A stretch of 40,158 nucleotides of DNA from NCBI GenBank assembly GCA_945871005.1, contig CAMBUJ010000009.1, positions 1 to 40,158 of the forward strand, given 5' to 3'. Below are positions 1 to 40,158 of the stretch, in pieces. How positions within the stretch are numbered: the stretch's first letter is position 1; each line of letters starts with the position of its first letter. A model generated the notes under the pieces. It was not told the DNA's origin, did not search any database, and worked only from the letters and a program-made list of their open reading frames with translations. The position numbers were made by a program, and so were the translations under genes. Source of the stretch: Opitutus sp. GAS368. Its GTDB lineage: Bacteria; Verrucomicrobiota; Verrucomicrobiia; Opitutales; Opitutaceae.

Positions 1-1
1 C

Positions 2-916
2 GTCCTTAGCACCGGAGTGACTGCGCCCGATGAATTGGCCAAACATACGCTCGCGTTGTTAGAAACGCGCTTGAGCACAGTCAGTCGGGTGGCACCTGCA
101 TTTGCGCTGGCGCTTCGTGCCTACCGTGAAGCCCAAGTCAAAGGCGACAATGCGCTGTGCGATGGCCTAATCGCCTGGCTCGGGGGGCAGCCCAATATCG
201 CGGCGGAAATCAAACGGGCCGCCAGTTTGAAGGGTGACGTAGATCACTTCGCTGCCCTCGGATTCACTCAAGGACTTCTGACGGTGCTACGGGACTCCGG
301 CCGCCCTGGCTTGGTGCTGGTGCTTGATGAAGTGGAGACACTCCAACGGGTGAGAAGCGATGTGCGGGAGAAAGCGCTCAATGCGCTGCGCCAATTGATC
401 GACGAAGTAGATGCCGGACGATTCCCCGGACTTTACCTGCTGATCACTGGCACTCCGGCCTTTTTCGATGGAGCACAAGGCATCCAACGCCTGCCTCCGC
501 TGGCGCAACGGCTCCACGTAGACTTTTCGGTCGACGCCCGCTTCGACAATCCCCGAGCGCCGCAACTCCGCCTTCGCGCCTTTGATCAAGCGCTACTCCA
601 GGAGATCGGTCTGCGAGTTCGCTCCATTTACACCCAGAACGCGACTACGGCGGACCGGATCGATCGACTCGCGAATGACGCAGTGCTTTCACGTCTCGCG
701 GACACACTGTGTGGTCAACTGGGTGGTAAAGTAGGCGTGGCCCCACGGCTCTACTTGAAAAAGTTGGTCGCCGAGGTGCTCGACCGCATTGATCAATTCC
801 CCGATTTCGACCCGGCGCGTGACTACCAGTTCACACTCCAAAAACAGGAGATGACCACGACTGAACAAGCTGCGGCCGGGTATTCCTCGGTGGACGATAT
901 TCCCCTGGAGACGTGA
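2..916 (+). CDS. brxD: BREX system ATP-binding protein BrxD-like (5' truncated by window edge)
   Basis: Frame is open to the window edge (VLSTGVTAPDEL...). Contains 'GLVLVLDEVETLQRVR' (Walker B-like) and '...GLYLLITGTPAFFDG', and is followed directly by a BrxHI-like helicase as in BREX type 2/6 loci. The Walker A region would lie upstream of the window. Confidence 0.75.
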   Translation, partial: VLSTGVTAPDELAKHTLALLETRLSTVSRVAPAFALALRAYREAQVKGDNALCDGLIAWLGGQPNIAAEIKRAASLKGDVDHFAALGFTQGLLTVLRDSGRPGLVLVLDEVETLQRVRSDVREKALNALRQLIDEVDAGRFPGLYLLITGTPAFFDGAQGIQRLPPLAQRLHVDFSVDARFDNPRAPQLRLRAFDQALLQEIGLRVRSIYTQNATTADRIDRLANDAVLSRLADTLCGQLGGKVGVAPRLYLKKLVAEVLDRIDQFPDFDPARDYQFTLQKQEMTTTEQAAAGYSSVDDIPLET

Positions 917-3000
917 GCCCGTTTGAGCGACTCCATCCCATCGTCCAGCACCATGTGGTAAACACACTTGGATGGAGGGAGCTGCGACCACTCCAAGAGG
1001 AGAGTATCGCCCCGGTCATGGACGGTGCGCACGCGCTTCTGTTGGCACCTACCGCCGGGGGGAAGACGGAGGCCGCCTTTTTGCCGCTGCTTTCTCGTAT
1101 GACCAGCGAAAGCTGGAAGCCGCTTTCGGTTATCTACGTTTGCCCACTTAAGGCGCTGCTCAACAACCTGCACTCCCGCTTGGAGCGCTACTGCGCGTGG
1201 GCCGGGAGAACCTGCGCAGTTTGGCACGGGGACGTCCTTACGGCACAACGCAACCGGGTGTTGAAAGAGCTGCCGGATTGCCTGCTCACCACCCCCGAAT
1301 CGCTCGAAGCGATGCTGATCTCCACCCGCGTGGAGCATCGCAATGTCTTCGCCAATGTGAGGGTCGTGGTTATCGACGAACTGCATGCGTTCGCAGGGGA
1401 CGACCGGGGATGGCACCTGCTCGCCGTGCTGGAGAGGATTACCCGACTGGCGGGTCATGAGATTCAGCGCATTGGGTTATCAGCCACCGTGGGGAATCCG
1501 CAGGGACTGCTCGATTGGATGTCAGGTCACTGCGAAGGCCGCCGTGAACTCGTGGTGATCCGGCCGCCCGCAAATGCCCCCCAGCCAGAAGTGCAGGTGG
1601 ACTTTGTGGGCCGCATCGAAAATGCCGCCCGTGTGATTGCGGCCCTGCACGCGGGTCAAAAACGCCTCGTGTTTTGCGACTCGCGCAACCGCGTGGAGCA
1701 ACTCGCTCTTCACCTGCGGGCGGCCGGGATCGAAACCTATGTCTCCCATAGTTCATTAAGCGCAGATGAGCGAGGAAGGGCGGAGCTAGCCTTTGCCGAG
1801 GGCGGGAGCTGCGTGATTGTCGCTACCAGCACGCTGGAACTTGGCATCGACGTGGGCGACCTCGACCGCGTGATCCAGATAGACTCGCCGTCCACGGTGG
1901 CCTCGTTTCTCCAGCGCATTGGTCGCACGGGACGTAGACCCGGAACCTCACGCAACTGCCTATTCCTGGCACTGACGGAGGAATCGCTGCGCCAGAGTGT
2001 TTCCCTCGTGCGTCTGTGGCAGACGGGCTACGTCGAGCCGGTGCAACCGCCTCCACATCCGGTGCACCTGTTCACGCAGCAACTCATCGCGTTATTGCTT
2101 CAGGAGCGTGCGCTACCGAAGCACGACTGGCGGGAGTGGATCGGACGCCTGCCTCCATTTAAAGAGATCCCCGAGGATTCGTTAAACGCGATCCTGCGGC
2201 ACCTGGTGGCGCAGGGCTACATCCATGAAGATCAGGATATGTGGATGATTGGACCGTTGGCGGAATCGGAGCTAGGACGCCGTCATTTCTCGGACCTGGT
2301 TTCCGTTTTCACGTCGCCGCCGCTGTTCGAGGTCTGGAATGGCCGACAACATGTCGGGAACGTCGAGGAAACCGCGCTCCAGCGTGAGGCCGACCAGCCC
2401 GCTATCATCTCACTCGGCGGACGAGCCTGGAAGGTGACGAATATTGACTGGAAAAAGCGCCGACTCGAAGTGGTGCCCGAACCCGGTGCCGCCAAAACAC
2501 GCTGGCTAGGCACGGCCCGGTCGCTGCGCTACGAGCTATGTCAAATGACCTTAAGCGTGCTGAGTACGGACGAGGACTACGCCTTTTTATCAAAGCGTGC
2601 ACGCACCAGCCTTGAAGCGGCGCGCAACGAATACGCCTGGGTAAGGCTGACGTCCCCATTACTACGGGTTCGTGAGAACAAGGTTATCGAGTGGTGGACG
2701 TTTGCCGGTCGCAGCGTGAACCAGTGGGTTTGCGATGTAGCGAGGGAGCACCTGTCCGTTCACGCCACAGGTGATGATCTGCGAGTGCGCTTCGAAGCCG
2801 GAATGGAGCGGGTTGAGGAGATGATCGCATTGATCCAAAAGCAGTCGGCCGCTACACCCACCGGTGAATCATTCGTCGCCAAGTTCTCAGACCTGCTCCC
2901 GGACAAGGAGCTGGCAGGCTTGATCAAATGCCGAGCGTATCGAGCCAGCGACGTGGGGCAGTTTGTCGATAAGCTCCGGGCAGTTAAGATCGAAAAATAG
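913..3000 (+). CDS. brxHI: BREX Lhr-family DEAD/DEAH helicase BrxHI-like
   Basis: 695 aa; Walker A 'LAPTAGGKTEAAFLPLL', 'VVIDELHAF' (DExH), 'IGLSATVGNP' (motif III), 'QRIGRTGRRPG' (motif VI). GTG start overlaps the upstream stop (GTGA). Confidence 0.82.
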   Translation: MSPFERLHPIVQHHVVNTLGWRELRPLQEESIAPVMDGAHALLLAPTAGGKTEAAFLPLLSRMTSESWKPLSVIYVCPLKALLNNLHSRLERYCAWAGRTCAVWHGDVLTAQRNRVLKELPDCLLTTPESLEAMLISTRVEHRNVFANVRVVVIDELHAFAGDDRGWHLLAVLERITRLAGHEIQRIGLSATVGNPQGLLDWMSGHCEGRRELVVIRPPANAPQPEVQVDFVGRIENAARVIAALHAGQKRLVFCDSRNRVEQLALHLRAAGIETYVSHSSLSADERGRAELAFAEGGSCVIVATSTLELGIDVGDLDRVIQIDSPSTVASFLQRIGRTGRRPGTSRNCLFLALTEESLRQSVSLVRLWQTGYVEPVQPPPHPVHLFTQQLIALLLQERALPKHDWREWIGRLPPFKEIPEDSLNAILRHLVAQGYIHEDQDMWMIGPLAESELGRRHFSDLVSVFTSPPLFEVWNGRQHVGNVEETALQREADQPAIISLGGRAWKVTNIDWKKRRLEVVPEPGAAKTRWLGTARSLRYELCQMTLSVLSTDEDYAFLSKRARTSLEAARNEYAWVRLTSPLLRVRENKVIEWWTFAGRSVNQWVCDVAREHLSVHATGDDLRVRFEAGMERVEEMIALIQKQSAATPTGESFVAKFSDLLPDKELAGLIKCRAYRASDVGQFVDKLRAVKIEK

Positions 3001-3022
3001 AGGGGTGACCTGCATACAGCCG

Positions 3023-3151
3023 TCAAGCAGGGCGGATTTTATGAGTAACAGGCAACCTGACGTTGTCCCTCAAAAGGCCGCTTCGACGGGTTGCGATGGC
3101 GGAATCAAAATCGATGAGGACATAAGTGGGTACAGTTGCGAGGGGCTTACC
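3023..3151 (-). pseudogene. 3' remnant of a calcineurin-like metallophosphoesterase (copy 1)
   Basis: Minus-strand translation GKPLATVPTYVLIDFDSAIATRRSGLLRDNVRLPVTHKIRPA* aligns with the C-terminus of the intact gene at 5921-6631 (GDNPLATVPKHVLIDLKAGEAILKSGHMVDRVTL). No upstream catalytic part is present. Confidence 0.7.
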
Positions 3152-3531
3152 TCGAACGCGACCTACTCACCAAAGGCGATCCAGTACAGGCGCGGGCCGA
3201 TTTGACCGCTGCCTTTGTCGCCGCCAACCCAACCACGAAAACCTACTACCAAATCGCGGCGGAAACCTATGCGGCTAAATTACTCGCTGATGCAGGTAAT
3301 ACGGGTGGGACGGTTAATCCCCCAGTTACAGATACTGGAACCACGCCAACGGGCACGATCGGGTCTGCAACCAATCCTTATACATCCATGGCGGCGCTCG
3401 TGCAAAATGCTGGGACCGCATCCTCCACTACTCTAGGCCAAACGGCCTATGTTGGGACCACAAAGTATAAAGTAACTCGACACAGTGGCGGACAAGGAAC
3501 GGCGTCCTACTCATGGGACCCTATCCCATAA
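3136..3531 (+). CDS. Hypothetical protein, possibly a C-terminal fragment of a larger secreted or surface protein
   Basis: 131-aa ORF; Thr/Gly/Ala-rich linker then 'YTSMAALVQNAGTASSTTLGQTAYVGTTKYKVTRHSGGQGTASYSWDPIP'. Its 5' end overlaps the metallophosphoesterase remnant, so the start is doubtful. Confidence 0.4.
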   Translation: MRGAYLERDLLTKGDPVQARADLTAAFVAANPTTKTYYQIAAETYAAKLLADAGNTGGTVNPPVTDTGTTPTGTIGSATNPYTSMAALVQNAGTASSTTLGQTAYVGTTKYKVTRHSGGQGTASYSWDPIP

Positions 3532-3538
3532 ATCAATA

Positions 3539-3568
3539 AAAAGGCCCACCGTTAAAGGTGGGCCTTTT
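3539..3568. terminator. Bidirectional intrinsic terminator
   Basis: AAAAGGCCCACC-GTTAAA-GGTGGGCCTTTT perfect 12-bp stem with A/T flanks, between convergent ORFs 3136-3531(+) and 3590-4234(-). Confidence 0.85.
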
Positions 3569-3589
3569 GCTTTCGCAGTAACCGAAACC

Positions 3590-4234
3590 TTACCAAGAGT
3601 AACCAACGCTCAAGGCAAAACTAGGACGAGTAGCCCCATCAAAGGCAAAGGTGTCAGTACCGCTATGGGTGACATAGGTATTACTCTCGACCTTAAGCAA
3701 CTGAGCGGAAGCTGAAACATCCCATCCCTTACCTAGATCAGCCTTAACCCCAACGGTGCCACCGAAAGCCAATTTCCACTTTGAGGCACTGTCTGTGCCA
3801 TACTGAGCAGGATTACCACCACCACCCAAATCATTAACAGTACTGGTGTAAGTCTCGCGAATGAACCCGACAGTAGGGCCTGCAAACACCGTATATTTCG
3901 CGGCCTTATCCAAGCTGTAATTAAAGCGATAATTCAGCAATACAGGGATCTGTTTGGACTCAGCAAGAAAATCGGAAATACCAACCTCTACATTTTTCTT
4001 ACCCTCGAACTTGGTGTAACCCGTGGAAATACTGACCTCGTGAACCTTGTCGATGAGGACGCCAGCGGTGAGACCAGGCCCAACCTCGTAACCCTTGGGT
4101 GCGAAAGTCTCCTTGTAGCCGGTATTGGTGTAGGCGATTTCAGCGCGCAGGATAGGAGTCACGCGGGATTGAGCCTGAGCAGAGGCGATGCCGGTGAGGG
4201 CAGTTACGGTCGCGATGGCGATTAGGTATCTCAT
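3590..4234 (-). CDS. Outer-membrane beta-barrel (OmpA-like/porin-family) protein
   Basis: 214 aa; Sec signal 'MRYLIAIATVTALTGIASAQA', alternating amphipathic strands, C-terminal aromatic 'PSFALSVGYSW'. Confidence 0.75.
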   Translation of the reverse strand: MRYLIAIATVTALTGIASAQAQSRVTPILRAEIAYTNTGYKETFAPKGYEVGPGLTAGVLIDKVHEVSISTGYTKFEGKKNVEVGISDFLAESKQIPVLLNYRFNYSLDKAAKYTVFAGPTVGFIRETYTSTVNDLGGGGNPAQYGTDSASKWKLAFGGTVGVKADLGKGWDVSASAQLLKVESNTYVTHSGTDTFAFDGATRPSFALSVGYSW

Positions 4235-4341
4235 AGAGGGATTAGGTTGGTTAGCTGGATTTATCCTGATTCGAAACGTGTAAGTGCTACGAAAGTGTGC
4301 CCGTGGGGCACCTTTTAGCAGGGCAATCTGCTTAACTCACT

Positions 4342-4608
4342 GTGCTCTGCGAGCACATTTTGGAACGGGAACAGCCTCATTCTCCCCGCAATTTAATCGG
4401 CGCGTCACTTCGAACGATTCGCCAGAGAGCGCGTCCACGTATTTCTCAGGAGGACCTTTGCGGTAGAGTCGCACGCTACGGAGTTATTTTGACCCGCACG
4501 CAAATCGCAAAAATTGAGGCCGTTAAACGCCCGGTTTTCGACTACGAGCTGAACGCATTTGCAAAAGCCCTAAACGTGGAGATCGAGGAGTTGATTCACG
4601 CCAGCTGA
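4342..4608 (+). CDS. XRE-family helix-turn-helix regulator
   Basis: 88 aa; 'LRTIRQRARPRISQEDLCGRVARYGVILTRTQIAKIEAVKRPVFDYELNAFAKALNVEIEELI' HTH_3-like. Exact start uncertain. Confidence 0.7.
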   Translation: MLCEHILEREQPHSPRNLIGASLRTIRQRARPRISQEDLCGRVARYGVILTRTQIAKIEAVKRPVFDYELNAFAKALNVEIEELIHAS

Positions 4609-4645
4609 GCGGAAGCCTCCAGTAATTGGTGGCCTGCTACAGCAT

Positions 4646-4774
4646 TCAAGCAGGGCGGATTTTATGAGTACCGGTTAACTTGACGCGATCCACCAAATGA
4701 CCGCTTCGCCGGGTTGCGGTGGCGGTATCAAAATCAATTAGGACATGAGTGGGTACAGTCGCATGGGGCTTACC
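4646..4774 (-). pseudogene. 3' remnant of a calcineurin-like metallophosphoesterase (copy 2)
   Basis: Minus-strand translation GKPHATVPTHVLIDFDTATATRRSGHLVDRVKLTGTHKIRPA*; gap-free alignment with copy 1 and similar to the C-terminus of the 5921-6631 product. Confidence 0.72.
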
Positions 4775-4804
4775 TGCGCATATTGAGCATTGGGCGGACT
4801 AGAG

Positions 4805-5902
4805 TTACTGCGTGTGTCGATGGTATTCGACCCAGCGACGGAAATAGGGGTTATCAAAAACAACGCCTCGTTCGCCTCGAACCAAGATTTGGCTTTTTAC
4901 CAAGTGTTTGATCGCGGTCGTGGCTGTCGACGCCGCGTTGATCCCAAACTTACGGAGGGCTGCCGCAGATGCAGGCCGAAGCCCGCCTGCGATGGCTCGT
5001 AACATGGCCCGTTGGGTTGCCAGTAGCGGACGCCATTGGTGCGTAAACGCCGAATCCAACTCCACGAGGGCGATCGCATCAAGCGCCCTGGCAACCACCT
5101 GGTCTGGCTCATGAATGCCGGCTCGCGTGAGATCGAAAACCGTCTTGGCGAGGCGGATTACATCTCCTTCACACGGTCCGGCGATTTTCACAATATCTTC
5201 GGCGTTGGAAAATTCCGTGACTCCACCCAACTTCGCCCGAGCTTCAATCCACTGGACTACAACATGGACTGGGCGTGGGCCGACCTCCACGAATTGGAGT
5301 TGCTTGAAAAAGGCGGCCGTCGGCGCAGTCATCACTTCCACGATGTGCTGCGGGCCGACGAAGATGTAGTTGAGGTTACGGTGCCCCTGCATGGCTCCGC
5401 GTAACCTCCATTCGATACGATCACCTCCTAGGGCCAGGACTTCTTGAAATTCATCCAAGCAGATTGTCCACACCTCGCCCCTTTCCGCTGCTTGATCGTT
5501 GAGGAGGCTGAGCGAGCCTTCCAAGGTCTGGCCGCCTTCATCCTGCCTTAACGCGCTTCCGATGAATACCCTACCGGCAGCCACCCCCGCATTAGGGAAG
5601 TAGTTAGCCGCCATCGCCACGGTACGCGACAGGTGCTCATCGGTCACCTCAGGGGCAGAGGCGAGAAGTTTTTTAGCGACCTCATTGAGATCAGCAGCCT
5701 TAGAAATATCACAGTACAGAAATGCCTGTTGAGCTTTCCGTCCGGCGAATTGAACAAGCGAGGTTTTCCCCATGCGCCGTCGGCCGAAAACGAGCAATCG
5801 GCGACTCGATTCGCCCATTAACTGGATAATCTTAGCCGCAAGGGCCTCGTGGCCGTCTAAGCACGTATCATCCGCAGTATAAGTGAATGGATTCGCGGTC
5901 AT
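4805..5902 (-). CDS. P-loop ATPase (ATPase_2 / archaeal-type AAA ATPase)
   Basis: 365 aa; Walker A 'FGRRRMGKTSLVQF', Walker B 'WTICLDEFQEVLAL', sensor-like 'NYIFVGPQ', C-terminal winged-helix-like 'AALRKFGINAASTATTAIKHLVKSQILVRGERGVVFDNPYFRRWVEYH'. Confidence 0.78.
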   Translation of the reverse strand: MTANPFTYTADDTCLDGHEALAAKIIQLMGESSRRLLVFGRRRMGKTSLVQFAGRKAQQAFLYCDISKAADLNEVAKKLLASAPEVTDEHLSRTVAMAANYFPNAGVAAGRVFIGSALRQDEGGQTLEGSLSLLNDQAAERGEVWTICLDEFQEVLALGGDRIEWRLRGAMQGHRNLNYIFVGPQHIVEVMTAPTAAFFKQLQFVEVGPRPVHVVVQWIEARAKLGGVTEFSNAEDIVKIAGPCEGDVIRLAKTVFDLTRAGIHEPDQVVARALDAIALVELDSAFTHQWRPLLATQRAMLRAIAGGLRPASAAALRKFGINAASTATTAIKHLVKSQILVRGERGVVFDNPYFRRWVEYHRHTQ

Positions 5903-5920
5903 CGGTCTGGCGCTATAATT

Positions 5921-6631
5921 TCAGCCGACTTGATTACGCAAAGTAACCCTATCCACCATATGGCCGCTTTTCAGAATAGCCTCGCCAGCCTTTAAATCAA
6001 TCAGGACGTGCTTCGGCACGGTTGCCAGCGGATTATCTCCGGCGGCATTGAGACAGATCGCCCGTCCACACTTCGCCTGCCATTTCGTCGCCGTATGGAC
6101 GTGCCCACTGAGCACCAGTTTAGCCCGAGCACCCCAGGCAGGCGAAAGTGCGGCAAATAAGTCATCACTACCAAAGTCGATCGGTTGCCCACCGTCGTCG
6201 GAGCGCCCCAAGCCACACTCGCTCGGTGGCGCGTGGTGCAGCCAGACATCGGCCTCAACCACGTTAGGTCGCAAAAAGTCCACGGCTTCACTGCCCCACG
6301 GTAAACAGGCGATCGTCCAGTCGCCGAAAACGCCAACTCCGCCATCGACCGTCACGCCTGGCCGTGCGAGCGCCCGCAGCCAGTCGGCATTGTCATCAAG
6401 GACGATGTCATGATTGCCGCTACACAAGAAAAGGGGGAAATCGATGGCGCGCACCCAGGTGCCGATCCAATCGATTTGCCGCTTCAATGCACTGCTGGCT
6501 TGCTGGGCATCGGCGTCGACCAAATCACCCGAAATGGCCACGGCGCAGCCCGTTGCTCTGGCCTGCTTGGCGACCCAATAAAACCAGGTTTTATTACCGT
6601 GCAGATCGGAGAGGTGGAGTAGTTGGCTCAT
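5921..6631 (-). CDS. Calcineurin-like metallophosphoesterase (MPE-B)
   Basis: 236 aa; metal-site motifs 'SDLHG', 'ISGDLVDAD', 'CSGNHDIV', 'WLHHAPP', 'LSGHVHTATKW'. Confidence 0.85.
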   Translation of the reverse strand: MSQLLHLSDLHGNKTWFYWVAKQARATGCAVAISGDLVDADAQQASSALKRQIDWIGTWVRAIDFPLFLCSGNHDIVLDDNADWLRALARPGVTVDGGVGVFGDWTIACLPWGSEAVDFLRPNVVEADVWLHHAPPSECGLGRSDDGGQPIDFGSDDLFAALSPAWGARAKLVLSGHVHTATKWQAKCGRAICLNAAGDNPLATVPKHVLIDLKAGEAILKSGHMVDRVTLRNQVG

Positions 6632-6864
6632 TCAGAGTAAGTCGGAAAATCAGTGCTGTGAAGAGTAAGGAGGGGGAACAAGTACGGGTGCTTTCGTTGG
6701 GGTGGCGGACCAACAGAGATAGGTGGTTTCGCGCTCTAAAGCCCCCTGGCGCTTGGTCGGTCAGGGGCGAAGGTGGTTTTGCCGAGTTGCTAAGTTGAGT
6801 GGGGGCAGGTGCCTCATCCATGGTTACGGTTTTGGTTATGGGCCGGGCATCGCTCATAATGGCC

Positions 6865-7407
6865 TCATTGCCCCTGCTGCCAGGCCTCGATGAATAGCCT
6901 CTGTTGGTCGTTCTCCGGGGTGGGGCGGAACGCCTCAATTTTGTCGCCGATGAGCGCGTGCATCTGGGCCACGGCCTGCGTCGGCGTGGCCAAACCATGA
7001 CGCACCAGCCAGCAGCAGACTACAGTACCGGTTCGGCCCCGACCGCCCCAACAGTGAACGAAGCCCACGCCGCCACGTTGCAGGGTGGCGTCGATGTCAT
7101 CGAGGATGGACTGCACTACGTCTGGAGTGGTGGTGGAGCCATCCACGATCGAATATCTGCGTCCCTCCACGCTCCGCCCCATCGCGGCGGCAGTTAATTT
7201 AGCATGCGACAGGTAATCGTAAAACGGAACCCCGTCGTGGTTGGTTTCCGTGGTGTACATCAGGTTAATGATGTCGGTGACTCCGACATCGAGCAGCGCC
7301 TGGATTTTCGCTTCGGAGGATTCACTGGTTCTGCCGGCCGGGTAGGCACCAGCCAAAAGCTTGCCGGGCACGACCCAGTAACTGCGTTGGTAAGGAGCGG
7401 GTTTCAT
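6865..7407 (-). CDS. Dual-specificity / protein-tyrosine-type phosphatase
   Basis: 180 aa; CX5R signature 'VHCWGGRGRTGTVVCCWLV'; upstream 'LLDVGVTDIINL' typical of DSP/PTP folds. Confidence 0.82.
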   Translation of the reverse strand: MKPAPYQRSYWVVPGKLLAGAYPAGRTSESSEAKIQALLDVGVTDIINLMYTTETNHDGVPFYDYLSHAKLTAAAMGRSVEGRRYSIVDGSTTTPDVVQSILDDIDATLQRGGVGFVHCWGGRGRTGTVVCCWLVRHGLATPTQAVAQMHALIGDKIEAFRPTPENDQQRLFIEAWQQGQ

Positions 7408-7479
7408 GATTATATTATGCTTTATGGTGCGATTGATGGAAAATCATTTGGGCGCTACGTGACTTCATACTACCGTGCT

Positions 7480-8190
7480 TTAATCCTTGTGGTTAATTGG
7501 CTTGAAGTACGCGGATTCGGTTCGGTTTTCGTCGGGGCAATGCCATTCAGCTCGGCCCGTTTGGGTATCAATAATGATGTGCTGAGGAATCTTAGCGGTC
7601 AGGTCGCAACCTGGGTTGAGGCAGAGACTATCGCCGATATGTGCATGCCACTTCTTGGGTTCATGCACATGGCCACAGAGCACCAGTCGTGGCTTGTGCG
7701 CCCAGATCGCATCGCTGACTTCGGGGTCACCGTCGTCACGCAGCGAGTTCGGGGAAACAGCCAATACGGTTCCTGCGGGCGGGGCGTGGACCACCACGAT
7801 GTCTGTGGCCGAGGGCCAAGTCCAAGGCACTGCTGCTCTGCCGCACCACGGCACCACCCCTATTGACAGTGGTCCCGACCAAAGTTGTTCGTCCACAATC
7901 AGGCCGGGGCGACTCAGTTCCCGTAGCCAAGCGCCACTGCGCGTTTGTGTACCCGTGCGGAGATCGGGCAAAACATCGTGGTTGCCCGAACACACAAGAA
8001 GCGGGCGTTTGGGCGAGCAGGGAAACGCCGCCAACTGTGCGCTCCACCGCTCGACCTGGGCAGGGGTTTTATCGAACTGATTAAGCATGTCACCCGCCAG
8101 GGCAATTGCATCATAATTAGCCGCTTGTGAGGAAAGCCAAGTGAACCAATCCAAGCGAAAGTGGAAATCCGCGACGTGGAGGATTTTCAT
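7480..8190 (-). CDS. Calcineurin-like metallophosphoesterase (MPE-A)
   Basis: 236 aa; 'VADFHFRLDWF', 'ALAGDMLNQ', 'CSGNHDVL', 'VVHAPP', 'LCGHVHEPKKW'; paralogous to the 5921-6631 product. Confidence 0.85.
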   Translation of the reverse strand: MKILHVADFHFRLDWFTWLSSQAANYDAIALAGDMLNQFDKTPAQVERWSAQLAAFPCSPKRPLLVCSGNHDVLPDLRTGTQTRSGAWLRELSRPGLIVDEQLWSGPLSIGVVPWCGRAAVPWTWPSATDIVVVHAPPAGTVLAVSPNSLRDDGDPEVSDAIWAHKPRLVLCGHVHEPKKWHAHIGDSLCLNPGCDLTAKIPQHIIIDTQTGRAEWHCPDENRTESAYFKPINHKD

Positions 8191-8201
8191 GGAGGCGTTA
8201 C

Positions 8202-8435
8202 TTATTGGTCGAGCAGCACCTGCAGTTTTAGGCGAAGGGGTTCACGTTCTGCACGGCCGTCGATCGACGAATAGGCGAGGTATTCGAGGAGGATTGATTT
8301 TAACTCCGCTGCTCGCCTGCCGGCGCTCATGAGAATCGCATCGCGCTCGGCCCCGTCTCCAGCGGCACGTAAGATCGCTTCAATTTCGGCCCGCACCGCA
8401 GGTGGTTGCTGGGCAAATAGTTCATTTTTGATCAT
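8202..8435 (-). CDS. Small hypothetical protein, first ORF of the phosphatase/ATPase cluster
   Basis: 77 aa, helix-rich, Ala/Glu/Leu composition; ends 11 bp before the MPE-A start in the same orientation. Confidence 0.6.
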   Translation of the reverse strand: MIKNELFAQQPPAVRAEIEAILRAAGDGAERDAILMSAGRRAAELKSILLEYLAYSSIDGRAEREPLRLKLQVLLDQ

Positions 8436-8723
8436 GGGTGTGTACTCTAGGTATTTTGGGGTTCGGCACTTCGTTCGTTCTTTTCAGTATAGCACGCGAT
8501 TGGTCGCATTTTTAAGATTTCTGACGGTTCGCGAATTTGGCGCTGGGGCCTTAGCTCCATCTCTAGTTTTGGGTGGTTCGGTAAGCGCTGCGAGACGCTC
8601 AAATAATGCCTAGCAGCGTTGGTAGAAGTTATGAGAACCGGCCTGGCTGGCTCGAAACCATTGCCCATTTCCCCCCGTCTCTAGCTACCTGCCATTCCCC
8701 CGATGGCATGAGGGCAATCCGGC

Positions 8724-8760
8724 CATTACGTAAAATGGCGCTACGTTACTTAACGTAATG
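8724..8760. promoter_or_regulatory. Inverted repeat upstream of the phosphatase cluster
   Basis: CATTACGT (8724-8731) and ACGTAATG (8753-8760), perfect 8-bp arms, in the long non-coding region 8436-9164. Confidence 0.4.
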
Positions 8761-9164
8761 GGTGGGTGGGCGGATCCAAGTGGACTGCCTCAGTTCTAAC
8801 TTTCTACCCACTTCTAGCTACGTCTATCTGAAATCGAGTATAACTGAGTATAAGCTGCTATAATTTCACAAGCCACTGTTTAGTAATAGTTAATATCCAC
8901 TTGTGGATCCATCGAGCAGATATCGAGGCACACTCGACTGGGCCTGTTCAGGGCGTTTTTCCGTATCAAGGAGATGCGGACATGGACGACCGCCCGCCGA
9001 TTGGTGGATTGAGAATTCTGCCGCACCTGCGCGCCGTGGAGGCTAATGGCAGCCAGAATAAGACGATAGTTGCCACCCCTTACGGTATTTCGCCGGTTTA
9101 TCCATGGCCGCCAGCTAGGTATCTGCTATGGATGGAGTGCGTTCAGTCGGGGGTCGAACTACGA

Positions 9165-9557
9165 CTAGAGCCTACCCTTAAATCGACCGGCAGAAGAAAT
9201 CGATTCGATACTCTCACCCTCAGGGAAATCAAATATTACCAATGGTTTAAGCCTCATGTCGGTCTTCTGATGGATTTCCGCCATCGAAATCTTAACCTGC
9301 CACTTATAAAAATTATCCATGAGTTCGTTTTCCGAAACATTAACCGATCCATCGGAGAGGACTTGATTTTTCAAGGTACGGTGAAGAACCACTCCAAGCA
9401 TAAAAATCCCCCACAAGTAAGAGGAGGGACTGCCATCGTCTTTGTTGTGCGTCCAATGGCGAATAAACCGTTCAGGCAAATCATGTGTCGTCACATTTGG
9501 ATTCGTTTTGATCCACTCTAGGCTTTCTTTAAAAAATAACGGTTCAGGATTTTTCAT
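9165..9557 (-). CDS. Hypothetical protein
   Basis: 130 aa with balanced composition; start lies 95 bp from a divergent XRE gene. Preferred over the overlapping plus-strand ORF 8901-9521. Confidence 0.5.
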   Translation of the reverse strand: MKNPEPLFFKESLEWIKTNPNVTTHDLPERFIRHWTHNKDDGSPSSYLWGIFMLGVVLHRTLKNQVLSDGSVNVSENELMDNFYKWQVKISMAEIHQKTDMRLKPLVIFDFPEGESIESISSAGRFKGRL

Positions 9558-9601
9558 GCCGAAAATGTACGACTGAAAACGCTAAAAAGCACAAGGTAAA
9601 A

Positions 9602-9617
9602 ACCATCTATAGATGGT
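9602..9617. promoter_or_regulatory. Perfect 16-bp palindrome, candidate operator
   Basis: ACCATCTATAGATGGT, self-complementary over all 16 bases, in the intergenic space of the divergent pair 9165-9557(-) / 9653-9883(+). Confidence 0.6.
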
Positions 9618-9652
9618 GTCGAGTCTGGGTGATTGTCGGTAGAATGCAAGGG

Positions 9653-9883
9653 ATGCCCAGTGAATTCAGCCTGTTACCCAAACAATTGGGACGTACCGTT
9701 CGACAACTCCGTGTTGAGGCAGGGCTGAGCCAGCAGGTATTGGCTGAAAAAGCCAATTTGGCACTCAATTTCGTGGGTGAAATCGAGCGAGGAGAGAAAA
9801 ATGCCTCGCTGGAAACCACGCTACGTTTGGCCCGCGCACTAGGACTTTCAGGGGCCGAGCTATTGCAGCGTGTTGGGGTGTGA
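9653..9883 (+). CDS. XRE-family transcriptional regulator
   Basis: MPSEFSLLPKQLGRTVRQLRVEAGLSQQVLAEKANLALNFVGEIERGEKNASLETTLRLARALGLSGAELLQRVGV; canonical HTH_3. Start at the internal ATG 9653 preferred over 9629. Confidence 0.85.
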   Translation: MPSEFSLLPKQLGRTVRQLRVEAGLSQQVLAEKANLALNFVGEIERGEKNASLETTLRLARALGLSGAELLQRVGV

Positions 9884-10682
9884 CGTCATTTGGCCGCTAA
9901 GAGCGGTCAAGCCTTCTCCGCCCGCGCTGCAATGAATCGAGGCGTTTCTTTCAGACGGCCAGCCGATGAAGACCTGTAAAAACAGGAATTTGGAAAACCC
10001 AAGTCTGCGCCATGATCACCTTCGAACCGCCGTTACTCAAATTACGCTTTCGAATTCAACCGATCGATTTTTCCTAGGGCACGATCAATCGACACTTCAT
10101 CCGAATTCTTCGGAAATTCGCCAGCCGCAGGCCGATGGACCATTTAAAACGAGTGGTCAGTGTGGCATGAAATTAATGGATCAGCTTTTACCGCTAAGGT
10201 AACCGGATTGATTCCTGCAAAATCGACACTGTAACCGCAGAGGAAATACATTAGCCGGCTCTTTTTCGGAAAGGGAAATGCGGGGGACCGAAGCATTGCC
10301 CACGGTATTTTCCGCTAGGGGCGGCGAATTGCTTCCATTTCTCCGTTATAGAAAAGAATATGCTTCCTGCCGTATTTTTCTCATGCGCCTTACCTATGGA
10401 GCGACTTTTCGAGATCGGGAGTGGAATTGATTCCGCAGAGCGTGGGAAATAGGTACAAACGACAAACCTGCGGTTAGGTTGCCAGTTGACGTGGCAACCA
10501 GCACCGAGGCCAAGTCTGGCCCCGTTTCGTTTCCAGGGCATGCCCGTTGCGTTCCTGCTGCGCCTGGCCGCCCGCCTGCGTGATGACCCGGTGCGCTATT
10601 ACCCGACCTCGACGAAGTTCCCCGCGCTTACCTCGACTGCCAGTGCCCCTTCCTGCTCGAGACTCTCGTCGAGGCCGGCGCC

Positions 10683-12221
10683 TCAGGTGCCGCAAAAGGT
10701 GCGATACGCCTCCCCGCCTTGCGGGCCCGGTTCCCGCGCCGCTGGGTCCGCGCCGGCGTAGTCGTAGGGCGAGGACAAGTCTGCCAGCAGTCGCGTCATC
10801 ACGCTCAAGTCGCCGCGTTCGGCCGCGTTCAGCGCGGCTTCCACCCGGTGGTTGCGCGCAATCACCGCCGGGCTGTTCGCCTGACGCAGTCGCAGCGATT
10901 CGGCCTCGGTTTGCTCCTGCCGTGCCAGTCGCTGCCGCCACCGGGCCATCCACGAGGTCAACTCCGCATCGTCGCCGGCCCCGGTGATGGGGCCGCAACC
11001 CGCGGCGGTGGCCTCGGCTAGCGCGGCAAAGGTGTTGGTATAATCCGCCTTCGTGGTCTGCATCCACAGCAGCAGCGATTCCGCCAACGCGGCGTCTTCC
11101 GGCTCGGCGTTGAACAGTCCCAACTTGCCGCGCATCCCCGCCAACCAGTGGTGTTGATAGAGCTCGGCGAACTCGCCCAGCGCCGCCTGCGCCAGCGCCA
11201 CCGCGCGCTCCTCCTCCGGGTGCAGTAGCGGCAGTACGGCCTCGGCCAGCCGGGACAGGTTCCACTGGGTGATCTTCGGCTGGTTGCCATACGCGTAGCG
11301 CCCGTGCCGGTCGATCGAACTGAACACCGTGGCCGGGTCATAGGCGTCCATAAATGCGCAGGGGCCGTAGTCGATCGTCTCGCCGGAAAGCGCCACGTTG
11401 TCGGTGTTGAGCACGCCGTGGACAAACCCCACCAGCATCCAACGCGCCACCAACGCGGCCTGGCGCGCCACCACCGCGTTGAGCAGGGCGAGCGCCGGAT
11501 TCGGCGACCCCGCTTTTTCCGGATAATGCCGCTGAAGCGTGTAATCGACCAGTGCGCCCAGCTCCGCGAGGTCGCCGCGCGCCGCCGCCCCCGCCACGGT
11601 GCCCACGCGCAGGTGGCTGGCCGCCACCCGGGTGAGGACCGCGCCGGGACGAGCCTCGTTCCGCCAGACCGGTTCGCCGGTGGCGGCCACCGCAAGGCTG
11701 CGAGTGGTCGGGATGCCCAGAGCGGCCATTGCTTCACTGATGATGTATTCGCGTAACATCGGGCCGAGCGCCGCCCGCCCATCACCGCGCCGCGAATACG
11801 GCGTCGGCCCCGCGCCCTTGAGCTGAATGTCCCAGCGCGCCCCGGCCGGACTGAGCTGTTCACCGAGAAGGATGGCGCGCCCGTCGCCCAGGGTGGTGAA
11901 GTGGCCGTATTGGTGCCCCGAATAAGTCTGGGCCAGCGGCTGTGCCCCCGGCGGCAGCTGATTGCCCGCAAAGATCGCTGCGCCGTCTGCTCCCGCCAGC
12001 GCGACCGCATCCAGACCCAGCTCAAGGGCGAGGCGTTGGTTGAAGGCGACGAGCTGGGGCGCGCGTACGGGGCTGGGCAACACTTCGGCCCATAACCCGG
12101 CCGGCAGTCGCGCATACGAGTGATCCAGGCGCCAACCGCCGGGGGTTGCCGGCGTGCGCTGAGCGTCCGCAGGCGAACCCTCGCGAGAACCTGCCCCGGC
12201 GTGGAAATCGTTTTGAGCCAT
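10683..12221 (-). CDS. selO: Protein adenylyltransferase SelO (YdiU/UPF0061)
   Basis: 512 aa; 'YSGHQYGHFTTLGDGRAILLGEQ', 'WDIQLKGAGPTPYSRRGDGRAALGPMLREYIISEAM', 'IDYGPCAFMDAYDPATVFSSID'; C-terminus ...TFCGT. Confidence 0.93.
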   Translation of the reverse strand: MAQNDFHAGAGSREGSPADAQRTPATPGGWRLDHSYARLPAGLWAEVLPSPVRAPQLVAFNQRLALELGLDAVALAGADGAAIFAGNQLPPGAQPLAQTYSGHQYGHFTTLGDGRAILLGEQLSPAGARWDIQLKGAGPTPYSRRGDGRAALGPMLREYIISEAMAALGIPTTRSLAVAATGEPVWRNEARPGAVLTRVAASHLRVGTVAGAAARGDLAELGALVDYTLQRHYPEKAGSPNPALALLNAVVARQAALVARWMLVGFVHGVLNTDNVALSGETIDYGPCAFMDAYDPATVFSSIDRHGRYAYGNQPKITQWNLSRLAEAVLPLLHPEEERAVALAQAALGEFAELYQHHWLAGMRGKLGLFNAEPEDAALAESLLLWMQTTKADYTNTFAALAEATAAGCGPITGAGDDAELTSWMARWRQRLARQEQTEAESLRLRQANSPAVIARNHRVEAALNAAERGDLSVMTRLLADLSSPYDYAGADPAAREPGPQGGEAYRTFCGT

Positions 12222-12290
12222 GCGTGAGCCTCACTCGGAGGTTCACGGACGTCGAGAGGCGCATTGGGGGAATCGAGGAACGGCGGGTGG

Positions 12291-12330
12291 AGCCGAGCTG
12301 GAGCTCCGCGGTCCGGCCGGAGCGCCGAGA
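12291..12330. repeat. Dispersed GC-rich element (half copy)
   Basis: AGCCGAGCTGGAGCTCCGCGGTCCGGCCGGAGCGCCGAG matches the left part of the elements at 14321 and 21851; the right palindromic arm is missing. Confidence 0.7.
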
Positions 12331-12402
12331 TTCAGCGCAGTTGGGTTTTCTCACTTCTTGCCATTTTCCCCCGCGAACCGTTGTTTGCCTGCTTTCCACG
12401 CC

Positions 12403-13650
12403 ATGAACGACGCCGCCTCAGAACCCACCGCCTCCGCCCGCTCCGAACCCGGAGAGGTCGGTCTCGTGGAGCCGCGCGACTTCGTTTCCCCCGCGCCGTT
12501 CACTTTTGATAACGGCCTGTCCATTCCTGGGTTCACCCTGCGCTACGAGACCTACGGGCGGCTCAACGCCACCGGCGACAACGCCGTGCTCGTCTGCCAC
12601 GCCCTCTCCGGCGACCACCACTGCGCGGGCATTCACTCTCTCACCGACAAAAAACCCGGCTGGTGGAACAACCTGATCGGCCCGGGCAAGGCGGTTGATA
12701 CCAACAAGTTTTTTGTCCTCTGCGCCAATGTCCTCGGCGGCTGCCAGGGCTCGACCGGCCCGTCCTCGATCGATCCGCGCACAGGCCAGGCCTACGGGAT
12801 CACCTTCCCCGCAGTCACCATCCGCGACATGGTGCGCACCCAGAAGCGCTGGCTCGACTCACTCGGAGTGCGCAGTCTCTACGGGGTGATCGGCGGCTCG
12901 ATGGGCGGCATGCAGGTGCTGCAATGGAGCCTTGAATACCCCGCCTTTGTGCAACGTGCCCTGGCCATGGCCACCACCGCGCGCGAGGGGGCGCAGGCCA
13001 TTGCCTTCAACGAGGTCGGCCGCCAAGCGATCCTCCAGGATCCCGAGTGGAACCACGGTTATTACCCCAAGGGCGGCGGCCCGCGCGTCGGCCTGGCCAT
13101 CGCACGCATGATGGCTCACATCACCTACCTTTCCGACGCGTCGATGGATCGCAAATTCGGCCGCAAGGCGGTGGCCGCTCATCACAAGACCGCTCCAGGC
13201 ACCCTCGCGACCGGCGCCGCCAGCGCGCCCCTCGGGGCCAACGAGGCCTCGAGCCTGTCGATGGAGGGCGTCGATCCGGTCGCGCCCGCGGCCACCTTTG
13301 ACGTGCGTTTCGAGGTGGAGAGTTACCTGCGTTATCAGGGGCAGAGTTTTATTAACCGCTTCGACGCCAATTCGTACCTCTACATCACGCGCGCCCTCGA
13401 CCAGTTCGACTTGGCCGCCACCCACGGCTCGCTGGAAAAAGCCTTCGCCGGGGTGCAGGCCGCGACGTTGGTGGTGGGCTTCACCAGCGACTGGCTGTTC
13501 CCGCCCGAGCAGAACCGCGCCATCGCCCTGGCCCTGCTGCGCGCCGGCAAACGCGTCAGCTACGCCGAACTCGCCACCGACCTCGGCCACGATTCCTTCC
13601 TGCTCGAGTCCCCGCAGATTTACGATCTGGTGCGCGGGTTTTTGAACTGA
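12403..13650 (+). CDS. metX: Homoserine O-acetyltransferase
   Basis: From ATG 12403: 'NAVLVCHALSGDHHCAG', 'GCQGSTGPSSIDPRTGQAYG', nucleophile 'GGSMGGMQ', C-terminal 'LGHDSFLLE'. Confidence 0.93.
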   Translation: MNDAASEPTASARSEPGEVGLVEPRDFVSPAPFTFDNGLSIPGFTLRYETYGRLNATGDNAVLVCHALSGDHHCAGIHSLTDKKPGWWNNLIGPGKAVDTNKFFVLCANVLGGCQGSTGPSSIDPRTGQAYGITFPAVTIRDMVRTQKRWLDSLGVRSLYGVIGGSMGGMQVLQWSLEYPAFVQRALAMATTAREGAQAIAFNEVGRQAILQDPEWNHGYYPKGGGPRVGLAIARMMAHITYLSDASMDRKFGRKAVAAHHKTAPGTLATGAASAPLGANEASSLSMEGVDPVAPAATFDVRFEVESYLRYQGQSFINRFDANSYLYITRALDQFDLAATHGSLEKAFAGVQAATLVVGFTSDWLFPPEQNRAIALALLRAGKRVSYAELATDLGHDSFLLESPQIYDLVRGFLN

Positions 13651-13654
13651 TCCC

Positions 13655-14290
13655 GTGCCTACGCCCGCCGCCCTCCCGCCCATGTCCCGCCAATCCCACC
13701 TCAAGCGCACGGTCGATATGCAGATCATCGCCGACTGGGTCGAACCCGGCTCTCGCGTGCTCGATCTGGGCTGTGGGCGCGGCGTGCTTTTGGAATACCT
13801 CGTGCACAGCAAACAGGTGCATGCGGTCGGGGTGGACCTCGATTTTGATAAAATCTCGGCCTGCGTGCGCCGCGGCCTGACCGCCTATCAAGGCGACATG
13901 ATGGCGCTGATGCGCGCTCTGCCGGAGAACCACTTCGACCGGGTGATTTGTTCGCGCACACTCGAGGAGTTGCCCGACCCCGGCGCGATCATCGAGCAGG
14001 CGCTGCGCATTGGGCGCACGGTGACGGTGGGTTTTGTGAACCACGGGTATTGGAAAAACCGTACGGCGGCGTTTTTTAGCGGCCGCAAGCCCCGCAACTC
14101 CGTGTACACCACCGCGTGGTACGAGAGCCGCCCGAGCAACCCGGCGTCGATCGCCGACTTCGAGGATTTTTGCGCGCTGCGCGAGCTGAGGATCGCCCGC
14201 CGGGCCCACTTGCATGGCGATTGGAAAACCACCTGCCGCTTTGCGCCCAATTTGTTCGCCGGCTACGCGCTCTACGACCTGACGCGCTGA
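13655..14290 (+). CDS. metW: Methionine biosynthesis protein MetW (methyltransferase fold)
   Basis: 'VLDLGCGRGVLLEYL', 'QGDMMALMRALPENHFDRVICSRTLEELPDP', 'VGFVNHGYWKNR'; directly follows metX. Start may be the internal Met at 'MSRQSHLKR'. Confidence 0.9.
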   Translation: MPTPAALPPMSRQSHLKRTVDMQIIADWVEPGSRVLDLGCGRGVLLEYLVHSKQVHAVGVDLDFDKISACVRRGLTAYQGDMMALMRALPENHFDRVICSRTLEELPDPGAIIEQALRIGRTVTVGFVNHGYWKNRTAAFFSGRKPRNSVYTTAWYESRPSNPASIADFEDFCALRELRIARRAHLHGDWKTTCRFAPNLFAGYALYDLTR

Positions 14291-14320
14291 GCGCGGGGTG
14301 AGGGGGAGGGGACCGGGAGG

Positions 14321-14370
14321 AGCCGAGCTGGAGCTCCGCGGTCCGGGCGGAGCGCCGAGCTCCAGCTCGG
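14321..14370. repeat. Dispersed inverted-repeat element
   Basis: CCGAGCTGGAGCTC (14323-14336) / GAGCTCCAGCTCGG (14357-14370), perfect 14-bp arms around CGCGGTCCGGGCGGAGCGCC. Confidence 0.85.
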
Positions 14371-14446
14371 CATGGGGAATCGAAACCGAGAACGAGTAGG
14401 AGTAAGAGAACGAGAACGATTACGGCGGGAGGGACTTAACGACCCG

Positions 14447-15328
14447 TCACGCCACCCGTTGCAGCAGTAAGCGGCGGACCCCCTCGATCGGCGACTCGGT
14501 GAGCGGGCGCAGTTGCAACGAACTGCGGGAGCTGAGCACAGACCGCACGGCGGCATGGGTGAGGATGGGGCCAGTCACGCCGGTGGGCAGCAGATCGCGG
14601 TGCCAGCCGGGAAAGAGTTTGGTGATCACGTCCTCGGCGATTTGCAGCAGCGCGGTCACCGACTCGGTGACGATCAGGTGGGCGGCATGGTCCCCTTCGG
14701 CGGCCAGGCGCAAGAGCGCGGGGGCGAGGGCTGCGATTTGTTTGTTGGGTTCGGCGTGCTGATAGAAGTGCCGGGTGATTTCAGCCGCGTCGGTCAGTCC
14801 GGTGTGGTCGCGCACCAGGGTCGAAAGCCGCGTGGTGAGCTGCCAACCTTGTAACTCCAAAATTGCTTTGGAGATGGTCCGGCGCCCGAGGTCGTAGCCG
14901 CTGCCCGGATCGCCAAAGCGCCAGCCGGTACCGCCCGCATAGTGGTAGGAACCGTCGGGGGCTTGTGCCGCCACGAACGAGCCGGTTCCAGCGTGAAGAA
15001 CCACCCCGGGCCGGCCGCCGGTGGCCAGGGCGAGTACGGGGCGAGAATCATCGACTGCACTGACCGGGCCAAAGCGGCCGTCGGCTTCGAGGGTAGCGGC
15101 GGTCTCCCGCCAAAAGGCGGGTGCGCCCGACATGCAGAGCAGCGTGCGGCTAACCGGGTGGTGGCCGGCGATGCGGGCCAGCGCGGTGGCCAAGGTGTGG
15201 CGGGCGGAATCGGGGCCGGCCACGCTCGGGTTACAGCCGCCGGCGAGGTGGCGGTCGACGAGTTCGCCCTGATCGTCGATCAGGATGAGCTCCGTTTTGG
15301 TGCCGCCGCCATCAACGCCGATTTTCAT
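14447..15328 (-). CDS. BadF/BadG-type N-acetylglucosamine kinase-like protein
   Basis: 'MKIGVDGGGTKTELILIDDQGE', 'VVLHAGTGSFVAA', 'GTGWRFGDPGSGYDLGRRTI' ASKHA-fold signatures. Confidence 0.85.
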   Translation of the reverse strand: MKIGVDGGGTKTELILIDDQGELVDRHLAGGCNPSVAGPDSARHTLATALARIAGHHPVSRTLLCMSGAPAFWRETAATLEADGRFGPVSAVDDSRPVLALATGGRPGVVLHAGTGSFVAAQAPDGSYHYAGGTGWRFGDPGSGYDLGRRTISKAILELQGWQLTTRLSTLVRDHTGLTDAAEITRHFYQHAEPNKQIAALAPALLRLAAEGDHAAHLIVTESVTALLQIAEDVITKLFPGWHRDLLPTGVTGPILTHAAVRSVLSSRSSLQLRPLTESPIEGVRRLLLQRVA

Positions 15329-15343
15329 GGGAGGAACAGAGGG

Positions 15344-15441
15344 TTTCCCACGAAAAACACGAATGACACGAAAAGAAAACCGCTGGAAATCAGAGCGGAA
15401 TCCGAATCCGGTTTCGTGTCATTCGTGTGTTTCGTGGGAAA
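15344..15441. repeat. Inverted repeat of the CGAATGACACGAA type
   Basis: TTTCCCACGAAAAACACGAATGACACGAAA (15344-15373) vs reverse complement of 15412-15441, one mismatch in 30 bp. Confidence 0.8.
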
Positions 15442-15467
15442 AAGGGTGGGGTCTCCGTCCGTGCGCC

Positions 15468-16193
15468 TTACCCGATTAACTTGCTCAGGCGGGTGCGGTA
15501 GGTCTGGGCCAGAGCGATGTTGGCCTCCATGCCGCCGGGGATGTTTTGGCTGGTCACCAGGGGCAGCGGGTGGCCGTTGCTCACCAGCCAGTCGATCACC
15601 TCGAGGGTGAGCAGGTTAAGCAGGGTAGCGCCGATCAGCGTCGAGGTGGGGCCGGCGAAACGCCCGGGGGTGACCTCAGTGATGGCGTCGCCGGTCACCC
15701 CGAGGTTGTCCAAGGTGTAGTCGGCGATGGCGTGGAGGTTCTGGCCGCCGGGGTGGACGGTTTTCGCGGTGCTGCTCATGGCCAGCGAGGTGAGCGCGAT
15801 GACGTGCAGGCCCTTCTTTTTGGCGAAGAGGGCGACCTCGATGGGCGAGGCGTTTTTGCCGGAGTTGGAGATGACGACGATGGTTTCGCCGGGCAGCAGT
15901 TGGTAGTGGTGGTCGTAGCGTTCGGCCAGACGTGAGCCGTAGCCGACTACGTTTTCGGAAAATCCGTAGCCCGGGTCGATCATGCCGGTGACGGGCATGA
16001 GGCCGCCGGCCCGGCCGATGATCTCGCGGCCGATCAGCTCGGAGTGGCCGCTGCCGAAGGTGTGGAGCACCCCGCCGGCGGCGATCGACGCGCCGATGAG
16101 CGGGGCGACGGCGCGGATGACCGGCAGGTTTTTCTCGCGGGCGGCGGCGAGCATGGCAGTTGCGGTGATGAAGTAGGTGTCGGCGAGGGACAT
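15468..16193 (-). CDS. SIS-domain protein (UPF0309-like)
   Basis: 'GGVLHTFGSGHSELIGREIIGRAGG', 'GETIVVISNSGKNASPIEVALFAKKKGLHVIALTS'. Confidence 0.85.
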   Translation of the reverse strand: MSLADTYFITATAMLAAAREKNLPVIRAVAPLIGASIAAGGVLHTFGSGHSELIGREIIGRAGGLMPVTGMIDPGYGFSENVVGYGSRLAERYDHHYQLLPGETIVVISNSGKNASPIEVALFAKKKGLHVIALTSLAMSSTAKTVHPGGQNLHAIADYTLDNLGVTGDAITEVTPGRFAGPTSTLIGATLLNLLTLEVIDWLVSNGHPLPLVTSQNIPGGMEANIALAQTYRTRLSKLIG

Positions 16194-16203
16194 AAAATGG
16201 GAA

Positions 16204-16318
16204 TGAGCTGGGAGCTGTGAGCTGGGAGCTGGGAGCTAGGAGCTGGGAGGTCAAAGCTAGGGGTTCGAAGCTCGAAGCTCGAAGCTCCTAGCTCATAGCT
16301 CATAGTTCACCGCTCATC
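16204..16318. repeat. Degenerate heptanucleotide tandem repeat
   Basis: Successive 7-mers drift from GAGCTGG to AGCTCGA to GCTCATA/GCTCATC. Confidence 0.75.
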
Positions 16319-17393
16319 AGTAGAAGAAGGTTAGGCTGAGCGAGCCGAAGACAGAGAGGTGGTCTTGGCCGTCGAACTCGCGGGTGCGGTAGGCTTGGGC
16401 GTAGGTGAGCTGCCAGTGGGTGGTGCCGCAGCTGGCCCCGGCGTAGAAGTCGGCCACAAAGTTTTTTTTGTCGACCGAGGCGCTGTCGCCAAACGTGTTG
16501 CCGTCGAGAGTGATGTCGCGGGCCACCGCGCGCCCGTCAGTGGCGGCAAAAAGCAGGAAGTTAAAGGGCGCACGTCGCGGGCCGTTGGAGTCGCCGGAGG
16601 GGCGAATCAGGTTGCTGCCAAAGTCGGAGGGCAGGCACCAGCCGAAGCGGGCCTCGCCGCCGGCATTCGCGTAGGTGAAGACGTTGCCCGCACTCAGCCC
16701 GGCATGGGGAATTACGTCAGCACCCCAACCGGTGCGCGCCCCGGCGGTGGCGAAACGGTATTTGCGCTCATAGACGAAATTCAGGCCCGGCTCGTGCCCG
16801 ATTTGGTTATCCCAACCTTCGGCGTGAGCGACATGGATGATGTCGTGGAAGCCGTTTTGCGTCTCGCGACCAAGTGCGGCAGGCCCGACCACCCCGCCGT
16901 TGATCTCAAACACATCGAGCCGCTCGGCGACTCCGGAGGCGGCGGTGGGATGGTAAATGTGGAAGGCGATCCCGCCGTACAGCCAGGCCGCGTAGGGGCG
17001 GTCGTCGGGCAGGGCGGCGGAGGTGGCGGTGTTCGACGGGGTGTACAGGTTTTGCCCGAGGGTCAGGCCGACTTTGTAGGATTGCTCCGGCTGCACCAGA
17101 CCGCCGAGCAGGCGGGAGAGCCCGCGCACCGGATCGGGGACCGACTCGTCGGTGAAACTGCGCAGGTCGGTGGAGAGCAGGGAGAGCTTCAGCCCGTTGG
17201 TGTAATGCTCGTCGGTGCCGCCGAGGTATTTGTCGTTCTCGGTGTAAACCGAGACGGAGCCGAAGCGCAGGGGTGTGTGCTCAACGGGTATCGTGGCGGC
17301 GGGTACGGAGTCGGTGCCAGCCGGGGAGTCGGGGGCAGCGGCGCGGGAGGTCAGGGGAGCCAGCAGGAGCAGGCAGGCGAACCACGTTCTCAT
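16317..17393 (-). CDS. LpxR-family lipid A deacylase-like outer-membrane protein (DUF2219)
   Basis: Signal peptide; 'VYTENDKYLGGTDEHYTNGLKLSLLS', 'GLTLGQNLYTP', 'DDRPYAAWLYGG', C-terminal 'SLSLTFFY'. Confidence 0.82.
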   Translation of the reverse strand: MRTWFACLLLLAPLTSRAAAPDSPAGTDSVPAATIPVEHTPLRFGSVSVYTENDKYLGGTDEHYTNGLKLSLLSTDLRSFTDESVPDPVRGLSRLLGGLVQPEQSYKVGLTLGQNLYTPSNTATSAALPDDRPYAAWLYGGIAFHIYHPTAASGVAERLDVFEINGGVVGPAALGRETQNGFHDIIHVAHAEGWDNQIGHEPGLNFVYERKYRFATAGARTGWGADVIPHAGLSAGNVFTYANAGGEARFGWCLPSDFGSNLIRPSGDSNGPRRAPFNFLLFAATDGRAVARDITLDGNTFGDSASVDKKNFVADFYAGASCGTTHWQLTYAQAYRTREFDGQDHLSVFGSLSLTFFY

Positions 17394-17410
17394 GGAGAGG
17401 GGAGGCGGAA

Positions 17411-18316
17411 TCAGGCTTCCCAGCGGCCGTAGATGCCGCAGGGGAGGACCTTGCCGTCGGCTTTGATCGGCAGGCCGACTTCGCCACCGGTGATGGTGCC
17501 GCCGCGCGCCGCCATCAGTTCGGTGAGCAGGTTAACGACAACCGTGGGCGAAAGCCGGGCGGTGTAGGCGTTGATCAAGAGGAAGAGCGGTTTGGGAGTA
17601 AGCAGCTCGCGGCACTCCTGCAGCAGCGGCCAAAGGTGCTCCTCGAGCTTCCACATTTCGCCGGTGGCGCCGCGCCCGTAGGTGGGCGGGTCCATGATGA
17701 CCGCGTCGTAGCGTTTGCCACGTTTGAGCTCGCGGCGCACGAACTTGAGGCAGTCGTCGGCGATGAAACGGATGGGGGCGTCGGCTAGGCCGCAGAGCGC
17801 GGCGTTTTCCTTGCACCATTTAACCATGCCCTCGGCGGCGTCGATGTGGGTGACACTGGCGCCGGCTTTGGCGGCGGCGCAGGTGGCCGCACCGGTGTAA
17901 CCGAACAAGTTGAGTACGTTGACCTCGCGGCCGGTGGCGCGGGCGGCTTTGATTTTGGCGCTAAACCACTCCCAGTTGACGGCCTGCTCGGGGAACAGAC
18001 CGGTGTGTTTAAACGAGGTCGGGTGGATGCGGAAGGTGAGGCCGAGCGACTGGTATTTGATGTTCCAGGAGTCGGGCAGGGGCTTGCGGTTTTCCCAGCG
18101 GCCGCCGCCCTTCTCGCTGCGGTGGTAAAAGCCGTCCCACTTGGTCCACTCGGGGCCGCCGTGTTTGGGCCAGATGATCTGCGGGTCAGGGCGGGCCAAA
18201 ACAACGTCGCCCCAGCGCTCCTGCTTCATGCCGTCACCGCAATCGAGCAATTGGTAGTCCTGCCAGCGGTCGGCAAGGATGAGCGAGGGGCGGTGGGCGG
18301 TATCGGCGGGCATTCT
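17411..18316 (-). CDS. Class I SAM-dependent rRNA methyltransferase-like (RlmI/COG1092 type)
   Basis: 'VLNLFGYTGAATCAAAKAGASVTHIDAAEGMVKWCKENAALCGL', 'DAVIMDPPTYGRG'. Start taken at internal MPADTAHR (ORF opens at 18376). Confidence 0.85.
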   Translation of the reverse strand, partial: RMPADTAHRPSLILADRWQDYQLLDCGDGMKQERWGDVVLARPDPQIIWPKHGGPEWTKWDGFYHRSEKGGGRWENRKPLPDSWNIKYQSLGLTFRIHPTSFKHTGLFPEQAVNWEWFSAKIKAARATGREVNVLNLFGYTGAATCAAAKAGASVTHIDAAEGMVKWCKENAALCGLADAPIRFIADDCLKFVRRELKRGKRYDAVIMDPPTYGRGATGEMWKLEEHLWPLLQECRELLTPKPLFLLINAYTARLSPTVVVNLLTELMAARGGTITGGEVGLPIKADGKVLPCGIYGRWEA

Positions 18317-18441
18317 GCGGCGAACCAAAGCACCCGCCCGCAGTCTGTCGAGCGCCTTTCCCGTGGCCAGGCCCACTCAGCCACGCCCGAGGCGTGAACA
18401 TTTGACGACCGCACACGGGTTTGCCTAATAGGCCGTGTCGC

Positions 18442-19476
18442 ATGAATAACCGATTCCCTTACCTGCACTGGTTTGGCGTCCTGGCGCTCTTCGCGGTGGT
18501 GGTGGCCACGGGGCGCGCCGATGTGATCGAAACGAAAAGCGGGGCCCGCTTGGTCGGTACGATCACCAAGATTGAGGGCTCGTCGGTGTTCCTGAGCACG
18601 AATTACGCGGGCACCCTGACGGTTAAAAAATCCGAGGTGGTCAGCCTGCAAACTGATCAGGTGCGCTTTGTGCATCTGGCCGGGGGGCAGGTCATCGCGG
18701 GCACGGTCGAGCCGTCCGCCGCCGGTCTGGTGAAGGTGGTCGGCGCGGAGGGTCCGGTGGACGCGCCGATCAGCCAGATTGCCGAGCTGTGGGCGCCCAG
18801 CGCCAAGGATGTGAAGAAACCGCAGTGGCACTACGAGGCGGCGGGTGACGTGGCCGGCAAGTCGGGTAACCGCGAACAGTTCAGCTCGGTGCTGAGCGCG
18901 CGCGCCAAACGTGTCGGGGTGCACGATACCCTGCAGTTTTATTCGGCCTACCGCCTGCAGACGGCCAACCAGGTCACCTCGGCCGACCAGTTTAAAATTG
19001 GGTTCGACTACGCCAACAACTACGCGGGTCGCAAGTCCTGGTACGTGCGCGACGAAAGCGGCTTCGACCGGGTCAAAGCAATCGAGCTCTACAGCGTGGC
19101 CGGCGGCGGCGCCGGCTACGACCTGGTAAAGAACAAGCGCCAGCTCCTCACCGGGCGCGCCGGCTTGTCGTTTCGTTCCGAAGCCTACGAAGATCCCAAT
19201 ACCCCCTCGATCAAAAGCTTCGGTTTGGACTTGGGCCTGCACCATGTCCTCAACTTCAGTGATGCCAAGTGGGTTAACGATCTGACCTTCGTGCCGGCCT
19301 TCAGTGATTTTACCAACTACCACCTCGTGCAGGAGTCCTACTACGAGATGCCCTTGTCCATGGTGGGGTGGAAGCTGCGCCTTGGGGTGGCCAACGACTA
19401 CAACAGCCTGCCGGGCGCGAACGTGAAGAAGCTCGATACGACCTACTTCACCCGCTTCGTGCTGAGCTGGCAGTAG
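18442..19476 (+). CDS. DUF481-type outer-membrane protein (YdiY-like)
   Basis: Signal peptide; 'DVIETKSGARLVGTITKIEGSSVFLSTNYAGTLTVKKSEVVSL', then a beta-barrel-like C-terminal half ending 'TYFTRFVLSWQ'. Confidence 0.8.
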   Translation: MNNRFPYLHWFGVLALFAVVVATGRADVIETKSGARLVGTITKIEGSSVFLSTNYAGTLTVKKSEVVSLQTDQVRFVHLAGGQVIAGTVEPSAAGLVKVVGAEGPVDAPISQIAELWAPSAKDVKKPQWHYEAAGDVAGKSGNREQFSSVLSARAKRVGVHDTLQFYSAYRLQTANQVTSADQFKIGFDYANNYAGRKSWYVRDESGFDRVKAIELYSVAGGGAGYDLVKNKRQLLTGRAGLSFRSEAYEDPNTPSIKSFGLDLGLHHVLNFSDAKWVNDLTFVPAFSDFTNYHLVQESYYEMPLSMVGWKLRLGVANDYNSLPGANVKKLDTTYFTRFVLSWQ

Positions 19477-19572
19477 GCGGCCTACCCGCCGACGCCCGTC
19501 CGGCCAACTGCCGCGCCCCGGGCCGGCAGAAAGAGGTTTTCAAGCGCCCCGCGCTCGGGTCCAGTGGGGGCC

Positions 19573-20034
19573 ATGCTGTCCAAACCCATTCCCGGCTCCA
19601 CCGGCGCGGTGCTCACCTGCCTGCCTTCGCCCTACCTGCCCCATCCGGCGACCGGCCTGCTCTACCTGCCGCGTTTCCTCGCCAAGTGCGCCTACGTGAA
19701 AACCCATGGCGCACTCCCTCCCAGTTACGCCAAAAACTACAAGCGCGGGCTCGACCGGTTTTTGTGCATGCACCTTGGCATCGAGCCGGCAGCTGTGGAG
19801 AAAATCGTCCATGCCGCGACTTCCGCCGCCGAGATCGAGGAGGGACTGCTGGCGCTCTTGCCGGCCGACGTGCGCGCGGTGAAATGGAACCGCGAACTGG
19901 TGCAGAAGGGCCTGACCCCGGCCGGGCGTGAATTCCTCAAGGAGGCGCTCACCGCGATGGGTTGCGCCGATCGCGCCGAACAGATCATCAGTGTGCCGGA
20001 CCTGATCGACTTCGACGAAGGCCGCATCGATTAA
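19573..20034 (+). CDS. DUF5069-like hypothetical protein
   Basis: 'GLLYLPRFLAKCAYVKTHGALPPSYAKNYKRGLDRFLCMHLGI'. Start at internal ATG 19573. Confidence 0.7.
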   Translation: MLSKPIPGSTGAVLTCLPSPYLPHPATGLLYLPRFLAKCAYVKTHGALPPSYAKNYKRGLDRFLCMHLGIEPAAVEKIVHAATSAAEIEEGLLALLPADVRAVKWNRELVQKGLTPAGREFLKEALTAMGCADRAEQIISVPDLIDFDEGRID

Positions 20035-20091
20035 GCGCGGCCGAGCCACCGATTGCTTTACGCCCGCCGATCCTCTTGTTTTCCCTGCATC

Positions 20092-20430
20092 ATGATTAAA
20101 GGACAGAAAGTCGTCTGCACCAACGATAGCTTCCCGGCGGTCATTCGCGCCATCTACAAGCAACTCCCGGTCAAGGGGTCGACCTACACCATTCGCGAGG
20201 TTTTTCTTGGCCGCGAAAAGGTCGTGAAGGGCGGCGACAGCGCCACCGTCGGCCTGCTGCTCACCGAGCTGGTCAACCCGACCGATCCCTTCCACGCCGG
20301 CCAGCAGGAGCTGGGCTTTTCCTCGGAGCGCTTTGCCCCGTTAGAGCAGGTTCCCGAGGAGCACGCCGAGGAGTTGGAGGCGGTCGGTGCGGGCAACGAC
20401 AAGGGCGGCGGCGGCTACTGGATGGATTGA
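20092..20430 (+). CDS. Conserved hypothetical small protein
   Basis: From ATG 20092: MIKGQKVVCTNDSFPAVIRAIYKQLPVKGSTYTIREVFLGREKVV...; followed by a strong terminator. Confidence 0.65.
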   Translation: MIKGQKVVCTNDSFPAVIRAIYKQLPVKGSTYTIREVFLGREKVVKGGDSATVGLLLTELVNPTDPFHAGQQELGFSSERFAPLEQVPEEHAEELEAVGAGNDKGGGGYWMD

Positions 20431-20517
20431 GCTGCCCCGCTTCTGGCTTGGAGCCGAAGCCGTCGGGGTGGCGGCCGCGCCGCGCTCCGACTCGATCCGA
20501 TCGGCCGTTGCAGGCAC

Positions 20518-20550
20518 AAAAAAAGCCGCCCGAAAACGGGCGGCTTTTTT
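20518..20550. terminator. Bidirectional intrinsic terminator
   Basis: AAAAAAAGCCGCCCG-AAAA-CGGGCGGCTTTTTT. Confidence 0.9.
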
Positions 20551-20577
20551 CCTTAAAAAGGCAACGAACCGGGCTCG

Positions 20578-20754
20578 TTACTTCTTCTTGGCAACGGCCT
20601 TCTTGGCGACGACAGCCTTCTTAGCAACGACGGCCTTCTTGGCGGCGACGGGCTTCTTGGCAGCGACGGCCTTCTTAGCGACGACGGCCTTCTTGGCAGC
20701 GACGGGCTTCTTGGCAGCGACAACTTTCTTAACGGTCTTGGTGGCTTTGGCCAT
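20578..20754 (-). CDS. Lysine/alanine-rich histone H1-like DNA-binding protein
   Basis: 58 aa read from the sequence: MAKATKTVKKVVAAKKPVAAKKAVVAKKAVAAKKPVAAKKAVVAKKAVVAKKAVAKKK*. Absent from the supplied ORF track, where only antisense ORFs appear. Confidence 0.85.
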   Translation of the reverse strand: MAKATKTVKKVVAAKKPVAAKKAVVAKKAVAAKKPVAAKKAVVAKKAVVAKKAVAKKK

Positions 20755-20790
20755 GGGATGTTCCTGTATGGATTTTAGGTTCTGGTAGGA

Positions 20791-20812
20791 CGCCCGAAAG
20801 TGGTTTCGGGCG
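20791..20812. promoter_or_regulatory. Hairpin in the leader/promoter of the H1-like gene
   Basis: CGCCCGAAA-GTGG... arms CGCCCGAAA (20791-20799) and TTTCGGGCG (20804-20812), 37 bp upstream of the start. Confidence 0.5.
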
Positions 20813-21030
20813 TTTGGCGCACTATGCGCCGCGCGTGGCCAGCATCAGTGGGTGTTTTATAAATGCAAGTGTCCAGTGAGCGAAATCACGTGATTTTACG
20901 CATTAATTGCGCCGTTTTTTGGCCTGCATCCGATTTCCTGATACGCCCTGTTTGGCTCCTGGTGAAACCCGAAGAAGGCGAAGCGGAGGCCTGGCCAGCA
21001 TCTCTCGATGGCTGTCCGAGCCGCGCGCTT

Positions 21031-21064
21031 GAAACCGGGTTTTATCTAGGTGAAACCCGGTTTC
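21031..21064. terminator. Stem-loop downstream of lipoate ligase-like gene, possible terminator
   Basis: GAAACCGGGTTT (21031-21042) / AAACCCGGTTTC (21053-21064), perfect 12-bp arms. Confidence 0.55.
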
Positions 21065-21086
21065 GGCAGGGGCTAGCCGGTGGCGA

Positions 21087-21812
21087 TCAGCGGTATTCGA
21101 GCCAGTCGGTTTCCGTGTATTGTTCGGCCAAGCCGTCCAGTTCGCCCTCGGCAAAATCGGGCCAGGGGCAGGCCACGGCCTCGGCCCCGAGCGTTGCGGC
21201 CAGACGCGCCGTGAAGTCCGTGGCAAAGCGCTCCCAGTTGACCGCGCCGGTGGTGGTTTTGGCGATGCTGCCCTGAAACAGGAGCCCGTGTTTGCTGCGT
21301 TTCTGCGCGGCGCCAGCGACTTTGGCGCCGGTTGTTGCGTGCAACACGTCGTAGAGTTCGGGGCGGATGAAGCAGACGCTCGGCGCGGATGCGGGGGTGT
21401 CGGCACAGGCGCTTTCACAGCGCTCCTTGAGCACGACCGGCAGACCTTGAGCTTGCAGAGCGGCCACCAGATCGGCGTGCACCTGACGGTAGCTTTCGGT
21501 GGCGCGGGCGTCGTAGAGGGCGTGGCCGCGCGGGATCACCAGGGCGAAGGTCCAGTCGTCGCGGTGGTCGACCACGCCGCCGCCGGTGGGGCGGCGGGTG
21601 AGGTCGAGGTGTTCGCCCGGAGCGAGCAAGTTGAGTTGCTCGCGCACGTAGGCGATTTTTTGGCCGAAGCCGAAAGTGAAGGCCGGCCGGCGCCAGTCGT
21701 AATGGCGGAATCGCGCGCAGGCCGGCTCGGGGTAGCGCTGGAGCAGAAGGAAGTCGGACGCCATGTTTTCAGCGGCGCCGGCGGTGCGTTCAGGAAGGAG
21801 GTCGAGCTGCAT
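21087..21812 (-). CDS. Lipoate-protein ligase A-like (biotin/lipoate ligase family)
   Basis: 'AENMASDFLLLQ', 'RRPAFTFGFGQ', 'DLTRRPTGGGVVDHRDDWTFALVIP', 'KVAGAAQKRSKHGLLFQGSI'. Confidence 0.85.
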   Translation of the reverse strand: MQLDLLPERTAGAAENMASDFLLLQRYPEPACARFRHYDWRRPAFTFGFGQKIAYVREQLNLLAPGEHLDLTRRPTGGGVVDHRDDWTFALVIPRGHALYDARATESYRQVHADLVAALQAQGLPVVLKERCESACADTPASAPSVCFIRPELYDVLHATTGAKVAGAAQKRSKHGLLFQGSIAKTTTGAVNWERFATDFTARLAATLGAEAVACPWPDFAEGELDGLAEQYTETDWLEYR

Positions 21813-21850
21813 GGTTTTTTGGAAATAGTCCTCTTTTGAAGAGAAGGGAG

Positions 21851-21896
21851 CCGAGCTGGAGCTCCGCGGTCCGTGGGGAGCGCGGAGCTCCAGCTC
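21851..21896. repeat. Dispersed inverted-repeat element
   Basis: GAGCTGGAGCTCCGCG (21853-21868) / CGCGGAGCTCCAGCTC (21881-21896), perfect 16-bp arms; same family as 14321-14370. Confidence 0.85.
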
Positions 21897-21935
21897 CTCT
21901 TCGGCGCTTAGGATCGAGAACGAGGACGGGGCCGA

Positions 21936-22865
21936 TTACACGCTGAAGTACCATGCGCGGCAGGCGGGCGGGATGATGAACTGGTCGAGTTGCGCGGCAA
22001 AGGTCTCGAGCGGGGTTTTGACGACGCCGGCCAGCGGCTTGAGGTCCAGGCCGAGGCGGGCGGGGCGCTTCGAGGCGGCGCGCGGATCGCCGGCGCGGGT
22101 GATCGCGGCGAGCGGCGCGGCGCTGTCACTTAACTTGAAGTGCGTGCGGATACGGCGGGCGATTTCGTGGCGGGACAGCAGTTCCGCTCCCGCCCAGTGA
22201 AACACCCCGCGCACGTCGTTGCGCTCAAGGAGTTCAACCATGAGTTCGGCAAGGTTGCCGGCGGTGCACGGTTGGCGGAATTCGTCGGTGTAGACTTGAG
22301 GGGTTTGGCCGGCCGCCCAGGCGGCGAACAGGCGCTCGTGAATGCTGCGCTGCGCGCCGAGGCTGTTGCCGCTGAGCAGGGGGACGCGAAGCGTGATCGC
22401 CAGTGCGGGGGCGGCGGCCAGCACGAGCCGCTCGCTCTCCGCCTTTTGACGGGCGTAGAGGTTGATCGGTTTAACCGGGCTTTTGACCGTGTACGCTTCG
22501 GCGCTGGTGCCGTCAAAAACCTGCTCCGAGGAGAGGTGGATGAGCTTGGCGCTGAGGTGGTGGGCGAGGCGGGCGAGCTGCTCGGGCAGGGCCACGTTGA
22601 GGGCCTGGGCGCGGGCGGGGTCGGCATCACACTGGCCGGGTTCGGCAACGGCCGCGCAGTTGACGATCGCCTCGGGAAACGTTTCCAGCACGACGGCGGT
22701 GAGGGCGGCCTCGTTGGTGAGATCGAGCGGGCGTTTCTCGGCCAGGCCGGGCACGTTGCCGGTGTAGGCGCCGACCAAGCCGATGACGTGGTGGCCGCGG
22801 CGGGTGGCGGCCTGGGCGAAGGCGCTGCCGACGAGGCCGGAGGCGCCGGTGAGGAGGATTTTCAT
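21936..22865 (-). CDS. RmlD-like dTDP-4-dehydrorhamnose reductase / SDR family protein
   Basis: 'MKILLTGASGLVGSAFAQAA', 'IVNCAAVAEPGQCDADPARAQALNV', 'YARQKAESERLVL'. Confidence 0.82.
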   Translation of the reverse strand: MKILLTGASGLVGSAFAQAATRRGHHVIGLVGAYTGNVPGLAEKRPLDLTNEAALTAVVLETFPEAIVNCAAVAEPGQCDADPARAQALNVALPEQLARLAHHLSAKLIHLSSEQVFDGTSAEAYTVKSPVKPINLYARQKAESERLVLAAAPALAITLRVPLLSGNSLGAQRSIHERLFAAWAAGQTPQVYTDEFRQPCTAGNLAELMVELLERNDVRGVFHWAGAELLSRHEIARRIRTHFKLSDSAAPLAAITRAGDPRAASKRPARLGLDLKPLAGVVKTPLETFAAQLDQFIIPPACRAWYFSV

Positions 22866-22936
22866 GAGCGGAAGCGGGAGGCGCGAGGGGGTGTGGTGGG
22901 GCGAAGCAGGCGGGCGCGGCTAACTTCCAAACGTAT

Positions 22937-23578
22937 TCAGGGAGCGAGTCGTTCGATGATCCAATCGGCCCCGGCGGCATCACGGCGATAGCGTAGCCGG
23001 TCATGTAGGCGACTGCGCCGGCCCTGCCAGAACTCGATGCTCATCGGGGTGAGGCGATAGCCGCCCCAACCGGGTGGAAGGGGGATCTCGGCGCCGGCAT
23101 GGGTTTTCTCCAAGGCCTTGAGCGCTTCCTCCAAGGTGGCCCGGCCGGGGATGATCGCGCTCTGCTGCGACACCCACGCCCCGAGCTGGCTGGCCCGCGG
23201 ACGGCTGTGGAAATACGCCGCACTTTCCTCGCGGCTGACCTGCATCAGCTCGCCCTCGACGATCACCTGGCGCTCCAGCGCAAGCCAGGGAAACAGCAGG
23301 GTGGCGCGGGGGTTGGTGGCCAGCTCGCGACCTTTGCGGCTCTCGTAGTTACTGAAAAAAACGAACCCGCGCCCATCCAGTCCCTTGAGCAAAACGGTGC
23401 GGGCCGAGGGCCGACCGTCGCGCGTCGAGGTGGCCAGCGTCATGGCATTCGGCTCGATAACCTTGGCAGCCTGCGCCTCTTGAAACCACTGTTCGAACTG
23501 GCGGATGGGGTCGCGGGCGAGGTCTTTTTCCTGCAAGCCCGACAAGCTGTAGTCTATGCGAAGATCGGCGAGAGACAT
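22937..23578 (-). CDS. pdxH: Pyridoxamine 5'-phosphate oxidase
   Basis: '[42 protein letters not shown]', '[29 protein letters not shown]'. Confidence 0.93.
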
Positions 23579-23622
23579 GATTTAGGGGGAGACGATGCGC
23601 GCCCCGCACTCCCTGTCAAAAA

Positions 23623-24120
23623 TCATCGGGTGAGTTCTTGAATCTCCGCGGCCCAAGCCGGGAAACGCGCCGTCAACTCGGCGCGGTCGCCGAGGACAAA
23701 TTCCCGTTCGTCCCAGCCAGGCGACATCGTGCAGCCGACCAAGGCCCAGCGCCCGCCGGGGGCCAAGCGGGCGCCTTGCCAGAGGCCACCGGCCACCACC
23801 CATTGCGGCAACTGGCCCTCGAGCACCGCCGAGCCGAGGAGGGTTTTGGTACCTTTGCCGGTGGACGGATCGAGTCCGAGGTGCTCGACCGGATCGCCCG
23901 CATAAAAGTGCCACAGCTCGTCGGTGCGCAGCGCGTGGAGGGCGGAAAAGCCCTCGGGGGTGAGCAGAAAATAAATCGCCGAACCCGCCGCACGCCCGCC
24001 CGGCAAGGTGGCGGTGCTGTGGTAGGTGGAGCGGAAAAAGCCTCCCTCGTTGGGGAGCGGTTCGAGCTGGAGCGCCGCGATGATCGCCGCGGCGCTGGGG
24101 TGGGGGAGTTGGTTCGTCAC
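23623..24120 (-). CDS. Cupin protein, DUF985 type
   Basis: 'LQLEPLPNEGGFFRSTYHS', 'AIYFLLTPEGFSALHALRTDELWHFYAGDPVEHLGLDP'. Confidence 0.85.
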   Translation of the reverse strand: MTNQLPHPSAAAIIAALQLEPLPNEGGFFRSTYHSTATLPGGRAAGSAIYFLLTPEGFSALHALRTDELWHFYAGDPVEHLGLDPSTGKGTKTLLGSAVLEGQLPQWVVAGGLWQGARLAPGGRWALVGCTMSPGWDEREFVLGDRAELTARFPAWAAEIQELTR

Positions 24121-24155
24121 AGGGGGAGCCGGGTTGCGTCGGATCGCCGGTGGCC

Positions 24156-26324
<2,169 letters not shown>

Positions 26325-26449
26325 GGGCGAAGGCGCCGACGCTCACCGAAAACCACCGCAAGGCAAAGCCCGGAAAGCAAAAAACGCGGCTTAATCCCCC
26401 AGTCCCGATGATTGCTTTTCCCACTTGGCCCGCATGGGCTTTTCATCCC

Positions 26450-27319
26450 ATGAGAATCCTGCCCCTGCTGGTTGCCTCCCTTACGCTAGCTCTGAGCCCG
26501 TTGCTCAATGCCGGCGAAATCCTCGTCAAAACCGGCGAGTCGATCGCCTTCCTCGGTGACTCAATCACCGCCCAAGGCGCCGCCAGTTCCGGCGGCTACG
26601 TCCGCCTTGTTGCCAGCGGGCTCGCCGCCCAAGGCATCGAGGTCACCGTGGTCCCCGCTGGCATCAGTGGCCATAAATCCGACCAGATGCTCGCGCGCCT
26701 CAACAACGACGTGCTCAGCAAAAAGCCCACCTGGATGACGCTCAGCTGCGGCGTGAACGACGTCTGGCACGGCGACAAGGGCGTGCCGTTGGAGGCTTAC
26801 AAAAAGAACATCACGGAAATCCTCGATCGCTGCCAGCAGGCCGGGGTGAAGGTGGTCGTGCTCACCGCCACCCAGATCAAGCTGCCGCTGACCAGCCCAG
26901 AGAACGCCAAGCTGGCCGGCTACAACGCCTTCCTCCGTAACACCGCAAAGACCCGCAACCTGCCGCTGGCCGATCTCAACGCGGCGATGGCGGCCGAACA
27001 GGCAGCATTGGAAAAAGCCGGCATCAAGCGGGTGTTAACCGGCGATGGCGTCCACATGAATCTCTACGGCAATCTGATGATGGCGAAGGGCGTGCTGAGC
27101 GCCTTCGGCCTCGATGACCAGCAACTCGCCGCAGCCAACGCCAAATGGAGCGAACTGCCTGACCTCTATCGGGGTGCGGCGAAGATCGAGCTTTCCCTCG
27201 CGGAGTTCACCGCGTTGGAAGCTTCCGCTGCGAGACAGAAGAAAACGGTCGATGCGTTTGTCAGCGACCTCGCCACGGCCGCAGTCAAGGCGTCGCTGAA
27301 GCCTGCCCCGGCGAAGTAA
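26450..27319 (+). CDS. SGNH/GDSL hydrolase with signal peptide
   Basis: 'IAFLGDSITAQG' (block I), 'SCGVNDVWHG' (block III), 'GDGVHMNLYGN' (DxxH block V). Start at internal ATG 26450. Confidence 0.88.
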   Translation: MRILPLLVASLTLALSPLLNAGEILVKTGESIAFLGDSITAQGAASSGGYVRLVASGLAAQGIEVTVVPAGISGHKSDQMLARLNNDVLSKKPTWMTLSCGVNDVWHGDKGVPLEAYKKNITEILDRCQQAGVKVVVLTATQIKLPLTSPENAKLAGYNAFLRNTAKTRNLPLADLNAAMAAEQAALEKAGIKRVLTGDGVHMNLYGNLMMAKGVLSAFGLDDQQLAAANAKWSELPDLYRGAAKIELSLAEFTALEASAARQKKTVDAFVSDLATAAVKASLKPAPAK

Positions 27320-27339
27320 GTCGGCCGCCTGTGCCCACG

Positions 27340-27373
27340 AAAAAGCCGCACCGGTGAAGGTGCGGCTTTTTTT
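27340..27373. terminator. Intrinsic terminator between convergent genes
   Basis: AAAAAGCCGCACC-GGTGAA-GGTGCGGCTTTTTTT. Confidence 0.88.
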
Positions 27374-27486
27374 GTGTAAAAAACCCTGCGCTCACGCGCA
27401 AGGCCACGGGGAATTTCAAGGCCGGGCGGGGCCCTGAGCGTGAGCTCAGGGTGGCCTGAAGCCGCATCGTGAATACGGCGTTCGCC

Positions 27487-28536
27487 TTACTTGCCCAACA
27501 CCCAGCTGAAGATCAGCGGGGCGACGATGGTGGCGTCGCTTTCGACGATGAACTTGGGGGTCTTCTGGCCGAGCTTGCCCCAGGTGATTTTCTCGTTCGG
27601 CACCGCGCCCGAGTAGCTGCCGTAGCTGGTGGTCGAGTCGCTGATCTGGGAGAAATAACCCCAGAGCGGCACCTCGGTGCGGCCGAGGTCCTGGTGGAGC
27701 ATCGGCACCACGCAGATCGGGAAGTCGCCGGCGATGCCGCCACCGATTTGGAAGAAACCAATCGAGCCTTCGCCGGTTTTGAGCAGCTTGGCGGTCTTGG
27801 TGTACCAGTCGGCCAGCCAGGTCATATACTCGATGCCGGTGCGCACGGTGTGCACGTTCTTGATCTCACCGGTCATCACGCGGCCGGCAAACATGTTGCC
27901 CAGGGTGGCGTCTTCCCAGCCGGGGACGATGATCGGCAGGTTCTTCTCGCAGGCGGCCAGCATCCAGGAGTTGGCCGGGTCGATCTGGTAGCTCTTCTTG
28001 AGCTTACCGGAGCGGATAATCTTATACATGAACTCGTGCGGGAAGAAGCGCTGGCCGGTCTTGTCGGCGGCGAGCCACTCCTCGGCGACGACGGCCTCAA
28101 TGCGGCGCATGGCCTCGCCCTCGGGGATGCAGGTGTCGGTGACGCGGTTCATGTGGCGGTCGAGGAGCGCCTGCTCGTCAGCGGCGGTCAGATCGCGGTA
28201 GCCGGGGACGCGCTCGTAGTAGTCGTGGGCAACGAGATTAAAAATGTCTTCCTCGAGGTTGGCGCCGGTGCAGACGATGGCGTGGACCTTGTCGGCGCGG
28301 ATCATCTCGGCGAGGGTCAGGCCAAGTTCGGCGGTGGACATGGCGCCGGCCAAGGTGACGAGCATCTTGCCGCCGGCCTTGAGGTGGTCCTCGTAGCCCT
28401 TGGCGGAATCGAGGAGGGCGGCGGCGTTAAAATGGCGGTAGTTGTGCGCGATGAACTGGGAGATCGGGCCCTTCTTGGCGGCGAGCTTGGCGTTGATGTC
28501 TTCGGGGCGCTTGGTCTGGAGCTTGGATTTTTTCAT
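27487..28536 (-). CDS. Deoxyhypusine synthase-like protein
   Basis: 'GGKMLVTLAGAMSTAELGLTLAEMIRADKVHAIVCTGANLEEDIFNLVAHDYYERV', 'NKTxx-like' segment replaced by 'GSIGFFQIGGGIAGDFPICVVPML'. Start at MKKSKLQTKR (28536). Confidence 0.85.
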   Translation of the reverse strand: MKKSKLQTKRPEDINAKLAAKKGPISQFIAHNYRHFNAAALLDSAKGYEDHLKAGGKMLVTLAGAMSTAELGLTLAEMIRADKVHAIVCTGANLEEDIFNLVAHDYYERVPGYRDLTAADEQALLDRHMNRVTDTCIPEGEAMRRIEAVVAEEWLAADKTGQRFFPHEFMYKIIRSGKLKKSYQIDPANSWMLAACEKNLPIIVPGWEDATLGNMFAGRVMTGEIKNVHTVRTGIEYMTWLADWYTKTAKLLKTGEGSIGFFQIGGGIAGDFPICVVPMLHQDLGRTEVPLWGYFSQISDSTTSYGSYSGAVPNEKITWGKLGQKTPKFIVESDATIVAPLIFSWVLGK

Positions 28537-28715
28537 GAAAATTGGAGGCGCAGACTTACAGCGCGTCCGAAGTCCAAAGCCACAAAAAACTCCCTTTGGA
28601 CCCCGTGACGTTCCGGCAACAACCAACACAATGGGTTGGTTGTTGTCCCGGAGTGGGCACCGCGGGTTGGCCTTGGTCGTCGGTATTAAACTACGCGTCG
28701 GATACCGCAGCGGAC

Positions 28716-28811
28716 TTTGACGCAAAGGCGCAAAGGCCGATCCGAAGGTCGCAAAGTAATGCCGAGAATTTCTTGGCGAACTTTGCGTTCTCTTCGCGCC
28801 TTTGCGTTAAA
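28716..28811. repeat. Inverted repeat of the ACGCAAAGGCGCAAAG type
   Basis: TTTGACGCAAAGGCGC (28716-28731) against GCGCCTTTGCGTTAAA (28796-28811), one mismatch; a related unit is at 35451-35471. Confidence 0.75.
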
Positions 28812-28842
28812 ACCGCCCCGTTCCCTTTCACGGGCGACGGTA

Positions 28843-29271
28843 TTAGGCCGTGCGCTCCCAGCGCAGCTTGCGCTCCGCCTCGGTGATCTTGAGGTCGTTG
28901 ATGCTGGCGAAACGCCGGCGCATGTAACCGTGCTCGTCGAACTCCCAGTTTTCGTTGCCATAGGCGCGCCACCACTGGCCGTCGGCGTCGTGGAATTCGT
29001 ATTCAAACCGCACCGCGATGCGGTTGCCCGCAAACGCCCAGAGTTCTTTGCGCAACCGGTAGTCGAGCTCGCGCGCCCACTTGCCGCGCAGGAATTCGAC
29101 CACCTCGGCGCGCCCGTTGACGAAGTCGGTGCGGTTGCGCCACTCGGTGTCGAGCGTGTAGGCGAGCGCGACCCGCTCGGGGTCGCGGCTGTTCCAGGCA
29201 TCCTCGGCGGCCTGGATTTTCTTGCGGGCAGTTTCTTCGGTGAACGGCGGGAGCGGTGGGCGGGTGGTCAT
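28843..29271 (-). CDS. SnoaL/NTF2-like protein (DUF1348 type)
   Basis: From [18 protein letters not shown]...; '[38 protein letters not shown]', '[32 protein letters not shown]'. Confidence 0.88.
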
Positions 29272-29319
29272 GGTTGAATAGGGCTTTACCTGCAAAACGA
29301 TGGTTGCGGTAGACCCATC

Positions 29320-29370
29320 TAGACAGGTCGGTCTATCGCTAGGCAAGCTCAGGATAGACCTATCTGTCTA
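29320..29370. promoter_or_regulatory. Two operator-like sites in the SnoaL-like/tetR intergenic region
   Basis: TAGACAGGTCGGTCTA (29320-29335) and TAGACCTATCTGTCTA (29355-29370); the second, reverse-complemented, matches the first at 14 of 16 positions. Confidence 0.7.
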
Positions 29371-29403
29371 TTGCCTTGCGCTGGGCGGGGTCCGCGTGAG
29401 GTT

Positions 29404-29991
29404 ATGCCCATGTCCGCTCCTGCCGCCCCTTCGCCCAAACGCGATCACCTCATGGCCACGGCCTGGCGGTTGTTTTACCGCGATGGCCTGCGCGCGGTGG
29501 GCATCGACACGCTGCTGGCCGAGGCCGGCGTGGCCAAGATGACCCTCTATAACCACTTCGCCTCCAAGGAGGAGCTGATCCTCGCCATCTTGGATAAACG
29601 CGATTTGGAGTTCCGCGCCTCTCTCCTCGCGCAAGTCGCCGCCGCCGGTCCCTATCCGGTTCAGCGGCTGCTCGCGGTCTTCGATTGGCACGAGGGCTGG
29701 TTCGCCAGCGAGGCGTTCAAGGGCTGCGTGTTTATCCGCGCGCTCAGCGAGTACCCCGAGCCCACTCATCCGATTCACCAGGCCGCCTGGCGCCACAAAG
29801 TCGCGGTCAAAGCCGCGCTCACCGAGCTGTGCGCGGTCGCCGGGGCGAGGGACGCCGCCGCCTTGGCCGAGACGCTCAGTTACCTGATCGACGGGGCGAT
29901 CGTCACCGCGCACGCCACCCAGTCCACCGCCCCGGCGCGTTCGGCGCGGGCCACCGCCGCGCAGTTACTCAAACTCGACGCCGCCGCCTAG
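29404..29991 (+). CDS. TetR-family transcriptional regulator
   Basis: 'DHLMATAWRLFYRDGLRAVGIDTLLAEAGVAKMTLYNHFASKEELILAIL' N-terminal HTH. Start at ATG 29404. Confidence 0.92.
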   Translation: MPMSAPAAPSPKRDHLMATAWRLFYRDGLRAVGIDTLLAEAGVAKMTLYNHFASKEELILAILDKRDLEFRASLLAQVAAAGPYPVQRLLAVFDWHEGWFASEAFKGCVFIRALSEYPEPTHPIHQAAWRHKVAVKAALTELCAVAGARDAAALAETLSYLIDGAIVTAHATQSTAPARSARATAAQLLKLDAAA

Positions 29992-30064
29992 AAATGGGCG
30001 GAATACCCCGTATCAGGATGAGGCGTTGACTGATGGAGCGCCCCCCGTTTGGGTGTGTGGTTTT

Positions 30065-31930
30065 ATGTTAACGATCGCTGACGTCTCCAAGTCCTACGGT
30101 ACCCGCGAACTCTTTTCCGACGTCTCGCTGTTCATCGCGCGCACCGATCGGCTCGGCCTGATCGGCCCCAACGGCGCGGGCAAGTCCACGCTGTTCGGCC
30201 TGATCCTCGGCGAGGAAAAGCCCGACACCGGCACCATCGAGTGGGAGCGCGGTGCCGATTTCGGCTACCTGCCCCAGGAAAGCGCGCCTGCCGGCGACGA
30301 AACCATTCTCCACATTGCCACCAGCGGTAAAAAGCTCGAGCCCACCGATGACGATTACGACATCGATTACACCCTGGAGCCGCGCGCCCGTAAAATCCTC
30401 GACGGCCTCGGCTTCAAAACCGACGACGCCGACAAGCTGGCCAAAACCTTCTCCGGCGGCTGGGTCATGCGCGCCCACCTCGCCCGCCTGCTCGTCGCCG
30501 AGCCCGCGCTGCTGCTGCTCGACGAGCCGACGAACCATCTCGATCTGGAGGCCCTGCTCTGGTTCCAGGACTACCTGACGCGTTACCCGGGCGGCTTGGT
30601 GGTGATCTCGCACGATCGCGCCTTCCTCAACGCCCTGTGCACCGGCATGCTCGAACTGCGCGCCGGCACGCTGCATTATTATCACGGTAACTATGATAAT
30701 TTCCTGACCGAGAAAGAGGCCCGCAAGCACCAGCAGGCCGCCGCCTTTAAGAACCAGCAGCGCGAAATCGCCCACTTGCAGGTGTTCGTCGACCGCTTCG
30801 GCGCCAAGGCCTCGATGGCCTCGCGCGCCAAGTCCAAGGAAAAGCAAATCGAGCGCCTCAAGGAGGTCGCCGTCGAGGAGCCGACCGAGGAGCTGCGCAA
30901 GATGAATTTCAAGTTCCCGCAGCCGCCGCGCTCAGGCCTGAAGGTCGTCGACCTCAAGCACGTTCGCCAAGCCTACGGCGAAAACGTCATCTACAAGGAC
31001 CTCAACTTCACCGCCGAGCGTGGTCAGGGCATCGTGCTCATCGGGCCCAACGGCGCGGGTAAATCCACCCTGCTCAAAATCCTCGCCGGCGTTATCCCGA
31101 TTCAGGGCGGCGAACGCGATCTGGGCAGCAACGTGGTGCCGGGCTATTTCGCCCAGAACCGTCTCGATAACTTGAACCCCGACGCGACGGTGTTCGAAAA
31201 CGTGATGGAGCTGCGTACCAACGAAAACCAGCTCACCGAGCAGCAGGCCCGCGCGATCCTCGGCGCCTTTCTGTTCCGCAAGGACGACGTGCACAAGCCG
31301 GTCTCGGTGCTCTCCGGCGGCGAGAAAACCCGTTTGGCGCTGGCGCGCATTCTGGTGAAGCCGCCGAACTTGCTACTCATGGACGAGCCGACGACGCACT
31401 TGGACATCCAGTCGATCGACGCGCTGGTTCACGCCCTGAAGAGCTACGAAGGCACGCTGATTTTCATCTCACACGACGTGCATTTCATCAAGGCCCTCGC
31501 CAAGAACGTGCTGCACGTTCACAGCGGCCGCCTGACGAACTACGCCGGCGACTACGATTATTACCTGGAGAAATCCAAGCTGAGCGACGCCCGCGCGGCG
31601 ATCACCGCCGGCTTCACCGACGGCCGCCCCAAGCAAGCCGAGGCTAAGAAAGCGGCTCCAGTTGCCGCAGTGGCCGCCAAGCCCAAGGCGTCCCCGAGCG
31701 AGATTCGTAAGTTCAGGGAGAATGTGGGCGTGCTGGAGAAGAAGGTGGTCGATTTGGAGGCCAAGCAGTCCGAGATCACTGCCGCGCTGGAGGCGCCCGA
31801 GACCTATGCGGACAAAGGCAAGTTCCAGCACCTCAACCGCGAGTTAACCGCCATGACTGATCTGGTGACCGCCGCGACCGAGGCCTGGGAAAAAGCCGTC
31901 TCGCAGCTCAGCGAGATGGAAAAGGCCTAA
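30065..31930 (+). CDS. ABC-F family ATP-binding protein
   Basis: Two ABC domains: 'GPNGAGKSTLFGL'/'LLLLDEPTNHLDLEAL' and 'GPNGAGKSTLLKIL'/'LLLMDEPTTHLDIQSI'; coiled-coil C-terminus. Start at ATG 30065. Confidence 0.93.
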   Translation: MLTIADVSKSYGTRELFSDVSLFIARTDRLGLIGPNGAGKSTLFGLILGEEKPDTGTIEWERGADFGYLPQESAPAGDETILHIATSGKKLEPTDDDYDIDYTLEPRARKILDGLGFKTDDADKLAKTFSGGWVMRAHLARLLVAEPALLLLDEPTNHLDLEALLWFQDYLTRYPGGLVVISHDRAFLNALCTGMLELRAGTLHYYHGNYDNFLTEKEARKHQQAAAFKNQQREIAHLQVFVDRFGAKASMASRAKSKEKQIERLKEVAVEEPTEELRKMNFKFPQPPRSGLKVVDLKHVRQAYGENVIYKDLNFTAERGQGIVLIGPNGAGKSTLLKILAGVIPIQGGERDLGSNVVPGYFAQNRLDNLNPDATVFENVMELRTNENQLTEQQARAILGAFLFRKDDVHKPVSVLSGGEKTRLALARILVKPPNLLLMDEPTTHLDIQSIDALVHALKSYEGTLIFISHDVHFIKALAKNVLHVHSGRLTNYAGDYDYYLEKSKLSDARAAITAGFTDGRPKQAEAKKAAPVAAVAAKPKASPSEIRKFRENVGVLEKKVVDLEAKQSEITAALEAPETYADKGKFQHLNRELTAMTDLVTAATEAWEKAVSQLSEMEKA

Positions 31931-31946
31931 CTGGCTCTCCCTTGGA

Positions 31947-31982
31947 TTGGGGCCCTGCCGGCCCCAACCCTCCGGGTTTTTC
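31947..31982 (+). terminator. Probable intrinsic terminator of the ABC-F gene
   Basis: TTGGGGCC-CTGCC-GGCCCCAA then a T-rich stretch. Confidence 0.5.
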
Positions 31983-32076
31983 GTTTATAGCCGATACGGT
32001 TGCGCGCGGAGGGGTGGGGCAGGGTGCGCGGGATACACGTTCGGAGGCCGTTTGACTGCAGTGCGGGGCAGTAGCT

Positions 32077-32451
32077 TCAGGAAATGAAACGGATGCAGAG
32101 CGGGTAACGGTAGGCGATGCCGTCAGCGGCCTTGATCGCCGCGACCACACCCAAAATCAGCGACCCGAGCACGAGGATCGGCAACAGGACAAAACCGACG
32201 AAAACAAAGCAGAGGGGCGCGATCAACAGGCTGTAAAGCAGCACCGAGAGGTGGAAGTTGAGCGCCTCCTTGGCCTGGATCGCGGTCGGGCCGCCCTCCT
32301 GCTTTTTAATCAGGTAGACCACCAGTGGGAGAATGAAGCCCACTCCCAGCAACGCGGAGAGGTGGCAGAGGACAATCAGAACTTTGGCGTCACCACTGGG
32401 GCGCAGGGGCGAGGCAGGCGAGGAGGAGGAGGGGAGCGTGACTATGGACAT
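32077..32451 (-). CDS. DUF4870-like membrane protein
   Basis: 'VLIVLCHLSALLGVGFILPLVVYLIKKQ...AIQAKEALNFHLSVLLYSLLIAPLCFVFVGFVLLPILVLGSLILGVVAAIKAADGIAYRYPLCIRFI'. Confidence 0.85.
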   Translation of the reverse strand: MSIVTLPSSSSPASPLRPSGDAKVLIVLCHLSALLGVGFILPLVVYLIKKQEGGPTAIQAKEALNFHLSVLLYSLLIAPLCFVFVGFVLLPILVLGSLILGVVAAIKAADGIAYRYPLCIRFIS

Positions 32452-32523
32452 AACGGTCCGCAACCAAGCGACGATCCGGCCGAACCGCAAGCTGACTGCC
32501 ATCCAAAACCCGGATGCCCGGCG

Positions 32524-33846
32524 TCACGCTTGCCCGCCGGCCTGTGCGCCGGTGGTCACGCCGCTCTGGGTGCGCACCAGCTCCCTGCGCAACCAATCAA
32601 GCGCGGCGGTCACCGCCCGCCGGTTCACCGTCGCCCGGGGGCCGGGATAATGGAGTTTTTTCGACCATATCCCGTGCGGGGAGTGCAACGCGAGGTACAT
32701 GGTTCCCACCGGGTTTTCGTTGGTCCCGCCACACGGGCCGGCAAACCCCGTGATCGCCAGTGCGTAATCGGCCCCCAGCCGCTCAGCCGCCCCCACCGCC
32801 ATCGCCACCGCGTTCTCCGCCGACACCCCGCCGTGCTGCTCCAAAATGCACTCCGGCACGTCGAGAAGCTGCATCTTCGATTCGTTAGAGTAACACACGC
32901 AGCCACCGGCAAAAAACTTGGTGGCGCCGCAGACCCCGGTGAACTCGCTCGAAAGCAGCCCGCCGGTGGCCGTCTCCGCCACCGCCAGAGTGCATCCCTG
33001 CGCGCGTAACAGGTCGCCCACGACCTTGGCCTGCGAATCCCCGCCGTAGCACATAAAATCCTCGCCCAGCAGCACCACGCACTCGGCGGCAATCGCGTCG
33101 AGTTGACCAAAGGACAACGCGCCCGAGGGCGAACTCAGGCGCAGGTCGACCTGCCCTTGGTGGGCGCAGAAGGCGATACTCAGGGCCTCGCCATAGCGGT
33201 TGAAAACGGGCTGCAGTTTCACCTCGAGGGCCGACTCGCCAATGCCGGCGGTGCGCAGTTGCACATAGGCTTCACGCTTGAGCAGCAGGCCGCGCTGGGC
33301 CAGCCGCGGGACCACCTGTTCGGTCAACATGGGCTGCAATTCGTTGGGCGGGCCGGGCAGCATGATCAGCACCTTGCCGTCCTGCTCGACCCACAGCCCG
33401 GGAGCAGTTCCGTTGGCGTTGGCCAACACTTCGCCGCGCTCAAAACGGTAGGCCTGCTTGAGGTTGTTCTCCGGCATGATCCGGCCGCGGCTGGAGAAAA
33501 ACGCCTCGATCCCTTTGGCAATCTCCGGCTCGAAGACCAGCGTCTGCCCCAACACCCCGGCCACCGCCTCGCGGGTGCGGTCGTCGCAGGTCGGGCCGAG
33601 CCCGCCGGTGGTGATGACCACGTCGGCGCGCGCCCAGCTCTCGCGAAACTGTTCGGCGATTGCGTCGGCCTCGTCGGTCAGGGTGACGTTACGCTGGAGG
33701 AGGACGCCGCGCTGCCCGAGTTGGGCGCCGATGAAGGTGAGGTGGCCGTTGGCGGTCAGGCCGAGAAGCAGCTCGTCCCCGAGGGTGAGCAGTTCGTAGC
33801 GTTTCGAGGCGACCGAGCCAGAGGGGGCGATGTTTTTGGAAACCAT
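32524..33846 (-). CDS. cinA: CinA-family competence/damage-inducible protein (nicotinamide-nucleotide amidohydrolase)
   Basis: 'YELLTLGDELLLGLTANGHLTFIGAQL', 'DVVITTGGLGPTCDDRTREAVAGVL', 'LAVAETATGGLLSSEFTGVCGATKFFAGGCVCYSNESK', 'ALAITGFAGPCGGTNENPVGTMYLAL'. Confidence 0.92.
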   Translation of the reverse strand: MVSKNIAPSGSVASKRYELLTLGDELLLGLTANGHLTFIGAQLGQRGVLLQRNVTLTDEADAIAEQFRESWARADVVITTGGLGPTCDDRTREAVAGVLGQTLVFEPEIAKGIEAFFSSRGRIMPENNLKQAYRFERGEVLANANGTAPGLWVEQDGKVLIMLPGPPNELQPMLTEQVVPRLAQRGLLLKREAYVQLRTAGIGESALEVKLQPVFNRYGEALSIAFCAHQGQVDLRLSSPSGALSFGQLDAIAAECVVLLGEDFMCYGGDSQAKVVGDLLRAQGCTLAVAETATGGLLSSEFTGVCGATKFFAGGCVCYSNESKMQLLDVPECILEQHGGVSAENAVAMAVGAAERLGADYALAITGFAGPCGGTNENPVGTMYLALHSPHGIWSKKLHYPGPRATVNRRAVTAALDWLRRELVRTQSGVTTGAQAGGQA

Positions 33847-33883
33847 ACTTGCGAAGCGCGAAACTAGGTTAAACTCAGCGAAA

Positions 33884-35365
33884 ATGCCAGCGCCGCACCC
33901 CATTAACCTCAAAGAGAAGGTCCGCCAGCTCCCGGAAAAGCCAGGGGTGTACCTGATGAAGGACCGCTTGGGGCGCATCATCTACGTGGGTAAGGCCAAG
34001 GCGTTAAAGAAACGGGTCTCCTCGTATTTCACCCCGTCGCGGGCGATGACCCTGCACCCGAAAATCCGCGCCTTGATCGAGATGATTGCCGACTTTGATA
34101 CCATCGAGGTGAAGTCCGAGCCCGAGGCGCTGCTGCTGGAGGGCAAGCTGATCAAGCAGTGGAAACCCAAATACAACACCGACTTCACCGACGACAAACG
34201 CTTCCCGCTGGTGCGTGTCGACCCGGCCCAGGAGCTGCCGCGCTTCGCCGTGACCCGTTTTAAAAAAGACGACCGCTCGCGCTACTTTGGGCCCTTTGCG
34301 CACAGCGGGCTGTTGCGTAAAACCCTCGCCCAGATGCGCCGCCAATTCGGGATTTTGCTGAGCGACGCCAGCCCGCAGCGCCTGCCCGACGGCCGCTGGC
34401 AACTCTACGACGACGTCCGCCAGGAGCTCTACGGCTTCGCCAACGAAACCACCGCCGAGGACTACCGGCTGCGGGTGGCCCAGGCCTGCGAATTCCTCGA
34501 AGGCAAGTCGCGCGAGTGGCTCGAAACCCTGCGCGCCGAGATGCTGGAGGCGGCCGGAAAAAAGGAATTCGAGAAAGCCGCCGAGTTGCGCGACGTGGTG
34601 TTTGCCCTGGAAAAAACCCTGGCGCGCACCCGCACCTTCGAGCGCTTCGACCCGACCCACCCGGCGGCCGACGAGGAGGCCATGCGCCTGCTCGGTGAGT
34701 CGCTCGGCCTAAAAACGATCCCGCGCACCCTGGAGTGTTTCGATATTTCCCACATCAGCGGGACCTTCGTGGTGGCCTCAATGGTGCACTTCAACGAAGG
34801 GCGGCCGGACAAGGACCGCTACCGGCGCTTTCAGATCAAAAGTTTTATCGGCAACGATGACTACCGGGCGATGGAGGAGGTGGTTGGGCGCCATTACCGG
34901 CGGATGCGCGACGAGCAAAAGCAGTTGCCTGACCTAATCGTGATCGACGGCGGGCGTGGGCAGATCGGTGCGGCGCTCAAGGCCTTCGCCGCGATCGAGG
35001 TGGAGCCGCCGCCGCTAATCGGTTTGGCCAAAAAGCACGAGACGATCATTTTCCCCGACGAGCGCGCGCCGCTGAATCTGCCGCTCAACTCGCCCGCGCT
35101 CAATTTACTCCAGCGCCTGCGCGACGAAGCCCACCGCTTCGCCAACACCTACAACGCCGACCTGCGCTCGAAGAAAATCCGCGAAAGCGTGCTGGACGAT
35201 TTCCCCGGGCTGGGGGCGGTGCGGCGGACGGCGCTGCTCGGGCATTTCGGCAGCATCGAGCGGTTGCGGGCGGCCGGCGAAGCTCAACTGGCCGAAGTCG
35301 AGGGACTCGGCCCGCGCCTGGCGGCCGAGCTCCACGCCTACCTGCACGCCCCGCTGCCTGAATAA
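33884..35365 (+). CDS. uvrC: UvrC-like excinuclease subunit (reduced form)
   Basis: GIY-YIG 'KPGVYLMKDRLGRIIYVGKAKALKKRVSSYF', UVR-like 'AAGKKEFEKAAELRDVVFALEKTL', RNase H-like 'LECFDISHISGTFVVASMVHFNEGRPDKDRYRRFQIK' and 'LIVIDGGRGQIGAALKAF', C-terminal HhH 'LDDFPGLGAVRRTALLGHFGSIERLRAAGEAQLAEVEGLGPRLAAELHAYL'. Confidence 0.88.
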   Translation: MPAPHPINLKEKVRQLPEKPGVYLMKDRLGRIIYVGKAKALKKRVSSYFTPSRAMTLHPKIRALIEMIADFDTIEVKSEPEALLLEGKLIKQWKPKYNTDFTDDKRFPLVRVDPAQELPRFAVTRFKKDDRSRYFGPFAHSGLLRKTLAQMRRQFGILLSDASPQRLPDGRWQLYDDVRQELYGFANETTAEDYRLRVAQACEFLEGKSREWLETLRAEMLEAAGKKEFEKAAELRDVVFALEKTLARTRTFERFDPTHPAADEEAMRLLGESLGLKTIPRTLECFDISHISGTFVVASMVHFNEGRPDKDRYRRFQIKSFIGNDDYRAMEEVVGRHYRRMRDEQKQLPDLIVIDGGRGQIGAALKAFAAIEVEPPPLIGLAKKHETIIFPDERAPLNLPLNSPALNLLQRLRDEAHRFANTYNADLRSKKIRESVLDDFPGLGAVRRTALLGHFGSIERLRAAGEAQLAEVEGLGPRLAAELHAYLHAPLPE

Positions 35366-35746
35366 AGGGCGCAGCCAAAATCCCCGTGACCCTTGGGGGT
35401 GGCGGTAACCTTTTTTAAGTCGGATCCAATCAAGGCAGTTTAGCCGCAAAAGAACGCAAAGGGCGCAAAGAACAAGCCATGTATTTCTAGGCGATCTGTG
35501 CGTGTGCGACCATGAAACGAACAACCATAACAGTGAGAGTCTGTTCGACCGCATTTAACGATTCGCTGTCGATGGGCCCGGTCACGGATGAAGGCCACGA
35601 GGCCTCGCCGGAAAGCACGACCGTGTGCCCGAACCAGTCATCCTGTTGCGTGTAGCAGACCAGCTAGCCACAGGACCTTAAACTGGAACTATTATTCGGG
35701 AGGTCGGGCGTGTGACTGCTCTGGTGGAAACGACCTCGTTGACGGG

Positions 35747-37516
35747 TTAGGCCGCGCCGCGGGTCGCCAGGTAGCGGCGCCAGCCGCCAAGAGGGGTAAT
35801 GTCAGCGGCTCCTGCGAGTGCGTACGGTTCGCAGAGGAACCCCTTAACCCAGGTGCCGTCGATCAGTTGCACCGTGCCGATGACCATCGGCGGGGGCACC
35901 GCGGCGACAAAGCGCCCAAAGGCCTCCGGGCTGAGCGCGTAGGTTTCCACTTCGATGGGGGCGCCGGTCGCGCCGCCGGCCAGGCGGACGAGCCCCGGTT
36001 TTGGCGGAGTGGTGTTGGCCAGGGCGAACAGTTGGTAGTGATTCGCGGTGGTGGTGGCGGCGAGGAAGCGGGCCCCGAGGGCGGTGAGTTGCCCGTGAAG
36101 CGGCTGCCCTTGCAGGTGGGCCCCGCACACCGCGAGGGTAACGGTCTCGGCGGCCGGCGTCGCGGATGGAACAGACGGGGCGGTTTCGCCCAAAAAGCGC
36201 GAACCGAGTTCGAGCAGGCGGGCGTCGTGCCAGGCCGGGGCGATAAACGTGATCCCAAAACCCGGGCCGTAGGAATAACGACCGGCGGGCACGCTCAGGC
36301 CACACAGGTCGAGCAGGTTCATGAAGTTGGTATAACGCCCGAGATTCGAATTGAGCCGCACGGGATCGGCCAACACTTCGGTTATCATGTAAATCGTGCC
36401 GGCGGTGGGGGCGACCAGCGCGTCGAAGGTGGCCAGGATGTTGTCGGCGGCGCGGCGCAGTTCGGCTAGCCGGTAGGAGGCGCGGAAGGCGTCAGCGGCC
36501 GAGGCGGTTTTACCGGTTTGGATGATGGCGGCGACGGTCGGGTCGAGGCCGGCGGGGTTGGCGGAATCAGCGAGGCCGGGCGCACCGTCGGCGGGCAGGT
36601 GTTGCTCAATAAATGCGCCGACAGCGGCAAAACGTTCGGCGGTCCACGGCCCCTCGTAGAGCAGGCGGGCGGCATCGAAAAACGGGGCGAAATCCACCTC
36701 GACGACTTCGGCGCCGAGGCCGCGTAGCCGCTCAAGGGCTTCCGCAAAAAGCTCGGCCGATTCGCCCTCGTGGAACCACTCCAATTGGTCGGTGCGCGGA
36801 ACCCCGAGCCGAGGGCGTGCAGGCAACAAACACCCCGTTGTGTTGGTTGTGGGCGGGGGCCGGGAAAAGGGATCGGCGGGGTCAAAGCCTTCGGCGGCTG
36901 CGAGCACGCGGGCGGCGGTGGCCAGGTCGCGGGTGAAAATCGATACGCAGTCGAGGCTGCGGCAGGCGGGTACCACCCCGCGTGTCGAGAGCCGGCCCTT
37001 GGTGGGCTTGAGGCCGATCAGGCCGTTGAAGGCCGCCGGCACCCGACCCGAACCCGCCGTGTCCGTGCCGAGGGCGAAATCCACCAATCCCGCCGCCACC
37101 GCCACCGCCGAGCCGCTCGACGAGCCGCCGGAAATATACTCGGGGTTAAACACGTTGCGCGGTGCCCCGTAGGGCGAACGCACGCCGACCAGCCCGGTGG
37201 CGAATTGATCGAGGTTGGTTTTACCCAACGGAATCGCCCCGGCAGCGAGGAGTTTGTCCACCACGTGGGCCGAGGCGGCGGGCGTGTAGGCAAAGCCTGG
37301 ACACGCCGCTGTCGTCGGCACGCCGGCCAGGTCGATGTTGTCCTTGATCGCAAAGGTCAGGCCGGCGAGGGGCGCATGCCGGGGAGCGGCGGCCGCGTAG
37401 CTGGCGAGGGCTTCGGCCGAGAGCGTGTGGATCCACACGGCGGGATCGCGGCGCGCGTAGGTGACGCAGGGTTCAAGGAGGGCTTCGGCGTAGGGAAGGA
37501 GATCTTCGGGGGACAT
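35747..37516 (-). CDS. Allophanate hydrolase (amidase-signature family)
   Basis: 589 aa; 'LTFAIKDNIDLAGVPTTAACPGFAY', 'YISGGSSSGSAVAVAAGLVDFALGTDTAGSGRVPAAFNGLIGLKPTKG'; C-terminal domain 'LAVCGAHLQGQPLHGQLTALGARFL'. Confidence 0.88.
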   Translation of the reverse strand: MSPEDLLPYAEALLEPCVTYARRDPAVWIHTLSAEALASYAAAAPRHAPLAGLTFAIKDNIDLAGVPTTAACPGFAYTPAASAHVVDKLLAAGAIPLGKTNLDQFATGLVGVRSPYGAPRNVFNPEYISGGSSSGSAVAVAAGLVDFALGTDTAGSGRVPAAFNGLIGLKPTKGRLSTRGVVPACRSLDCVSIFTRDLATAARVLAAAEGFDPADPFSRPPPTTNTTGCLLPARPRLGVPRTDQLEWFHEGESAELFAEALERLRGLGAEVVEVDFAPFFDAARLLYEGPWTAERFAAVGAFIEQHLPADGAPGLADSANPAGLDPTVAAIIQTGKTASAADAFRASYRLAELRRAADNILATFDALVAPTAGTIYMITEVLADPVRLNSNLGRYTNFMNLLDLCGLSVPAGRYSYGPGFGITFIAPAWHDARLLELGSRFLGETAPSVPSATPAAETVTLAVCGAHLQGQPLHGQLTALGARFLAATTTANHYQLFALANTTPPKPGLVRLAGGATGAPIEVETYALSPEAFGRFVAAVPPPMVIGTVQLIDGTWVKGFLCEPYALAGAADITPLGGWRRYLATRGAA

Positions 37517-37585
37517 CGGAGGTGCGGCTGGAAACGGAGAGGCGCCCGGTGGCGGGAGCAGGGTCGTGGATCGGGTGGGATGATT

Positions 37586-38366
37586 TTACGGTGAGGCCGG
37601 CGCGGGAGGCTTGTCCTGCCAGCGGTACAGGCTGGCCCGGTTGACGCCCAGAAGGCGAGCGGCTTGCGAGAGGTTTCCGCCGGCAATGGCCAGGGCCCGG
37701 GAAACGAGAATCTGTTCGGCTTCAGCGAGGTTAAGGGGAAGGTCGGAGAGGAATTTGCAATGGGGCCCGGTGGTGGGGAGTTCGGCGGATGGCGCCGAGG
37801 CGATGGGGTGGGGCGCAAACGAGATGTGCTCGGCCCCGAGTTCCTCGCCGCCTGCGTAGATGATCGAGCGCTCCAGCGTGTTTTTGAGTTCGCGGATGTT
37901 GCCCGGGTAGCTGTGGGCGAGCAGGCGCTGGAGGGCGTCGAGGCGCAGGCGGGGCGGTGGACGATTGAGTTTGGCCGAGAGGGTGCGCACGAAATGCTGG
38001 GCGAGCAGCGGCACGTCTTCGAGGCGCTCGCGCAGGGCTGGCACGGCGATGTGATAATGGAGCAGCCGGTAATAAATGTCTTGGCGGAAGCCGCCGGCGG
38101 CGATTTTGGCAGGTAGATCGGCGTGGGTGGCGGCGATCACCCGGGCGTTCATGCTACGGGATTTTTCCGAGCCGACTGGTCGGTAGGCGCCGTCTTCCAT
38201 CACGCGGAGTACCCGGGCATGGAGTCGGGGGGGCGCGCTCTTGGCCGAAAAGAAGGACTTCGGACTTATCCTCCAACAAAGTCGCGCATTCCACGCGGAT
38301 GAACGGCGCGGTTGCCCGCGCACTGCCGTAGTGGATGGCGCGGAGGGAGTGGTATGGATCCCTGCC
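37586..38366 (-). pseudogene. Decayed sigma-54-dependent (NtrC/Fis-type) transcriptional activator
   Basis: C-terminal part 'RVLRVMEDGAYRPVGSEKSRSMNARVIAATHADLPAKIAAGGFRQDIYYRLLHYHIAVPALRERLEDVPLLAQHF...GNLSQAARLLGVNRASLYRW' in one frame. A second minus frame upstream (about 38366-38226) reads 'RDPYHSLRAIHYGSARATAPFIRVECATLLEDKSEVLLFGQERA'. No Walker A, GAFTGA or Walker B was found. Confidence 0.75.
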
Positions 38367-38397
38367 TTAATCCCCAAATTTGCGTTCTATGCCCCGC

Positions 38398-39414
38398 TCA
38401 AATGCCGTTCGACTTATCGGGCTCGGCGATGATCGGCAGCTCGAGTTGATCGCCTCCCTGAGCACACCACGCATCGACTTGGCGCGATCGTAACTCCGCG
38501 GCGAACTCCTTGGTGTAGCCATGCACCGTGAGGACTTTTTTAGGGCTCACTTCGCGGATGCATTCCATCAATCCGGGGTGGTCGGCATGATCGGACAGGG
38601 CAATGAGCTCATCAATCCGGTAGCGGTATTTGGCGCCCGGTTGCAGGGCCCAGCCGGTGAGCATCGCGGTGCGGGGTGCGGTTAACGCACGCATCAATTT
38701 CGAGCGCAGGGTGTGGGGCGGGGCGATCACGACGTGCCCGGGCAGCGCTGGGTCGCTCAACAGGAGCGGTTCGGGCAGGCCGGGCACGCCGGCGGCCCGG
38801 CAAGCAGCGGTCATCTCCGCCACCGCGGGGTGTTGTACCACCGGGATTCCCTGGGCTGCGAGTAGGGCGATCGCCTCTTGCGCCTTGCCGAGCGAGTAGG
38901 CCAACAACACGGGTGTTTTCCCCACCGCAAAAGCGTCGGCGACGAAGCGCAGCAGGTGGGCTTCAACTTCGGTTTCGGAGGGAAACCGGTAAGTCGGCAG
39001 ACCGAAGGTGGTTTCCAAGATCAGGGTGTCAGCCGGGAGAAAACTGACCGCTTCGGCTGTGCGCCCGGCGCGGGTTTTGAAGTCCCCAGTGTAAAGTAAG
39101 GTGGCGCCGTCGTGGAGCCGGGTGAGGTGGAGCATGGCCGAGCCGGGAATATGCCCGGCGGGCAGGAGGCGGAAGCAAAACCCGTCGCGTTCGAAGGGAA
39201 GCTGAAAGCCTTGGGTGTCGATGCGCCGGACGGGCAGTTTAAAGCGGGTGTGGATCAGCGCGGCGGTGACCGGTGAGCAGAGCGCGGACTGGTGGCGGGC
39301 AAAGTGGTCGCCGTGGGCGTGGGAAACAAACGCGCGGGGTTTGGCCCGCTGCGGGTCCAGCCAGAGGTCGAGTTCCGGCAGGTACAGGCCGCGCTCATAA
39401 CGAACTTCGATCAT
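38398..39414 (-). CDS. Metallo-beta-lactamase/beta-CASP exonuclease (ligase-associated exonuclease-like)
   Basis: 'AFVSHAHGDHFARHQSALCSP', 'LLYTGDFKTRAGRTAEAVSFLPADTLILETTFG', 'LIALSDHADHPGLMECIREVSPKKVLTVHGYTKEFAAEL'. Confidence 0.88.
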   Translation of the reverse strand: MIEVRYERGLYLPELDLWLDPQRAKPRAFVSHAHGDHFARHQSALCSPVTAALIHTRFKLPVRRIDTQGFQLPFERDGFCFRLLPAGHIPGSAMLHLTRLHDGATLLYTGDFKTRAGRTAEAVSFLPADTLILETTFGLPTYRFPSETEVEAHLLRFVADAFAVGKTPVLLAYSLGKAQEAIALLAAQGIPVVQHPAVAEMTAACRAAGVPGLPEPLLLSDPALPGHVVIAPPHTLRSKLMRALTAPRTAMLTGWALQPGAKYRYRIDELIALSDHADHPGLMECIREVSPKKVLTVHGYTKEFAAELRSRQVDAWCAQGGDQLELPIIAEPDKSNGI

Positions 39415-39428
39415 TAGGTTGGAGCGGC

Positions 39429-39508
39429 AAAGTAGCGCAGACTTCCAGTCTGCTCTGGGTTGGGGTGCGGCGCGGGCTCCAAAGCAGACTGGAAGTCTGC
39501 GCTACTTT
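39429..39508. repeat. Dispersed long inverted repeat
   Basis: AAAGTAGCGCAGACTTCCAGTCTGCT (39429-39454) and its exact reverse complement (39483-39508), 26-bp perfect arms, 28-bp loop. Confidence 0.9.
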
Positions 39509-39522
39509 TTTCGGCCGCGCAC

Positions 39523-40158
39523 TTAACCGAGCTGCTGAAGGGCGAAGGAGTAGGCGCCGAGGGCGACCGCCTCGCTGGTGCCGAGGCGCGACATGCCCAC
39601 GCCAAGGCGTTGCAACGGATCGTATTGCAAGGTGCGCTCGCTGCCTGGCACCTGGATGGTGCGGGTTTCGCCCTTAAGGAAGGTTTCCAGCTGGGCGGGA
39701 TCCTCGAGGTTAAAGGTCGGCTGGTTGAGGCGGCGGTAGGTTTTACCGCTCAGGCCGGAATAGCTTGAGTTCACCTCGGCGACGAGGGCGGGCAGGAACA
39801 ACGGCCACGCCCCCGAGACGCCGCCGCCGATCACGGCGAGCCCGTCGATCAGAGTGAGCGCATTGGCCAAGGCGTCGCCGGCCACCTCGCCGAGCTGGCG
39901 AAATGCCTCCAGGGCTGCCGCCTGGTTGCCGGGTTGCTGGCCGCAGCCAATCGCGTAGATGTCCTTGGGCTCGGGCGTTTGCGCGAAGGCGATGCCGGTC
40001 TGTTCGCCGTAAACGCGGCGCACCGCGCGGATGCAGGCGCCCTCCTCAACGTCCATCGTCGGCTTCAATTTGTTACGCAGGGAATGGATCTCACCGGCCA
40101 TCGAGTTGTCGCCGAGGAACAGTTCGCCGTTGCGCACGATGCCTGCGCCGAAACCGGT
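39523..40158 (-). CDS. ROK-family sugar kinase-like protein (N-terminus beyond window)
   Basis: Frame open to the window edge: TGFGAGIVRNGELFLGDNSMAGEIHSL...; 'LTLIDGLAVIGGGVSGAWPLFLPALV'. Confidence 0.75.
   Translation of the reverse strand, partial: TGFGAGIVRNGELFLGDNSMAGEIHSLRNKLKPTMDVEEGACIRAVRRVYGEQTGIAFAQTPEPKDIYAIGCGQQPGNQAAALEAFRQLGEVAGDALANALTLIDGLAVIGGGVSGAWPLFLPALVAEVNSSYSGLSGKTYRRLNQPTFNLEDPAQLETFLKGETRTIQVPGSERTLQYDPLQRLGVGMSRLGTSEAVALGAYSFALQQLG

Follow-up and report, generated by a model that had tools for sequence, protein, structure and literature searches.

The window analyzed here is a stretch of 40,158 nucleotides, and near its start five intact open reading frames lie in series on the minus strand, encoding a 77-amino-acid (77-aa) protein, the metallophosphoesterase MPE-B, a DSP/PTP-like phosphatase (DSP), a second metallophosphoesterase (MPE-A), and a P-loop ATPase, with intergenic gaps of 11, 72, 233, and 18 bp (Table 1). 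Genes and spacing agree with the initial annotation of this DNA, as do the BREX 3' end that it placed beside the cluster (BrxD, 7.3e-129; BrxHI, 3.4e-282) and the decayed paralogues that it reported, two MPE-A-like C-terminal fragments that form direct repeat D1 and share 83% DNA identity over 138 nt. None of the five genes matched a BREX model. The codon scores of the island genes are atypical (p about 1e-6), and their GC3 ranges from 0.47 to 0.72, compared with a host median of 0.82.

Table 1. Features at and around the phosphoesterase locus
Position	Strand	Feature	Evidence or remark
17..3000	+	BREX 3' end: BrxD 17-916, BrxHI helicase 913-3000	remainder off contig
3053..3148	-	decayed 3' end of MPE-A-like gene, adjoining BREX 3' end	tblastn E 4e-4, 50%; direct repeat D1
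4676..4822	-	decayed 3' end of MPE-A-like gene	tblastn E 1.2e-7, 47%; direct repeat D1
4805..5902	-	ATPase, stand-alone P-loop	GRRRMGKTSL, DEFQ
5921..6631	-	MPE-A, paralogue of MPE-B	Pfam Metallophos 4e-8; catalytic motifs intact
6632..6858	-	recombination scar with truncated 5' part of 83-aa ORF	ORF intact in copy 2
6865..7407	-	DSP/PTP-like phosphatase, HCx5R	Pfam PF22784 (PTP-SAK) 8.8e-17, PF22785 (Tc-R-P) 5.5e-13
7480..8190	-	MPE-B, calcineurin-like metallophosphoesterase	Pfam Metallophos 4.9e-11; catalytic motifs intact
8202..8435	-	helical 77-aa protein, leading gene of 77 aa-MPE-B cassette	second copy at G000:C135:958-1188
8486..8515	-	promoter-like TTAAAA-18-TATACT, TG before -10, upstream of 77 aa	pattern match
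8682..8979	-	intergenic repeat block on the upstream side of 77 aa	related copies in copy 2
9165..9557	-	130-aa protein without confident family	49% identical protein upstream of 77 aa in copy 2
9629..9883	+	HTH protein of HipB/Y4mF type, paired divergently with 130-aa gene	also in copy 2

MPE-A and MPE-B, which are 33% identical to each other, both score above the Pfam Metallophos cutoff and thus fall into the calcineurin-like metallophosphoesterase superfamily. Their catalytic motifs (DxH, GD, GNHD, HxPP, and GHxH) are intact, and the metal-binding motifs DxH, GD, GNH[DE], H, and GHxH show little or no variation across 43 sequences, these two among them. No direct PDB sequence match was found for MPE-B. 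The best PADLOC match of both proteins was PDC-S10, a single-gene metallophosphoesterase that is itself only a candidate system, at modest scores (1.6e-12 for MPE-B and 4.6e-7 for MPE-A); a literature search gave no paper describing PDC-S10. MPE-A and MPE-B would be phosphoesterases that depend on metal; nucleotidyl or RNA-end phosphoesters are their most likely substrates, and their role would be that of effectors or messenger erasers.

The catalytic residues of the DSP (D89 and H118-C119-x5-R125) are intact and conserved, and the protein is 38 to 39% identical to the DSPs of operons that also encode a Nudix protein and an ADP-ribosylglycohydrolase (ARG). Its relatives occur in such Nudix-DSP-ARG operons, in an ARG-DSP fusion, and in a WYL...SIR2-DSP-MoxR-VWA operon; beside two of them (L194 and L108), ARG genes were recognized by sequence. 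Through these same-phylum relatives the DSP belongs to the family found in the ARG-centered ADP-ribose conflict systems (Iyer et al. 2022, PMC9503650), in which ARG is accompanied by rhodanese-type and calcineurin phosphatases and for which calcineurin phosphoesterases are named as an alternative partner. In contrast to those systems, of which ARG is the defining component, the window lacks a macro domain, a chaperone, an ADP-ribosylglycohydrolase, and a Nudix/WYL regulator; a scan of the proteins from 1 to 10 kb gave neither an ARG gene nor a Nudix or WYL transcription factor, and the only regulators were of the HTH_31/HipB type. The locus likewise resembles the NTP-dependent conflict systems built on MoxR-vWA or DO-GTPase (Kaur et al. 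2020, PMC7159879) in its calcineurin-type phosphoesterases, which are exchanged effectors in these mosaic operons and the commonest variable effectors of the DO-GTPase systems, and a plasmid relative of the DSP adjoins MoxR and VWA genes; however, the window lacks a MoxR, vWA, or GTPase core. A scan of GTDB contigs for the DSP returned only three poor, distant matches, because the single-sequence patterns used were too strict. The DSP would be a cysteine phosphatase whose probable substrates are phosphorylated ADP-ribose or nucleotide products or phosphoproteins, as has been proposed for its relatives in ADP-ribose systems.

The ATPase has only weak Pfam matches (AAA_14, AAA_22, and AAA_16). 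Its Walker A (GxRRxGKTSL) and Walker B (DEFQ) motifs resemble those of stand-alone P-loop/STAND-type ATPases of the PDB 2fna type, to which it has a weak sequence match (E value, 0.01), and its sequence suggests a C-terminal winged helix. It differs from them in that its family is a solitary gene, uncoupled from phosphoesterases elsewhere: relatives stood alone at every other full-length locus examined (188 other genomes). One weak association with an MPE comes from genome G014, where a decayed, distant ATPase C terminus adjoins an MPE. The ATPase would act separately from the phosphoesterases. The 77-aa protein, in turn, matched no Pfam, NCBIfam, PADLOC, or PHROG family, and among 141 genomes searched a clear homologue was found in its own genome only. 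It is predicted to be all-helical (pLDDT, 80), with no fold match in the PDB and no known antitoxin fold. Encoded immediately upstream of MPE-B, it would most likely be a dedicated regulator or inhibitor of that enzyme. Most other island MPEs have no 77-aa partner.

A second copy of the locus in the same genome (contigs C135 and C2) has the order 77 aa-MPE-B-(TM69)-DSP-(83 aa-HTH-155 aa)-MPE-A. The four shared genes thus follow the order of the window but with other genes in the gaps, and the ATPase gene is absent. Amino acid identities between the copies are 75% for the 77-aa protein and 91% for MPE-B (both on C135) and 93% for DSP and 82% for MPE-A (both on C2). The dN/dS ratios of 0.21, 0.18, 0.10, and 0.21, respectively, indicate that the four are functional genes and not chance open reading frames. 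Homology is confined to three blocks (8513 to 7477, 7407 to 6766, and 6690 to 5993) with edges at or near gene ends, and dS varies from 0.30 to 0.71 across the four genes and exceeds 2 for the flanking HTH/130-aa pair; divergence this uneven from gene to gene, together with homology that stops at or near gene ends, identifies the locus as a mosaic. In the 233-bp gap between DSP and MPE-A, homology to copy 2 breaks off at 6766 and restarts at 6690, and the gap is a recombination scar holding an open reading frame that is truncated here and intact in copy 2. The intergenic block upstream of the 77-aa gene has related copies in copy 2 upstream of both the 77-aa gene and MPE-A. Breaks at gene ends would also fit an integron-like cassette array, but inspection by eye revealed no attC-like site, and the genes nearby, both in the window and in copy 2, include no integrase.

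The tree of the MPE subfamily contains two vertically inherited branches, whose neighbors are a cNMP-binding-domain gene or Rnk/AKR genes, and several island branches; MPE-A and MPE-B are placed outside both vertical branches. Neighbors of the island branches include HipA (5), HepT (3), NTP_transf_2 (3), integrase (4), and resolvase (2), as well as DrmA/DrmD/DrmMI (DISARM), HerA, and type ISP restriction-modification genes, whereas the PADLOC matches listed for 112 control neighbors were essentially of the protein kinase type. HipAB, MNT/HepT, and an undescribed AAA+/c26/p184 gene set are among the island contexts. The c26 and p184 families have no Pfam match, the predicted structure of c26 (pLDDT, 74) has no PDB fold match, and the AAA+ family, found in 1 of 185 genomes in a phylum-level search, is narrow. 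Spread by viruses or plasmids was rejected: a pattern-limited search of viral contigs gave no relative of the MPEs or the ATPase, and plasmids carried no MPE relative and one distant ATPase relative (24%).

The region from 4.8 to 8.4 kb is therefore probably a recombinational mosaic within a horizontally acquired defense/TA island, and not one five-component machine. This reading is carried by the anatomy of the locus, the constraint on four of its genes, the second copy without an ATPase, the scar, the paralogue remnants, and the island contexts of the MPE subfamily. The units exchanged would be the promoter with the 77-aa gene and MPE-B, the DSP (with a small open reading frame, truncated here), MPE-A, and the solitary P-loop ATPase. 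The initial annotation had instead proposed a single five-gene defense module with the ATPase as sensor or regulator and the phosphatases as effectors or signal erasers. An accessory defense island setting stands, given the low GC, the BREX 3' end, the decayed paralogues, and the island-branch MPE neighbors, and the phosphatases may well be effectors or erasers, which matches the published reading of such domains. The single system does not stand: despite the shared strand and the short MPE-A-ATPase gap, it is largely refuted by gene content and very improbable, since in copy 2 the ATPase is missing and the gaps are occupied by other genes, full-length ATPase relatives are solitary, and a scar and pseudogene tails mark the junctions. 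The combination of all five families occurred at no other examined locus, where only the adjacency of MPE and DSP recurred, in genome G121. Independent occurrence, which the annotation had named as telling against its system, was found for the ATPase and in part for the other genes.

Because both copies keep the four-gene order and the genes point in the same direction, 77 aa-MPE-B-DSP-MPE-A could yet form a single functional unit, such as a pathway of sequential phosphoester cleanup or signal erasing in which the ATPase is a bystander. Purifying selection on all four genes would agree with this, as would G121, in which the DSP is directly followed by an MPE and a second, PPP-like phosphoesterase, and loci L106 and L154, where DSP and MPE have corresponding positions next to the same c26/p184 families. 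We nevertheless regard such a system as unlikely, since both copies reside in one genome and are not independent evidence, foreign genes interrupt the order in copy 2, the 77-aa protein has no clear relative elsewhere, and most MPE relatives have no DSP neighbor. A toxin-antitoxin-like pair of the 77-aa protein and MPE-B as putative effector, the other three genes being unrelated neighbors, is compatible with the mosaic and is possible, if rather doubtful: the two genes stay together in both copies at 11-bp spacing, island MPEs often lie among TA genes, and a promoter-like site falls within the upstream DNA shared with copy 2 (homology to 8513), a weak signal with three sites of this type found and 2.6 expected by chance, but the missing partner at most other island MPEs and the lack of an antitoxin fold speak against it. 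That these are ordinary metabolic or signaling phosphatases, located by chance in an accessory region, is suggested by the two vertically inherited MPE branches; it appears quite improbable, since MPE-A and MPE-B lie outside those branches and are surrounded by low-GC island DNA that also carries BREX and remnants of paralogues.

The mosaic most likely brings together, in a defense island, phosphoesterases that were exchanged independently and serve as effectors or signal erasers; the biochemical assignments, taken on their own, are tentative. It is conceivable, though we would not favor it, that the island MPE subfamily is a recurrent effector of undescribed, tyrosine recombinase-associated modular defense clusters (ClpX-like AAA+, c26, p184, DSP, and MPE/PPP type), the window being a degenerate branch with a dedicated 77-aa partner. 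A window can resemble a new operon and yet be a mosaic, and here it was the genome's other copy that told the real units apart. The mosaic matters because the MPE family recurs in bacterial defense islands with undescribed partners. If the island MPEs are effectors, they would add a phosphoesterase class to the defense islands of this lineage, with the 77-aa protein, AAA+, c26, and p184 as testable partners, and would link an ADP-ribose DSP to calcineurin phosphoesterases outside ARG operons.

Five minus-strand ORFs, which the initial annotation had read as a candidate undescribed system, were found between 4805 and 8435, separated by gaps of 11, 72, 233, and 18 bp. These genes are real, yet they do not constitute a new five-gene system. 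Both calcineurin-like metallophosphoesterases, MPE-A and MPE-B, pass the Pfam Metallophos cut-off and share 33% identity, while profile searches matched the dual-specificity-type HCx5R phosphatase (DSP) to PTP-SAK and Tc-R-P, matched the ATPase weakly to AAA, and, including Pfam and PADLOC, assigned the 77-aa protein to no family. Motif inspection revealed every catalytic motif of the MPEs and DSP to be intact. The stretch is accessory DNA, because its GC content is 49 to 60%, versus 65% elsewhere on the contig, and its codon use is atypical (Mann-Whitney P of about 1e-6). By gene content, the genome may belong to Verrucomicrobiota, within or near Opitutaceae. The BREX neighborhood noted initially, with BrxD and BrxHI adjoining the stretch, and two decayed MPE-A tails were likewise recovered.

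Features of the five-gene stretch (window positions unless a locus is named; loci have local coordinates)
Feature	Location	Coordinates
77-aa gene	window	8202-8435
MPE-B	window	7480-8190
DSP	window	6865-7407
MPE-A	window	5921-6631
ATPase	window	4805-5902
Decayed MPE-A tail	window	4676-4822
Decayed MPE-A tail	window	3053-3148
Homologous to copy 2	window	8513-7477
Homologous to copy 2	window	7407-6766
Homologous to copy 2	window	6690-5993
Repeated AT-rich intergenic block	window	8682-8979
Repeated AT-rich intergenic block	L024	1353-1564
Repeated AT-rich intergenic block	L110	10961-11131
Repeated AT-rich intergenic block	L111	about 5228-5301

A second copy of four of the genes was discovered in the same genome, split between the first part of contig C135 (77-aa gene and MPE-B) and the last part of contig C2 (DSP and MPE-A); these ends have 119 identical bases in common and therefore very probably join. 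The order of copy 2, 5' to 3', is an HTH/130-aa pair, 77 aa, MPE-B, a 69-aa membrane protein, DSP, an intact 83-aa ORF, 133-aa and 155-aa proteins, the repeated intergenic block, and MPE-A; the ATPase is absent. Identities to the window are 75% (77 aa), 91% (MPE-B), 93% (DSP), and 82% (MPE-A), and the corresponding dN/dS values of 0.21, 0.18, 0.10, and 0.21 indicate that all four are real, constrained genes. Because dS is unequal (0.71, 0.30, 0.38, and 0.58, respectively, and above 2 for the flanking HTH/130-aa pair), the pieces differ in history or have been partly homogenized.

The five-gene stretch is a mosaic. The DSP start codon is the exact start of one block homologous to copy 2, the MPE-B stop is the end of another, and the 233-bp gap is the start of a truncated 83-aa ORF fused to the MPE-A upstream region. 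The intergenic block 5' of the window 77-aa gene recurs upstream of MPE-A in copy 2; this AT-rich repeat, a possible operator or recombination site, has TTATA motifs together with an inverted TTACGTT/AACGTAA repeat.

The ATPase is independent of the other four genes. Among 189 relatives, own genome included, eight ATPase relatives were found in seven other genomes at E ≤ 1e-20 (six at 42 to 48% identity); the full-length ones are solitary among unrelated genes, and none at the loci examined adjoins an MPE, DSP, or 77-aa gene. The sole hint of an MPE-ATPase association is a decayed, distant ATPase tail adjoining an MPE in genome G014. Its sequence places the window ATPase among the stand-alone P-loop ATPases of the 2fna type (E of 0.01). 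At both locus L018 (G007:C57) and window 3590-5902, a window-type ATPase has an OMP beta-barrel gene and a divergent HTH gene in its vicinity, in differing order. The exact window gene set occurred at no other locus examined in relatives. The accessory, island setting proposed initially stands; the single five-gene system does not.

In relatives, a ClpX-like AAA+ protein adjoins an MPE in four genomes (G033, G104, G133, and G090, where the MPE is a partial ORF). Within four genes of this AAA+, its 16 loci in the 189 genomes have calcineurin-type genes at 7 loci, a DSP at one, and a PP2C at one. Random placement of calcineurin genes would make such proximity very improbable (about 3e-8), but we regard it as suggestive because the query was picked for its adjacency to an MPE and one genome supplies two of the seven loci as copies. 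Two families without Pfam or PADLOC matches, c26 (about 200 aa; a moderate model matched no known fold) and p184 (about 190 aa), occur together with MPE at L154, L058, and L067 and with DSP on own contig C23 and in G012, often with a small tyrosine recombinase. This gene set is possibly an undescribed modular defense cluster. Its members, c26, p184, MPE, DSP, AAA+, and recombinase, recur across L154, L153, L058, L067, L105, L106, L139, L140, and L051.

In a tree of 43 distinct MPE subfamily members, nine form a branch spanning families and classes, nearly all adjoining a cyclic-nucleotide-binding-domain gene (named from its sequence), and eight form another adjoining Rnk and aldo/keto-reductase genes. 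Both branches look vertically inherited; MPE-A and MPE-B fall outside them, in branches with variable neighbors. The cyclic-nucleotide pairing is kept across families and classes at L072 and L187 to L193, where the MPE paralogue is a candidate cNMP phosphodiesterase. The 140 neighbors of island-branch MPEs, compared with 112 vertical-branch controls in sets picked with the tree already known, include HipA (5), HepT (3), nucleotidyltransferase (3), phage integrase (4), resolvase (2), relaxase, DISARM DrmA/DrmD/DrmMI, and HerA, versus essentially protein-kinase-type matches, one member per family, among the 25 commonest PADLOC families of the controls. A type ISP R-M gene, also among the island-branch neighbors, overlaps an MPE gene by four bases at L070 (G066:C5:39000-50000, 1577-5628). 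At L062 (G033:C10:1-6500), the serial order AAA+, protein kinase, vWA, PP2C, and MPE resembles the kinase/vWA/phosphatase (TerY-P-like) triad with an additional MPE.

DSP relatives (38 to 39% identity) occur in Nudix-DSP-ADP-ribosylglycohydrolase (ARG) operons at L194 and L195, one near KptA (Pfam; Nudix and ARG were recognized by sequence), and at L108 one is fused to ARG. A plasmid relative sits in a WYL-ATPase-SIR2-DUF4804-DSP-...-MoxR-VWA operon, and in G121 an MPE of the window subfamily comes immediately after DSP, with a second phosphoesterase behind it. ARG systems are predicted to mediate antiviral de-ADP-ribosylation; their partner phosphatases are of the rhodanese superfamily and, in some cases, of the calcineurin type (Iyer et al., PMC9503650). 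The window has phosphatases in common with these systems but, because ARG, Nudix, and WYL are missing, is not a member. At L109 (G002:C2:927000-940000, 3115-10427), a truncated DSP gene is flanked by an inverted pair of identical 497-aa ORFs, which probably encode the transposases of a composite element.

The anatomy, constraint, mosaic structure, and island contexts of the cluster are observed; its mechanism is an inference. The MPEs may be nucleotidyl or RNA-end phosphoesterases that act as effectors or erase messengers, in line with calcineurin phosphoesterases being the commonest variable effector of DO-GTPase systems (Kaur et al., PMC7159879). DSP would dephosphorylate ADP-ribose/nucleotide products or phosphoproteins, the 77-aa protein, predicted to be helical, could regulate MPE-B, and the ATPase would be a separate gene. 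What remains of interest is the island MPE subfamily, together with the undescribed genes that accompany it.
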